From a virus: DNA of 50,930 nucleotides. Positions within the stretch are counted from its first letter, which is position 1. Each line of letters opens with the position of its first letter. The position numbers and the translations under genes are program-made. The notes beneath the pieces were generated by a model. That model made no database searches, had not been told where the DNA came from, and was given only the letters and a program-made list of their open reading frames with translations. Of this stretch, positions 1-50,930 are shown one piece after another. Where the stretch lies: positions 1 to 50,930 of the IMG/VR virus record IMGVR_UViG_3300022871_000025; one strand, given 5' to 3'.

Positions 1-119
1 GCCCTCGAATCTTCGGACGGCATAACAAAGTCAACGGTCTCGAACGTCGGCTGTGCAGGTGTAGATTGCAAATTAAGATTAAAGCTTAACATCGTCATTA
101 TTATTAGTATCATAATCAT
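1..119 (-). CDS. Small exported protein, partial (runs off the left end)
   Basis: The frame starts at the ATG at 119 with GGAG just upstream, overlaps the stop of the preceding gene as ATGA, and runs off the window. The visible part begins M-I-M-I-L-I-I-M-T-M-L-S-F, a short hydrophobic leader, and matches the complete copy at 50427-50588 (53 residues). If the genome is circular, this is the same gene seen from the other side of the junction. Function unknown; it looks like a small secreted or membrane-attached protein. Confidence 0.6.
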   Translation of the reverse strand, partial: MIMILIIMTMLSFNLNLQSTPAQPTFETVDFVMPSEDSR

Positions 120-455
120 CTCCTATAATATTTTATACCAATTTCATCAATGTGATTAGGGTCGGCAGGTCGTCCATTGTGCTCCAAAACAAAATGAGTT
201 GCCTCGTGCTTGATGTAACTCTCTGATAGCTTCCTTGTCACAATAGCATCGCCCTTGGTGAACGCTCCCCAGCCCTCTCGCATCTTTGAATCAAAATAAA
301 ATTTAGGCAATTTTGTATCCTTTAAAACTTTGTTCTCAATGAGCATTAATAATTTGCGTTGTGAGAACCAAACATTTGCTTGTCCATACTGCTCTGGATT
401 AAATTCTATTTTGCCATCCCAAAAGGAACCGTTCTTTTTGCCACGTAGGAATAAG
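1..455. repeat. Left copy of diverged terminal repeat
   Basis: This stretch is repeated at 50470-50930 in the same orientation. The first ~111 bases and the last ~80 bases are identical in the two copies. The middle, which covers most of a small HExxH protein gene, differs at many positions and has a net 6-base length difference. The simplest reading is that the genome is circular (about 50,469 bp) and the two ends are two alleles of one locus. A true tandem gene duplication is the alternative. Confidence 0.85.
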
Positions 456-517
456 CCACCAATGACTGTTCCTATGGTTAAAATGCTTGCTATTGTAATT
501 TTAAATATGTTTTTCAT
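116..517 (-). CDS. Small membrane-anchored HExxH metallopeptidase-like protein
   Basis: This 133-residue protein has an N-terminal hydrophobic segment (residues ~5-24, signal anchor or signal peptide) followed by a compact domain. HEATH at residues 104-108 fits the HExxH zinc motif of metallopeptidases. H113, H122 and the nearby DE are candidate third ligands; the spacing is not the classical metzincin HExxHxxGxxH. Its ATG abuts the end of the LamG protein gene at 517 and its stop overlaps the next small gene (ATGA), so it is translationally coupled in the tail operon. The position just after fibre genes suggests a virion-associated or exported peptidase, perhaps for envelope degradation or fibre processing. 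The motif is seen; activity and substrate are inference. A diverged copy begins at 50591. Confidence 0.6.
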   Translation of the reverse strand: MKNIFKITIASILTIGTVIGGLFLRGKKNGSFWDGKIEFNPEQYGQANVWFSQRKLLMLIENKVLKDTKLPKFYFDSKMREGWGAFTKGDAIVTRKLSESYIKHEATHFVLEHNGRPADPNHIDEIGIKYYRR

Positions 518-2109
518 TATTGTACGACCTCGATTCCTAACTCGCCTGTTCCGCTGTTGTATAAATTCGTTCCACCTACAGTTTCTCTATATCCATTCTC
601 TACCATAGTTTGTGGATAACGAGCCGAACCCGCAGGCAAAGCTATACTACGCATGACAAGGGAAGCATCCGAAACATAATTTTTGTTATATAAATTTATG
701 ATTTCGTTAGTTGACAATAAACGCCCATACATTCTAATATCGGCAGCCAATCCAGCAAACGTTGTACTTCTTATTATCTGCGTATAGCTTCCGTTGTCAA
801 CATAGCTGTAACCAGCATTGATCTGCTCGACAAAAGCACCATCGTAGAAGAAATCCCAAGTCTTTGACTGATTATCAACGACAAAGGCTATAAAGTGCAT
901 ACCCAACTCCACCAACTTGCTAGTGGCGACCGAAATAGTACTTGCACCTACCGAATTACCCGTCACGACCGTCCATTTGTCGTCAGCACCTGTTATCCGA
1001 ATTGCCCATGTTCTCTCCAATGATCCGCTATCGTACTGACAAAAAGTATAGACGTTTCCAGCGTAATTCGTTTCATACGAATTAACCCAAAATGAAACAG
1101 TCATGTTCTCTTGAAACAGACTTGCATCATAAGGAATTGTCACATAATCATCCACGCCATCAAAAATACAAGCATATTCAGTACTCGACCAACCCCTGTT
1201 CTCAAGTTCACAAAGACCATCAAATTGTATTGCACTGGTTTTGTTAGTCGCAAGAATCCCAGCATATCCACGCATATCAAAAAACATATTTGTGTAAGCA
1301 CCAGTCGCAAATTGAGCATAACCAAATTGCCAGTAGCAACCTTTTTCAAACACCCAAGGCTCGCTTAAAACAGTTGTGTAATTTGTTGATGTGCCATCGC
1401 TATAATCAACAGATACGCTCCTCGAGGAGCCTGTGAATTTAGCAGTATAAAAAGCCCATGTGTCATCCCCGCCCATTGACTTCGTGGTTGAGTCACCTTG
1501 GACACCAGTACTAATAAAAGTCGCAGTAATGCACTTGTTTGTCTCCGCCGGTATCATGCCAAGACGAAAGTTGCCAGTTGTGTTTATTCGCAAGTTATTA
1601 TCAAAGTTATTTGCCAGAAAATCAAAGTCACCAACTACTGTATTCGTTACTCCTCCATAGTCAATGTCACAAGTGTTCTCACTCGTTCCGACAACGCAAT
1701 AAGCAATGTTAGTTGTTAGCGTTGTGGTGATATTAGTTTCGCCTGTGAGAGCCAACCAGCTATCATCCCAACCAAGGTCGCCATTGAGCACATCCTCGCC
1801 ACTGCTCGCCATAGGCTTTGTTGTAGCAAAAAGCATTATTGCAGCTGAACTATTCGGAAAACTATTCTCTGTCCTGCCCCACCAGGTAAATGTTGCATTG
1901 CTGATTGAACCATAGTTGTTTTGTATCGTCCAGCCCCAGTCGTTTGTCGTTTCAAGCACCTCTCGATACTTCGCACTTTGAGGAGCGGAAGCAAGCATTG
2001 AAAAATAAGGGTTTGCAAATACTGGTAATGAAAAAATAAAGAAAATCAGAATCAGCATCCCCCTTAAGTGATAATTTTTATTGATGATATATTTAAAGAT
2101 ACCTGTCAT
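517..2109 (-). CDS. LamG/ConA-like domain tail protein with signal peptide
   Basis: This 530-residue protein has a Sec-type leader ending near V-F-A (hydrophobic core L-I-L-I-F-F-I-F-S-L-P). Residues ~310-490 look like a LamG/concanavalin-A-like jelly roll: C-I-F-D-G-V-D-D-Y-V, then T-V-S-F-W-V, W-D-F-F-Y-D-G and A-D-I-R-M-Y-G-R-L, typical of LamG_3 carbohydrate-binding modules. The start shares a base with the preceding stop (TAATG); an internal Met at residue 18 is preceded by AAGGGGG and could be the real start, still ahead of the leader. Such lectin folds on phage tails usually bind host glycans. The signal peptide is unusual for a protein assembled in the cytoplasm. The rest is Thr/Asn-rich and unassigned. 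Confidence 0.7.
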   Translation of the reverse strand: MTGIFKYIINKNYHLRGMLILIFFIFSLPVFANPYFSMLASAPQSAKYREVLETTNDWGWTIQNNYGSISNATFTWWGRTENSFPNSSAAIMLFATTKPMASSGEDVLNGDLGWDDSWLALTGETNITTTLTTNIAYCVVGTSENTCDIDYGGVTNTVVGDFDFLANNFDNNLRINTTGNFRLGMIPAETNKCITATFISTGVQGDSTTKSMGGDDTWAFYTAKFTGSSRSVSVDYSDGTSTNYTTVLSEPWVFEKGCYWQFGYAQFATGAYTNMFFDMRGYAGILATNKTSAIQFDGLCELENRGWSSTEYACIFDGVDDYVTIPYDASLFQENMTVSFWVNSYETNYAGNVYTFCQYDSGSLERTWAIRITGADDKWTVVTGNSVGASTISVATSKLVELGMHFIAFVVDNQSKTWDFFYDGAFVEQINAGYSYVDNGSYTQIIRSTTFAGLAADIRMYGRLLSTNEIINLYNKNYVSDASLVMRSIALPAGSARYPQTMVENGYRETVGGTNLYNSGTGELGIEVVQ

Positions 2110-5100
2110 TATTTTGCCCTCGCACTTATTGGAGTTACTGTCCAGCCTATCCCATCGTCCGTTCCGACAAAATTATAATAATTCGTTGCGGCATATTCTA
2201 TATTTCTCGCAAGTGGAGCATTACTCCATGTTACATCATATACAGCATCCATACCAATTCTCAAGAACAATGAACCAGCCATCCCCGTTGTTGCAGGGAA
2301 GATAATTGTCGTATCATTAGTTATGTCAATTGCATACGCAATCTGATTAGTTGACAGGGTTATTGTCGTGCCTGCAACATTCGTAATCGCATTAAAGAAG
2401 TTTGCCGGTGGAATGTCAATGCCAGCAATAGCAGAATTAAGTGCGTTCGTGTCAACCAGCTTGCCTGTATCAACGTAATTGTAGAAAACCTTAGTCGATG
2501 GCGTTTGCTTGATTGTTGTCAAATCCCATGCAAAATATGAATTTGTCCACATATTTGTTAAGCTTAAAGGTGCATCCGAAAGATACCATTGATAATCACC
2601 GCTCATAAACATAAATATATTAGTTGAACTAACCCAAGTCAGCCGTCCGCTACCAGCTTCATTAGTCATCGCCCCTAAATAATCCAATTGTACAGGATTT
2701 ACAAAACCCTCGTTTTCCCACGCATGATCTGCAAGTACAAGATAGTCTTTTGTGATTATTGTATAACTATTTGTCTTGTCAATTTCTGCTTGATTATCTA
2801 TTGATTCGTCAACATAGGTGGTACTTGCTAAAGGTGATATTGCAGAATTAACGTAGGAGGTGCTTGCCAAGTCACTTGTGTCAATGCCAGCAATAGCAGA
2901 ATCAACGAATTGAGTTGTTGCAATCCCGTTGGTTATCGTAATCGTTGCAATCCCAACCCCGTTTATTGTTGCATCGCCTTTAATTTCCACATCTTCTAAA
3001 GTATGACTAGGGAAAACTACTGGTTTACCGCCAAACGTGTCACTCCATCCCGTCGCTGTGGCGTTAAGGACGTAGTTTGTGACGTTGAGGGATGTTAGGT
3101 AGGGTGTCAAACCAACAGTTGGGGCTTCACACGATAACGAAACAGAATTTAATGATGCACATCCGCTAGCAAAACTATCACCAACAGAAATAACACTTGG
3201 CAACGTTATGGATACTAGAGCATCACAAGCGCCTGAGAAGTCGCTACCAATAGAAATAAGATTCTTGCCTGCAATAATAGATTCAACGTTGGTATCAGTT
3301 TCAAAAAGCATATCCCCAATATTAGTAACCGCAACCCCACCAATCTCATAAGGAATAACAACGTCTGTATAGCTTCCACTGTAGGCTGTTATCGTTCCTG
3401 ATCCGTCAAAAGTCCATGCGCTATCGGGCGTGATTGTTATGTCAAGCGTTCCATACTGCTCGAGTTTCTCAACGTAGTTTGAACCGTACAAGGCAACCAT
3501 TTGTGCATAGTTAGTTCCCGCACTTGCAACCGCATCTAATTCGGTTGATGTCGCCAAGGGTGCTATTGCACTGTTTACGAATTGAGTTGTTGCAAACCCC
3601 TCGTCTGCTAACGCACTCTCGTTTACTAGAGGGGAATATGTGATGTTTGTGTCAACCGTTGCCACCCAATTTGTCGTATAAGTCGTGTTCGTTATGGTAG
3701 TAGATGGGGAGTTGGTTGGATTCCACAATACCGCAGCTATATCATCAAAAGAGTATAGCAAAGCTGTGTTTGTGTATACGCTGGTAGTTCCATATAATAA
3801 ACCGTTAGTAGGAGGGTAAACAGAAGTTACGAAAGAATTTGATACCGCCTGAAAATCCACAAATTGAGTGGCGTCTACTGCTGCTCTTATTTGTGATGCC
3901 CATCTTTGTGGATTAGTTGACTCTTTTAACAAATTCCCAAAGTTAAGAGGTATAGCACCCTGTTCATAAGTATCAACATCATCCCAAAACATATAAACAT
4001 TAGTACTTAAACTCCAGGCAGAAGCAAAGGTGTTGTAGTTTGAAGTACCTGTGTCAAAACTAAAATAGATACTTCCCATGTTATAATTTGTGGTCGCTGC
4101 ATTTGTAGTAATTGATCCGACATACCCCTCTGTATTTGTAGTAATACTATACCCAGTAGCATTCTCCGCACCGAAGAAGTACGAAGTCGTATTGACATCG
4201 TAGTTTGGACTTGACGCTTCTGTCACGTAGCCACTAATTCCGTTTGTTCTAACTACACCATTGTCATCAAAAAACGTTGATGGAATCACTCGCCCATCTT
4301 CATCGGTTGTAATTACATTTATTGTGTTGGTATAGTCTGCTATAGCATTCTCTGCAATGTTGGTAACGATAGGAGCGGTAACAAAATTGTTTGTTGAAGC
4401 GTACTCCCATACAGCATTGTCGGCAATGTTGGTAATCCCTGGCGCTTTCACAAAGTTGTTGGTGCTGTCATAATCAGACACTGCGTTGTTGGCAATGTTA
4501 GTGGTTTCAGCATACGTTGTTTTAGTAGCTAAATCAACCACAATAGCATTAGTAGACACAGCTACTGCGTTGGTGTGTATTACATAATCACTAGAGTCAA
4601 CCTTAGTAGCAATAGAAACAGTTAAGGCATTAGTAGAGGCTATAAAATCTATAGAATCAACCTTGCCGGTTACGATAGCATACAAAGCATTGGTAATACT
4701 CTTGGTAACAAAAGGATAAAAGTCGTATGTAGTTGTATAAGAGAAATTGGTAACCACAGGGGGGCCAAAGTCTATGCTCGTGATATTTGTAGTAACTATT
4801 GCGGAACTCCTTAATCCAGCAAAACTCAAAAAAGTATTTGATGCCGTAAAATAATTAACCGTAGATTCAGTAAACAGAGCGATCTCGGCAGTTAAGTTAG
4901 TATTGACAATATATAGTTGAGCTGTAGAATTTGTGTCAACAATATTTATCTCACTTGTAAGATTAGTATCGACAGTATTTATATCTGCACTCAATTTAAC
5001 GTCTAAAGTCCCAATTTCAGCAGTCAGATTAGTATTAACAATATACAATTGAGCTGTAGAGTTTGTGTCAACAGTGTTTATATCTGCACTAAGTTCTATA

Positions 5101-5471
5101 TCTAATGCTGTTATATCTGCTGTAAGGTCGGTATCAACAATGTCTATCTGATTAAGGAGATTTGTGTTTACCGTATTCAAAGTGGTATTATGATTAGTCG
5201 ACAGAGCAAGTACGCTTGCATTCAAATCACCGTATAACTCCAAGTAGATATCAGTACTTATGCCATCAAGTTGATCTGCAACCCAATTCGTAGATGCTGT
5301 AACATTGTTACTCATAGCATTAAAGGACTCATCAAGATATCCAAAATTCAGGTCTATAAAGTCTGTAGGCCAAGTTATTAGATGAGTAGTCCTATCTACA
5401 ACTACTGGTGCGTTAATACCATAACAACTAACCGCAAGTAAACTACACGTTATCCAAGTTAATATTTTCAC
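2109..5471 (-). CDS. Large fibre-like protein with coiled repeats and BspA-type LRR
   Basis: About 1120 residues. I prefer the GTG at 5471, preceded by AAGGAG with a 9-base gap, over the ATG at 5492, which has no ribosome binding site. The GTG start gives a clean leader (K-I-L-T-W-I-T-C-S-L-L-A-V-S-C), a signal peptide or lipobox-like sequence. Residues ~90-200 hold imperfect repeats of the type V-D-T-N-x-T-A-x-I, predicted to form an extended trimeric or coiled rod. Residues ~680-830 carry BspA/LRR_5-like repeats (I-P-Y-E-I-G-G-V-A-V-T-N-I-G, then L-x-S-I-G-S-D-F-S-G-A-C-D-A-L). The C-terminus has a small beta domain. It is probably a receptor-binding fibre or host-surface adhesin. It overlaps the previous gene by 29 bases. 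Confidence 0.65.
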   Translation of the reverse strand: MKILTWITCSLLAVSCYGINAPVVVDRTTHLITWPTDFIDLNFGYLDESFNAMSNNVTASTNWVADQLDGISTDIYLELYGDLNASVLALSTNHNTTLNTVNTNLLNQIDIVDTDLTADITALDIELSADINTVDTNSTAQLYIVNTNLTAEIGTLDVKLSADINTVDTNLTSEINIVDTNSTAQLYIVNTNLTAEIALFTESTVNYFTASNTFLSFAGLRSSAIVTTNITSIDFGPPVVTNFSYTTTYDFYPFVTKSITNALYAIVTGKVDSIDFIASTNALTVSIATKVDSSDYVIHTNAVAVSTNAIVVDLATKTTYAETTNIANNAVSDYDSTNNFVKAPGITNIADNAVWEYASTNNFVTAPIVTNIAENAIADYTNTINVITTDEDGRVIPSTFFDDNGVVRTNGISGYVTEASSPNYDVNTTSYFFGAENATGYSITTNTEGYVGSITTNAATTNYNMGSIYFSFDTGTSNYNTFASAWSLSTNVYMFWDDVDTYEQGAIPLNFGNLLKESTNPQRWASQIRAAVDATQFVDFQAVSNSFVTSVYPPTNGLLYGTTSVYTNTALLYSFDDIAAVLWNPTNSPSTTITNTTYTTNWVATVDTNITYSPLVNESALADEGFATTQFVNSAIAPLATSTELDAVASAGTNYAQMVALYGSNYVEKLEQYGTLDITITPDSAWTFDGSGTITAYSGSYTDVVIPYEIGGVAVTNIGDMLFETDTNVESIIAGKNLISIGSDFSGACDALVSITLPSVISVGDSFASGCASLNSVSLSCEAPTVGLTPYLTSLNVTNYVLNATATGWSDTFGGKPVVFPSHTLEDVEIKGDATINGVGIATITITNGIATTQFVDSAIAGIDTSDLASTSYVNSAISPLASTTYVDESIDNQAEIDKTNSYTIITKDYLVLADHAWENEGFVNPVQLDYLGAMTNEAGSGRLTWVSSTNIFMFMSGDYQWYLSDAPLSLTNMWTNSYFAWDLTTIKQTPSTKVFYNYVDTGKLVDTNALNSAIAGIDIPPANFFNAITNVAGTTITLSTNQIAYAIDITNDTTIIFPATTGMAGSLFLRIGMDAVYDVTWSNAPLARNIEYAATNYYNFVGTDDGIGWTVTPISARAK

Positions 5472-5739
5472 TACCAGTTGCTCCTTCCGCATTTAAGTCC
5501 ATGTAACCGTTCACATCAGCATTCCACATCGAAATGACGCCATTTGCTTTAAATTCAATCTGGCGATTTGCTTTCAACCAAGCCAAAAAATAGACACAGA
5601 AAGCATCAGCGTCTGTTGACTTAGATATATTGACTGCATCTAACACGATAGACCCGGGTATCTTCAACGTTTCCAAATCCGTCTGCGTTGCTGTAGCCAT
5701 ATCCGCTACTTGTTTAGCTTCTGTAATCGTTACACTCAT
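5443..5739 (-). CDS. Hypothetical 98-residue tail-operon protein
   Basis: The protein is mostly polar and starts M-S-V-T-I-T-E-A-K-Q-V-A-D-M. It has no signal peptide or transmembrane segment and no family I recognise. The ATG follows GGGGAAATA and shares a base with the preceding stop. Its 3' end overlaps the start of the fibre gene. The setting suggests a small structural or fibre-assembly accessory protein, but this is only inferred from position. Confidence 0.6.
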   Translation of the reverse strand: MSVTITEAKQVADMATATQTDLETLKIPGSIVLDAVNISKSTDADAFCVYFLAWLKANRQIEFKANGVISMWNADVNGYMDLNAEGATGSENINLDNV

Positions 5740-6500
5740 TATTTCCCCTTTATTAAAATCTTATTAACCACCCTGAATGCTGGATAGTCATTCTTAGGTG
5801 AAAAACTACCAGCCCTTACATCCTTTAAATTCAAAATAATGTTCTTAATCTCTGCATCTGAAACGTACTTACGATACTTTTTGCCTATACTCAAAAGCAC
5901 TAGATGTTTACAAGATGACCTAAACTCATAGTCTTTAAGAAATTTCTGCCAGTCTTTCAGCGTATAACTGTAGTTCCACCAAGCAAAGACAACTCCCTCT
6001 AGGTTGGAGAGTCCTTCATATTGATCGACCATATACTTTGGGTCGGCTTTAGGAGCAAGAATCAAAGGCTTGCCAAACTGTTGCAACTTCTTAGCAAAGT
6101 CTGCATTGGCAAGAGGACCTTCGTAGTCAAGTACAATGTAATCATAGTGCTTTGCATATTCTTTAACTTGTTTCAGACATTCTGTCATACCTTTATTCCA
6201 GGGGGAGTACCAAGGATGTACACACAGAGCAACTAAACCGCCAGCTAACTGAACTGTTCTCGTTGCCTTTAAATCTATTTTAGTATCTGTTATAATTACA
6301 TCATGCTGATTCATGGAGCATCGTTTGAGATTCGTTATGTCTTGCAATTTCGCACTGCCACTCTCCATCCATAAGAGCACTTTCTGAACAGTCTTTAGTC
6401 TTTCAGGGTCAGGCGTAGGTTCTGGCACATCCTCTTCAGGCTCGTGAGCTACCGCCCAATAAAATATAAACATAAAAAACTTTATTATTTTCTCAATCAT
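5739..6500 (-). CDS. Putative exported TIM-barrel glycosidase-like protein, lysin candidate
   Basis: This 253-residue protein has an N-terminal hydrophobic helix (residues ~5-18) and a Pro/Glu linker (E-E-D-V-P-E-P-T-P-D-P). The globular part looks like an alternating beta/alpha barrel: a strand ending Y-I-V-L-D-Y-E-G-P, then P-L-I-L-A-P-K-A-D-P, then V-V-F-A-W-W-N-Y-S. Acidic residues at strand ends (LDYEG) resemble catalytic positions of glycoside hydrolases. Its place directly after the small membrane and lipoprotein genes fits a cell-wall lytic enzyme (signal-anchor-release type). I cannot name a GH family, and no standard lysozyme motif was seen, so the lysin role is inference. Confidence 0.45.
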   Translation of the reverse strand: MIEKIIKFFMFIFYWAVAHEPEEDVPEPTPDPERLKTVQKVLLWMESGSAKLQDITNLKRCSMNQHDVIITDTKIDLKATRTVQLAGGLVALCVHPWYSPWNKGMTECLKQVKEYAKHYDYIVLDYEGPLANADFAKKLQQFGKPLILAPKADPKYMVDQYEGLSNLEGVVFAWWNYSYTLKDWQKFLKDYEFRSSCKHLVLLSIGKKYRKYVSDAEIKNIILNLKDVRAGSFSPKNDYPAFRVVNKILIKGK

Positions 6501-6765
6501 CTTCTTTTGTCCAATCTACTAATGTTATACTATAGCCCTCTAGGGTACTCAAATTCTTCCAACCAAAATAACTAAAGGAATTGGTTCCCTTATTCTTGCT
6601 GTAAAGTTCTACCTTGCCTCTACTCCTGCTTATCACGTACATACCTTCTGGATTGAAGATTTTAACGTGTTCTGGTGTCGTTCTACAGCCCACGCTGAAT
6701 AAAACGCTCACGGTCAGAATCAACACTATCAACCATGCTCTTCTTAGATTTCTTTTTATCTGCAT
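6493..6765 (-). CDS. Small lipoprotein, candidate outer-membrane spanin
   Basis: This 90-residue protein has a positively charged start, a hydrophobic core and a clear lipobox (V-L-F-S-V-G-C, cysteine at residue 27), so it should be lipidated and sorted to a membrane. Its start lies inside the 58-residue membrane protein gene at 6683-6859 in a different frame, the nested arrangement typical of Rz/Rz1 spanin pairs. The mature part (63 residues) is longer than most Rz1 proteins and not Pro-rich, so the family is not certain. It overlaps the next gene by 8 bases. Confidence 0.6.
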   Translation of the reverse strand: MQIKRNLRRAWLIVLILTVSVLFSVGCRTTPEHVKIFNPEGMYVISRSRGKVELYSKNKGTNSFSYFGWKNLSTLEGYSITLVDWTKEDD

Positions 6766-6859
6766 CTTTTTTATCTTTCCTTTTGAAAATAAAAGTAAGG
6801 ATAGCTACCACCAAGGTAGCTATCCCAGCAAATAACCCTGTTATAAGCTTCCCGGTCAT
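6683..6859 (-). CDS. 58-residue single-span membrane protein, lysis candidate
   Basis: One transmembrane segment (residues ~5-25, G-L-F-A-G-I-A-T-L-V-V-A-I-L) is followed by a very Lys/Asp-rich tail. Its ATG overlaps the preceding stop as ATGA, and its 3' half overlaps the lipoprotein gene out of frame. The positive charge after the helix suggests the C-terminus faces the cytoplasm, which fits a small holin or antiholin better than an inner-membrane spanin. Role inferred from context. Confidence 0.55.
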   Translation of the reverse strand: MTGKLITGLFAGIATLVVAILTFIFKRKDKKDADKKKSKKSMVDSVDSDRERFIQRGL

Positions 6860-7095
6860 TCCACGTCATCCTCTGGTATGTCAATAGGTTTCAAAACAAT
6901 CAACCCTTTAATCTTCTCGATTTTGAATAAATCAGCACCGAGTTGAATCATAACATTTCCACCCTTTACAAGAGAGCTGTTCCAAAACTTATCATCTTTC
7001 TTTGATGGAGTTAAAAGAATTACTTCTTTAGCTCCTTTAAGCAGACAATAGATAACCACTATCGAACCGCCAACCCATTTTAATAGTTCTGCCAT
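6856..7095 (-). CDS. 79-residue membrane protein, holin candidate
   Basis: There is one hydrophobic stretch near the N-terminus (W-V-G-G-S-I-V-V-I-Y-C-L-L) and a polar remainder with V-M-I-Q-L-G. It sits between two other small membrane protein genes upstream of the probable lysin, so a lysis or virion-membrane role is plausible. Ribosome binding site AGGTAAATT precedes the ATG. No family recognised. Confidence 0.5.
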   Translation of the reverse strand: MAELLKWVGGSIVVIYCLLKGAKEVILLTPSKKDDKFWNSSLVKGGNVMIQLGADLFKIEKIKGLIVLKPIDIPEDDVE

Positions 7096-7106
7096 AATTT
7101 ACCTTT

Positions 7107-7394
7107 CTATGTTACTATCCCATTTGCAACAAGAAGCCTTTGAACGTTATGTCTCAACTCCTCCGATGCTTTGCCCCAAGGGCATTTGTCTCTCAAGTCC
7201 TCGCACTTAGGCCAAGTAACTGAATCCTTCTCTAAGGTTCCAACCCTATCGATAAGCCTCTGTTGAACAGCATACGTCATTTTAATGTACCAACCGAGCA
7301 TCGCCATGATTAGCGACCAGAAGAAAACCGTAACTCCTATTAGTACATAAATAGCCAACTTCGATATCGCAACCATTTCAACAACATTGTCCAT
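7107..7394 (-). CDS. 95-residue membrane-anchored coiled-coil protein, holin or inner spanin candidate
   Basis: A transmembrane helix at residues ~10-38 (L-A-I-Y-V-L-I-G-V-T-V-F-F-W-S-L-I) is followed by an amphipathic stretch and a Cys-containing domain (W-P-K-C-E-D-L-R-D-K-C-P-W). The membrane anchor plus helical ectodomain resembles an i-spanin that could pair with the lipoprotein at 6493-6765, but the order of genes is not the classic one. The ATG has AGAAAGG upstream. Confidence 0.5.
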   Translation of the reverse strand: MDNVVEMVAISKLAIYVLIGVTVFFWSLIMAMLGWYIKMTYAVQQRLIDRVGTLEKDSVTWPKCEDLRDKCPWGKASEELRHNVQRLLVANGIVT

Positions 7395-7417
7395 GAGAAA
7401 AACCTTTCTAAAGTTAA

Positions 7418-7435
7418 GCGACCCCGAAGAGTCGC
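7418..7435 (-). terminator. UUCG-type hairpin between head and lysis genes
   Basis: In the minus-strand RNA this is a 7-bp stem (one G-U pair) closed by a C(UUCG)G tetraloop, in the 55-base gap between the 248-residue virion gene and the lysis block. Only a short T-poor tail follows, so it may be a weak terminator or an mRNA-stabilising or processing hairpin. Confidence 0.5.
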
Positions 7436-7449
7436 ACTTGTTTTCTCAT

Positions 7450-8196
7450 TTAAGCAGCCGCTTCAACAGCAGCCAAAGTAGTTCCTGTAATTGTAAAACC
7501 AAGCCACGAAGTAGCTGAAGTACAATATAGAACCGCTACACTATCTGCTGGAATAGCTGACTCAACAGCTGCCCCTCCTGTACCTCCACCAATCAGTACA
7601 GTAGATGGTGCACTTGACCTCAACTCATACCCTGTAGAAGTAACCGCCAATACTACTATAGTTCCAGGCGTAGGAGTAGGAAGTATAATAATTTTAGCAG
7701 CACTATCCGAAGTCACATTAACATGCTGAAAAACACCTGCATCTGCAATAGTACCAGTAGTCGCACCAGTAGTTGTCGCTGTCCTAGCAACAGGTGTATT
7801 ACTTAATGATGCAACAACTAGAGAAGCAGCTGTAATAGCTCCGGTAACTGCCGCGTCACCACCAACCGTAAGGTCACCAGTAAGTCCAACATTTCTAAGT
7901 GTATCAATGTCAATATTAGCATCAGCTGTTAATACTTTACTTGCCTCAGCCGTACCAGCCGTAACATCAAGCAAAGCTATCTGAGCAACTGTCAGCGTAT
8001 CACTTTTATTGAAATCACAAGAAGTAATACTACCTTCATTGTAATAAACATAACCATTGGTACTATTCAAAAAAGTAGCACCACCCATCCATCCTGGGTC
8101 TCCGTCAGTAGGAGTCGTTACTCCTATTCCTTTCATCAACCCATCAACTGCTTCATCGTTCTTAATATGAAGTAAATCTTTTACTCTTGCTCTCAT
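7450..8196 (-). CDS. Probable virion decoration or head-fibre protein
   Basis: A 248-residue Ala/Thr/Val-rich protein with a low-complexity middle (A-A-V-T-G-A-I-T-A-A-S-L-V-V-A) and a C-terminal half suggesting beta structure. The N-terminal 60 residues are distinct and could be the particle-binding part. It starts one base from the end of the connector gene and lies in the head operon, so a structural role is likely. The composition resembles that of the 336-residue protein upstream. Confidence 0.5.
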   Translation of the reverse strand: MRARVKDLLHIKNDEAVDGLMKGIGVTTPTDGDPGWMGGATFLNSTNGYVYYNEGSITSCDFNKSDTLTVAQIALLDVTAGTAEASKVLTADANIDIDTLRNVGLTGDLTVGGDAAVTGAITAASLVVASLSNTPVARTATTTGATTGTIADAGVFQHVNVTSDSAAKIIILPTPTPGTIVVLAVTSTGYELRSSAPSTVLIGGGTGGAAVESAIPADSVAVLYCTSATSWLGFTITGTTLAAVEAAA

Positions 8197-8939
8197 TATT
8201 CTCTCCTAAAGTTGTTATAAAACGGACTTGAACCATTATAATTAAAGACATCAGATTGAAAAGGTCTTTTATCGCCAGCATAACCAAGTAAACTAGGTTT
8301 CAGCCTTCTATCACGATCAATTGCTCCCTTCAACATTTCAACAAATCTCTTTTCATGTTTACCATCATCATCATCCACGTAAAGTTCAGCAGCTGCCAAA
8401 CAAGATTGACTGATAACCCCAGAGTATAATTCCATTCCAGCAGGAGATTCGGCATCAACGATAGTTTCGTCAACATCAATTATCCCTTTGAACGTGATAA
8501 CTACCTCTACTTGGGGCGTAGGATAAACAAGTAATTTTTGAACTAAAGCATCATCAACCTTTGTGGAAAGAAGAGTACCCAAAGTTGGATATCCTTCATT
8601 CCCATAAAATTGTTGAGCTTCTTCAATTCTTTGTTGACCGACATCAAAAGCTATGGACGCAAGCCCACTATCTTTTGGATAATGTAAATTACCTACGATT
8701 CCAGTAATACCAGAAGGCAATGCGTAAGTATCTTCGTCAACAGTCAAAGTGATGGTAGAAACAGGCGTTAGAAACGACCATTTGTAACCAACTTCATCAA
8801 CTATCTTAGGATGCAAAAACGCATCAACGCCCTTGTTGACTGCTTTTTCAATCTCTAATACTTCATCAGCAGAAAATCCACTGTGTCCATATCCAAGAAA
8901 GTAGCCAACATCTGATTTCAGTGTCTCGTAGGTATTCAT
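8196..8939 (-). CDS. Head-tail adaptor / tail tubular protein A-like
   Basis: This 247-residue protein is helix-rich at the N-terminus (S-A-D-E-V-L-E-I-E-K-A-V-N-K-G-V-D-A-F-L), then has a beta stretch (T-I-T-L-T-V-D-E-D-T-Y-A-L-P) and a C-terminal helical part. The pattern, length and position after the capsid genes match podovirus head-tail connector (gp11/TTPA-like) proteins, which bind under the portal. The assignment rests on layout and the W-S-F-L-T-P...Y-A-L-P pattern, not on a diagnostic motif. Confidence 0.55.
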   Translation of the reverse strand: MNTYETLKSDVGYFLGYGHSGFSADEVLEIEKAVNKGVDAFLHPKIVDEVGYKWSFLTPVSTITLTVDEDTYALPSGITGIVGNLHYPKDSGLASIAFDVGQQRIEEAQQFYGNEGYPTLGTLLSTKVDDALVQKLLVYPTPQVEVVITFKGIIDVDETIVDAESPAGMELYSGVISQSCLAAAELYVDDDDGKHEKRFVEMLKGAIDRDRRLKPSLLGYAGDKRPFQSDVFNYNGSSPFYNNFRRE

Positions 8940-8950
8940 ATTATTTTACC

Positions 8951-9961
8951 TTAACTTCCTGTTTCAGTAACACCAACAATTTTACTTAAAAACCAAGAGG
9001 TTCCTATATACTGCATACCAAAAACAGACGTAGCTGCATTTGTAAGGTCAGCAGAAGCAAGATCAGTTGTACCATCAGTATCAACGAGTGAAACGCCAGC
9101 AGCAGGAGTTATGTTGTAAACAAAACCACCAGTAATACCAGCAGCAGCCATCTTGACAACTTTAAAGTCGCCTTGTTCGCCAGCTGGGATTGTAACAGTA
9201 ATATCAGCAGCCAAAGCTTGATTGCCTTGACAAACTGTAACACCTGTAGGAGTCAATGTTGCTGCAATACCATTAATGTATTGAACGCCACAAGTTTGAA
9301 CACCATCTAGTATTTCTGCATAAACCAGAGGTTTTACAGCATATATACATAGACATGCTTTTGTAGCACCACTTAGAACACTGCCAGCACAAGTTGAAGT
9401 CAACACAATAACTGTTGTGCTAGTAACACTTGATATCTTATAGCTTCCACCGGTTAAAACACCAGCGGCACTTGATAGAATCTGAACAGTCTGTCCAGCA
9501 GCAGTCGTTGTGACAGCTTCTGGCAACGTAATTGTGATACCATCATCTGCAACACTTGCTGTATTCGCAAGTAACGAAACAAGTACATTTGTCGTAGCTT
9601 GTTTAGCAACTGCCGTAGAAGTACCTGCAATACCACCTTTAACAAAGAATCCTCGACCATCTGCAACAAGAGCAGAAATAGGGTCGCCGATACTTACATT
9701 TTCAGCAACAGCAACCTGCGCAGACTTAGAGCCTGGAGTTGCAAGATCAATATAATTGCGTGTAGTATTAGCTCTTTGAGCTTCCATTGAAACACCAGCA
9801 AAACGCCTTGAAGCTGCTATTGTTGGTCTTACTACTACATTAACCTCATCTGAATCACCGAAGAAGCTTTCACCCACTTCAATTGCATCCGTTCCATCAT
9901 ATTTTTGTCTCATAACTTCTCTGTTAGGAGCATTTACGATTGTGTTTGGTCCACCACTCAT
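8951..9961 (-). CDS. Probable capsid-associated (decoration) protein
   Basis: This 336-residue protein directly follows the major capsid gene. It begins M-S-G-G-P-N-T-I-V-N-A-P-N-R-E and is rich in Ala, Thr, Val and Gly, suggesting stacked beta domains. The N-terminal part contains E-V-G-E-S-F-F-G-D-S-D-E. Proteins in this slot often stabilise the shell. AAAGGAAAGAGG lies upstream of the ATG, a strong ribosome binding site consistent with high expression. No named family recognised. Confidence 0.5.
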   Translation of the reverse strand: MSGGPNTIVNAPNREVMRQKYDGTDAIEVGESFFGDSDEVNVVVRPTIAASRRFAGVSMEAQRANTTRNYIDLATPGSKSAQVAVAENVSIGDPISALVADGRGFFVKGGIAGTSTAVAKQATTNVLVSLLANTASVADDGITITLPEAVTTTAAGQTVQILSSAAGVLTGGSYKISSVTSTTVIVLTSTCAGSVLSGATKACLCIYAVKPLVYAEILDGVQTCGVQYINGIAATLTPTGVTVCQGNQALAADITVTIPAGEQGDFKVVKMAAAGITGGFVYNITPAAGVSLVDTDGTTDLASADLTNAATSVFGMQYIGTSWFLSKIVGVTETGS

Positions 9962-9991
9962 TTTAATATCCTCTTTCCTTTAAATATTATT

Positions 9992-11032
9992 TTAAACCTT
10001 GTAAATAATAGAATTGTTTCTACGATTAGTACAGGCGAGATTAACAACCATGTCTGTATGAACTTGGAAAACAGTATGTTTGTTTGCTACTTGCGTAGGT
10101 TTACTCATCTTCTTTTTCCAACCAGCCTGAATGCCAAATGCCATTGTATTCCAATCAATCATCAAGATTGGAGCTGTAGCATCGTCATCCAAAATAGGAA
10201 CAGCAACAAGTGGTAAGCTCTTAAACAGAACTTCGCCAGCTGTATTTGTTAAATCTGTACCAAGATTCATGTTTCCTGCATCTAAAATATCTTCAAACTC
10301 TAACAGTGTATCTGTTGTACAATAAATGCCTCTTCCTTTGCCAAGCATTGGAACAGCATTTTTAGTAATAGACTTGAAGTTTGTTTTCACAAAAGCTGTT
10401 CTCATTGCTTTAACAAGGTCAGTTTTTGTAATAGCAGAATAAGTATCTGTGTAATTAGCCCAACGAGGAACATCAGCAATTTTTAAACCACCGCAACCTT
10501 CTGCAAAACCAGCAGGGTCTCCACCATTGAAGCCTTTACTAGCACTTCTCTGCAGCCAATAATCCAAACCAAACATAGTAAGTTTGTCACTGGAATCTTG
10601 TGCACCATTAAAGATTGAATTTTCAAGCTTTTCTGCAATAGAAACATCTCTAGCAGTACTACGAGTTTCGAGCAAGTCATAAATTGCCGAAGCACCTTGC
10701 TGGAACATAGGTTCTTTTACATCCCAAGTAATATTTGCCGTTAAGAAACGAGGTTTAATCTCGATTTTCTCCATTGTATCGCCAGAAGCAGTTGAATCAT
10801 CCGCATACAACCCTGTCCATTTTGCACTATGATTTTGGTCAACCTGTGCGTCAACACGCCAAGGCATACCGCCATGAAATGTTTTTATATGTTTATCATA
10901 CAGATTACTCATTCCCACAAATTCAGTAATATCTGTTTGTAAATTCGTATAACCACCCTTTTTTACTATATCAGGTAGTGTGCCCTCAACCAAATCATTA
11001 ATCTGGTCTGGTGTTAATTCTTGAATTGCCAT
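9992..11032 (-). CDS. Major capsid protein
   Basis: A 346-residue protein directly after the acidic scaffold gene, in the expected order terminase, portal, scaffold, capsid. The length and features (N-terminal helix I-Q-E-L-T-P-D-Q-I-N-D-L-V, a long middle with W-D-V-K-E-P-M-F-Q, C-terminal beta region P-L-V-A-V-P-I-L-D-D-D) fit the HK97-fold capsid proteins of many podoviruses. The fold itself is not proven by a short motif; position and size carry the call. Ribosome binding site AGAAAGAG precedes the start. Confidence 0.8.
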   Translation of the reverse strand: MAIQELTPDQINDLVEGTLPDIVKKGGYTNLQTDITEFVGMSNLYDKHIKTFHGGMPWRVDAQVDQNHSAKWTGLYADDSTASGDTMEKIEIKPRFLTANITWDVKEPMFQQGASAIYDLLETRSTARDVSIAEKLENSIFNGAQDSSDKLTMFGLDYWLQRSASKGFNGGDPAGFAEGCGGLKIADVPRWANYTDTYSAITKTDLVKAMRTAFVKTNFKSITKNAVPMLGKGRGIYCTTDTLLEFEDILDAGNMNLGTDLTNTAGEVLFKSLPLVAVPILDDDATAPILMIDWNTMAFGIQAGWKKKMSKPTQVANKHTVFQVHTDMVVNLACTNRRNNSIIYKV

Positions 11033-11045
11033 TGTTTAGCTCTTT

Positions 11046-11900
11046 CTATTTAGCAAAACCGTCCATCTTTTTTTCCATTTTTGCAAGTACACTTTCATGG
11101 GCTTCTTCTTCGGTTAAAGCTCGTTTAACCTTTATACCCTTTTTACCTGGTACTCGTTGAATGGTCTTTTTAGAACGATTTGTCAATTTATTTATTGCAT
11201 CCTTAGACAAAGTATCTCCCAATGCTAATTTTGAAGCTTCATTAAAAATGTCACTTGCACTAGCCTTTACCCCACTTTGACTATATCCCTTTGAGAGAAC
11301 ATCCATTTTCTCCCTTACCTTTACCTGCTGTTCTGGTTTTAACTTTGACATCATCTCCGAGGTGCCGTCAATTAGCACGTCCTGTTGACGTTGAGTTTTC
11401 AACGTAGAGATTTGGTCTGCTAAACCTGAAATTATTCCTTTTAATCCTGTAAATACTGCTGCTGGGTCTTCCATCTCAAAGATATCTTCTATATCAAGAA
11501 ATGACAAATCCATTGGTTCATCTGCTTTTGGAGCATCTTCTTTTTTGTCAACATTTTTGTTAATGGAAAGATTTGCCATTCTACTTATCATATCTTCATC
11601 GTTAAGTTTCAAAATATCTGAATAGCTCATTCCAGCCTTGATTGCACTTTCAACCACTTCGTCACTTACATTAAACTCTGCATCGTCATCTTGTCCGTCA
11701 TCTTGTCCATCGTCATCCTCGACTTCTACCTCGTCTACGATTGGTTCATCTTGTTTTTTCTCTTCAACAATTTTCTCATCTTTTACATCTTCTTGTCCAA
11801 GTGGGTCAACCGCAATATCTTCAGCGTTTACGCCCTTGCTTGCTTCATCAGCAATAGTCAACATTTCTTTCATCGTTTCTTTTACTATATCTTTAGCCAT
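11046..11900 (-). CDS. Capsid scaffolding protein
   Basis: A 284-residue, very acidic, helix-rich protein with a long Asp/Glu stretch (residues ~45-75, D-D-G-Q-D-D-G-Q-D-D-D-A-E-F), a coiled middle and a basic C-terminus (K-K-G-I-K-V-K-R-A-L-T-E-E-E-A). An acidic rod with a positively charged tail directly upstream of the capsid gene is the usual scaffold design; the tail would contact the capsid protein. No protease domain was seen. Confidence 0.75.
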   Translation of the reverse strand: MAKDIVKETMKEMLTIADEASKGVNAEDIAVDPLGQEDVKDEKIVEEKKQDEPIVDEVEVEDDDGQDDGQDDDAEFNVSDEVVESAIKAGMSYSDILKLNDEDMISRMANLSINKNVDKKEDAPKADEPMDLSFLDIEDIFEMEDPAAVFTGLKGIISGLADQISTLKTQRQQDVLIDGTSEMMSKLKPEQQVKVREKMDVLSKGYSQSGVKASASDIFNEASKLALGDTLSKDAINKLTNRSKKTIQRVPGKKGIKVKRALTEEEAHESVLAKMEKKMDGFAK

Positions 11901-11911
11901 TTCAATTTCTC

Positions 11912-12253
11912 CTAGTTATAACAATTTCGGTCATGTAGACCAAGTTTTTTTAATGTATCTTTTCGTTCAACCGCATTATGATGAATAATATCACCGTCAG
12001 GGTGAACATCCGCTTTTATACCTTTTTTCTTAAATTCTGCTCTACGTTCCGCTACCTCACTTGGAGAGACACCACAAGCGAAATCTTTCAATGGCCAACC
12101 CTTAGAAGTATCTCCACCACTAAAGCTACAAACAGCAAAAATCCTCTTAGCGACTCTTCCATCTTGTAATGTTATAGTTTCTGGTCGCTTTTGTAAAGAA
12201 AAAACTTTATCTATTTTTTCACCATCTTTAGTTTCGTAGACGTAGATAGGCAT
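11912..12253 (-). CDS. FmdB-like small protein
   Basis: This 113-residue protein starts M-P-I-Y-V-Y-E-T-K-D-G, resembling the M-P-I-Y-E-Y start of FmdB-type zinc-ribbon proteins, and includes F-S-L-Q-K-R-P-E-T-I. The usual CxxC pairs are missing; only single cysteines remain (C-S-F-S-G-G-D and F-A-C-G-V). Small FmdB-related proteins often sit between portal and scaffold genes in phages; their role is unknown. It is joined to the portal gene with no gap. Confidence 0.5.
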   Translation of the reverse strand: MPIYVYETKDGEKIDKVFSLQKRPETITLQDGRVAKRIFAVCSFSGGDTSKGWPLKDFACGVSPSEVAERRAEFKKKGIKADVHPDGDIIHHNAVERKDTLKKLGLHDRNCYN

Positions 12254-13950
12254 TATTGACTTTCACCTCCACCTTCAGACTGCAACATATTAGCCAATCC
12301 CTCTGGTTGTCCACCGCCACCACCAATGTGTTGATAGACCTTTGGTTCTGATGGGGGCTTTGTTACTTGCCTATCAGCAGACTCTTCTTCTGTCTGAACA
12401 GGCTGACCAAATTTAATGATATCTTCTAACTCTGGTAAATTCCTTAATTCAGATGCACGTTTGATAATTGCTTGAGCATCTATAACTCCACCGGCTGCTT
12501 CAATAGCTGGACCAAGAGGGAGTATAATTTCGTTCATTGTGCCAACTAGCTTCTGATACCTAGCTTCTGGAGACTTGTCAACTGCTGATACAATCTCAAC
12601 ATCAAAGTTGAAATCCAAAAAGTCACCTTCTTGAGTTTCGCTATTCCACTGAACAGGAAGAACCAATCCAGTTTTACCAATTGGTTTTTCTAAATCCATT
12701 TGAGCGACTGGATCTGTCCATCTGTAATATATAAATCGGCTAACAATCTTATTTACAAACTTATTCAGTCTAGCTGACATATAAGCGATTCCACCGCTTG
12801 CATTCTCGTTGAGCAAATCTTCTTGTTTATAAGTATCTGCTTGCGGTCGAAGTCCACCAAGAGAATCAAGATTGCCGGATTGCCTAGAAAAATTAGTTCG
12901 TAGATTGTCTGAAAATACCATAGTGTTTGTTTGCAGTCCACCCAGATTAACCTTCTCCGGACGTGAACCTTTTCTCATAGAAACGATATGTCCATCTGGA
13001 GTAGAGTTTGCTCTGATAGCATCATCATCATCACCACTACCAACAACTGATATATTCTTTTGGGAGAGAGCTTGCATTGCATTTTTGCGGTAAATATCAT
13101 TGCAAAGTGTACTCATTCCAAATACAGATGCAAGAGGACTTAGCGGTAATATATTTCCAGGAACATCCCAATAAAACAATCTTTCATACGGACCATCTTC
13201 ATCACCATCATATTCAACCTCTGAAATTAATTCCAAAGTTTCAACAACATAAGTGTAAATCTTACTTTCGGAAGGAACCCAAACATCTCTCAAATGAACT
13301 CTATCTTTATAAGTCGTTATAGCTGGATTGACACCACTAAGAGATTGCGTCTTTCCGCCTTGTGATTCATCAATCTCATTATCTTCACCATCAACTTTTT
13401 TGTTAAAAATCTCATCAATCAAATCTGCTTCAAGCCAATAGTCATTTCCCTCAAACTGAATTGCATCACTTGTCTTTGCTGACATATCTATGAAGTAATT
13501 ATCGAAAGGAACATAGTCGGCAAATGGTGCTGCGATATCACGTCCTTCATAGGTAGCAATCTTTGACAAACCAATCTTCACAATTCCAAGAGTAAATAAT
13601 GAATCCACATAAACTTTAGAAAGACACTCTGCAAGATTTGCTTCTTTTATGTCTTTATCAGCCCCCATTGATATTGTCTTTGCCATACCAGAAAGGCTCA
13701 TTATGTCAGATGTTACATGAGTTACAAGTTCGGCTGGTGCCATAGAGGAAGTGTATGTAGCAACAAACAACTCAATATTGTTTTCATAAATCTTAGTAGC
13801 ACCTAAAGTAAGGTCATCTGAATAATGATTTCCAACATAGTTAGCAACAAACTCTTTGTGTAAATCTCTCTTATAACTTAAATTACTAATTGAATCTTCC
13901 ACACTTTCGTGCATCTTCTGGTCTATCACTGAAGGTCCTTGTTTTCTCAT
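12253..13950 (-). CDS. Portal protein
   Basis: A 565-residue protein immediately after the large terminase gene, overlapping it by 4 bases (ATGA). Size, position and features fit a podovirus-type portal: a helical N-terminus, a wing-like region with N-Y-V-G-N-H-Y, a stretch of helices in the middle (N-A-M-Q-A-L-S-Q-K-N) and a Gly/Gln-rich C-terminal tail (G-G-G-G-Q-P-E-G-L). It forms the dodecameric DNA gate at one capsid vertex. Confidence 0.8.
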   Translation of the reverse strand: MRKQGPSVIDQKMHESVEDSISNLSYKRDLHKEFVANYVGNHYSDDLTLGATKIYENNIELFVATYTSSMAPAELVTHVTSDIMSLSGMAKTISMGADKDIKEANLAECLSKVYVDSLFTLGIVKIGLSKIATYEGRDIAAPFADYVPFDNYFIDMSAKTSDAIQFEGNDYWLEADLIDEIFNKKVDGEDNEIDESQGGKTQSLSGVNPAITTYKDRVHLRDVWVPSESKIYTYVVETLELISEVEYDGDEDGPYERLFYWDVPGNILPLSPLASVFGMSTLCNDIYRKNAMQALSQKNISVVGSGDDDDAIRANSTPDGHIVSMRKGSRPEKVNLGGLQTNTMVFSDNLRTNFSRQSGNLDSLGGLRPQADTYKQEDLLNENASGGIAYMSARLNKFVNKIVSRFIYYRWTDPVAQMDLEKPIGKTGLVLPVQWNSETQEGDFLDFNFDVEIVSAVDKSPEARYQKLVGTMNEIILPLGPAIEAAGGVIDAQAIIKRASELRNLPELEDIIKFGQPVQTEEESADRQVTKPPSEPKVYQHIGGGGGQPEGLANMLQSEGGGESQ

Positions 13951-15803
13951 CTAACTCCCATAATATAAGCATCCCTGTCATTTCCAAGTTGCTCTTTGTT
14001 ATATTCTCTCATTCGTGCTGCCACTGAATTAGCTTGAATAATCGGTTTAGTTTTCGTATCAACATAAATTGGTTCACTTTCTAAAACATGAGCAACCATT
14101 GCATCTGCCATAACTTCATCACCATGAGCATTTCTCGCACCAGTAGGATTGCTAATTAATTTAGTCGCTCTATGAACAATCTTTGGTCCTGGCTCAATAA
14201 TAAATTCCATGCACTCGTTTAATCCGTCAATACTCCTGTTTGTAATCTTGTCTTGCCCCAACGAATACCTATATGTCATCAATAATGCACTTCTGGCATC
14301 ATCGTTAAAATAAAATCCAGCATCAGTATCGTTCCTGTAATACAAGTTACTGTACTGCAAAGCTTCAATCTCATTTGAAAATGTCTTTCCAACCACACCA
14401 GTAGCATCCCAGATTAGGAACGCATCATTAAACATCTTCGCCAACATCACTGATATTCTTGCAAAATCCTTTGGGTCATAGTTAGGTGACTGCCACCTTG
14501 CAACCTTTTCTTTCCTCACCGCATCATAAACAACTGCCACCGAATTACTAGCTCCTGTACCAAACGATACATCTGAACTCACAATAAATCTTCTAGCATA
14601 CAGCCAGTCTTTGTCTATCTTTCCAGCTTCGTTGATATTGTTAAACCAGCAACTCAACTCTCCATTCTCATTTTCCTGTATAACGCTATCCTTGATAACA
14701 CCCTGATATAGTGGTAACATTCCCTCAAGCATGATTTTCTTTTCAATCACTGCCTTTGAGAAGAACAACTGATCTGAACCACTTGCATCCATATCAAGCT
14801 CTTGAGCAACCATTTTATCGTCTGCCATCTTAGAAGCTGCTGTATCATACCAAGGAGACCTTTTCTTTCCATCTAGTATCCAAGGATAGTCTTGGGGGAA
14901 CTTAACCTTTTTTGACCCCCTTACGCCTCTCCTAAGTACGGTTACTACTGCACTGTAGCTTGTATCTAAGATTTTAAGAACATAATCACCATTAATATCC
15001 ATCTTTGACGTGTACAAGCCCTTGTTCTTTTCCTCGTGCAAGCTCCAATGCCACTGATAAAGAAATGCAGCAGTCTTACACTTGATGTTAAATTGTGTTA
15101 GTGGACCTTTGTGAGTTGATACAAAATATCTAATGTATGCGGTCTCACCGGTAGCACCATCACCTCTAACTGCATCATTGTCGTTAATCGCCGCCCATTC
15201 ATCACCAATAAACACATCCAGTCTTGGCCCTCTAAAGAAATCTTTGTTAGTTGATTCACCGTTGATAGTCGATTTTGTTTCGTCATTCACAAAGGCTAAA
15301 ACCACTCTTGTAACTTTTGATGGCTTCATCCACCCTGGAATGTTGTCGTGCAGATAATCAAGTTTTTCAAACAAACTTCCGGCAGCTCCATCAACCAACG
15401 GTTCCTTTCTCGAAACAACTCCAGCTCTAAATGGCGATTCCTTTGGTAGCAACAACCAAGGAGCATATATCAAAGTCATCATACATACTGATGCTCCCAT
15501 ATCTCTAGTCTTTTCAATCGTTGCATCACCTGGATCCACCTTTGATAATATCCTATTCCATTCATTTTTAAAAAATTCATCTTGGTAGTCATAAACAATG
15601 AACGGCATTCTGGTAACAACACTTCTAGGATTTTCGGCCCAAGCAAAAGTGTTTGTGAAAAATAGATAATCCTCTCTGATGATTTTTTGTATGAAAGCTC
15701 TGAACCTTAATTCTTTACCGCATTTCTCAAGTATCATTTTACGAAAGATTAAATTTGCAAATAAAGTTTTAGGAACATACTGGTCATATTTAAACTCCAT
15801 CAT
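13947..15803 (-). CDS. terL: Terminase large subunit
   Basis: A 618-residue packaging ATPase/nuclease. E-K-T-R-D-M-G-A-S-V at residues 97-106 is the deviant Walker A of large terminases (R-Q-M-G-x-S type). L-D-V-F-I-G-D-E-W-A at 195-204 is Walker B with the catalytic glutamate at 202. The C-terminal RNase H-like nuclease shows D411 (S-S-D-V-S-F-G), D466 (L-I-W-D-A-T-G) and a final G-D-E-V-M-A-D-A near residue 570. It would cut and translocate DNA into the prohead through the portal. The start (two Met codons in a row) follows GGGAAATAG and overlaps the previous gene by 14 bases. Confidence 0.92.
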   Translation of the reverse strand: MMEFKYDQYVPKTLFANLIFRKMILEKCGKELRFRAFIQKIIREDYLFFTNTFAWAENPRSVVTRMPFIVYDYQDEFFKNEWNRILSKVDPGDATIEKTRDMGASVCMMTLIYAPWLLLPKESPFRAGVVSRKEPLVDGAAGSLFEKLDYLHDNIPGWMKPSKVTRVVLAFVNDETKSTINGESTNKDFFRGPRLDVFIGDEWAAINDNDAVRGDGATGETAYIRYFVSTHKGPLTQFNIKCKTAAFLYQWHWSLHEEKNKGLYTSKMDINGDYVLKILDTSYSAVVTVLRRGVRGSKKVKFPQDYPWILDGKKRSPWYDTAASKMADDKMVAQELDMDASGSDQLFFSKAVIEKKIMLEGMLPLYQGVIKDSVIQENENGELSCWFNNINEAGKIDKDWLYARRFIVSSDVSFGTGASNSVAVVYDAVRKEKVARWQSPNYDPKDFARISVMLAKMFNDAFLIWDATGVVGKTFSNEIEALQYSNLYYRNDTDAGFYFNDDARSALLMTYRYSLGQDKITNRSIDGLNECMEFIIEPGPKIVHRATKLISNPTGARNAHGDEVMADAMVAHVLESEPIYVDTKTKPIIQANSVAARMREYNKEQLGNDRDAYIMGVR

Positions 15804-16320
15804 CTATTTCCCTTAGTATTTTCTTTTCCTCCATTTTCGCAACCTTGTTCATTTCAACAAGAACATCTATCAAATCACAAATGTCTTTTCCATCAAAATT
15901 GTTTTCGTCCTCTTTTTGACCTTGGCCAATACTCTTGTTTACAAAGTTCTTCTTAAAATCCATGTAAAATGCTTGAGATTCTCTGCAATCAACATAATAC
16001 TTTAAGGCTATGGCATCCGGTGCTTTCTTCAAATCAACAGCAGTGTGCCTAAACATCAAACTCTCTAAAACCCACCTAGAGATTTCCTCTGGAGTAGCCT
16101 TCTTTCCTCGTAAAAACTCAAGTACTTCTGGAGGCACTACAATCTTTTTTACGCTCTTACTCTCTGGCCCTTTGCATTTTGCAACATAAGATGACAGTAA
16201 AGTTTCGATATCCTTTGCAGATGCTTCATCGGTTCTCATGTCTGCTCGTTCATCACAAAAATCCTGCCACAAACCATGCTCTTTCAAAAGCTTCTTTGTC
16301 TCAACAGATGTCACTGCCAT
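15790..16320 (-). CDS. Probable terminase small subunit
   Basis: A 176-residue protein directly upstream of and overlapping terL, the normal position of the small terminase (DNA recognition) subunit. The N-terminus is helical and charged. Residues ~70-110 (A-T-P-E-E-I-S-R-W-V-L-E-S-L-M-F) could form a helix-turn-helix, and the C-terminus is a helical coil. The ribosome binding site GAGGAG is 10 bases upstream. No decisive motif; the call is from context and size. Confidence 0.6.
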   Translation of the reverse strand: MAVTSVETKKLLKEHGLWQDFCDERADMRTDEASAKDIETLLSSYVAKCKGPESKSVKKIVVPPEVLEFLRGKKATPEEISRWVLESLMFRHTAVDLKKAPDAIALKYYVDCRESQAFYMDFKKNFVNKSIGQGQKEDENNFDGKDICDLIDVLVEMNKVAKMEEKKILREIDDGV

Positions 16321-16338
16321 TCTGCATTTCTCCTCGTT

Positions 16339-16488
16339 TTACGACCATGATTTAGATGCTTGAAGAAAACTTGACTGATAATTCAAACGTCTTTTGCTAA
16401 GTCTATTCAAGTTTTTGATTAGTTCTCTCTCTATTTCTTCGTATTTTCTAATTCCGCAATCTGGTTCATATATTATTGTTTCACTCAT
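16339..16488 (-). CDS. Hypothetical 49-residue helical protein
   Basis: The ATG overlaps the previous stop as ATGA and the frame ends 18 bases before the small terminase start. The charged helical sequence includes E-E-I-E-R-E-L-I-K-N-L-N-R-L. No family recognised. Its coupling on both sides makes it a likely real gene. Confidence 0.55.
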   Translation of the reverse strand: MSETIIYEPDCGIRKYEEIERELIKNLNRLSKRRLNYQSSFLQASKSWS

Positions 16489-16700
16489 AACTTCGTAAGT
16501 TCCTCCTCAATTTCAATCTTGCGAACTGTCAATGCTTTAAAAATGCAATTAGTTAAAGTATCATGCTTAGAAAAATTGATAGTACTAGATCCAAAATCAA
16601 AAGAAATACTTTTAAAGTCTTCTTTAAAACCAAACAAAACTTTTATTTTGTTCCAATCTTCAAGCAAATAATCAACCTTTTCAATGTTTTCCAAGTTCAT
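16485..16700 (-). CDS. Hypothetical 71-residue protein
   Basis: A polar helical protein (M-N-L-E-N-I-E-K-V-D-Y-L-L-E-D-W). Its start lies in a 20-base tandem repeat that duplicates both the GGATTGA ribosome binding site and the start codon. The upstream copy opens a 7-codon frame ending at the real start. First gene of the packaging operon after the terminator at 16735-16775. Function unknown. Confidence 0.5.
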   Translation of the reverse strand: MNLENIEKVDYLLEDWNKIKVLFGFKEDFKSISFDFGSSTINFSKHDTLTNCIFKALTVRKIEIEEELTKL

Positions 16701-16727
16701 TCAATCCTTTCCAAGTTCATTCAATCC
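16688..16727. repeat. 20-base tandem repeat over a start site
   Basis: Two exact, adjacent copies (16688-16707 and 16708-16727) include GGATTGAATG on the minus strand. The result is a short upstream frame (M-N-L-E-R-I-E) whose stop overlaps the start codon of the 71-residue gene. Confidence 0.75.
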
Positions 16728-16734
16728 TTCGTTT

Positions 16735-16775
16735 AAAAACTCTGCCCCTCTCACGATTTGAGGTCTAGGGCAGAG
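16735..16775 (-). terminator. Intrinsic terminator upstream of the packaging operon
   Basis: In the minus-strand RNA, CTCTGCCC and GGGCAGAG (8 bp) close a hairpin with extra internal pairing, followed by five Ts. It should stop transcripts arriving from the small-gene cassettes, so late genes need read-through or another promoter. The rest of 16776-16928 shows no supported gene; one frame there reads as an Ala/Ser/Glu/Lys-rich tail without a start. Confidence 0.7.
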
Positions 16776-16928
16776 AACGTAACTATAACTAACCAACTAA
16801 CGGTATAACCTAGTAAATCAATTCGTAGCTGAAGAATATTCGTAGCCTTCTGGAGCCTTTGGTTTTTCCCCTTTTTCCTCGCTGCTGCTAGCTTCTTATC
16901 CTGAGCTTTCCCTGCCAGACGTAAAGTG

Positions 16929-17132
16929 TTACTTCTTTTTCTTCAATTTGTCAGCTTTAAGTTTACGTCTTGCCTTTATACGTATTTGGCTTGCTGCATC
17001 AATTTGCTTTGGAGTGTTTTGCACACCAGCATTAGTAAATGAACCACTTCTGTTTGTATTACTACTTTTTGCCTTACTACTTTTTGCCTTACTACTTTTT
17101 GCCTTTTTTTTTGTCACTCCAAGAGTTTTCAT
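16929..17132 (-). CDS. Small Lys-rich basic protein, probable nucleic-acid binder
   Basis: 67 residues with about one third lysine or arginine, including three tandem K-A-K-S-S repeats near the N-terminus and K-L-K-K-K-K at the end. The composition resembles small DNA-condensing or histone-like tails. No strong ribosome binding site precedes the ATG, so translation is less certain. In the same frame after the TAA, another stretch reads without a start up to a second TGA after one more TAA, perhaps a remnant of a longer protein. Confidence 0.45.
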   Translation of the reverse strand: MKTLGVTKKKAKSSKAKSSKAKSSNTNRSGSFTNAGVQNTPKQIDAASQIRIKARRKLKADKLKKKK

Positions 17133-17208
17133 TTTCTGTTTGTGTTACCCATAATAATTTTCTTCTTTGTTTTAAGTTTTCTACATAGTTTCGTTTAAGA
17201 CATTCATA

Positions 17209-17237
17209 CATATACCAAAATTTGACAAAAAAAGCAA
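17209..17237 (-). promoter_or_regulatory. Candidate sigma-70 promoter P3 with flanking inverted repeat
   Basis: On the minus strand: TTGCTT, 17-base spacer, TATATG, with a TGG extended -10. The -10 box overlaps TATACCAAAA (17211-17220, plus strand), whose exact inverted copy TTTTGGTATA lies at 17272-17281, like paired operator half-sites. It would drive the basic protein gene and possibly the packaging operon if the terminator is passed. Nothing else was seen in 17133-17350. Confidence 0.45.
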
Positions 17238-17350
17238 GAACTATTTTCGATTATTCTCATTTTTCTTCACTTTTTGGTATATTTTATGCTATTCATCGTT
17301 TTTGCCAACATAAATCTCATCAAATTGAGCATAAGAATTAAAATAAAAAG

Positions 17351-17560
17351 TTAGATTATGCTGTTCTTGATTGCCTTTATCAATTTGTCTAGTCTGTCAT
17401 ATTCTTTTGCGGCGACAACTTGGTTTTTTCCTTCTCTAAATGCGACATCAAAATACTTTACTCGAGTATATTTATTATTATCTGCGGGTGATAATTTAAT
17501 ATCATTAATATCTACAGTGTGAAGAGTACCATTAATAGTTGCTACTGTTATCTTGTTCAT
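17351..17560 (-). CDS. Hypothetical 69-residue protein
   Basis: The ATG at 17560 is chosen because GGAAATAACT precedes it; a longer frame would need a TTG. The protein begins M-N-K-I-T-V-A-T-I-N-G-T and has alternating beta and helical character, with A-K-E-Y-D-R-L-D-K-L-I-K-A at the end. It overlaps the 82-residue gene by 29 bases. No family recognised. Confidence 0.5.
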   Translation of the reverse strand: MNKITVATINGTLHTVDINDIKLSPADNNKYTRVKYFDVAFREGKNQVVAAKEYDRLDKLIKAIKNSII

Positions 17561-17780
17561 AGTTATTTCCAATATTTATTGTTTCTTTCAAAAGTTTCTT
17601 GTCTGATAATATAATTGTTATTTCATCACCAACTTTATAGTTGTTTAAAATATCGTCCTCTTGACTAACATCAAGTTCGATTGTAAGAGAACGATTTGAG
17701 CCGTTTTCATCGATAACTATATATTTGTCGTTGCAGATAGTTTCTACGGACTGCACAATCCCTTTGATTTCTGTTTTCAT
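17532..17780 (-). CDS. Hypothetical 82-residue beta-rich protein
   Basis: Begins M-K-T-E-I-K-G-I-V-Q-S-V-E-T and alternates short strands with acidic turns (Y-K-V-G-D-E-I-T-I-I-L-S-D), compatible with a small OB-like or beta-barrel fold. ATGA overlap with the upstream zinc-finger gene shows coupling. Function unknown. Confidence 0.55.
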   Translation of the reverse strand: MKTEIKGIVQSVETICNDKYIVIDENGSNRSLTIELDVSQEDDILNNYKVGDEITIILSDKKLLKETINIGNNYEQDNSSNY

Positions 17781-17920
17781 CTTCTGTCTCCATCAAGCCA
17801 TTTTATGTATTTACTTTGTTGCTTACACATTCTAATATGTTCGACAAAGTTATAACTTGACGGAACTATCCTATTGCAATAACAACATTGTCTGTATTTT
17901 AGTTTCACATTTGTTTTCAT
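17777..17920 (-). CDS. 47-residue C2HC zinc-finger-like protein
   Basis: The short frame lies between two others with ATGA overlaps at both ends. It carries C-C-Y-C-N followed by V-E-H-I-R-M-C, that is C-x2-C-x12-H-x3-C, a plausible single zinc-binding finger. It could bind DNA, RNA or protein. The tight coupling supports a real gene. Confidence 0.6.
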   Translation of the reverse strand: MKTNVKLKYRQCCYCNRIVPSSYNFVEHIRMCKQQSKYIKWLDGDRR

Positions 17921-18123
17921 TCAATCCCTCTTTGTTTGTATTCGTGATAAAGAGCACCTGTTACACATAGTTCATCATTCAGGTGTTCACGGTCTTGTTT
18001 ATCAATTGGCAGTCCAAGATAGTTGTCCATACCAATCTTATTATTCAAATATCCCAGATGTAAACCTGATACGAAAATACGGTCTTTCAATTGTTCATCT
18101 GTCATGTCTGTAATTTTGCTCAT
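17917..18123 (-). CDS. Hypothetical 68-residue protein behind duplicated leader L2
   Basis: Begins M-S-K-I-T-D-M-T-D-E-Q-L-K-D-R and is helical and charged. GAAAGGAAA upstream is the ribosome binding site, inside an ~80-base leader that is repeated before the 47-residue gene at 18736-18879. The two proteins share only the first residues after the start, so the leader, not the gene, was duplicated. Function unknown. Confidence 0.55.
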   Translation of the reverse strand: MSKITDMTDEQLKDRIFVSGLHLGYLNNKIGMDNYLGLPIDKQDREHLNDELCVTGALYHEYKQRGIE

Positions 18124-18200
18124 TTCATTTTCCTTTCGTCATAGTCACGTTTTCCTGCACAAGAAACGCGGGGGGCTCTGGGTTAAGAGAAGAGCACCGT
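18124..18200 (-). repeat. Duplicated leader L2 (second copy at 18880-18960)
   Basis: Nearly identical to 18880-18960 over about 80 bases. In the RNA it can form GCTCT/AGAGC, then a C-rich tract (CCCCCCGCG), and ends at the ribosome binding site and ATGAGCAA. It precedes two unrelated small genes, so it is probably a shared 5' regulatory leader or translational control element. Confidence 0.7.
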
Positions 18201-18204
18201 TAAT

Positions 18205-18552
18205 TCAAATTCTCCAGTAATAATCAAGTTTTTCGTAGAACGATGCTGGGAACCTTACAAAATACATTCCAGCAACTTTCATGTTATTTTCTTTAAACTC
18301 TTCCGACGATGTTTTATAGCCTACTATCATACCATCAACCAGAACATATTCAATCATTCCTCGTTTAAGTAAATATTTTACAAGATTTACATCGTCATCA
18401 GGCTTCCCAATATATTTGCACCAATCAAACGGTGTATATGAATCCTTTTTCTTTGGAGTCTTTTGGCGACTTTTTCTTTTCCAAAGCTCAAGTTTAACAA
18501 TTCTTAATGTTAGCTTCTCAACTAATTCCTTCAATTCTTCAATCTCGTTCAT
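18205..18552 (-). CDS. Coiled-coil small protein, paralogue A2
   Basis: 115 residues from the ATG at 18552 (M-N-E-I-E-E-L), which follows GGAGTAAACG; the upstream ATG lies inside the terminator loop and is unlikely. The N-terminal ~30 residues form a leucine heptad coil, a basic linker follows, then a domain with Y-T-P-F-D-W-C and R-F-P-A-S-F-Y-E-K-L-D-Y at the end. It is paralogous to the protein at 19442-19837, with DNA identity clear at the 3' end. It is the first gene behind attenuator 2. Function unknown. Confidence 0.6.
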   Translation of the reverse strand: MNEIEELKELVEKLTLRIVKLELWKRKSRQKTPKKKDSYTPFDWCKYIGKPDDDVNLVKYLLKRGMIEYVLVDGMIVGYKTSSEEFKENNMKVAGMYFVRFPASFYEKLDYYWRI

Positions 18553-18564
18553 AACGTTTACTCC

Positions 18565-18673
18565 AAAAAAAAAGCCATACAGTCTTAGCACAATCTTTAC
18601 CTTTCGACAAAGACTCTCAAAACATGCTAAAACTGTACGGCTTCATTTAATTTGAATCATACTTGTTTTGAGA
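18565..18673 (-). promoter_or_regulatory. Attenuator leader 2: terminator, competing stem, leader peptide
   Basis: Between promoter P2 and the A2 gene the minus-strand RNA contains, in order: segment a (TCTCAAAACA, 18664-18673); the 5' terminator arm (18625-18643); segment a' (TGTTTTGAGA, 18615-18624), perfectly complementary to a over 10 bp; the 3' arm (18572-18590, 19 pairs with two G-U); nine Ts (18565-18573); and GGAG of the next gene. A nine-codon frame (M-K-P-Y-S-F-S-M-F, 18617-18646) covers the 5' arm and stops inside a'. The layout is that of a regulated intrinsic terminator. Stem a:a' and the terminator could also form a pseudoknot. Confidence 0.75.
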
Positions 18674-18694
18674 CAGTACTTTCATTTGAAAACA

Positions 18695-18723
18695 AGCATA
18701 TCAAAATCACTGAAAAAAGTCAA
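18695..18723 (-). promoter_or_regulatory. Sigma-70-type promoter P2 (63-base block shared with P1)
   Basis: Minus strand: TTGACT (18718-18723), 17-base spacer, TATGCT (18695-18700), with TGA extended -10 and an A/T-rich tract upstream like an UP element. Start expected near 18688. The block 18689-18751 is identical to 20416-20478, while flanking DNA differs, so it is a duplicated regulatory unit. Confidence 0.8.
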
Positions 18724-18735
18724 GCACTTTTTTAA

Positions 18736-18879
18736 TTATTTTTTTATTTTTGTTCCTTTGATTATATTTTTACGAACTTTTTCCTTAAAATCAGGGCACG
18801 GGGTCGGCAAATGTTTCCAGTAGTCGGCATTTTCGTAAGCTTGCCGGTCGGTTGTCCGATTCCGTGAACCCTTGCTCAT
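18736..18879 (-). CDS. Small 47-residue basic protein behind leader L1
   Basis: The ATG follows GAAAGGAAA inside leader L1. The sequence M-S-K-G-S-R-N-R-T-T-D-R-Q then A-Y-E-N-A-D-Y-W-K-H-L-P is basic with aromatic residues and ends I-K-G-T-K-I-K-K. The 3' end overlaps the A/T-rich upstream part of promoter P2. No family recognised. Confidence 0.5.
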   Translation of the reverse strand: MSKGSRNRTTDRQAYENADYWKHLPTPCPDFKEKVRKNIIKGTKIKK

Positions 18880-18960
18880 TTCATTTTCCTTTCGTCATAG
18901 TCATTTTTCCCTGCACCGAGAAACGCGGGGGGCTCTGGGTTAAGAGAAGAGCACCGTTAA
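18880..18960 (-). repeat. Duplicated leader L1
   Basis: First copy of the ~80-base leader described at 18124-18200, lying between the methyltransferase stop and the 47-residue gene. Conservation of the hairpin GCTCT/AGAGC, the C6 tract and the ribosome binding site, against a change of downstream gene, argues for a functional leader. Confidence 0.7.
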
Positions 18961-19449
18961 TTAAAGTATTATTAATCTGCCTTTTATAAGCTTTGCATTA
19001 ATTGCTGCATTAATACAAAAAGTATCATAGTTTGAATAGGACACCAAACAACTTGGAGCATTTGCACATCCACCTTGAGTTCCATCAACATGATAGAATT
19101 TCAATCTGCCCTTAAAAAAGAAAACTGCATCTGCTTTTTCCCAGATTTGAGCATGAAAACCTTTTGTTTCAGTTCTAGCAAATATCAATGCTATTCCTTT
19201 GCGATGTTCAGCAAGTTTTTCTATCCACTCAAATGTTTGTCTGCCGTAAGGAGGGTTTAACCAAACTCTGGTATTACTCCAATCTTTATTCAATCCATCA
19301 TCCTTGATTGTGTAATGTTTTGTCGCTGTCGACCATGGTCTGACAATCGGCGCACATGGATCCAAATCAAATGGTCCGATTGCTTCAATGATGTATGGAG
19401 GTGTAAGCCACTCATCTTTGTTTTCTGTGTTTGTGTTAAAATCATTCAT
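18961..19449 (-). CDS. Phage DNA N6-adenine methyltransferase (Dam type)
   Basis: 162 residues from the ATG at 19449 (M-N-D-F-N-T-N-T-E-N). It shows the phage Dam family pattern: D-E-W-L-T-P-P at residues 12-18, F-D-L-D-P-C-A at 27-33 (SAM-binding region), and the catalytic motif N-P-P-Y at 65-68 in V-W-L-N-P-P-Y-G. It should methylate adenine in phage DNA, either as protection from host restriction or as a regulatory mark. It overlaps paralogue A1 by 8 bases and is the last gene before leader L1. Length is normal for the family. Confidence 0.88.
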   Translation of the reverse strand: MNDFNTNTENKDEWLTPPYIIEAIGPFDLDPCAPIVRPWSTATKHYTIKDDGLNKDWSNTRVWLNPPYGRQTFEWIEKLAEHRKGIALIFARTETKGFHAQIWEKADAVFFFKGRLKFYHVDGTQGGCANAPSCLVSYSNYDTFCINAAINAKLIKGRLIIL

Positions 19450-19837
19450 AATCAAGTCCTTCGTAGAACGATGCGGGGAACCTTGCATAATACTTTCCGG
19501 CAATCATTATGTTATTTCCTTCAAATTCTTTCAACGTTGTTTTATAGCCAATACAGAGACAAGCTCTCATAATCTTTTCAATGATTCCTTGTTCAATCAA
19601 AAAATCCATAAGCTTATCTTCACTACTAGAATTGTTAATATGCAGACACCAGTCTTTAGGCGTGAACAAAACTTTCTTCTTGTGAGACCTGCTGTTATTC
19701 TTTTTCCAGCGTTCAAGTCTAACGAGTCTTATTTCTTTCAGATAATTCTCATGTTCTAATTCTTTGATTCTAGATTCTAACTTTGCCACACTTGTTTCCA
19801 TCGTGTCCAACCTCTTCATGTCATCAATTATACTCAT
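19442..19837 (-). CDS. Coiled-coil small protein, paralogue A1
   Basis: 131 residues. The N-terminal ~45 residues form a coil (K-L-E-S-R-I-K-E-L-E-H-E-N), then come a basic linker (R-S-H-K-K-K) and the conserved part F-T-P-K-D-W-C ... I-G-Y-K-T ... F-E-G-N-N-I-M-I-A-G-K-Y-Y-A-R-F-P-A-S-F-Y-E. The A2 paralogue at 18205-18552 shares these blocks. The paired arrangement with duplicated promoters suggests a regulatory or anti-host role in the middle of the cycle; no homologous family known to me. Confidence 0.6.
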   Translation of the reverse strand: MSIIDDMKRLDTMETSVAKLESRIKELEHENYLKEIRLVRLERWKKNNSRSHKKKVLFTPKDWCLHINNSSSEDKLMDFLIEQGIIEKIMRACLCIGYKTTLKEFEGNNIMIAGKYYARFPASFYEGLDYE

Positions 19838-19842
19838 AATTA

Positions 19843-20073
19843 TTACTCCTTGTGTTTATATTCTAAGTCATTGGCCATGCATAACTGCCTTGCGAAATAC
19901 ACCTCTTCACCACACTTCTCGATAAGATTGTTTTCGATGATTTCTTTTGAATACTTATCCCTCTGTTTTTTGTACTTAGCTTCATAAGTATTTGGATATC
20001 TATTTCTAGCATTTTGACAATTCAAAATAATTCTCAAAAACCTTTTGTCCATTTTTTCTTCTACACTTGTCAT
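19843..20073 (-). CDS. Hypothetical 76-residue basic protein
   Basis: Begins M-T-S-V-E-E-K-M-D-K-R and is rich in Lys, Arg, Asn and Tyr (Y-E-A-K-Y-K-K-Q-R-D-K-Y-S-K). Its ATG overlaps the preceding gene by 4 bases. Probably helical; function unknown. Confidence 0.5.
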   Translation of the reverse strand: MTSVEEKMDKRFLRIILNCQNARNRYPNTYEAKYKKQRDKYSKEIIENNLIEKCGEEVYFARQLCMANDLEYKHKE

Positions 20074-20291
20074 TCTTTTGCGACTTTCTTTTTAAAGTAA
20101 TTTTCAATTTCCACATTAAGTTCTTTTACGCTTGATGAACATGTTGTTCTTTTTATTTTTTGCCATTCTTGTGAAGTCAAATTCATACTCTCGATTAATT
20201 CTTCTAAAGGAACTCCTTTCGTTGCCATAGCGTAACCATAAAGCTGATTGTCTGCAAGATTTCTCATGTATACTGTTTGAGGTACCGTCAT
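20070..20291 (-). CDS. 73-residue protein, possible small HTH regulator
   Basis: First gene behind attenuator 1, with GGAG eight bases before the ATG. Residues ~25-48 (G-V-P-L-E-E-L-I-E-S-M-N-L-T-S-Q-E-W) have the length and spacing of a helix-turn-helix, followed by a Lys-rich C-terminal helix. Role as a DNA-binding regulator is possible but unproven. Confidence 0.5.
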   Translation of the reverse strand: MTVPQTVYMRNLADNQLYGYAMATKGVPLEELIESMNLTSQEWQKIKRTTCSSSVKELNVEIENYFKKKVAKE

Positions 20292-20302
20292 TTTGTTACT
20301 CC

Positions 20303-20401
20303 AAAAAAAAACCTCCAGAAAACGATGTCAACCAGAAATCTCTTTCCAGCTCTCACATAACATCATTTTCTGAAGGCTTCATTAATTATCAAGAATGTGA
20401 G
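20303..20401 (-). promoter_or_regulatory. Attenuator leader 1: terminator, competing stem, leader peptide
   Basis: Same order as attenuator 2 with different sequence: segment a (CTCACAT, 20395-20401); 5' terminator arm (20360-20376); segment a' (ATGTGAG, 20352-20358); 3' arm (20312-20328, 17 pairs with two G-U); nine Ts (20303-20311); then GGAG of the 73-residue gene. A nine-codon frame (M-K-P-S-E-N-D-V-M, 20353-20382) covers the 5' arm and stops inside a'. Both stems are kept while the bases differ from attenuator 2, which is strong comparative support for function. Confidence 0.75.
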
Positions 20402-20421
20402 TTCTCGCTTAATTTAAAACA

Positions 20422-20450
20422 AGCATATCAAAATCACTGAAAAAAGTCAA
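20422..20450 (-). promoter_or_regulatory. Sigma-70-type promoter P1
   Basis: Minus strand TTGACT (20445-20450), 17-base spacer, TATGCT (20422-20427), with extended -10 TGA and an A/T-rich upstream tract. It is part of a 63-base block (20416-20478) identical to P2. It should start the minus-strand transcript of the first cassette near 20415. Confidence 0.8.
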
Positions 20451-20525
20451 GCACTTTTTTAATTATTTTTTTATTTTTTTTATTCTTCAATTCTCTACTA
20501 AAAATTTTTCTACGTTTTGGTTTGG

Positions 20526-20583
20526 ATTGTGTAAGCCTTAAATAAAAAAGCGTAGCGGTCACTTTTTATTTATGTCTCACAAT
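20526..20583. promoter_or_regulatory. Nested inverted repeat in the inter-arm region
   Basis: Outer arms ATTGTG/CACAAT (20526-20531 and 20578-20583) and inner arms AAATAAAAA/TTTTTATTT (20540-20548 and 20563-20571) are symmetric. It lies upstream of P1 and could be an operator or structured origin element. Confidence 0.45.
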
Positions 20584-20632
20584 ACAAAACTATTCCCACA
20601 CATTTATATCTCTCCTTAGAGAGGGGGTGTGC

Positions 20633-20814
20633 GTGTGGCGCCATACCGTCGCTATAATCCATTAACTACAAACACTTTGCAAACCCCCCAAAAACGTCTT
20701 TTTTCTCTATATTTCCACTTTTACACTTTATTTATTTACTCCATAAAACGCCTCCCACACAACTAGTGATTTCTCGTTGTTCCCACACACTACGAAAAAA
20801 GGGTGTGGCGCCAT
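20633..20814. repeat. Two GTGTGGCGCCAT sites with upstream CCCACAC half-sites
   Basis: The 12-base word occurs at 20633-20644 and 20803-20814. Each is preceded by CCCACAC (20595 and 20782 areas), so CCACAC/GTGTGG can pair. GGCGCC is itself a palindrome. These look like protein-binding sites near the replication/control region. Confidence 0.5.
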
Positions 20815-20986
20815 GAGTATCGACAATTCGGTAATTGTTAAGTTTTTGTAAATCTACCCTTTTGTCTTCACTCATAACCGCCCATTTTCACTGCCAAATT
20901 TTAGACCGATTTAACCCCAATATCAACTTTCTGAATATCTGATTCTTAACCTTTTTCTTGTAGATTCTTATCATTATTTTATCCAT

Positions 20987-21002
20987 TGGCACGATTCTTG
21001 CT
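20987..21002 (+). promoter_or_regulatory. Perfect-consensus sigma-54 promoter site
   Basis: TGGCACGATTCTTGCT matches the sigma-54 -24/-12 consensus (TGGCACG-N4-TTGCW) at every defined base with correct spacing. Transcription would start near 21014 on the plus strand. The first clear gene is ~810 bases downstream, so the product may be a leader, a primer RNA across the iterons, or a regulatory RNA. A chance match cannot be excluded. Confidence 0.6.
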
Positions 21003-21081
21003 AGGGGCACTTTTGGGCAAAACTCAAGACTGGACACAGAGGTATTCAATATATGTATAAACGTAAATATAGGGTAGGGGG

Positions 21082-21148
21082 TGGATAAAAGATTTTGGCT
21101 TTATATATCTATGGATTGGATAAAAGATTTTGGCTTTATATATCTATG
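21082..21148. repeat. Two 32-base direct repeats, 35-base period
   Basis: Exact copies at 21082-21113 and 21117-21148, A/T-rich with TTTATATATC, resembling an unwinding-element repeat. They lie between the sigma-54 site and the iterons. Confidence 0.75.
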
Positions 21149-21331
21149 AATTTGGTGTGTTGGTGTGCTAGTGGGTGGGCCACCCGACTGGCTATTAGTT
21201 GTATGTGCCTTGTGTGCAGTGCCTTGGCTGTTTAGTGTGCCTTGTATTGTCGCGCTATTGTCACGCCTGGGTAGTCAAGAGGTGCATAATAACCAAATAA
21301 TGATGTATCAATGCATGATCCCTTTCCCTAA

Positions 21332-21364
21332 ACACGTACGCTTTTGATTTGGCCACACGTACGC
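21332..21364. repeat. Direct repeat ACACGTACGC, 23-base period
   Basis: Two exact copies at 21332-21341 and 21355-21364 in the inter-arm region; the spacing is close to two helical turns. Possibly binding sites for an initiator or regulator. Confidence 0.5.
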
Positions 21365-21410
21365 ATAGAAACACAGGGCTAAATGGTTGTTTTAATCTAC
21401 CACACTAGAG

Positions 21411-21510
21411 TTATTAACAGGTTATTAACAGGTTATTAACAGGGGCTAAGTTGTTGTATGTCAAAGGATTATAAGATATTAAGCAAAAGTTATTAACAGG
21501 TTATTAACAG
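21411..21510. repeat. TTATTAACAGG iterons, probable replication origin
   Basis: Three exact adjacent copies at 21411-21443 and two more at 21490-21510 (the last with one mismatch), an 11-base period equal to one helical turn. The core TTATTAACA differs by one base from the DnaA box TTATNCACA. This region between the divergent arms is the most likely origin or initiator-binding site. The 1.5-kb stretch 20292-21824 has no supported gene; a 60-codon GTG frame at 21165 lacks a ribosome binding site. Confidence 0.65.
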
Positions 21511-21598
21511 CCCGTAGAGTATTGTCAACCCATTTAAAACACTGGTTTACAATAGGATAGTAGCAACATAATCACATAACGACAAGATAATGATACTT

Positions 21599-21680
21599 TA
21601 TCAGATATGACATTCTCAATTATCAGAAATGACAAGGATACGGCAAACATTTGGTAACATTGCGAAACATATCAGATTAT
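21599..21680 (+). promoter_or_regulatory. TATCAGAWATGACA repeats, candidate enhancer (UAS)
   Basis: TATCAGATATGACA (21599-21612) and TATCAGAAATGACA (21621-21634) are 22 bases apart, so on the same DNA face. A third partial copy TATCAGATTAT is at 21670, and TGATA/TATCA forms a small dyad at 21592-21603. They lie about 80-160 bases upstream of the sigma-54 site at 21757, the normal place for an AAA+ enhancer-binding protein. Confidence 0.55.
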
Positions 21681-21756
21681 TATGCTTTTGTAAAGAGCTT
21701 GATATAAACGACTTAATAAATAAATAAAAATAGTTTGGGTGTTTTGGGATAGTTGG

Positions 21757-21772
21757 CATGCACATTGCTACT
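21757..21772 (+). promoter_or_regulatory. Sigma-54-like early promoter
   Basis: TGGCATGCACATTGCT keeps both invariant dinucleotides (GG at -24, GC at -12) at the correct 10-base spacing and matches all but two consensus positions. Start expected near 21784, about 41 bases before the first early gene at 21825. No sigma-54 activator gene was recognised in the phage, so a host activator is implied. Confidence 0.65.
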
Positions 21773-21824
21773 ATCTACACAGCAACGGCAATAGAGACCG
21801 AAGCACAACAGAAAAGGTTACAAC

Positions 21825-22082
21825 ATGAAAACTAAATTTATTAGTCACAAGGTAATAAAAGATGCTTTAAACGTTTGCGGCGGCATGTATTGTCTGAATG
21901 CACCGCACGCCCGCGGATACGGTTTCAATTATAATGCAAAGAATACAGAGGTTTATGATGGCATGTTTATCAATAATAACGTATGGGATGATGAGCAACG
22001 AGATTGTTACGATGGCTACATTGACTTCAAAACGAAAACATTGACTGACAACAAATCAAAAGAAATCATTAAAATAGCTTAA
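21825..22082 (+). CDS. First early gene, hypothetical 85-residue protein
   Basis: Begins M-K-T-K-F-I-S-H-K-V-I-K-D-A. The middle has aromatic and Asn-rich turns (G-Y-G-F-N-Y-N-A-K-N). AAAAGG precedes the ATG. Being first behind the early promoter suggests a host-takeover or anti-defence role, but no motif supports a specific function. Confidence 0.55.
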   Translation: MKTKFISHKVIKDALNVCGGMYCLNAPHARGYGFNYNAKNTEVYDGMFINNNVWDDEQRDCYDGYIDFKTKTLTDNKSKEIIKIA

Positions 22083-22148
22083 CAACTCAATTCAGGTCAT
22101 TAACTTAGTGGCCTGAGTCGAATTATTAACAACAATGGAGACGAGACG

Positions 22149-22286
22149 ATGAACATTAAAGTACGCATAAGACAGGAAATTGAGATAGCGGAATACAAAA
22201 TCACTACAGGTCACTTTAATAACTATGATCTTAGAGATGACATAGCAATGATGAAAGCAAACTTGAAGAGATTGGAAACAGAATGA
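22149..22286 (+). CDS. Small 45-residue helical protein
   Basis: Begins M-N-I-K-V-R-I-R-Q-E-I-E-I-A-E; charged and helical. GGAGACGAGACG precedes the ATG and the stop overlaps the next gene (ATGA). Unknown function. Confidence 0.5.
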   Translation: MNIKVRIRQEIEIAEYKITTGHFNNYDLRDDIAMMKANLKRLETE

Positions 22287-22405
22287 ACTTTAAACAAACA
22301 GAACAAGTTAAGAATGAAGTCACCGAATTAGTTAAAGGCAAGTCATTAGACGAAGCCTCAAAAGCAGTCTCAAATGCTAGCATATGGCCTGAGTCGAATT
22401 ATTAA
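22283..22405 (+). CDS. Small 40-residue protein ending in a repeated sequence
   Basis: Overlaps the preceding gene as ATGA; sequence M-N-F-K-Q-T-E-Q-V-K-N-E, ending W-P-E-S-N-Y. The last seven codons, stop included, lie in the 23-base direct repeat. Unknown function. Confidence 0.45.
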   Translation: MNFKQTEQVKNEVTELVKGKSLDEASKAVSNASIWPESNY

Positions 22406-22425
22406 CACAAAAAGAAAGCAAGACA

Positions 22426-22608
22426 ATGATACACTATCCACCAGTCAACGGTTATCATAGACCAGTTACAAGAGATGATTTTGAGTTTTTGTGTGGTATG
22501 CTGAAAATTAATCCAAACATAGCACTTGAAAATATAAATGTAGTAGACGGTTTAAGACATAAAAACGGGTGGGACGCACTAGAGCAGATTTTAGAAAATG
22601 AATTTTAA
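22426..22608 (+). CDS. Hypothetical 60-residue protein
   Basis: Begins M-I-H-Y-P-P-V-N-G-Y-H-R-P-V-T and ends helical (W-D-A-L-E-Q-I-L-E-N-E-F). GCAAGACA precedes the ATG. No family recognised. Confidence 0.5.
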   Translation: MIHYPPVNGYHRPVTRDDFEFLCGMLKINPNIALENINVVDGLRHKNGWDALEQILENEF

Positions 22609-22640
22609 ACAACAACAACAAACAGAAAAGGCGGCGCAAA

Positions 22641-22907
22641 ATGAAATGGATATTTGAAAAAGAAACAATGACAATAAGAACGGTACCTGAGAACTATTGG
22701 ATTGCGTCACTTAACAGCTGGGACAATGCTTTAAACCATGAGGAAAACGGAGAAATAGCAGCGGCAGCACCTGAACTATTGGAAGCTATAAAAGGGCTTG
22801 CAAAATCTGCTCTTATACTTGCAGAAGACAAAGACCTTGACGCCGGCGCTCCTCTTTATGCGTGGGTCGAAGATGCTTATAATATAATAAACAAATTGGA
22901 GAAATAA
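22641..22907 (+). CDS. 88-residue early phage protein with I-A-A-A-A-P-E-L-L motif
   Basis: Residues ~38-52 (E-I-A-A-A-A-P-E-L-L-E-A-I-K) match a motif often seen in small phage proteins of unknown role (usually N-A-x-L-I-A-A-A-P-E-L-L-E-A-L), followed by a helical C-terminus. It is a recognisable but functionally undefined family. The gap to the next gene is two bases. Confidence 0.65.
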   Translation: MKWIFEKETMTIRTVPENYWIASLNSWDNALNHEENGEIAAAAPELLEAIKGLAKSALILAEDKDLDAGAPLYAWVEDAYNIINKLEK

Positions 22908-22909
22908 AA

Positions 22910-23122
22910 ATGAACACAAAAGAACTAATCAAAAGTGAACTAATTAAGCAAGGTGTAGATTTTGAAAAAGAATATTGCCAAATTTCTTTTGATAACAAAT
23001 GTGTGCTGCACGATTACGCAACACAAATCAAATTCAAAAGAACGGCAAATTTAACTCAAGGCAACGCATTTTTTAACCACCTAAAAAATAAGGTAGAAAA
23101 CAAACAAGAAAGAACAAAATGA
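22910..23122 (+). CDS. Hypothetical 70-residue protein
   Basis: Begins M-N-T-K-E-L-I-K-S-E-L-I-K-Q, with C-V-L-H-D-Y in the middle and a Lys-rich end. It overlaps the DUF3560-like gene by 4 bases. Unknown function. Confidence 0.5.
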   Translation: MNTKELIKSELIKQGVDFEKEYCQISFDNKCVLHDYATQIKFKRTANLTQGNAFFNHLKNKVENKQERTK

Positions 23123-23760
23123 ATGTATATAAAAAATATTGTCCAAATGTCTTTTGTGCTGAATGTACAGAAGAACACGAAAAAGGCGAGATTATAACAC
23201 TTGAAACAAAATACGGAAATGAACACGAGTGCGAAGTTTACAACTTGGTCGCATCAAGAAACGGCTTGTTTTATTATTCAATAATCAGGGCGGACGGCTA
23301 CAACGTCCAGGAGAGAGCAAAGGCGAAAGCTGAAAAGTATAACACCTGGAAAGCATCAGCAGAAAATAAGAGCAATACAGCTTTTCAGGCTTCACACAGC
23401 GCAGTTGATGGTATTCCTTTTGGTCAACCTATATTAGTAGGACACCACAGCGAGAAGAAGCACAGGAGAGCAATAGAGCGCAGTCATAACGCAATGAACA
23501 AGAGCGTTGAAATGTCAGAGAAAGCAGAAGAACACGAGAGAAGGGCGGAATACTGGGAGAGCAAAGCCAATGATATAAATTTGTCAATGCCTGAAAGTAT
23601 TGATTATTACGAGGTCCAAGTACAAATCAAGAAAAAAGCACATCTGTTTTATAAAGAAAATCCTGCAAAGCGGGAACATTCTTATAGTCTAACCTATGCA
23701 AAAAAGGAACTAAACGAAGCGACAAAGAAACACAAAGCAGCGATTAAACTCTGGGGATAA
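23119..23760 (+). CDS. DUF3560-like protein
   Basis: A 213-residue protein. The middle pattern (G-I-P-F-G-Q-P-I-L-V-G-H-H-S-E-K-K-H, then R-R-A-E-Y-W-E-S-K-A) matches the DUF3560 family, found in phages and plasmids near DNA-processing genes, with a long helical region after it. The C-terminus is Lys/Glu-rich. Biochemical role unknown. A hairpin (23770-23777 with 23788-23795) follows the stop, perhaps a partial terminator. Confidence 0.75.
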   Translation: MNVYKKYCPNVFCAECTEEHEKGEIITLETKYGNEHECEVYNLVASRNGLFYYSIIRADGYNVQERAKAKAEKYNTWKASAENKSNTAFQASHSAVDGIPFGQPILVGHHSEKKHRRAIERSHNAMNKSVEMSEKAEEHERRAEYWESKANDINLSMPESIDYYEVQVQIKKKAHLFYKENPAKREHSYSLTYAKKELNEATKKHKAAIKLWG

Positions 23761-23830
23761 TGACACCCGGCAAGGCTTGAACGGTCGAGCCTTGCAAGGT
23801 ATTATTATTAACATTAACGGAAGGCGAAGC

Positions 23831-23932
23831 ATGAGAAACAAGTACATAGAATTTACAATTAACTTTGTAAAGGTCGCAACGGTCACGGCAGCGGTAATAT
23901 TATTAATCTTAAAATTAGACGGGAGCATTTGA
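23831..23932 (+). CDS. 33-residue single-span membrane peptide
   Basis: Very short frame with GGAAGGCGAAGC upstream. After M-R-N-K-Y-I-E-F-T-I comes a hydrophobic helix (F-V-K-V-A-T-V-T-A-A-V-I-L-L-I-L). Small membrane peptides in early operons often target host membrane functions; role unproven. Confidence 0.5.
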   Translation: MRNKYIEFTINFVKVATVTAAVILLILKLDGSI

Positions 23933-23934
23933 AA

Positions 23935-24282
23935 ATGAACATATCAACAAATACATGGAAAAAGCTAAACAAGCTAGCTAATATTCTAAACGGAGAAATT
24001 ATAGCCGCGGATTTCAACGGCGAGAAATACGACATTGAATTACCCAACAAGCAAGAAATGGAGCAATACGAATGCAGAAAAGCTGACGGAAACGCAAGCA
24101 TGTATACGTATAACATCTATATTGATTTTGACGGTCAATATGTTGATATATGGAATAAGCAACTTGTTTATATATCAGGTGTTAGCTGTAATGTTGTGAC
24201 TGACAGCAAAATAAAAGCACTTGATAATATGATTGAAACAGCATCTAAAGATATTGAAAAATTTAGATCTATTTGGTGTTAA
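23935..24282 (+). CDS. Hypothetical 115-residue protein
   Basis: The ATG at 23935 is preferred; a frame opened by a TTG six bases upstream adds only two residues. Sequence M-N-I-S-T-N-T-W-K-K-L-N-K-L-A then beta-rich Y-N-I-Y-I-D-F-D-G-Q-Y-V-D-I-W. No family recognised. Confidence 0.5.
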   Translation: MNISTNTWKKLNKLANILNGEIIAADFNGEKYDIELPNKQEMEQYECRKADGNASMYTYNIYIDFDGQYVDIWNKQLVYISGVSCNVVTDSKIKALDNMIETASKDIEKFRSIWC

Positions 24283-24300
24283 TAACTAAACAATAAAAAC

Positions 24301-24326
24301 AAACCGCCCCCTGAAAAGGGGGGTTT
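24301..24326 (+). terminator. G/C hairpin between early genes
   Basis: AAACC/GGTTT and C4/G4 arms close a short loop (CTGAAAA or similar). It lies in an intergenic gap and may thin out transcription or stabilise mRNA; there is no long T-run. Confidence 0.4.
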
Positions 24327-24339
24327 AAGGAAGTAAAAA

Positions 24340-24480
24340 ATGTACTATTACGAAATAAGGGAAGAGTGCGAAAAAAGAGGTTTGGATATATCAGTTATGA
24401 CAGATCACAAATTGGTTATGGCGTATATCCAGGACAACGACAAAAAAGTAATTGAATTACTGGACAAGGCGGTAAAATGA
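24340..24480 (+). CDS. Small 46-residue protein
   Basis: Begins M-Y-Y-Y-E-I-R-E-E-C-E-K-R-G-L-D; helical and charged. TAAGGAAG lies upstream and the stop overlaps the next start (ATGA). Unknown function. Confidence 0.5.
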   Translation: MYYYEIREECEKRGLDISVMTDHKLVMAYIQDNDKKVIELLDKAVK

Positions 24481-24662
24481 CATTAAATGAACTAATTGAC
24501 AGACAGGGCGGACTTGATCGAGTTAATCAAGTATGGAACCTTGACGGAGTAACAGAGATAAAAAAGCACCTTGCAAGTGCCGGAATAATCGAAAGTGGCA
24601 ACGGTCAACTGATGCAAATTAAAACAAAAGAAGAAATCAACAGAGAGAAAGAAATAGCATGA
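24477..24662 (+). CDS. Hypothetical 61-residue protein
   Basis: Begins M-T-L-N-E-L-I-D-R-Q-G-G-L-D-R-V and is helical with a charged tail. Coupled by ATGA at both ends. Unknown function. Confidence 0.5.
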   Translation: MTLNELIDRQGGLDRVNQVWNLDGVTEIKKHLASAGIIESGNGQLMQIKTKEEINREKEIA

Positions 24663-24838
24663 AAGTATTAACAACAATATCGGCATCAAAAGTTAACAGC
24701 AAAAACGGAAGAGTCAAAACTGCTTGTTTGTTGCAGTCGCTAAAACATACAACTTTTGAACAGGACCAAGAATATTCAAAAAAATTGATTAAAGATGGTT
24801 TTTTTGATGTGAACATACTAAAACAGGAAGTAGAATAA
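24659..24838 (+). CDS. Hypothetical 59-residue protein
   Basis: Coupled to the previous gene (ATGA). Basic N-terminal half (K-V-N-S-K-N-G-R-V-K-T-A) and an acidic end. No family recognised. Confidence 0.5.
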   Translation: MKVLTTISASKVNSKNGRVKTACLLQSLKHTTFEQDQEYSKKLIKDGFFDVNILKQEVE

Positions 24839-24840
24839 TT

Positions 24841-24921
24841 ATGTTAAGTGCAAGTGATTTAGGAATAAGAGAAGGATTGATCCCAGCGTTTTGTTGTGAC
24901 TGTGGATCTTTGGGTTTATAA
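24841..24921 (+). CDS. Possible 26-residue CxxC peptide
   Basis: Short frame with a weak ribosome binding site (GGAAG): M-L-S-A-S-D-L-G-I-R-E-G then F-C-C-D-C-G. The paired cysteines could bind metal. May be a real micropeptide or chance. Confidence 0.3.
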   Translation: MLSASDLGIREGLIPAFCCDCGSLGL

Positions 24922-24936
24922 AATAAAGGGGATGTT

Positions 24937-25317
24937 ATGAAGGGTGCAAGAAAATATGCGTTGTTGTTTAAAACAGGTCAGTATGGAAAACTATATATTA
25001 CATCAGGTAATCACGCTCGTGGTCGAACTTTTAGGATTCAAATATTAAAAGAAGGGGAAATTGCAAAACCTAACGGTGACGGAAACTGTTGTATTAACAA
25101 CGGAGCTGTTATTGTTTATGGCGTTACTGGTGGCGTACGAGGTTGGACTGAAACTTACGGATGGTTGCATGAGGGTAAATGGCAAGAGGATTTCGAGAAA
25201 CTTGTAACGGAAAAGAGAACAAAAATTAGTTTCGAAAACGAAAAATATATAAAACAAAGACTCGAAGAAGAAAAAGCGGAAGAAGATCACATAAACAAAA
25301 CATTAATAGAATATTAA
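24937..25317 (+). CDS. Hypothetical 126-residue protein
   Basis: AAAGGGGATG gives a clear start. Beta-rich first 85 residues (Y-G-K-L-Y-I-T-S-G-N-H-A-R-G-R-T) and a Glu/Lys coiled C-terminus (K-Q-R-L-E-E-E-K-A-E-E-D). No family recognised. Confidence 0.6.
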   Translation: MKGARKYALLFKTGQYGKLYITSGNHARGRTFRIQILKEGEIAKPNGDGNCCINNGAVIVYGVTGGVRGWTETYGWLHEGKWQEDFEKLVTEKRTKISFENEKYIKQRLEEEKAEEDHINKTLIEY

Positions 25318-25369
25318 ACCAAAGGAAATAAAATGAAGGAAACAACACCAGTAAATACAAAGGAACAAA

Positions 25370-25450
25370 ATGAATAAAGAAATTGTAACTGATGAAATAC
25401 TGCTGGAATTATTAAACATGTACCTGGAGTTTGAAAATGAAAATGTTTAA
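25370..25450 (+). CDS. Possible 26-residue acidic peptide
   Basis: Sequence M-N-K-E-I-V-T-D-E-I-L-L-E-L, helical. AAGGAAC upstream; overlaps the zinc-ribbon gene by 14 bases. Weak evidence. Confidence 0.3.
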   Translation: MNKEIVTDEILLELLNMYLEFENENV

Positions 25451-25601
25451 GAGAACGAGATATTGCAAAGAATGTGGCAAGAAATTAGTTCTTGTAGTTC
25501 TTAAACAATATTATTGTTACGAGTGTAATTCGTTCTTCGATTGGAAAGATACAATAGGGCGAAGATTTGCTAAAATTCTAAAAATGACTGGAAAGAGATA
25601 A
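25437..25601 (+). CDS. 54-residue zinc-ribbon protein
   Basis: Two CxxC pairs (C-K-E-C at residues 10-13 and C-Y-E-C at 27-30) separated by 13 residues form a zinc ribbon, followed by a basic C-terminus. Likely nucleic-acid or protein binding. Stop directly abuts the next ATG. Confidence 0.6.
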   Translation: MKMFKRTRYCKECGKKLVLVVLKQYYCYECNSFFDWKDTIGRRFAKILKMTGKR

Positions 25602-26051
25602 ATGAAATTGACAGAGAGACAAGAAAAGAGATTGAAGTGGTTTGAAGACAGAATGACTGAACTACTTAAAAAAGAAGAATCTGATTCTAACACGAAAGAA
25701 GGAAAACGAATTGTCGAACTTCACGACAACTTGGTTTGTGCTTACAATCAAGGACAAGACACCTGTGCGTCCTGTGGAGCGTTGTTTACACCCGACCCTA
25801 TACTAGGAGGTGGTGAATGTGGTTTGTGCAGTAAGCACCCCTTAGCGTTCGTTCAGAGTGATTTGGTAAAAGGCAAAGTTTGCAAGACTGGAAAACTGGA
25901 ATTGAGAGGTGGCGGTGGTTCTGTAATCTCTGGTTCTGACGAACAGGGAACGATGATAAGGAGTAAATACAACAGACAAACTGGCTACGATGACTTCGTT
26001 AGTGGATGCAATTGTTTTCCACCAGTAGCGCAGCCGTTAAAAAGAAAGTGA
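25602..26051 (+). CDS. 149-residue protein with two CxxC pairs
   Basis: Helical N-terminus (R-Q-E-K-R-L-K-W-F-E-D-R), then C-A-S-C and C-G-L-C separated by 15 residues, a rubredoxin-like zinc knuckle. The C-terminus has G-G-G-G-S and C-N-C. Unknown function; metal binding is likely. Confidence 0.6.
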   Translation: MKLTERQEKRLKWFEDRMTELLKKEESDSNTKEGKRIVELHDNLVCAYNQGQDTCASCGALFTPDPILGGGECGLCSKHPLAFVQSDLVKGKVCKTGKLELRGGGGSVISGSDEQGTMIRSKYNRQTGYDDFVSGCNCFPPVAQPLKRK

Positions 26052-26059
26052 GAAGCGAT

Positions 26060-26200
26060 ATGAGTGTTATAGAAATAAATGTATTAACAGCATTATCTGT
26101 TATAACTATGGGGCTTTTTGTTTTAACTGTTATTCTACTTGTTTACTATAAAATACTGGACAGGCAGATACAAAAATATGAGACAGAAAAAGAAAAGTGA
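26060..26200 (+). CDS. 46-residue membrane protein
   Basis: Starts at the ATG at 26060 (M-S-V-I-E-I-N-V-L), preceded by GAGAAGCG; one transmembrane helix (V-I-T-M-G-L-F-V-L-T-V-I-L-L-V-Y-Y) and a charged cytoplasmic tail. Early membrane peptides may change host membrane properties. Confidence 0.55.
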   Translation: MSVIEINVLTALSVITMGLFVLTVILLVYYKILDRQIQKYETEKEK

Positions 26201-26203
26201 AAA

Positions 26204-26425
26204 ATGAATACAAAAGAGATAATTCAAAAGTTTTCAGACAGAGTCTTGCATGAAATAGAAAAGAATAACAAAACGATTCGATCAACTCACATAAAACAGG
26301 TTGCTGTCAAATATCACGGGATTAACTTAGGGATACTCAAGGCTATAGAATTGTTTCCCTATGAAGATTTGGAAGATGATTGCCCTTTAAACAAAGGCTA
26401 TGTAATCGTAGAAAAAGAAAAGTAA
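26204..26425 (+). CDS. Hypothetical 73-residue protein
   Basis: Begins M-N-T-K-E-I-I-Q-K-F-S-D-R-V; helical first half, acidic second half (Y-E-D-L-E-D-D-C-P). Three bases from the previous gene. Unknown. Confidence 0.5.
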   Translation: MNTKEIIQKFSDRVLHEIEKNNKTIRSTHIKQVAVKYHGINLGILKAIELFPYEDLEDDCPLNKGYVIVEKEK

Positions 26426-26445
26426 CAAATAGTTACAAATAGTTG

Positions 26446-26474
26446 TTGACAAAAAAGAGAGGATGTAGTAAGGT
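26446..26474 (+). promoter_or_regulatory. Candidate sigma-70 promoter inside the early arm
   Basis: TTGACA, 17-base spacer, TAAGGT, 33 bases before the ribbon-helix-helix-like gene at 26507. Good -35, weak -10. It could give separate control of the downstream replication genes. Confidence 0.4.
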
Positions 26475-26506
26475 GTTGGCAATCTTAAACAGAAAAGGAA
26501 ATAAAA

Positions 26507-26692
26507 ATGACAGAAGAAATGGAGACGCAAGGACTTACGAAGAGAGTTCATGCAAGTTTTTCGGATGAAGAATATGCAATGATAATAGAGATGGGAAGTC
26601 GTGAAATTATGAAACCAGCACCATTTGTTAGAAAATGTGTTATCTGGTACTGCAATTATAGAGAAATTGAACAACAAATGAAACATAAATAA
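26507..26692 (+). CDS. 61-residue ribbon-helix-helix-like regulator
   Basis: AAGGAAATAAAA precedes the ATG. A short beta strand region (T-K-R-V-H-A-S-F-S-D-E-E-Y) followed by two helices resembles Arc/MetJ-type RHH repressors or plasmid mobilisation accessory proteins. It follows its own candidate promoter, so it may autoregulate. It is the only plausible repressor-type protein seen in the early arm. Confidence 0.5.
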   Translation: MTEEMETQGLTKRVHASFSDEEYAMIIEMGSREIMKPAPFVRKCVIWYCNYREIEQQMKHK

Positions 26693-26701
26693 AGGATAAA
26701 A

Positions 26702-27373
26702 ATGAATGAATTAACGATACAACTAATGACAATATCAATAGTATTGTTTGTATTTTTTGTCTGTACTACATGTATGGCAGTTATGAACTGGAATATAGTA
26801 GGAAGAAGGAACAGACTGGTTTCTGATTTGAGAAAACGAATATACGAAGTGAATAAAGAAAAAGATGACATCTTTGAGCATTGCAAAAGGTCAGAAGAAT
26901 TGACACTAGCTTACGAAAATAAGTATTTCATGGTTGCCGACTTAAATGATGATTTAAAAAACGAGATAACAGGTTTGAAAACCCTCATAGCTTGCAGGGC
27001 TGAAGAGTTGGAGAAGCCACAAGTTGTTAAGTCTAAGTTGTCAAAGGCTGAACTTGAAAAGATGACAACAGCAATAAATAAATTGATATTGCTTGTTAGA
27101 TCGATGCCTATGACTACTGATATAGAAACTGAATTATTTGAGATATACGACCGATACATAGGTGATTTAAAGGATGTTCAGGAGTCTCTGCTTATCTGGG
27201 AGAATGACGAATTTTATCTACTGCCTATCAAGACTATGGGTGATTTGGTTGATACTATTGATACAATTATAAAAAAGGTTGACGCTGATGCACCTAAGTT
27301 CACAAAAGTTTTAGAAGTCGCAAGAGCCAAGATAGTTCTTGCTCTGGATAACAAACCTCAAAATAAGGAGTAA
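26702..27373 (+). CDS. 223-residue membrane-anchored coiled-coil protein
   Basis: An N-terminal transmembrane helix (S-I-V-L-F-V-F-F-V-C-T-T-C-M-A-V) is followed by a long coil (residues ~45-110) and a compact helical C-terminal domain. Resembles membrane-tethered phage proteins of unknown role; could anchor a replication or exclusion complex. Confidence 0.55.
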   Translation: MNELTIQLMTISIVLFVFFVCTTCMAVMNWNIVGRRNRLVSDLRKRIYEVNKEKDDIFEHCKRSEELTLAYENKYFMVADLNDDLKNEITGLKTLIACRAEELEKPQVVKSKLSKAELEKMTTAINKLILLVRSMPMTTDIETELFEIYDRYIGDLKDVQESLLIWENDEFYLLPIKTMGDLVDTIDTIIKKVDADAPKFTKVLEVARAKIVLALDNKPQNKE

Positions 27374-27375
27374 CA

Positions 27376-27738
27376 ATGAACAATATCAAAGATATGTCAA
27401 CAGCAGGGTTGAAATCGTTGAAACAAGAAATTAAAGACGAACAAGCAAGACGAAAAGCTAAAGAAAAGGCTACAATTAAAAATATAAAAGTATTTACTAG
27501 TAGAGACTTAACGCCTTTGTCATATGGAAGGGCTCATAAATATGTAAGAAAAAACAGATTCTTTTATTCAACCACACAAGCTAGAAGGGGTAATAGTTGT
27601 TCTGTTTACAACAAAAACACAAAGCAATGGGTAAGGTATTCAGAATGGATAAGCGAAAGTTTTGAGGAAGCAACGTGTAACTGGGAAGATGCTATATTAG
27701 TGTATGAAACAGACGATGATAAGGTGCAGATAAAATGA
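27376..27738 (+). CDS. Hypothetical 120-residue protein
   Basis: Helical Lys-rich start (Q-E-I-K-D-E-Q-A-R-R-K-A-K-E-K-A) and a beta-rich part with aromatic residues (Y-V-R-K-N-R-F-F-Y-S-T-T). AAGGAGTAACA precedes the ATG. Basic, perhaps nucleic-acid binding. Confidence 0.5.
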   Translation: MNNIKDMSTAGLKSLKQEIKDEQARRKAKEKATIKNIKVFTSRDLTPLSYGRAHKYVRKNRFFYSTTQARRGNSCSVYNKNTKQWVRYSEWISESFEEATCNWEDAILVYETDDDKVQIK

Positions 27739-27986
27739 GAATAAGTATAACAAGATATAATAATATGAGAGAAGATGGAACATTCGCAAATCAAGGAGGT
27801 GAAGTTTGTATCGACAGAGGTATTGACTCTGGATACCCTTGCCCTTGTGGATGTTCACCTAAACACTGGTTATCGATCAGTACTGGAATGGATACTTTCG
27901 GAGAAATGGAAATAATTTCTATCACAGGTGAAGCTAAGGAAATAGAAGACGTTAAAAGAATCATTGAGGAAGCGACAAGAGAATAA
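27735..27986 (+). CDS. 83-residue Cys-rich protein
   Basis: Overlaps the previous gene (ATGA). It contains C-P-C-G-C and an upstream Cys, a compact metal-binding knuckle, followed by W-L-S-I-S-T-G-M-D-T-F-G-E. Unknown function. Confidence 0.5.
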   Translation: MRISITRYNNMREDGTFANQGGEVCIDRGIDSGYPCPCGCSPKHWLSISTGMDTFGEMEIISITGEAKEIEDVKRIIEEATRE

Positions 27987-28027
27987 TAATGTAAGGATAA
28001 AATAACGAACCAAGAAGGAGAGACTAC

Positions 28028-28039
28028 ATGAGAAAATAA
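28028..28039 (+). other. Minigene (ATG AGA AAA TAA) with strong ribosome binding site
   Basis: AAGAAGGAGAGACTAC gives a strong ribosome binding site and the frame ends after three codons. It sits directly before the hairpin at 28066-28105. Such phage minigenes can trap peptidyl-tRNA or set up translation-controlled termination. Confidence 0.35.
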
Positions 28040-28065
28040 CGGTTAGTAATATTTGAGTTCATATA

Positions 28066-28105
28066 GTGGTTGTCTGCGGGAACACGGTCGCAGATAACCA
28101 CTTTT
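28066..28105 (+). terminator. 13-bp hairpin with T4 tail
   Basis: Arms 28066-28078 and 28089-28101 pair over 13 bp (one G-U), 10-base loop, then TTTT. It is upstream of the recombination module at 28133 and could act as an attenuator or terminator. Confidence 0.6.
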
Positions 28106-28132
28106 CAGAAAGATAAAACGTAAGGAAACACT

Positions 28133-28639
28133 ATGACAGATAAAGAAACAGCTAGAGACAAGATGACGGAATGCTACGATTGTAAGCATAAAAGAGACGT
28201 TCCAGGGAATCGCCATATCAGATGTGCAAACCCTGACCCAAATATGCAAGGGCATCAATATGGAATACATCACGGATGGTTTTGCTATCCTAGATTATTC
28301 GATCCAGTTTGGAAAGAGGTTGAATGTGCGAACTTTGAAGAGGATATACTAATATTGACAGAAAGCACTCTAAGCTCTGCTGACCAGAACATTTTGATTG
28401 AAGAGTTAAAAGAGGCAAAAAAAGAGTTTGTTCAAAAAAGGGCTAAAGAATCACTTGAGGAAGAAGAGCTACTTTGGGGTTCAAAAAAGAAAGCACTTAA
28501 AACAAACAAGGTAGTGATCCCTGATGTTGTCTTTGACCAGATAACGGAAGCAATGGACGAAGCTGACGCACACAATGAAATGATTCACGAACACGAAGCC
28601 GAACAACTTGAACTGGAAGTTGGAAAGGAATCGAAATGA
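28133..28639 (+). CDS. 168-residue protein with Cys cluster, start of recombination module
   Basis: Near the N-terminus C-Y-D-C-K-H-K-R-D-V-P and a following C-A-N-P resemble a small zinc-binding domain; the rest is Glu/Lys-rich coil (E-E-L-K-E-A-K-K-E-F). GTAAGGAAACACT precedes the ATG. It overlaps the ERF gene, suggesting a partner role in recombination. Confidence 0.55.
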   Translation: MTDKETARDKMTECYDCKHKRDVPGNRHIRCANPDPNMQGHQYGIHHGWFCYPRLFDPVWKEVECANFEEDILILTESTLSSADQNILIEELKEAKKEFVQKRAKESLEEEELLWGSKKKALKTNKVVIPDVVFDQITEAMDEADAHNEMIHEHEAEQLELEVGKESK

Positions 28640-29232
28640 ACCTACTAGAAAAACTACTAAAGATCCGAAAAGAGGTTGAATATTTTCAAAAGACAGTAAG
28701 CGGTCAGCAAGGAATGTACGTTGATTCTGCTGTGTTGCTCAAGACCATTAGAGACAAGATGGATGAATTAAAGATATTATTAGTTCCAACTATCTTATCT
28801 GGGGCACAAGTGGAATGTATTGCTTTCCCCTCCAAAAGCAATCCTAATGCAAAAGCATTTGTGTTTGCTGGAGATATGGCATTTCAATGGATAAATGGAG
28901 AGGACTCAAAAGATACAGTAATTGTTCCTTGGTTCTTAACTGGCAAAAATGCACAAGATCCAGCGATGGCTTACGGTTCGGCTCTTACTTATACAGAACG
29001 ATACTTCATACTAAAGTTCTTCCAGATTCCAACTGCTAAGGATGACCCAGATGCTTTTGAGGAAAAGACTAGGGAGAAGGAAAAAGCGGAGTTGTTGCCT
29101 AATACAGAATGGTGGAACAATGCTATCCTTGCAATTCAAGGCGGTGTTGATATAGCCGGCATCAAAAAGTCCGCGGTGCTCAGTGCAGAGAATGAGAAGT
29201 TGTTGCTTGCAGAGGCGAAAAATGTATCTTGA
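28636..29232 (+). CDS. ERF family single-strand annealing protein
   Basis: A 198-residue protein with the ERF signature: A-Q-D-P-A-M-A-Y-G-S-A-L-T-Y-T-E-R-Y and then F-Q-I-P-T-A-K-D-D-P-D. ERF proteins anneal complementary single strands and work with a 5'-3' exonuclease, here the YqaJ gene that overlaps its end by 11 bases. Used for genome recombination and circularisation. Confidence 0.88.
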   Translation: MNLLEKLLKIRKEVEYFQKTVSGQQGMYVDSAVLLKTIRDKMDELKILLVPTILSGAQVECIAFPSKSNPNAKAFVFAGDMAFQWINGEDSKDTVIVPWFLTGKNAQDPAMAYGSALTYTERYFILKFFQIPTAKDDPDAFEEKTREKEKAELLPNTEWWNNAILAIQGGVDIAGIKKSAVLSAENEKLLLAEAKNVS

Positions 29233-29872
29233 CATACAACAAAACACCCCAGAGTGGCTGGATATGCGTTCTGGGAAAGTAACAGGTTCTGCCATCGCCA
29301 AGGTTATGGCTAATGGAACTGGTGCTTTTGGTGAACCTGCAAAGAAGCTTGCAATAAACATTGCCGTGGAACGCATCACTGGACAGCGAATAACGACGAA
29401 TGATTATAAGAACACTCACATGGAACGAGGACACGAGGAAGAGCCTATCGCCAGAGAGCTTTACGAAGATAAGTATTTCGTTGAAGTCACCAACGGTGGG
29501 TTTTATAATAACGGCAGGATGGGTTGTAGCCCAGATGGCCTAGTTGGCGAAGATGGATTGATTGAGATTAAGTCAGTCATAGCAACAACTCATTATGCAA
29601 ACGTTGAGAGAGGAACGATTGACCCAGCTTACAAATGGCAATGCTACTTTAATCTGAATGAGTCAGGGCGAGACTGGATTGATTTTGTTTCCTACTGTTC
29701 TTCTTATCCAGAGACAACAAACCTTTATGTGTTTCGGATATACAAAACAGATATAGCAGAAGAACTAGAAACAATGGAAAGGAGATTAGCGGATTTCGAG
29801 AAGTTGGTGGAAGAAAAGGCAAATAATATTAGTGGCAAAACGTCACAGAACAAACTGAACGGAGTAATATAA
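29222..29872 (+). CDS. YqaJ-type exonuclease (lambda exo family)
   Basis: 216 residues from the ATG at 29222 (M-Y-L-D-I-Q-Q-N-T-P-E-W-L). It has the YqaJ pattern: R-S-G-K-V-T-G-S near residue 16, E-R-G-H-E-E-E-P-I-A at 68-77, and P-D-G ... I-E-I-K at 104-117 (D105, E115, K117) of the PD-(D/E)XK nuclease. It should chew one strand to give single-stranded tails for the ERF protein. The other in-frame ATG 39 bases upstream is not favoured. Confidence 0.87.
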   Translation: MYLDIQQNTPEWLDMRSGKVTGSAIAKVMANGTGAFGEPAKKLAINIAVERITGQRITTNDYKNTHMERGHEEEPIARELYEDKYFVEVTNGGFYNNGRMGCSPDGLVGEDGLIEIKSVIATTHYANVERGTIDPAYKWQCYFNLNESGRDWIDFVSYCSSYPETTNLYVFRIYKTDIAEELETMERRLADFEKLVEEKANNISGKTSQNKLNGVI

Positions 29873-30453
29873 TGAATAATCAAGGTTTCGGCTTTACGGT
29901 CGATGAAGATGCGGCATCAAAGATGGGAAAGAAGTTTCTCTATCCAGAGATGACAGTTGGACTGGTGATAGTTGGACATGACATAAAAGCAAACAAGGCT
30001 GAAAATGGACATTGGATTCGATTCCAGTTTCAAATCCTAGAGGGTCAGTTTCAAAACAAACAATACTCTCAATTGTATAACTATGATAATCCTAGTGATT
30101 TTTGTAGAGAAAAGGCAAATGAAGCGTTATCTGCAATGGCAGTAGCAATGGGAATGCCTAACGGAACGTCTCCATCGGCTGAACAAATGTATAATATTCC
30201 TTTTACTGGAGAGATAGGCATTGATGGAGATAACAATGAGATAAAGAGCTATGCACCGTCAACGCTTCAAGCTCCTGCACCTCAACCGCAGTTTGCACCT
30301 CAACAACAGCAGACGGCTCAAGGTTTCGCACCTCAACAGCAACAAGCACAGCCAGTACAACAGTTTGGAGCAAGTGCGTTGCCACAGCAACCAACTCAAC
30401 AGCAATTTGTTCCTCAAGGTGGGTTTGCACCAGATGACAGCGTGCCTTTTTAA
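29872..30453 (+). CDS. SSB-like protein (DUF669-like) with Gln-rich tail
   Basis: A 193-residue protein. The first 120 residues resemble DUF669-type phage proteins (W-I-R-F-Q-F-Q-I-L-E-G-Q); then a long Gln/Pro/Ala linker and an acidic tip ending D-D-S-V-P-F, much like the D-D-D-I-P-F tail of bacterial SSB that binds partner proteins. The frame begins in the preceding stop (ATGA style). It completes the annealing/exonuclease/SSB set. Confidence 0.7.
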   Translation: MNNQGFGFTVDEDAASKMGKKFLYPEMTVGLVIVGHDIKANKAENGHWIRFQFQILEGQFQNKQYSQLYNYDNPSDFCREKANEALSAMAVAMGMPNGTSPSAEQMYNIPFTGEIGIDGDNNEIKSYAPSTLQAPAPQPQFAPQQQQTAQGFAPQQQQAQPVQQFGASALPQQPTQQQFVPQGGFAPDDSVPF

Positions 30454-30468
30454 CCAACAACACTAACC

Positions 30469-30484
30469 GCCCCAGAAATGGGGC
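30469..30484 (+). terminator. Short GCCCC/GGGGC hairpin
   Basis: A 5-bp G/C stem with a 6-base loop in the 47-base gap after the SSB-like gene. Weak tail (TTACTTT). Perhaps partial termination. Confidence 0.35.
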
Positions 30485-30500
30485 TTACTTTAGGAGTATT

Positions 30501-30728
30501 ATGATATATTCACCAGCATTGAGAAAAGCACACATGGACAGAGAGCTTGACGAGCACACAAGAGAGCAAGAATGGGAGGATGAAGAGCAAGAATGGGAGG
30601 ATGAAGAGCCAGAAGAAAAAATAGATGTTTTAGAATTTATACACGATATGCAATCTATTTTCGGGAAATATGAACGTGCAATTGAAGCAAGGAAGAAAGA
30701 GGTTGAAAGAAAATGTCGAAACTCGTAA
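30501..30728 (+). CDS. 75-residue acidic repeat protein
   Basis: TAGGAG precedes the ATG. The middle has two tandem E-Q-E-W-E-D-E units; C-terminal basic helix. Overlaps the ERCC4 nuclease gene by 16 bases. Unknown function. Confidence 0.5.
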   Translation: MIYSPALRKAHMDRELDEHTREQEWEDEEQEWEDEEPEEKIDVLEFIHDMQSIFGKYERAIEARKKEVERKCRNS

Positions 30729-31225
30729 TAATCCAAGACACCCGTGAGCAACAACCTTTAACTTTCAAAGATGTTGAAGTGGTAATCTCTGGTTTAAAGA
30801 CTGGAGATTATTCTATCCAAGGGTTTGAGGATAAGTTTTGCGTTGAACACAAGACCATTAAAGACTTGATTGGAACCTGCGACCATAACACAGCTAAGGG
30901 AAAGAAACAGAGCAATTATGACCGATTCAAGAATGAACTAGGTCGAATGAAAGAATGCTTTGATTTCTATGCAATCGTGATTTCTGGTGGTGCTGAAGAG
31001 ATGCTTCCTGCATGTTACAAGATTGCTGCAATGCAATCAAAAGCTGGATATAAAAGGATTGTTGCTCCAATTGCAAGGTTTAATGGAGTTATTGGTTCGC
31101 TTAAAGGATTGAGAGTTGATTATAACTGCCATTTCTATTTCAAAGGAACAAAGGAACTGGCTGCGGAATGGATTGTAGAACAAGCAGAGTATTTTTTAAG
31201 GCATCAAGGAAAGGAAGGAACATGA
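30713..31225 (+). CDS. ERCC4-type nuclease
   Basis: A 170-residue protein beginning with I-I-Q-D-T-R-E-Q-Q (D9), then G-D-Y-S (D32), then V-E-H-K-T-I-K-D (45-51), the GD...ERK...D pattern of XPF/ERCC4 nucleases with H replacing R. It is the length of the single-domain phage forms, which may resolve branched DNA. It lies in the recombination module. Confidence 0.85.
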   Translation: MSKLVIIQDTREQQPLTFKDVEVVISGLKTGDYSIQGFEDKFCVEHKTIKDLIGTCDHNTAKGKKQSNYDRFKNELGRMKECFDFYAIVISGGAEEMLPACYKIAAMQSKAGYKRIVAPIARFNGVIGSLKGLRVDYNCHFYFKGTKELAAEWIVEQAEYFLRHQGKEGT

Positions 31226-31536
31226 ATACTAAACGTTTAAATGGATATTATATAGTGTATGGATGGAAAACCCTAGTCGAAAAGAGTATTAAAAATGAAT
31301 GCAAGGGCAGAACTATAAGATTACATTTTGATGATGGAGGCTTTTTTACATCTTTCATGGACGATCATATATGGGATAAAAAGAGAATTATTAATATTAA
31401 AGACGGTTTATGGAGAAAGGACTGCATAAACAGAACCTTTAGAGTCACACATTGTATGATTGAAAAAGAAGTTAGTAAAGAAGAAGCTATTGCAAGTTGG
31501 GAACAAACAGTTCGTAATATTGATTGGCTTTTGTAA
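31222..31536 (+). CDS. Hypothetical 104-residue protein
   Basis: Starts at the ATG at 31222 with AAGGAAGGAAC upstream (a 54-base longer frame lacks a ribosome binding site). Basic, with W-K-T-L-V-E-K-S and C-I-N-R-T-F. Unknown function. Confidence 0.55.
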   Translation: MNTKRLNGYYIVYGWKTLVEKSIKNECKGRTIRLHFDDGGFFTSFMDDHIWDKKRIINIKDGLWRKDCINRTFRVTHCMIEKEVSKEEAIASWEQTVRNIDWLL

Positions 31537-31551
31537 AAAGACAGGAAACAA

Positions 31552-31779
31552 ATGATTAAGTTAACAAAACAAATGAAAAACGAATTGTTTGAATTTAAAG
31601 AGTGTCCACCACCGCCACCGAACTCGTTTTGTAGAACTTGTAAGCACCGACAACGTTGGAAATGCGGAGGTTCCATAATTCAATATTGCGGTGTATGCAA
31701 ATCAAACAGAACAGACAACGGACTATTAAAAATAAAGTGCAAAACTCCTGCGTGTTTTTTGTATGAAGAGGAAAAATAA
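31552..31779 (+). CDS. 75-residue zinc-binding protein
   Basis: Has C-R-T-C ... C-G-G ... C-G-V-C and C-K-T-P-A-C, two candidate zinc sites, after a P-P-P-P stretch (C-P-P-P-P-P-N-S-F). Stop is followed immediately by the next ATG. Unknown target. Confidence 0.55.
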   Translation: MIKLTKQMKNELFEFKECPPPPPNSFCRTCKHRQRWKCGGSIIQYCGVCKSNRTDNGLLKIKCKTPACFLYEEEK

Positions 31780-31971
31780 ATGAGAACTAAATTCATTCAA
31801 ACCGAAGAAGAGTACAACAAGGTTGTAAAAAGAATCAAGTATTTGATTGCCTTACCTATTTTAGACAGACACGACTACGAAGAATATCACTCATTAACAT
31901 GGTGGGCTGAACAGTACGAGGATATGCACAGAGAAGACCCAATGGCAGACCCGTTGTATGAAAGCGTTTAA
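31780..31971 (+). CDS. Hypothetical 63-residue acidic protein
   Basis: Begins M-R-T-K-F-I-Q-T-E-E-E-Y-N-K and has W-W-A-E-Q-Y-E-D. It shares the I-Q-T-E-E-E-Y / I-D-T-Q-E-D-Y start pattern with the helicase gene that follows. Unknown function. Confidence 0.5.
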   Translation: MRTKFIQTEEEYNKVVKRIKYLIALPILDRHDYEEYHSLTWWAEQYEDMHREDPMADPLYESV

Positions 31972-32028
31972 GAAACATATTAACGGAAAGAAAAACAATG
32001 ACTACCAACTCAACTTTAAGGACTAACC

Positions 32029-33540
32029 ATGCAAAAGATTGATACACAAGAAGATTATGACGAAGCTATCGAATGGTTTAAATCCTTTGGTGTAAAAGAA
32101 GAAGGTATCTACATGGAGAATGACGAGTTTCATGCTCTGGTTGACAACACTTCAAAACTAATGAGAGAATATGAGGAAAAGAACAAAATAGAAAAACAAA
32201 AAACCCACTTTCCTTTTACTTCATATTCTTCAGCACCAACAGAATGCCCTATACTTAATTTGAGGAATATTAAAGAGACAGAAGAAGTAATGTTGAGCAC
32301 AAAAGATGTGAACGACAATTTGCCTGAAATCGTCAATCTTGCAACTTCTTTTGCAATCATGCCACCTTTATCTCCAGTACTTATAGATGGAATTTTGAGA
32401 AAAGGTCATAAGATGCAAGTGGCTGGACCAAGTAAAGCAGGAAAATCATTTGACTTATTAGAATTGTTGGCTGCGATTTCATCTGGTGCAACGTGGCATG
32501 GCTTTCAATGCGTAAAAGGTAAGGTTCTTTATGTCAACCTGGAAATAGACGAACCATCATGTATTCATAGATTGAAAGACATTGAGGATGTAATTGGGAA
32601 AGGTAAGATGAACCCTAGGAATATTGATTTATGGCATCTTCGGGGAGGTGGAGACCAAGTGATTATGAACTTGCTTGCTCCAAAACTTATAAAAAGGGCA
32701 ATGAGTAAGAACTATTCTGCTATAATTATCGACCCTATTTACAAAGTCATTACTGGTGATGAAAACAATGCTCAACAGATGGGTAAGTTCTTCAATATAT
32801 TTGACGCAATTTGCAGAGACTTGGGAACATCAATAATCTATTGCCATCATCATTCTAAGGGAGAACAAGGGCAGAAAAAGTCAATGGACAGATCCAGTGG
32901 TTCTGGAGTATTTGCTCGTGACCCTGACGCAGTCATTGATTATATCGAATTGATAATTACTGATGAGAAGAGAGCAGAGATATTAAATATAAAGGAACGA
33001 GAAGCATTTACGGCATTACTCGACAAGGAAGTTTCAGAATGGGATAAAGGCGTTGATACAGAGGAATTAGTTACTGGCGATGACTTCTTGTCTTTCATTC
33101 AAACGAACTATAAAGAACTTGGCAATCAAGCTAGAAAGAAAAGAGTTGAAATTATTGAAAAAGTTAGCTTTATTTCTGGATGGAGAATGTCTGGAGATAT
33201 TAGAGAATTTAAACCGATTGGCTCAAAACGATTCTTCTTTGAGCATCCGGTTCATATTGATGATATTGACGGACTTCTGGCTGATGCAAAAGCCGAAGGT
33301 GAAGAGCCGTTCCGCAGAGGAAACAAGAATAGCAAAGAAGATAGACAAAAAGATTTTGCCAAACAACAACAAGAGATACTTGATACTTATGATGTTTTGT
33401 CAAAAAACAAGAGTGCAGTAACTGTGGCAAACTTGGCAGAGGAACTCACATGGTCAGAATCAACAATACGTAATAAACTAAAACAATCAAAGGAACTGGG
33501 CTATGATCATGGCTTGGTTTTTAGGAAGGACGATAAATAA
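32029..33540 (+). CDS. RepA-like AAA_25 helicase/ATPase with C-terminal HTH
   Basis: A 503-residue protein. After ~115 residues of unclear N-terminus, Walker A A-G-P-S-K-A-G-K-S (132-140) and Walker B S-A-I-I-I-D-P (230-236) define a RecA-like/AAA_25 domain, with H-H-H-S-K-G following (RepA-type hexameric helicase signature I-I-Y-C-H-H-H). The C-terminal ~60 residues (A-N-L-A-E-E-L-T-W-S-E-S-T-I-R-N-K-L) form a winged-helix/HTH. It probably loads on the origin and unwinds it; no polymerase or primase gene was seen, so host enzymes are needed. Confidence 0.78.
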   Translation: MQKIDTQEDYDEAIEWFKSFGVKEEGIYMENDEFHALVDNTSKLMREYEEKNKIEKQKTHFPFTSYSSAPTECPILNLRNIKETEEVMLSTKDVNDNLPEIVNLATSFAIMPPLSPVLIDGILRKGHKMQVAGPSKAGKSFDLLELLAAISSGATWHGFQCVKGKVLYVNLEIDEPSCIHRLKDIEDVIGKGKMNPRNIDLWHLRGGGDQVIMNLLAPKLIKRAMSKNYSAIIIDPIYKVITGDENNAQQMGKFFNIFDAICRDLGTSIIYCHHHSKGEQGQKKSMDRSSGSGVFARDPDAVIDYIELIITDEKRAEILNIKEREAFTALLDKEVSEWDKGVDTEELVTGDDFLSFIQTNYKELGNQARKKRVEIIEKVSFISGWRMSGDIREFKPIGSKRFFFEHPVHIDDIDGLLADAKAEGEEPFRRGNKNSKEDRQKDFAKQQQEILDTYDVLSKNKSAVTVANLAEELTWSESTIRNKLKQSKELGYDHGLVFRKDDK

Positions 33541-33905
33541 TGGAAACAATATCAAGCAAAGAAATCAAAGCTCGGAAAGAGCATAGATGTGACTTTTGCC
33601 ATGGAACAATAAAGAAGAACGAAGTTTATCATAATTCATTTCATTGTGACTGCGGTGAATGTTGGACATGGAAGTCGCACCTGTCCTGCATGGAATTAAC
33701 ACGTTTGCTTGATATGGAGGATGACGGAGAAGGTATCACACATGATTGTTTCTACGGCAACATAAGCGGTTACTATTACGAAAACATGCCAGACGATGGG
33801 GAACTTATTACCTTAGCAAAAATGACTGAATATGCAGGAAACGAACTTATAACAAGGAAGCAAAGAAAGGACGTGAAGAATGATTCTAACAAGAGACAAC
33901 ATTAA
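33540..33905 (+). CDS. 121-residue Cys/His-rich zinc-binding protein
   Basis: Starts in the preceding stop (TAATGG). The N-terminal half has C-D-F-C-H and C-D-C-G-E-C then H-L-S-C, a treble-clef-like zinc site similar to small phage proteins of unknown role. The C-terminal half is acidic then basic. Confidence 0.55.
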   Translation: METISSKEIKARKEHRCDFCHGTIKKNEVYHNSFHCDCGECWTWKSHLSCMELTRLLDMEDDGEGITHDCFYGNISGYYYENMPDDGELITLAKMTEYAGNELITRKQRKDVKNDSNKRQH

Positions 33906-34254
33906 TGAAGTATATCTTGCTTTTGCCATTGCTTATGACAAATATAAAGATGATACTCCTACTGATTTAAACAAAAGAACGACAGAGTTTCCAAACAATA
34001 ACGAAGTTTGGAGACGTGTAACTATATACGGTCAACCATTTCAGTCTTTTTTAAGAGACATACTTGATTATGGACTTGAATTTAATTTTGAATACAAAAA
34101 CGAACAATTTACACCTACAATTGTCGAAGTAAGAAGAATAGCAAGAATTATTAAAGCAAAGAAAAAGGAGACACCATGTACAAACGTAACGGTATATACT
34201 GGCAGTCATTCACAGATGCTAACGGTGAACGGCAATTCATATCATCTGGATTGA
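33880..34254 (+). CDS. Hypothetical 124-residue protein
   Basis: GGACGTGAAG upstream of the ATG. A helical polar protein with W-R-R-V-T-I-Y-G-Q-P-F. It overlaps the integrase start by 79 bases; its 3' end may be real or the frame may be shorter. Unknown function. Confidence 0.5.
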   Translation: MILTRDNINEVYLAFAIAYDKYKDDTPTDLNKRTTEFPNNNEVWRRVTIYGQPFQSFLRDILDYGLEFNFEYKNEQFTPTIVEVRRIARIIKAKKKETPCTNVTVYTGSHSQMLTVNGNSYHLD

Positions 34255-35231
34255 AAGATGAAAAACAAGCAAAGGCTCAATTTGAATTAATCACTTTAGC
34301 ACAAAGGGGAATCTTGAATAGACTAGAATTATTTTCAAAGCTAGATAAACTTATGGGTTGGAACAACAATTCTTATGTAATAAACGATACATGGGATTTG
34401 TATTTAAAAACTAGACCAGACACGAGTACCAAAGAACATAGTTCCAGAAAAGCAAGGATTGAAGCTCTCATGGATTACTTTCCTCGTCAAATGGAAATAT
34501 CAGATATTCGACCACGGCAAGCACAAGAGTTTTGCGAGGTTTGTTTGAATATTGATACGACAAAAGCAAAGACCTATAATAATAAGGTTGGAATGATCAC
34601 TTCTCTATTTGAACGCATTGCAGGACAAGCCGACCTCCTTGTCAATCCATTCGCCAAGGTATTGCCCTTGCCAGAAGTTGATAGTATCACTGGTAGAGAC
34701 TTAAACGACCAAGAAATCACGGATTTACTAAGAATATGCTTGAATGCTGGAGAAGAACAATACGAAGCAACAATGATATCTCTGCATACTGGATTCAGAA
34801 AAGGTGATGTTTTGTCACTGAAAAAAGAGAACATTATTGATGATTTTCTGGTTAAGTTTTCCAACAAGACGAGGAAGCATAAAATAATCGCTTGTATTCC
34901 GATACATGATAATATTAGAGAGATACTGGATAAGGCTGTAAGCAAAGGAAACACGCTGTTATTTGAAGATGCATCACTTAGTAAGATATCTTACCCGTCC
35001 TTAATGAGATTGGCTAAAATACCACCTTTAGATTCGTATTTGAGCTTTCATCTTTTGAGACATACTTTTGCATCTCATTGTCAGCACTCTGGAATAGATG
35101 ACGAAAGCATTGGCAGATGGGGTGCTTGGACGAAGAAATCAACTCAATCAATATATATGCACGATATTCCGCAAGAAGATAGGAATATTATAACAAAATT
35201 ATACATACCACAGATTACTATGGTTGCGTAA
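34176..35231 (+). CDS. int: Tyrosine recombinase (integrase)
   Basis: 351 residues. Ribosome binding site AAGGAG is 5 bases before the ATG. N-terminal arm and core-binding regions, then the catalytic residues: R208 (H-T-G-F-R-K-G-D), K about 232-234, H292-x-x-R295 (F-H-L-L-R-H-T-F-A), W315/W318 (G-R-W-G-A-W) and Y327 (S-I-Y-M-H). A full catalytic set points to active site-specific recombination: integration (temperate cycle) or genome dimer resolution. No attachment site was identified with confidence. Confidence 0.88.
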   Translation: MYKRNGIYWQSFTDANGERQFISSGLKDEKQAKAQFELITLAQRGILNRLELFSKLDKLMGWNNNSYVINDTWDLYLKTRPDTSTKEHSSRKARIEALMDYFPRQMEISDIRPRQAQEFCEVCLNIDTTKAKTYNNKVGMITSLFERIAGQADLLVNPFAKVLPLPEVDSITGRDLNDQEITDLLRICLNAGEEQYEATMISLHTGFRKGDVLSLKKENIIDDFLVKFSNKTRKHKIIACIPIHDNIREILDKAVSKGNTLLFEDASLSKISYPSLMRLAKIPPLDSYLSFHLLRHTFASHCQHSGIDDESIGRWGAWTKKSTQSIYMHDIPQEDRNIITKLYIPQITMVA

Positions 35232-35256
35232 TTAACAAACAAACAAAGGAAACAGA

Positions 35257-35661
35257 ATGAAAAAAGAAAGTCCATGGAAAACATATACAGTAAACATGCT
35301 AAAGAAAGATTTTGAATATAGAAAGTCGGATGAGCTATGCTGTCCTCTTGCTTATGGAGATTTGAAGAACAATTCATTGGAACAACTTAATTTCAAAGAT
35401 TGTAAGTTTGTAAAAGTAATTGTTATAGATGATGACAACAAAGAACATATATTTCCAATTACTGGAATACTTGCCACTAATTCTATGTGGGATATATATA
35501 TTATGTTTAATGTGAAAAACAAACTCACGCCATTCTTTATTGATCAAACAAAGTTTTATTCAGAAGTAAATAAAGATATCGAAAAGAGAAAAGTATTGGA
35601 ACGATTCAAAGAAGCAAACGCATACGTTTCTAATAACAAAACAAAGGACGGTGACAAATGA
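35257..35661 (+). CDS. Hypothetical 134-residue protein
   Basis: Follows the integrase, with AAGGAAACAG before the ATG. Mixed beta/helical, with C-C-P-L-A and a Lys-rich end. Possibly an excisionase or immunity partner by position, but no HTH is evident. Confidence 0.5.
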   Translation: MKKESPWKTYTVNMLKKDFEYRKSDELCCPLAYGDLKNNSLEQLNFKDCKFVKVIVIDDDNKEHIFPITGILATNSMWDIYIMFNVKNKLTPFFIDQTKFYSEVNKDIEKRKVLERFKEANAYVSNNKTKDGDK

Positions 35662-35861
35662 ACAACTCAATATCACTAGAAGTAAAAGCATCTAACGGTG
35701 CTGACATAACGGAAGTAACAAAAGCTATGACTGAATTATCAAACAAATTAGGAATTATAGTACAGTCAAGGTTTAACGGAGTCACTATTGCAACAGATGT
35801 CGGAGGAAATGCAGAAGCTTTAGCAAACTCATACTATGAACTCGCAGCTAATAGCCATTAA
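35658..35861 (+). CDS. Hypothetical 67-residue protein, last early gene
   Basis: Overlaps the previous gene (ATGA). Begins M-N-N-S-I-S-L-E-V-K-A-S-N-G-A; small beta/alpha protein. Ends 10 bases before the bidirectional terminator. Confidence 0.5.
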   Translation: MNNSISLEVKASNGADITEVTKAMTELSNKLGIIVQSRFNGVTIATDVGGNAEALANSYYELAANSH

Positions 35862-35870
35862 TAGACACAG

Positions 35871-35890
35871 AGGCTCTATCCGTAGAGCCT
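35871..35890. terminator. Bidirectional terminator between the two arms
   Basis: AGGCTCTA-TCCG-TAGAGCCT forms a perfect 8-bp stem with a 4-base loop. T/A-rich sequence is found on both sides. It is the only gap between the convergent early and late arms and overlaps the stop of the 2434-residue gene. Confidence 0.75.
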
Positions 35891-38800
35891 TATTTCCTCG
35901 ACCTTGACCTTCTGGACCGTGTTGCTCGACTTCTTGAACTGCCATTTGACATTCTATCCATCTTGTCAATGAAATCTGTATTACCTGCTAGTGCAGCTTG
36001 TGCCCTAAGAACCATTTGCTGTTTTAGAAAATCAACTTTATCCTTATCGTCATCAGCCTTCTTTATTTCAGATGATAGTCTTGACAATGCATTGTTTTGT
36101 TTATGCAAGAACATCAACGAATCAACCTGCACTTTTAACCTAGAATCTATTTCGTTACTATCACCATCCATATATGCAAGTGTTTGTTTGTCTATTTCTT
36201 TTTTAGAGTTTTTCAATTTGTGTCTAAAGCTTGTATATTTATCGTTATACTCTGCAACCGTTCTGACTGATTCAGACCTCCAACCAGTAGGCTTTCTAAT
36301 AAATAATCTTCCGATAGCTGGAATGTCAGCCCTCACTTCACCAAACGCAAACTTGCCTTTTTGTATTCTATCAGAAACTTTTATGGCTTCATCAATCTGT
36401 CTAGCCACGCCACTTCTTACAATATACTGAATTTTAGTTGGTGAATAATTTATCCAGCTACCAATTGCTTTGTAAAAAGCAGGTGTTGTTGCTCTGTATT
36501 GTTCTGATGGTTCCAAATTTGATTGATAAGGAGAAACAATATGTGAATTAAAAAAGGAATCATAGTTTATATTAGCATTTCTTATTGCCTTTAATATCGG
36601 CGGTAACAGGGATGTTTCTATAGAGAGAGATTGTCCTGTTTGACTTAAAAGAGTCATAGCATATTTTTCTTTATCTCTAATAAATCGGTCATCTGAAAGA
36701 AATTCCCTTGTTGCTGTATAACCCATATTTACAAGCATTCCTTCTAGTCCATATCCAAAAGGAACTTTTAAACCAGCAAAGGTGAAATATCTTGCTTTTG
36801 TTTCAGTAGGTATTTCTTTTTCGTCATCATCATCTCCAAGTACTGCTTTCAATGCACCTATTGCTATTCCTGTTGACAACAATAATGCCAACCTTTTTCC
36901 TACTCTATTTCTAACAGCAGCGTCTGGACTTGTATAATCAAGCAATGATTCATATAGAATCTGCATATTAGCATTAGAAAACGGCAATGTTTGATAGACA
37001 GATGCAACAGCCGTCGAACCTGGTCTAGAACCAAATCGTCCAGTAACATCACTATATGCAGCTAAAGCGTCTTGAAGGGAACCACCAGTATCTAGTTTTG
37101 TAGCAGCGACTCCTTCTCTGGACATTGATTCAAAGAAAGCGTTTGATTGTCTGGAATGTACTGTATAATTGAAAATATCCACCAACTTAATAGGTACGTT
37201 TACTATATTAGCAAGATGTGTCATGTTTATAACGGCACGTAATACACCATGAACAGGCATCTTTGTATTATGCCATCCTTCAGCCAACATATTCACAAAT
37301 TCCGATCGACCTAATTGATTAATCATTGATGACTCGGATTGATGTAAGGAATGCGACAACAGTTGTGCTGCATTCTTTAATTCTGGATGATTTAAATTCT
37401 TGAAATGTCCAATTTTATTAAATCCTTCAACTCCTGCTAAGCGTCCAACAACTCCACGAGCTAAAGCGTAATAAGGTATTGCCAAACGTCCTTCCTCACC
37501 TCTCGACATAACACGTTGCATATCACGCCATCCAGCGTTTAATATTCCGAATGCTGGACTTTCAGTAATAGGACGAGTAAAGTTTCGAGTAACAGCGGCA
37601 ACCTCTGATAAAATCATTTTTACAACTGGATTAATATCGCTCTCCGTTGCATACATATCATACATTAAAGGATTAGTTGCCATATAATACTTAGATTTTC
37701 CATTTTTATATACAGTTATAACGTTGACATCATTAGGTTTTGATGCTCTAAATATTTGAGTTCTGCCTTCTATATTTATATCTTCAATATCTCCTTCAAA
37801 ACCGTTTTCACTTAAATAATCGAAAATTATCTGTGTTTGTTCATCTGTAGAAAGAGTTGCTACTGGTTTTGTTTTAAGATTCAAAGGTATTAAAGTTTGT
37901 CTAGCAATTTCCTTTAATCTGTCTGGAAGAGAATCGTTATTCTGTATATCGTCAATAGCATTTAAAACTGATTTCTTTGCATTCTGTTCTGCATATAAAG
38001 ATAACACATTTTTTGTTCTATCATACGCAGCTTCTGCAAGGTCAGCATATCCAGATGTGCTACCAAAAGCTTTCATAATTCCAGATGTTGCTTCACCTGT
38101 ACTAGATGAACCAGATTGAGGTGCGAACGCTGGTTTTAAGTATACATAATGTTCGTAAGTATCTTTCATAACCTGTGCTTCTTCGGCAGTGAACTGTCCT
38201 GCCATTACTGCAATATCAAGAAGTGCATCGAAATATTCTTTATTAGCTTCTGCAAATTCATCAAAATTAGGAATAGTATCTCGTGCTTCGGCAACAATTG
38301 CTTCCAAATCTGCTGGAGTTATCCCATTATCCATACCTACATAAGCTAATCCTTTAGTATTCCATCTAGCTAAAGCTGCTTGAACCTCTGTTGCGATTTG
38401 TGCTTGTGCCCACTGTTTAGCAGGAACCATATCTTTAATATCATTGTATGACTTATCGGTTAAATATGCAGGAGAAGTTTCGCCTGGCTTAATTACTCTA
38501 ACGCCATTTCTACCAACATTTCCTCCACTAAACACAAAATCAACTTCGTTTCTAACTCTGGATAATTCTGCATGAGATGAATGAACGTTTTTAGCTGCAC
38601 CTTTCCTGAACCATGCAAGATTATTCTTGGCTGTAGGCTTTGACGTTTCATAAAACTTCATTCCTCTTTGTATATCTCTAATAAACATTTCGGAAGCATG
38701 TTCTCCACGTGCCATTTTTTGAAGAAGAAGATTGACTACTCCACGGATATTAGCTGGTGGCGTTTTACCTTGATCGAAAGTTTCAGAAAGGACTTTAGCT

Positions 38801-41800
38801 GTTGGTGTTCTTTTCACATGTTCGTTAAATGCTCGTGTAGCATCACGTAAAGCTGTTAGAGATTTAGGGTATGTGGTTTTAACTGCATTTTCAATAGATT
38901 CCCACCCTTTTAAGGAATCATAGTTTGTTATGAATTGTCTTGTCCATTCAGCAAATGCTTCTTGTATGTTTTGAGCGGAAGCTTGTGGTGCAAGTCCAGA
39001 GTCTAAAAATGAAGTAAGTGTTTGTTCAAGCGTTTTGTCTATAACTCCACGTCTATCCATTAATTCAAATAATCTATGTCCTGCTTCATGAAAATTTATT
39101 TGCGAACCTTTTTTCTTTGTAAATACTGTAGCAAATCCAGAACGATAATTTGCAGGGTATTTTTTTGATGTTTGACTTCTGCTTTGGATTAACAATACAT
39201 CTAGTTTCTTATTAAGATAATCAACAATTGAACGAACACCTGTCTTTTTTCCAAGTGTATCAGTTTTTATTTTTTTAGCCAACGCCAATCCTTCTTTTGT
39301 TTCAGATGTTTGTGTTGTCCATTGAGCATTTGAACCTGGAGCAGAATTAGCACCAGTATTCGCACCTCTTAAAGTTGAACCAGTTGCTCTTTTAGGAGTT
39401 GCTTTGACGCTTGCATCAATCTGTCCAGTAATACTACCAATTTCATCTGACAAACCTTGAACAGTCTCCTGCTTATCAGTTTTCACACGAGTAGGAATAT
39501 CCTTGCTTCTCTCCATCTGTTCCAACTTTTTAGATTCTAGGACTAGCTTTCTTTTCAGCCTAGTTCGTTTAGCTCTAAGGTTTTTGAGTTCGGCAGGGGT
39601 TAAAGTTTCAGCGACTTCTGCTTGCTCAACAGCATTCTCATTAGCATAAGCAATGGCTCCAGCCTTATCATTCTCAAAGGCTTTAAGCTCTCCAGTTTCA
39701 GTATTCCAAACAAGGATATCACCAGTATTCTTAGCACCCAAGGCAACTTGTTTCCAACCAGTTTTGGCAATAGGTGTTGCGTGGTCTTTTAAACCCTTTT
39801 GCTCGGCAAGACTTAAATCATCAAACTGCGTGAGCCTAGCGTATGGACTGGCTTTCTCGGCTTTCGGCTCCACCGCTTTTTCCACTGCATTTAACTCGTT
39901 GATTCTTTTACTTACAATAGAAATTGCTTCTTGAAGGTCTGTTGTGGACATCTCGTCTTCTTTTAGTTCAGCTAAATCAGGTTTGAAGGATTCATCTACA
40001 ATATATTGCAAGTCTTGGGAATTGTTCCACATTCTTTCGGTTATTCCCTGAACAACGTTATCATCATTGGTAAATTCAGGGTCAAGATATTCATTGGTAT
40101 GTCTTAACCACTTTTCGGAAGTTTCATCTACTGAACTATAAACAAATTCATAAGGTTCAAATATAGGTTGAGATTCTGTTGATTTTTTACGGACTTCAAC
40201 ATCTTTTGCCAAATCTTTATAATCAGCAAGAACGTTAGCAGGAAGTTTGTCACCTTTAAGTAATGCATCTTTTACTAAATCAAAATGGGCGTTTTTTACG
40301 TCACCAAGATGATCGGATTTTCTAGCACCAAAAATACTTTTATAATAAGTACTGTTATCCTGGTCTTGTTGCCATTTAGAGTATTTTTCTTCTATATATT
40401 CTTTTAACGTAGGTATTTTCTTGTTTGTTTTAATAGGCTCCACGGCCGTTTCAGCGACTTTGCTGGCAACCTTGGATTTTGGAGATGAAAGAGATTTGAA
40501 ATAAGTTAATGCAGTTTTAGTCGCAACCTTACTACCCACCCATGAACCATCAGGCAGCTGGATACCTTCAACATCTTTTATATAGAATTGTTTATCAATA
40601 AGTTTTATTAGTTCATCTCTACGTTTATGAGCTTCTCCCTCAATACCTTGTTTTTTCTCGGCTAAGATATCATTAAGAAGTTTGTTGCTTCCTTTCTCAT
40701 TCTTCAAATCATTTAATTTAGAAGGAGTGATATTTACGGAAACTTTTTCTGTTGCTATTTTGCCACCCCGATTATAAGCATCTTCTATAATTTCATGAGC
40801 AGTTTGTGTCTTGCCCCCATAATTGAATTGTCTTGATAACACTTTTTTTATTCTACCAGATTGCATTTTCGTTCTGCTATCATCTTCCACATAAGAATCA
40901 AATGTCTTTGTATCTATTGGTGTTGTTTCCTCTGTTTTTACTGTAGGTTTTTCCGTCTTTATCTTTGCTTTGTCTTTTAATACTGAAAGCTTATCTCTAA
41001 CAATCTTCATTTTATTCCATGCGTCACCATAACCTTCATCAGTTCTGTTCATATCTACAACCTTATCCAGCAATGGTTCCAACTCTTTTTCTAACTTAGC
41101 AATTGTTTCTGTCTCTTTTTCACTTAAAACACCCTCCACAGCAGTTTTAGGAGCCGTTACAGGCTGTTTAGGTGCAGTTCTCTCTTCGCTTAAAATGGGT
41201 TCTGCGACTGGTTTAACGTCCTTAACCTGTGTTTTATCCTCTTTTGGGATAACTTCCTTTACAGGAGCGACTTCTTCGCCAAACTTAAACACTTCTTCGT
41301 TCTCAATCTGCTCAACTTCTTCTGGAGTGAATACGCTTTCCTGCTCTGGCACAGCTTCCGCTTCTTCTACAGGAGCCACAACAGTATCATCAGTTTGTGC
41401 ATCACCTTGATAAGCTGGATTCTCTGGATTGAATTGCTCGTCCAGCTCTTCGTTTGACATTTGAGAAATATCTGGCTCTTGAACTTGTGCATCTTGTTCC
41501 TGTGCCAATCGAACTTGATTCATGACCTCTTCGCCATTTTCATTAAATACCGATTCGATATAAGCATCGATGTCATCAATCTGTCCAGCTTCTGGAAACT
41601 TAACTAAAGGAGAATCCCAATCATAACCGGGGTTTTCGTATGCTATCAAGAGCTTAATTAAATCTTTTTGATAACTAGCCACATCAGCATCTGTTTGAAC
41701 ATCAATTCCAAGGTCTTGCATTGCTTTAAGATTTGGATTCATTATTATTCTTTGAACTTGGTCTGGTTCAGCTTCCAGAAGTATCTCTTGCATTTGTCTC

Positions 41801-43194
41801 TGTGCAACTTTAGCCTTTGAAGCTTCTTGACCTAGCTTAGCGAAAAATTCTTGTTGTGTCTTAGGATTTTGTTTGCTTACATCGTCAACCATTTTAATAG
41901 TTTTATCAAAAGATAATCCAGTGACTTTAGAATATTCATTTGCTATTGACATTTTAGCAGATGTTCTAGCTTTCATCCCGGCAGCACCTCCACCAAAGAA
42001 GCCCATAAGTCCAGAACTTCTAGCTGTCTGATCCATAGTTTTCCAAAAATCTTTTAAGTTCATGTCACCATTTGCATTATGAACATAATGAATAGCTTCG
42101 GTAATTGTTTCCTCCCACATTTCCTGAAATGCACCTTTTCCTGCACCCTTGGCGACATGAGTTATCCCTTTTTTAAACAAAGTTTTTAATGCTTTATTCA
42201 CGCTTTGACTACCTGCTTTACCAAAAATATCAAGCATTGCTCCTTCTGCTCCAGGCATTCCAACAAGAAAACTTAAAGCGGTCATACCACCTTCAATCAA
42301 TCCAGCCTCAACACCATGAATTGAAGATTCTAAAACAGGTGCAGCAACTTGCATTTCACTTGTCAAAGGTGAAATATTAGTATATCGCTTGTCATAATAA
42401 GAAGATTGAGACTCTCTAAGAAACATACCAGCTATAATCGCTGCTTTTTGTCCAGTCAAAGAATCAGCAATCATAGGAACAACACTTCTAAAAGAATTAC
42501 CAACAGCATCTATCCATGGATTATCTTTATTATATTCAGCCAATCCAACGCCTACATCGCCTTGCAAATCATGCACCCAGCGTCCTAAATGAGAATCTTC
42601 GCCAATCTTACCTATAGTTTGGTCGTACGCACCTAAAATAGGTTTAGCAACATCTAAAGCACCAATTCGAGCATTATACGATATTGTTTTAGCTGTTCTT
42701 TGAAGCAAATTGTCGTTTCCTTCTGGGTCAATTGATTCAACCATTGGTTGAACATTAAGTCGTTGCTGATAAGAAGCTTCATCTTGAGCATTGTTCTGCG
42801 CTTGAGTCTGGTCTATCTCATCCATTTGCCTTTTTCTGGAATTGTACTGCTCTTGGTGTTTCAGAAATTCATTAGCATCAGGTGTCGTCGTCATGCTTTC
42901 TTCTAATTCAGCCAGTTTAGCTTGGTCATGCGAACGAACTACAGTATCATATTGAGTATTTAAGTTTTTCTGTCTGGCTAAATAGTTGTCATCAATCACA
43001 GCATCTGGGTCTCGATTAACAACTATTTTTCTCAACTTATTTCTTTTTAAATCACCATATTTTTGAACATTTTTTGGGTCTTTAAACAAAGATGGATGCT
43101 TTTCAAAGATTTCTTTATCCGCAATGTTTTGCCTAACCGAAGCACCTGCTAAAGTTTCAAATTTATTATTCAAACGGTCTGTTCTTAAACTCAT
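35890..43194 (-). CDS. Giant (2434-residue) polyvalent virion protein with HEAGH peptidase motif
   Basis: N-terminal region ~1-200 is charged (K-Y-G-D-L-K-R-N-K-L-R); a Gly/Ala hydrophobic region around 240-420 (A-I-I-A-G-M-F-L-R-E-S and G-M-T-A-L-S-F-L-V-G-M-P-G) may insert in membranes; 570-720 is a Glu/Pro/Val linker; then Lys-rich coil regions. H-E-A-G-H at 1369-1373 with a Glu in E-A-F-A-E-W about 35-40 residues later fits a zinc metallopeptidase. Residues ~1900-2250 resemble LPD-type regions (A-L-L-L-S-T-G-I-A-I-G-A-L-K-A-V-L-G). The end is an R/S-rich tail. Such proteins are carried in the virion and injected with DNA. Domain limits are approximate. Confidence 0.7.
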   Translation of the reverse strand: MSLRTDRLNNKFETLAGASVRQNIADKEIFEKHPSLFKDPKNVQKYGDLKRNKLRKIVVNRDPDAVIDDNYLARQKNLNTQYDTVVRSHDQAKLAELEESMTTTPDANEFLKHQEQYNSRKRQMDEIDQTQAQNNAQDEASYQQRLNVQPMVESIDPEGNDNLLQRTAKTISYNARIGALDVAKPILGAYDQTIGKIGEDSHLGRWVHDLQGDVGVGLAEYNKDNPWIDAVGNSFRSVVPMIADSLTGQKAAIIAGMFLRESQSSYYDKRYTNISPLTSEMQVAAPVLESSIHGVEAGLIEGGMTALSFLVGMPGAEGAMLDIFGKAGSQSVNKALKTLFKKGITHVAKGAGKGAFQEMWEETITEAIHYVHNANGDMNLKDFWKTMDQTARSSGLMGFFGGGAAGMKARTSAKMSIANEYSKVTGLSFDKTIKMVDDVSKQNPKTQQEFFAKLGQEASKAKVAQRQMQEILLEAEPDQVQRIIMNPNLKAMQDLGIDVQTDADVASYQKDLIKLLIAYENPGYDWDSPLVKFPEAGQIDDIDAYIESVFNENGEEVMNQVRLAQEQDAQVQEPDISQMSNEELDEQFNPENPAYQGDAQTDDTVVAPVEEAEAVPEQESVFTPEEVEQIENEEVFKFGEEVAPVKEVIPKEDKTQVKDVKPVAEPILSEERTAPKQPVTAPKTAVEGVLSEKETETIAKLEKELEPLLDKVVDMNRTDEGYGDAWNKMKIVRDKLSVLKDKAKIKTEKPTVKTEETTPIDTKTFDSYVEDDSRTKMQSGRIKKVLSRQFNYGGKTQTAHEIIEDAYNRGGKIATEKVSVNITPSKLNDLKNEKGSNKLLNDILAEKKQGIEGEAHKRRDELIKLIDKQFYIKDVEGIQLPDGSWVGSKVATKTALTYFKSLSSPKSKVASKVAETAVEPIKTNKKIPTLKEYIEEKYSKWQQDQDNSTYYKSIFGARKSDHLGDVKNAHFDLVKDALLKGDKLPANVLADYKDLAKDVEVRKKSTESQPIFEPYEFVYSSVDETSEKWLRHTNEYLDPEFTNDDNVVQGITERMWNNSQDLQYIVDESFKPDLAELKEDEMSTTDLQEAISIVSKRINELNAVEKAVEPKAEKASPYARLTQFDDLSLAEQKGLKDHATPIAKTGWKQVALGAKNTGDILVWNTETGELKAFENDKAGAIAYANENAVEQAEVAETLTPAELKNLRAKRTRLKRKLVLESKKLEQMERSKDIPTRVKTDKQETVQGLSDEIGSITGQIDASVKATPKRATGSTLRGANTGANSAPGSNAQWTTQTSETKEGLALAKKIKTDTLGKKTGVRSIVDYLNKKLDVLLIQSRSQTSKKYPANYRSGFATVFTKKKGSQINFHEAGHRLFELMDRRGVIDKTLEQTLTSFLDSGLAPQASAQNIQEAFAEWTRQFITNYDSLKGWESIENAVKTTYPKSLTALRDATRAFNEHVKRTPTAKVLSETFDQGKTPPANIRGVVNLLLQKMARGEHASEMFIRDIQRGMKFYETSKPTAKNNLAWFRKGAAKNVHSSHAELSRVRNEVDFVFSGGNVGRNGVRVIKPGETSPAYLTDKSYNDIKDMVPAKQWAQAQIATEVQAALARWNTKGLAYVGMDNGITPADLEAIVAEARDTIPNFDEFAEANKEYFDALLDIAVMAGQFTAEEAQVMKDTYEHYVYLKPAFAPQSGSSSTGEATSGIMKAFGSTSGYADLAEAAYDRTKNVLSLYAEQNAKKSVLNAIDDIQNNDSLPDRLKEIARQTLIPLNLKTKPVATLSTDEQTQIIFDYLSENGFEGDIEDINIEGRTQIFRASKPNDVNVITVYKNGKSKYYMATNPLMYDMYATESDINPVVKMILSEVAAVTRNFTRPITESPAFGILNAGWRDMQRVMSRGEEGRLAIPYYALARGVVGRLAGVEGFNKIGHFKNLNHPELKNAAQLLSHSLHQSESSMINQLGRSEFVNMLAEGWHNTKMPVHGVLRAVINMTHLANIVNVPIKLVDIFNYTVHSRQSNAFFESMSREGVAATKLDTGGSLQDALAAYSDVTGRFGSRPGSTAVASVYQTLPFSNANMQILYESLLDYTSPDAAVRNRVGKRLALLLSTGIAIGALKAVLGDDDDEKEIPTETKARYFTFAGLKVPFGYGLEGMLVNMGYTATREFLSDDRFIRDKEKYAMTLLSQTGQSLSIETSLLPPILKAIRNANINYDSFFNSHIVSPYQSNLEPSEQYRATTPAFYKAIGSWINYSPTKIQYIVRSGVARQIDEAIKVSDRIQKGKFAFGEVRADIPAIGRLFIRKPTGWRSESVRTVAEYNDKYTSFRHKLKNSKKEIDKQTLAYMDGDSNEIDSRLKVQVDSLMFLHKQNNALSRLSSEIKKADDDKDKVDFLKQQMVLRAQAALAGNTDFIDKMDRMSNGSSRSRATRSRRSRSRK

Positions 43195-43196
43195 TT

Positions 43197-44999
43197 TTAC
43201 CTCGTAGTTAATTCTTTTAACTGTTGTTTCAACTCTTCAAGCTCTCCAACATCTGTTGTTTTTGACATTTTCAATCTGATGGATTTTGCCTCTGATTCAT
43301 TAGCTTTTTCAAGTGCAGTTTGCTCTACATTATCTGCTTTTTCTGTCCTTTTAGGATTATATGTCTCTTCGTACCATTTCTTCATGTACATTTCTTGTCT
43401 TTCTTTTCCTCTTAACTTATCTGCATATTTGTCATATTCTTTTTCTACTTTATTCCATTGAAGCGAACCTATTGTTTTATAAAAAGCGTTCCAATCTACT
43501 TTAGGTCTAGCCAATTTTGCAGGTTTCCCAGGAGAATGCTGACTTTTTTTCATGTCATCAATACGTTGCTGTTCTTTATCTACTTGTTCTTGAACCAATT
43601 GAGCTTTTATTTCATCATCGGTAAGAATTGTTTTTGCAGCTTCTTCTCCTGCTTCCTCCCATGTGTTCAAATAATTCCCATAATCATCTTTGAGGGCGAA
43701 AATAGTCTTTTGCAGAGCTAGTCGTTTTACGCTAGTTTCTCTTATGTTTGTTATTTTATCTGCAACTGCTTTTTCTTGAGTTACCTGTGCTTCTTTCGCT
43801 ACAGCTGGATCAACAGGAGCAACAAACGGTTGTCCAGTTTCCCTAGACTTAATAAAGCGTTCAACATCTTCTCTTTGATAATACGGAGGAAAGTTTGCTT
43901 TTGTTTCTGTTATAAGTGTATTCTGTTCTGTCAAAGGTCTTTCATCAAAAGTGGGCTGTTTAGCTTGAATAGCTGCCGAAATATCATTTCCAACAGTTTC
44001 ATCGAATGCTTCTGCATCTTGGTTGCTATAAGCCGCTTGCAATTCTCTTGCTTTTTGAGCAACAAGAGCTTGAGCTGGTGCTCGTTCTCCTGGAGCATAG
44101 TCTTTACTTGTGGCAATATTATCATATTCTTCTTTCAAAGAACCAAGTTGTGTGTGAAGTTTCTGTGCATATTCTGGAGCAATTTGTATCGGTTGATTTG
44201 GAGTATCACCAATAGCTGCAAAAGTATCTCTTAAACCATTTTCGCCAATATAAGGAGAGCCGTCTGGCTTAAGTGGAGTAACAAACTGTCCACTAATGGC
44301 TGGTTTATTATTAAAAGGTTGTTCTACTCCACCAACAAATACACCACTTGTTTGAGGTGCTTGAGGTAACGGTCCATACTTAGCAATATTCGCTGCATCT
44401 TGCGGATTAACCACTGGAGCATTATTGACAACGCCACCTTGTTGAACCTGCTGTTGTGGTTGTCCTTGATATGCTTGCTGTTGTGGTTGCTGTACACCAT
44501 TATTAGTCAACCCCTGAACAGACTGCTGTGTCCTATCCCTGCCATTAAGACTTGTTGGCTGACCCATCGTGCTTCTGTTTCCACCCAAACGCTGTGGCTG
44601 ACCTTGCTGTTGTGGCTGACCTTGCTGTTGTTGAGCTTGTTGCCTAGCATCAATCCGATTCTCATCTCTCTGCTGTGCATAATAATTATCTTTTTGTTGA
44701 GAATCCATTCCCAGCGTTGCTCGGTTGTCTTGCAAAGTATTATTTTTAGCATCTCTCTGATTTAGGTTAACTAGTTTTCCTGGCAAATCTCTTGTTGGCC
44801 CAGCCATGCCACTGCCAACATTGTTATCTTCCAATGTCGTAGGTTTTGCAAAACTATTATGAGCTGCGATGACCTTGTTCAAAGTATTACTTCCAGTTCC
44901 TCCAACAACCCTTGCCTCTTTTCTGCTTTGAGCCTTTTTTCTTGCTCTTGCCAAACCTGCTTGCCTCTTCGCTTCTATCTTTTTCTGATCTTTTGTCAT
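43197..44999 (-). CDS. Gln-rich internal virion-like protein
   Basis: About 600 residues from the ATG at 44999 (M-T-K-D-Q-K-K-I-E-A-K), with AGGAAAACA upstream; a longer frame reaches into the previous gene. Residues ~100-200 are very Gln/Pro-rich (Q-Q-Q-G-Q-P-Q-Q-Q-G-Q), the rest helical and charged. Sits before the giant protein, the place of internal core proteins in podoviruses. Function inferred from position. Confidence 0.55.
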   Translation of the reverse strand: MTKDQKKIEAKRQAGLARARKKAQSRKEARVVGGTGSNTLNKVIAAHNSFAKPTTLEDNNVGSGMAGPTRDLPGKLVNLNQRDAKNNTLQDNRATLGMDSQQKDNYYAQQRDENRIDARQQAQQQQGQPQQQGQPQRLGGNRSTMGQPTSLNGRDRTQQSVQGLTNNGVQQPQQQAYQGQPQQQVQQGGVVNNAPVVNPQDAANIAKYGPLPQAPQTSGVFVGGVEQPFNNKPAISGQFVTPLKPDGSPYIGENGLRDTFAAIGDTPNQPIQIAPEYAQKLHTQLGSLKEEYDNIATSKDYAPGERAPAQALVAQKARELQAAYSNQDAEAFDETVGNDISAAIQAKQPTFDERPLTEQNTLITETKANFPPYYQREDVERFIKSRETGQPFVAPVDPAVAKEAQVTQEKAVADKITNIRETSVKRLALQKTIFALKDDYGNYLNTWEEAGEEAAKTILTDDEIKAQLVQEQVDKEQQRIDDMKKSQHSPGKPAKLARPKVDWNAFYKTIGSLQWNKVEKEYDKYADKLRGKERQEMYMKKWYEETYNPKRTEKADNVEQTALEKANESEAKSIRLKMSKTTDVGELEELKQQLKELTTR

Positions 45000-45009
45000 G
45001 ATTGTTTTC

Positions 45010-46677
45010 CTATTTATATTTTTCGTCAATCTCATCTGTTCTAATTGCAAAAATTCTAAAATCCTCGAATTCAAAGCCTACTCTATAAGAATACCTAGAA
45101 ACAACTTCCGTATCTGCTACATATCTAGCATATTCTGCGTATATCTCTGGAGGACAAAAAAAAGCAGAATCACAGATAGTCTTTGAAGAGTTTGTACTAG
45201 TCCATGAATTATTTATTATATCTGTCTTACCTAAAAAAGAATAATAGTTAGAAGTTACATTCATATCCATAGCACTGAAAGCATTTGCACGTATACGTGA
45301 AAAATATATATCTGTTTTTGCAAAAACATCATAATTCATTTTGTAATAATAATAGTTTGTTCTGCTCGAATCCATATGATTTAAAAATGTTAAATTTGTA
45401 ATTCCTGGGCTCATTGTTATTTTTACCCAATCAACTTCATTATTTGCATTCTTCGACGCTTCCATCACACAATATCTGCTGTTTCTTTGATAATAAGAAA
45501 CCCCGGCATTAGTTGTTATGTTTGCAATGGCATCTGCTAGGTTACTTCCCTCCCCTACATATGTGAAACCATAATTATGTGTATCGTAATCTATACGTGT
45601 TGCTTCTATGCACTTTATTTCTTCAACAATATTACTAGCACGTGTAAGATAGTTGTTATAATATACTATAGAATCTGCCCTATCCAATCTTTGGTTTGCG
45701 AATAGAAGAGGCGAGTCCATTTCTGGATATATTACTTTTAATGTAATACCCTCTGTGGATGGTGAAATAGAATCTATTGTATGAAATTGAACAGGTAACT
45801 GATTCGTAATTCCGCTTGCAATAATTGTTATATTTGTGTGTATTTGACTTTGAAATTGTCTATCATATAAATTTAAAACTATACCGTTAATATCAAAAGA
45901 TAGGTTTTGTGCAGATTCTGGATATACTAATAATAAAGGGTACTTATCTGTAATAAAAGTTTGGTCGAAATTTCTTAATTTTTGGCTACGAAGATATACA
46001 TAAATCTTGTGGTTTCCTGAATACCAGAGAAGTCTAGCTCTTACTTTATCATCTATAATTAATGGATTAGCCATCCAAGGATAGTTTGTGCCACCTTCTG
46101 TAACAATCTCATCTGTGGAATACACCCAATCAAAAGAGGACACATCAACGCCTTCTGGAATGTTTTTTACATTATCAAAAGAATCTTCAAGAGAATTATT
46201 TATAATATATGATTTATCTATCACTTTATATCTATAATAACTTCTAGCAGAATTTCCTCCAATAACATAGTTATTAGTTAATAACATCGAATTATAAAGA
46301 TTAATAAGGGTAAAATTAACCAGCGTGTTGTAGTTAAAAGCAGTTGAGTATTCACCATCAAACAAGTTGTCTCTCATATATCTGTCGAAAACCAAATCAT
46401 TTTCATTTGTGTATTTTGTCTGATAGGTAGAAAAAGTATACCCGACCTCTTCTTGCGTTACGTATAGATTGTTAGTATCATCGCTACGAGTTAATAAAAA
46501 ATATGGTATTGTTTCTGATTGCATATTTGGCATAAAGTAATAGTCAGAAAAAATCCAATATGTCTTTTTTGCAACATCCATGTAATAATCGTAATTAACA
46601 CGCTGCGCCGAAACCGAACTAACTAAAAGTATAATATATATAAGAAGTACGGCAATCTCTTTCAACAAAAAATGCAT
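45010..46677 (-). CDS. Structural protein with Sec signal peptide
   Basis: About 555 residues. GAGGAAGG sits 8 bases before the ATG at 46677 (the ATG at 46683 is too close), giving M-H-F-L-L-K-E-I-A-V-L-L-I-Y, then a core and cleavage-like S-V-S-A followed by Q. The mature part is rich in Tyr, Asn and Thr and beta strands (W-I-F-S-D-Y-Y-F-M; Y-R-Y-K-V-I-D-K-S-Y). It overlaps the previous gene by 59 bases. No named family; a tail or host-contact protein that seems to be exported is unusual. Confidence 0.6.
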   Translation of the reverse strand: MHFLLKEIAVLLIYIILLVSSVSAQRVNYDYYMDVAKKTYWIFSDYYFMPNMQSETIPYFLLTRSDDTNNLYVTQEEVGYTFSTYQTKYTNENDLVFDRYMRDNLFDGEYSTAFNYNTLVNFTLINLYNSMLLTNNYVIGGNSARSYYRYKVIDKSYIINNSLEDSFDNVKNIPEGVDVSSFDWVYSTDEIVTEGGTNYPWMANPLIIDDKVRARLLWYSGNHKIYVYLRSQKLRNFDQTFITDKYPLLLVYPESAQNLSFDINGIVLNLYDRQFQSQIHTNITIIASGITNQLPVQFHTIDSISPSTEGITLKVIYPEMDSPLLFANQRLDRADSIVYYNNYLTRASNIVEEIKCIEATRIDYDTHNYGFTYVGEGSNLADAIANITTNAGVSYYQRNSRYCVMEASKNANNEVDWVKITMSPGITNLTFLNHMDSSRTNYYYYKMNYDVFAKTDIYFSRIRANAFSAMDMNVTSNYYSFLGKTDIINNSWTSTNSSKTICDSAFFCPPEIYAEYARYVADTEVVSRYSYRVGFEFEDFRIFAIRTDEIDEKYK

Positions 46678-47377
46678 ATCCATATCCTTCCTCAGTTTCT
46701 GTTTTTTTCTTTATCATTTTATATAATTTGAAATTTAAAAGTAATGGATAGGAATCCTGTAATGTGTCAGAAGAAACAACAAAAGAAGCTACTACGGACA
46801 AAAAACTCTTCGTAAGGGTCAAATAAATAAAAAAAGTCGCTTCGCCATCCTCATCATAATCAACGACATCTTGCGTTGCATCTTCAAGATAAATAGTCTC
46901 ATCTAGTTTTTCTATATCATAATTGAAAATATGTTTAATACTTCCGCCTCTAATTTTTATACTATTATATTTGCCTTCTAAAGATATAACATCAAAATCT
47001 CTTGGATACCCAGAAAAATAATCTTTTGTCACAACATAATTTAATTGAGTATCTTCTTCGAGACCAGCTTCACTGTCTGCTTGTGCAATAGCTGGAAGTT
47101 TTAATCTGTCTATCAAAATCTCATCTCCAACGGCATAATTGTTCCCGTCTCTTGCCTTTATACTTATCTGAACAGGTATTTCATAATAGTCTCCATAGTT
47201 AGCTTCATCGAGAATTTCACTTTGATATTGAGTAACTTTAATTATTGCCTTTATAAAAGCATTGTGTGTTGGAACTTCAGTAATAACAGCAGTCACTAAC
47301 TGCGAGAAGTTTCTACTATCAAAATCTGCGTACTCACTTAAAATCCCTCTATTATGTAGTGGAAATCCTGTAGTCAT
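46619..47377 (-). CDS. Hypothetical 252-residue tail-operon protein
   Basis: Beta-rich (Y-D-E-D-G-E-A-T-F-F-I-Y-L-T-L-T-K-S) and acidic, beginning M-T-T-G-F-P-L-H-N-R-G-I. Starts one base from the end of the previous gene. Similar in style to podovirus tail-associated proteins, no motif recognised. Confidence 0.5.
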   Translation of the reverse strand: MTTGFPLHNRGILSEYADFDSRNFSQLVTAVITEVPTHNAFIKAIIKVTQYQSEILDEANYGDYYEIPVQISIKARDGNNYAVGDEILIDRLKLPAIAQADSEAGLEEDTQLNYVVTKDYFSGYPRDFDVISLEGKYNSIKIRGGSIKHIFNYDIEKLDETIYLEDATQDVVDYDEDGEATFFIYLTLTKSFLSVVASFVVSSDTLQDSYPLLLNFKLYKMIKKKTETEEGYGYAFFVERDCRTSYIYYTFS

Positions 47378-49053
47378 TATTCAACTCCCTCGATGCTCGT
47401 AGCAGCTCCCAGTATTGCAGCTAAATCTGATAACTTGGGCATACTTGCCATATAAAGTTTGTAAGCATCTGCAATATATCCTTGCATTTGCGTATTAAGA
47501 GAGTTTTGATTCATAACGCCTTGAGCATCTAAACTAGCTTGTTGAATTGCCGCACTTGTTGTATTGTTAGCTGTAGCCACATTTGCACTTGTTGCATTGT
47601 TAGCTGTAGCCACACTTGCACTTGTTGCATTGTTAGCTGTAGCCACACTTGCACTTGTTGCATTGTTAGCTGTAGCCACACTTGCACTTGTATCAGCCCC
47701 ATATTTAGAAGCACTAAGAGAGTTTTTGCTAGAAGCAATAGAAGAAGCATAGTTTCTTATACTACTGTTTTCAGACGTAAAAGCACTAGCCTTGGCCTGT
47801 GCGAGTTGAGATTTTATTTCTTTAACTCTAAGAGTCAACTCGTGCCCTTTCATTTCGTGGTCAGATTCAAATTGTGCCATACGAACTTCTACATCATATA
47901 CTTTCAACAGAGAATCAATAGTCATTCCAGCAGTTTGTATTTCTTGAGAGCCAACAGTATTAAGATAGTTAGTATAAGCTTGAGAAAGTACATCTACTTC
48001 TTTCATAATATGAGGGATAATAGTTGATATTTCTTGTAAATCGTTACTTCTCATACTTTCAAGACCAGAAATCAAGTCAGCCCTAGCTTTTTCTTGACTG
48101 CCATACAAATCTTTTTCAAGATTAATCCTACGCTCAACAAGTTTATCACTAAGATTTGTAAGAGCCATTTGATGTTCTCTCTCAATTCCAGATGAAATCG
48201 GTCCCCATGTCAAACTATTATGAGTATGTTTATCAATCATTTCAGCTTCACGTTTAGAACGCTCGGTTGTAAATGCTAAATCAATAACGGCTTTTTCGCT
48301 AACTCCCCAATCATCTAGCTCATCACTTACTGTATCTTGATATGCAATAAAATCGTTTATAAACTCATCAAGTACATCCTGTATTTTCGGATTATAGTCT
48401 TCTCCAACGTCCTGCATCTCACCTTTATATTTATCAAGGAGTGTGTCAACTAAATCAGCTGCATATCTTATTTTTTCAGTAAAAGAAATACGAGCAAGAT
48501 CTATTGCGTCTTCAGCAACAAGTAAAGCATTGTCGATATCTGACTGCGGTGAAGAAACATTTTCTATTGTTATTCCATATAGTCCTTCATCGATTTCAGG
48601 AAACCACCCAGCCGAAATAGGGGTAACATTAGTATTTTCAAGTGTTGCAGCCTCTCCCCCAGTTGCATTTGATGCAGTTCCTCCAGTTGCAGTTCCTCCA
48701 GTTGCAGTTCCTCCAGTTGCAGTTCCTCCAGTTACGGATGCTGAAACATCATCCAAACCAGCATCTAATGCTACTATTAACTCCATAATGCTGGCAGTTG
48801 TAGTCTCATCCTCAGTATCGTAATTGTCTTCAAACAACGAGTATAATGTAGAAAGTACCTCACCAAAATCCACATACTCTCGCTTTAGTACGTAATTAAT
48901 AGGTACTGCCGCTGATGAATCAGTAGAAGAAGAAGGTATTCTTGAAGAAATTCTCCACCCGTTTGCAACCATTGCAGGAACAACGCTTTGCTCCCCTGGC
49001 TTTTCTTGTAAATCACAACTTAATTCTTCTGTCCAATCGGATATATCAGTCAT
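47377..49053 (-). CDS. 558-residue coiled-coil protein with two internal tandem repeats
   Basis: N-terminal ~100 residues, then a Gly/Thr repeat (T-G-G-T-A units, four copies), a long charged coil (residues ~180-400) and an Ala/Asn/Ser repeat encoded by 33-base units (A-T-A-N-N-A-T-S-A-S-V), followed by a short hydrophobic helix. The layout suggests an elongated tail protein, perhaps an appendage or a needle-like hub component. The repeat DNA makes length variation likely. Confidence 0.55.
   Translation of the reverse strand: MTDISDWTEELSCDLQEKPGEQSVVPAMVANGWRISSRIPSSSTDSSAAVPINYVLKREYVDFGEVLSTLYSLFEDNYDTEDETTTASIMELIVALDAGLDDVSASVTGGTATGGTATGGTATGGTASNATGGEAATLENTNVTPISAGWFPEIDEGLYGITIENVSSPQSDIDNALLVAEDAIDLARISFTEKIRYAADLVDTLLDKYKGEMQDVGEDYNPKIQDVLDEFINDFIAYQDTVSDELDDWGVSEKAVIDLAFTTERSKREAEMIDKHTHNSLTWGPISSGIEREHQMALTNLSDKLVERRINLEKDLYGSQEKARADLISGLESMRSNDLQEISTIIPHIMKEVDVLSQAYTNYLNTVGSQEIQTAGMTIDSLLKVYDVEVRMAQFESDHEMKGHELTLRVKEIKSQLAQAKASAFTSENSSIRNYASSIASSKNSLSASKYGADTSASVATANNATSASVATANNATSASVATANNATSANVATANNTTSAAIQQASLDAQGVMNQNSLNTQMQGYIADAYKLYMASMPKLSDLAAILGAATSIEGVE
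47566..47691 (-). repeat. 33-base tandem repeats, about 3.8 copies
   Basis: Units at 47566, 47599 and 47632 plus a partial copy at 47665, nearly identical, coding an 11-residue Ala/Asn/Ser repeat in the 558-residue protein. Confidence 0.85.
48674..48733 (-). repeat. 15-base tandem repeats, four copies
   Basis: Exact 15-base units at 48674, 48689, 48704 and 48719 coding five-residue T-G-G-T-A units in the same protein; a flexible linker. Confidence 0.85.
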
Positions 49054-50318
49054 TATCTTAATCTCCCTGTCATTGTTGACATTACTGTAAATCTTTCCAT
49101 TTCAAATAATCCAGTACCTTGAAGCACCAGGCAGAACCATGAGCCTCTGCTCCTTGGTCGTTTAACTCTATTAAATTCAGCTGCGGTGGCGGCAAAACTA
49201 CCTGTGCTACCTAAGAACGCCTTGGCAGTGGTTAGACAAGCACTAGCACTCTTGCCGGTAACAACTTCCATATTGCACGTTCCTCCACTTAACGCCCCCT
49301 GTAGTTCGTGTACGACACCCGTCCTAAAATTCTGTGCTATTGAGTAAGGACCAAAGATTACCGACCAATCAGTCTCGCATATCTCACCTTTAGAGAATTT
49401 CTTAGCTACTCCATCCTCATCTACGAATAGTAGAACACCATCATCGCTCCTAGTCCTCCTGATAGGTAGACTAGCTAATTCTATTTCATAAAATGCTTTA
49501 CTACGAATATCCATCTGGCAAGAGAACGAAGCCGTGAATGCGTAAACCTTTTGCCTTAAATCATCAAAAGCAACTACACCATCTGTTTCTGCAAAGGCTC
49601 CCGGGATAGTATCTTCACTAACATTTTGCACTCTACCCTCTAATCCACAAGAACACAAGCCCTCTCTACTTAAAAAATAAACTTCTCCAACATCTGTAAC
49701 ATCAGCAGAGCCTTGTGAGAACGTACCAACATTATAACTCTTTAACTGGAGATTACTAGGGTCTACGGGATCTCCGACAAGCAACCACACACTACGAGCA
49801 GTGAATATCCAACAAGCACGATCGTTGAAAGGTATAACACAAGTGACTGTCCCTGAAACTCCCGGAGATTCATCGGTTTGAAGGGCGGTCGCTCTTGAAG
49901 CATCTTCAACAGTTGCTCCGATATCCCAATCATCATAATCATGAACACGACTGAAAAAAGTAAGGTTTTCATTTTTCAATATCTCCCTATCTCTATAATA
50001 TTTATCTGGTTCAGTGATATCAATAACTGGCGTTTCCGTCACCGGCTCTGTATATGTCGCACAAATCGCTGCATCACCAATGGCAATAACAGCACTGCCT
50101 ATCGCCCAAAACTCTGGGTCAGTAGGTGTAACATAGATATCATCCGAAGCACTCTCATACTTGTCTCTACTACCAAACGTAGCTGTGCCTCTGCGTATGC
50201 GTCCTTCCACGTTCTTAGCATGGAATACTGTATTTTTGACATCAGCACTCTCTGGACTTATCTTAGTGACTAGCCCCTCGTAAGGGTGACGTATCGTAAA
50301 GTTTCTATCTTCTGGCAT
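49053..50318 (-). CDS. 421-residue beta-rich tail/hub protein, possible beta-propeller
   Basis: Begins M-P-E-D-R-N-F-T-I-R-H-P-Y-E-G-L, with repeated beta units (V-Y-F-L-S-R-E-G-L; A-C-W-I-F-T-A-R-S-V-W-L-L; Q-K-V-Y-A-F-T-A-S), as in podovirus tail nozzle or adaptor proteins. AGAAAGGGCGAT precedes the ATG. The first gene past the junction region. Exact role inferred. Confidence 0.5.
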   Translation of the reverse strand: MPEDRNFTIRHPYEGLVTKISPESADVKNTVFHAKNVEGRIRRGTATFGSRDKYESASDDIYVTPTDPEFWAIGSAVIAIGDAAICATYTEPVTETPVIDITEPDKYYRDREILKNENLTFFSRVHDYDDWDIGATVEDASRATALQTDESPGVSGTVTCVIPFNDRACWIFTARSVWLLVGDPVDPSNLQLKSYNVGTFSQGSADVTDVGEVYFLSREGLCSCGLEGRVQNVSEDTIPGAFAETDGVVAFDDLRQKVYAFTASFSCQMDIRSKAFYEIELASLPIRRTRSDDGVLLFVDEDGVAKKFSKGEICETDWSVIFGPYSIAQNFRTGVVHELQGALSGGTCNMEVVTGKSASACLTTAKAFLGSTGSFAATAAEFNRVKRPRSRGSWFCLVLQGTGLFEMERFTVMSTMTGRLR

Positions 50319-50352
50319 ATCGCCCTTTCTGTTTTAAAACAAGTCCTCCCCC

Positions 50353-50424
50353 TCGTCTAGGCTTTTGCTTTAATGCTTTCGCTTATTTATGCTTTAGTGC
50401 CCTATTGACGATTGGGGGGGAGAA
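50353..50424 (-). other. Long-range C5/G7 hairpin in the tail-operon gap
   Basis: GTCCTCCCCCTCGT (50340s-50350s) can pair with ACGATTGGGGGGGAGAAC (50407-50424) around a ~55-base loop with repeated GCTTT words. Lies between the 53-residue and 421-residue genes. May be a processing or transcription-pausing element; 50319-50426 shows no gene. Confidence 0.35.
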
Positions 50425-50426
50425 CC

Positions 50427-50588
50427 CTAAAATTCTTCCATCTCATCTTTATAATTCATCAGATACCACGCCCTCGAATCTTCGGACGGCATAACAAAGT
50501 CAACGGTCTCGAACGTCGGCTGTGCAGGTGTAGATTGCAAATTAAGATTAAAGCTTAACATCGTCATTATTATTAGTATCATCATCAT
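50427..50588 (-). CDS. 53-residue small exported protein
   Basis: Start M-M-M-I-L-I-I-M-T-M-L-S-F follows GGAGATAATT; a short hydrophobic leader, then Q-S-T-P-A-Q-P-T-F-E-T-V-D-F and an acidic end (M-N-Y-K-D-E-M-E-E-F). Complete copy of the partial frame at 1-119. Looks like a secreted or membrane-attached peptide, function unknown. Confidence 0.6.
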   Translation of the reverse strand: MMMILIIMTMLSFNLNLQSTPAQPTFETVDFVMPSEDSRAWYLMNYKDEMEEF

Positions 50589-50930
50589 AATTATCTCCAG
50601 TAATATTTTATACCGATTTCGTCCATGTGATTAGGGTCGGCAGGTCGTCCATTGTGCTCCAAAACAAAATGAGTTGCCTCGTGCTTGATGTAACCCTCCG
50701 ACATTTTCATTGTCACAATGACATCCCCTTTAGTAAAAGCCCCCCAGTCTTTACGCATTTTGCTGTCAAAGTAAAACTTAGGCAATTTGGTGTCTTTCAA
50801 TGATTTGTTCTCAACCAGCATTAATAACTTGCGTTGAGAGAACCAAACACTTGCTTGTCCATACTGCTCTGGATTAAATTCTATTTTGCCATCCCAAAAG
50901 GAACCGTTCTTTTTGCCACGTAGGAATAAG
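50470..50930. repeat. Right copy of diverged terminal repeat
   Basis: Counterpart of 1-455, 461 bases. Contains the 3' part of the 53-residue gene and most of a second HExxH allele. The last 80 and first 111 bases match the left copy exactly. Confidence 0.85.
50591..50930 (-). CDS. Second allele of the HExxH metallopeptidase-like gene, partial
   Basis: The frame runs off the right end of the window (its 5' end is missing). About 113 residues are visible. HEATH and N-x-x-D-E are kept. Compared with 116-517, about ten residues differ in the last 76, many with conservative changes (E/K, I/V, L/M, R/W), with identical flanks. It is probably an alternative population allele of the same gene, not a second gene. 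Confidence 0.6.
   Translation of the reverse strand, partial: LFLRGKKNGSFWDGKIEFNPEQYGQASVWFSQRKLLMLVENKSLKDTKLPKFYFDSKMRKDWGAFTKGDVIVTMKMSEGYIKHEATHFVLEHNGRPADPNHMDEIGIKYYWR

Follow-up and report, generated by a model that had tools for sequence, protein, structure and literature searches.

We analysed the complete 50,930-nt window of IMG/VR record IMGVR_UViG_3300022871_000025, which derives from an uncultured virus. Because its ends form an imperfect terminal repeat (1-455 versus 50470-50930, 90% over 462 nt), the record probably represents an almost complete genome, circular or permuted, whose join is present in two variants. The presence of genes for a phage integrase (PF00589), an Erf annealing protein, a YqaJ exonuclease, a primase/helicase, and a terminase indicates that the virus is probably a temperate tailed phage. 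Relatives were sought using the terminase, a conserved structural protein, and the cassette proteins against viral contigs, and using the terminase against genome contigs. These protein and DNA searches yielded three related records. One of them, IMGVR_UViG_3300022882_000107, shows 100% identity across 21.8 kb and contributes nothing independent. The other two are referred to as L004 (terminase 98%) and L005 (terminase 92%).

A leftward operon begins beside a repeat-rich non-coding stretch (20.6-22.6 kb) and extends to the terminase and head genes. Direct repeats within this stretch (21075-21152 and 21390-21510), which separates divergent operons, constitute a candidate replication origin. An A/T-rich hairpin, AAATAAAAAGTGACCGCTACGCTTTTTTATTT (20540-20577), lies upstream of promoter 2. 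Both of its arms are altered together in L005 (AAAGAG / CTCTTT), which suggests a conserved bidirectional terminator. Self-BLAST also revealed a tandem repeat with a period of ~33 nt (47552-47691) in the structural region, where it falls within a minus-strand gene.

Two leaders, both on the minus strand, head the leftward operon, each in front of a gene cassette. Their features are given below in the direction of transcription.

20413..20481, minus strand: promoter block 2, with an A-rich upstream element (TTGACT 20450-20445, TATGCT 20427-20422; 97% to block 1)
20390..20407, minus strand: 5' hairpin P0 of leader 2, 6 bp, apical loop CTCACA (prefix folding)
20395..20401, minus strand: segment a of leader 2, CTCACAT (complement of a')
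20353..20382, minus strand: nine-codon frame MKPSENDVM*, lacking a Shine-Dalgarno (SD) sequence; probably not a gene
20352..20358, minus strand: segment a' of leader 2, ATGTGAG, the hairpin bulge (folding, complementarity to a)
20308..20380, minus strand: terminator hairpin of leader 2, 23-bp stem, 7-nt 5' bulge, 8-bp apical stem, GAGA loop (z -8.1)
20303..20311, minus strand: T9 tract of leader 2, followed by GGAG (20302-20299)
20070..20291, minus strand: first gene of cassette 2, 73 aa (weak phrog_6246 match)
19843..20073, minus strand: second gene of cassette 2, 76 aa (gene list, Pfam search)
19442..19837, minus strand: third gene of cassette 2, 131 aa, paralogue of the first gene of cassette 1 (protein comparison)
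18961..19446, minus strand: Dam-type adenine methyltransferase of cassette 2, start codon not fixed (PF05869, 3.6e-16; phrog_111, 1.4e-44)
18686..18754, minus strand: promoter block 1 (TTGACT 18723-18718, TATGCT 18700-18695; 69-nt match and consensus scan)
18659..18679, minus strand: 5' hairpin P0 of leader 1, loop CTCAAA, or an 11-nt loop, GTCTCAAAACA, if two inner pairs open (prefix folding)
18664..18673, minus strand: segment a of leader 1, TCTCAAAACA (complement of a')
18617..18646, minus strand: nine-codon frame MKPYSFSMF*, lacking an SD; probably not a gene
18615..18624, minus strand: segment a' of leader 1, TGTTTTGAGA, the hairpin bulge (folding, complementarity to a)
18572..18643, minus strand: terminator hairpin of leader 1, 20-bp stem, 8-nt 5' bulge, 10-bp apical stem, GAAA loop (z -7.8)
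18565..18573, minus strand: T9 tract of leader 1, followed by GGAG (18564-18561)
18205..18552, minus strand: first gene of cassette 1, 115 aa (cut to 28 codons in L004)

The paralogous proteins encoded at 18205-18552 and 19442-19837 share 42% identity, a start resembling a coiled coil, and the end RFPASFYE. No relatives of this pair were found in GenBank phages, nor in viral contigs except for the identical record, and the AlphaFold model of the 115-aa protein was poor (pLDDT 58). A second repeated block, beginning TTAACGGTGCTCTTCTCTTAACCCAGAGCCCCCCGCG, occurs at 18116-18209 and 18872-18965 (94% over ~94 nt), before two small genes starting with MSK. It terminates in a short frame (MTMTKGK) that overlaps the gene start, recurs in L004, and folds no better than shuffled sequences.

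The two leaders share their promoter region. An earlier note made from the DNA letters had proposed a common block of 63 bases; the match in fact spans 69 nt at 97% identity. A consensus scan located TTGACT, a 17-nt spacer, and TATGCT in both blocks, with TG ahead of the -10 element. The distance from promoter to T9 tract is ~140-150 nt in each leader, and the leaders themselves are about 124 nt (leader 1) and 113 nt (leader 2) long, using estimated start sites. A third promoter, alike in type, was observed at 17212-17237 (block 17171-17276), with 3 mismatches to the twin pattern. It is 94-95% conserved in L004 and L005 and stands ahead of the terminase operon with no leader terminator. Approximately 60 further matches to the promoter pattern were dismissed as ordinary promoters without leaders of this kind. 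A scan for countertranscript promoters revealed none common to both leader copies; a weak plus-strand promoter-like site (20160-20189) occurs before leader 2 only.

Downstream of each promoter, a long hairpin and T9 tract are followed by GGAG and then by the first ATG of the cassette. The minimum free energies of the hairpins are -35.6 (leader 1) and -36.3 kcal/mol (leader 2), and none of 200 shuffles folded as well. The window contains only three T9 runs, two of which are the tracts of the leaders. Thus, both leaders have the stable hairpin directly before a U-rich tract that characterizes an intrinsic (Rho-independent) terminator, and in both it is placed between the promoter and the first ribosome binding site, as in an attenuator. 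The terminator recognized in the earlier note is therefore present as described, except in its dimensions: rather than 17-19 bp, the stems measure 20 and 23 bp, counting pairs with the first Ts, and carry additional apical stems of 10 and 8 bp.

A nine-codon frame beginning MKP covers the 5' arm of each terminator, with its TGA stop inside a' in both copies, as had been noted earlier. Equal-length frames at this position could point to ribosome-mediated attenuation, in which movement of a ribosome over a leader peptide triggers the switch. We find this extremely improbable. Neither frame has an SD, unlike nearly all genes of the operon. Indeed, anti-SD pairing was computed as -0.2 and +0.6 kcal/mol for the frames, compared with -2 to -13.6 kcal/mol for operon genes (one overlapping gene departs from this range at -0.9 kcal/mol). 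The shared MKP arises because the common base of the terminator stem, AATGAAGCC, encodes the start of the frame. Past these residues the two peptides are unlike each other, and neither frame contains a run of codons for a single amino acid. We therefore regard the nine-codon frames as incidental.

A second stem had been proposed to compete with the terminator. The pairing itself was borne out in both leaders, with 10 bp between TCTCAAAACA and TGTTTTGAGA in leader 1 and 7 bp between CTCACAT and ATGTGAG in leader 2. Its role as a competing antiterminator was not. Because the terminator hairpin leaves a' as its bulge and only 1-2 nt overlap, the two structures are not base-for-base rivals, and neither leader contains a classic, mutually exclusive antiterminator built from bases of the terminator arms. 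At equilibrium, the terminator is favoured over a structure with a:a' forced by 17-19 kcal/mol, so termination would be the default without help. Instead, a:a' and the terminator would interleave as a pseudoknot in which both can form, and the action of a:a' could be only kinetic or exerted as a pseudoknot.

To gauge how unusual this pairing is, we compared the bulge matches with shuffled and unrelated sequences. A match as long as the observed one arose in 0.27% (leader 1) and 0.58% (leader 2) of dinucleotide shuffles of the upstream part. The leader 2 match is unremarkable if any position in the hairpin is allowed (p 0.18); its weight thus comes from leader 1, which fixed the bulge as the position to be considered. 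A covariance model built from two divergent sequences and one near copy would only return itself, and a descriptor scan of the fetched loci (237 sequences, 2.05 Mb) was used instead, limited to single hairpins with 14 bp or more, a T-run, and a bulge on the 5' side. From the 35 hairpins recovered, 32 were unrelated, and their longest upstream match to the bulge was 6 (both such cases A/T-only), with most at 3-4. Leader 1, leader 2, and L004 scored 10, 7, and 9, respectively. The pairing is also specific to each copy: cognate a:a' energies are -11.9 and -9.0 kcal/mol, versus -4.9 and -3.8 kcal/mol for the crossed pairs. Each copy's a:a' therefore pairs well only with itself.

These data bear on a simpler account, that the hairpins are plain insulating terminators, stopping upstream transcription or curbing a strong promoter, and that the second pairing arose by chance. 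Arrangements of hairpin, T-run, and SD do occur in other viral contigs, and leader 1 would double as a block to read-through from cassette 2. We nevertheless consider this account unlikely, since a plain terminator at so short a distance would silence its own promoter, and chance would seldom place a:a' at the same position in both copies. Hairpins before GGAG in other contigs were also evaluated as like leaders and rejected, as they had no complement to the bulge.

Folding of the growing transcript gave the same order of events for both leaders: P0, then a:a', then the apical hairpin, and finally the terminator. In both, segment a falls within the apical loop of P0, which suggests a loop-bulge kissing contact between P0 and the terminator bulge. 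The folding program used here ignores pseudoknots. When a was held fixed and its flanks were shuffled, a fell in a loop in about one third of cases, and did so with the stability of the real fold in ~2% for each leader. Individually, the P0 hairpins are weak (folding shuffles, p 0.10 and 0.02).

We then considered how the two leaders have diverged. The arms of the terminators differ in sequence and keep pairing, as stated previously. When 20 stem pairs were matched up starting at the stem base, both sides differed in 12, one side in 4, and neither in 4. This register is imposed by the structure, and the comparison is between two paralogous leaders rather than across a phylogeny, so the term covariation overstated what two divergent copies can provide. 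Given the same two considerations and promoters that are 97% identical, gradual compensatory drift is an unnatural explanation; replacement, or selection for different self-specific stems, would fit better.

The relatives gave a mixed picture on whether parts of the leader are lost freely. L004 keeps everything in a single leader, in which leader 1 is preceded by the upstream flank of leader 2, an arrangement that fits cassette exchange through the shared promoter block. From the -10 element to the ATG, L004 and leader 1 disagree at 1 of 146 positions, compared with 14 of the next 87 coding nucleotides (Fisher, 5e-6), and the first gene stops after 28 codons. The sole change in the leader converts an A-U pair of a:a' to G-U. 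The leader has thus been kept during decay or shrinkage of its gene, though a recent recombinational exchange of the leader could produce the same picture. L005, by comparison, has the promoter at the same place and then directly a different gene, with no leader and no terminator. The leader therefore travels with the cassettes, and its control is not essential to the phage. Pattern matches to leader or promoter DNA in two further loci (L022 and L023) were attributed to chance. The descriptor scan found no leader of this architecture among genome-contig pattern matches, and in GenBank phages the leaders gave only short, A/T-rich matches attributable to chance and the cassette proteins gave none.

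The promoter architecture and its distribution also bear on whether the leaders are processive antitermination gates of the lambda Q or HK022 put type, where polymerase, modified at the shared promoter block by a phage factor or by the initial RNA, would ignore the terminator late in infection. The shared block exceeds a minimal promoter in both copies, the leaders head an operon running to terminase and head genes, and a terminator just behind the promoter is a hallmark of such gates. However, the third promoter (17212-17237) reads to the terminase genes and lacks such a leader terminator, so late genes do not need a gate, and L005 has the same promoter without a terminator. Q-family profiles gave no match (PF06530 and PF03589, both with positive controls; PF06323, with a silent control), and a gate would leave the a:a' pairing unexplained. 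We judge this explanation to be quite improbable.

Alternatively, the small RNA could itself be the product, acting in trans or like an antitoxin, in which case the terminator would only fix how much of it is made relative to downstream mRNA. The order and size of the elements are those of RCd22-abiF (PMC12373285), the structure goes far beyond what termination would require, and leader 1 persists in L004 where the gene has been truncated. On the other hand, the RNAs contain no repeats and match no Rfam family, and the two share little sequence beyond the stem base. No toxin or abortive-infection family was detected among the downstream proteins by Pfam, PADLOC, or PF13958, the control for PF13958 also being silent. 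A functional small RNA ranks second among our explanations, as a possibility that we entertain without favouring.

Taken together, the promoter match, the hairpins, the T9 tracts, their position before the SD, the copy-specific a:a' pairing, and the near-unchanged leader 1 in L004 provide computed support for a leader whose anatomy (promoter, structured leader, terminator before the ribosome binding site, and second pairing) is real, non-random, and attenuator-like. Our best explanation, to which we assign not quite an even chance, is that each leader is a structured RNA carrying a conditional intrinsic terminator, where the a:a' contact tunes closing or forms a site for a factor. Termination itself, the kissing contact, and regulation of read-through are what we infer from this anatomy.

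According to this conditional-terminator model, RNA polymerase would start at the shared strong promoter. P0 would form first and display segment a in its loop. The 5' arm of the terminator would then emerge, followed by a', which would become the hairpin bulge and pair with a. Once the 3' arm is out, the 20-23 bp hairpin would close at the T9 tract, and most polymerases would stop, releasing a small RNA of ~113-124 nt. Only read-through transcripts would bear the SD and the cassette genes, such that cassette expression would depend on read-through. The a:a' pseudoknot may tune the speed or stability of terminator closing, or may be the site for a phage or host factor. Since the terminator is so strongly favoured at equilibrium, the model has no obvious on-state without a factor, and searches of Rfam and Q-family profiles revealed no ligand, antiterminator, or RNA family for the leaders. 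As a counterpoint to the model, two divergent copies and one near-identical relative offer no phylogenetic covariation.

A more specific proposal is that these leaders represent a new class of phage leader RNA, in which the P0 loop kisses the terminator bulge, the contact or its reader controls closing, and each cassette has an orthogonal copy. We put this forward speculatively, as the less probable outcome. If the loop-bulge contact does govern termination, it would be a compact RNA-folding gate for phage accessory genes, distinct from antiterminators that compete base for base. Two self-specific copies in one genome would then be a natural experiment on the avoidance of cross-talk between paralogous RNA switches.

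Several known systems resemble these leaders in part. Lambda regulates its late genes through the PR'-tR' gate, in which a promoter is closely followed by a terminator ahead of the operon. The present leaders have the same placement, but differ from this gate in their specific RNA pairing and in the existence of a third promoter and of L005, both without a terminator. Such Q gates are the second analogue (PMC7171158). The first is RCd22-abiF of the Clostridioides difficile prophage phi027, which consists of a promoter, an RNA of ~100-130 nt, a terminator, a ribosome binding site, and a gene, and in which most transcription stops before abiF (PMC12373285). Like it (abiF motif RF03085), the leaders are phage-borne, with one promoter, an RNA of similar length, and a terminator before the ribosome binding site and gene. 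In contrast to it, their terminator hairpin carries a bulge that pairs upstream, and two orthogonal copies occur in one phage. Neither an abiF RNA motif nor an Abi_2 protein was detected here, the RNA positive control also being silent.

Type III toxin-antitoxin loci have the same promoter-RNA-terminator-gene order (PMC12373285). ToxIN, CptIN, and TenpIN likewise combine a pseudoknotted, structured RNA with a terminator and gene under one promoter. In the present leaders the pseudoknot includes the terminator itself, and there are no tandem RNA repeats and no ToxN-like protein. Attenuators, including riboswitch platforms, BglG/LicT RAT-terminator systems, and those of the pT181 type, share alternative pairings in the leader and a terminator before the ribosome binding site. 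Unlike in attenuators generally, the a:a' pairing is not in base-for-base competition with the terminator, and no Rfam family, including riboswitches and RAT, matched the leaders above its gathering score. By analogy, the leaders would work like a conditional terminator, with no named family found to include them. The order of promoter, RNA, terminator, and gene is already known; it is the folding pattern here that looks unusual.
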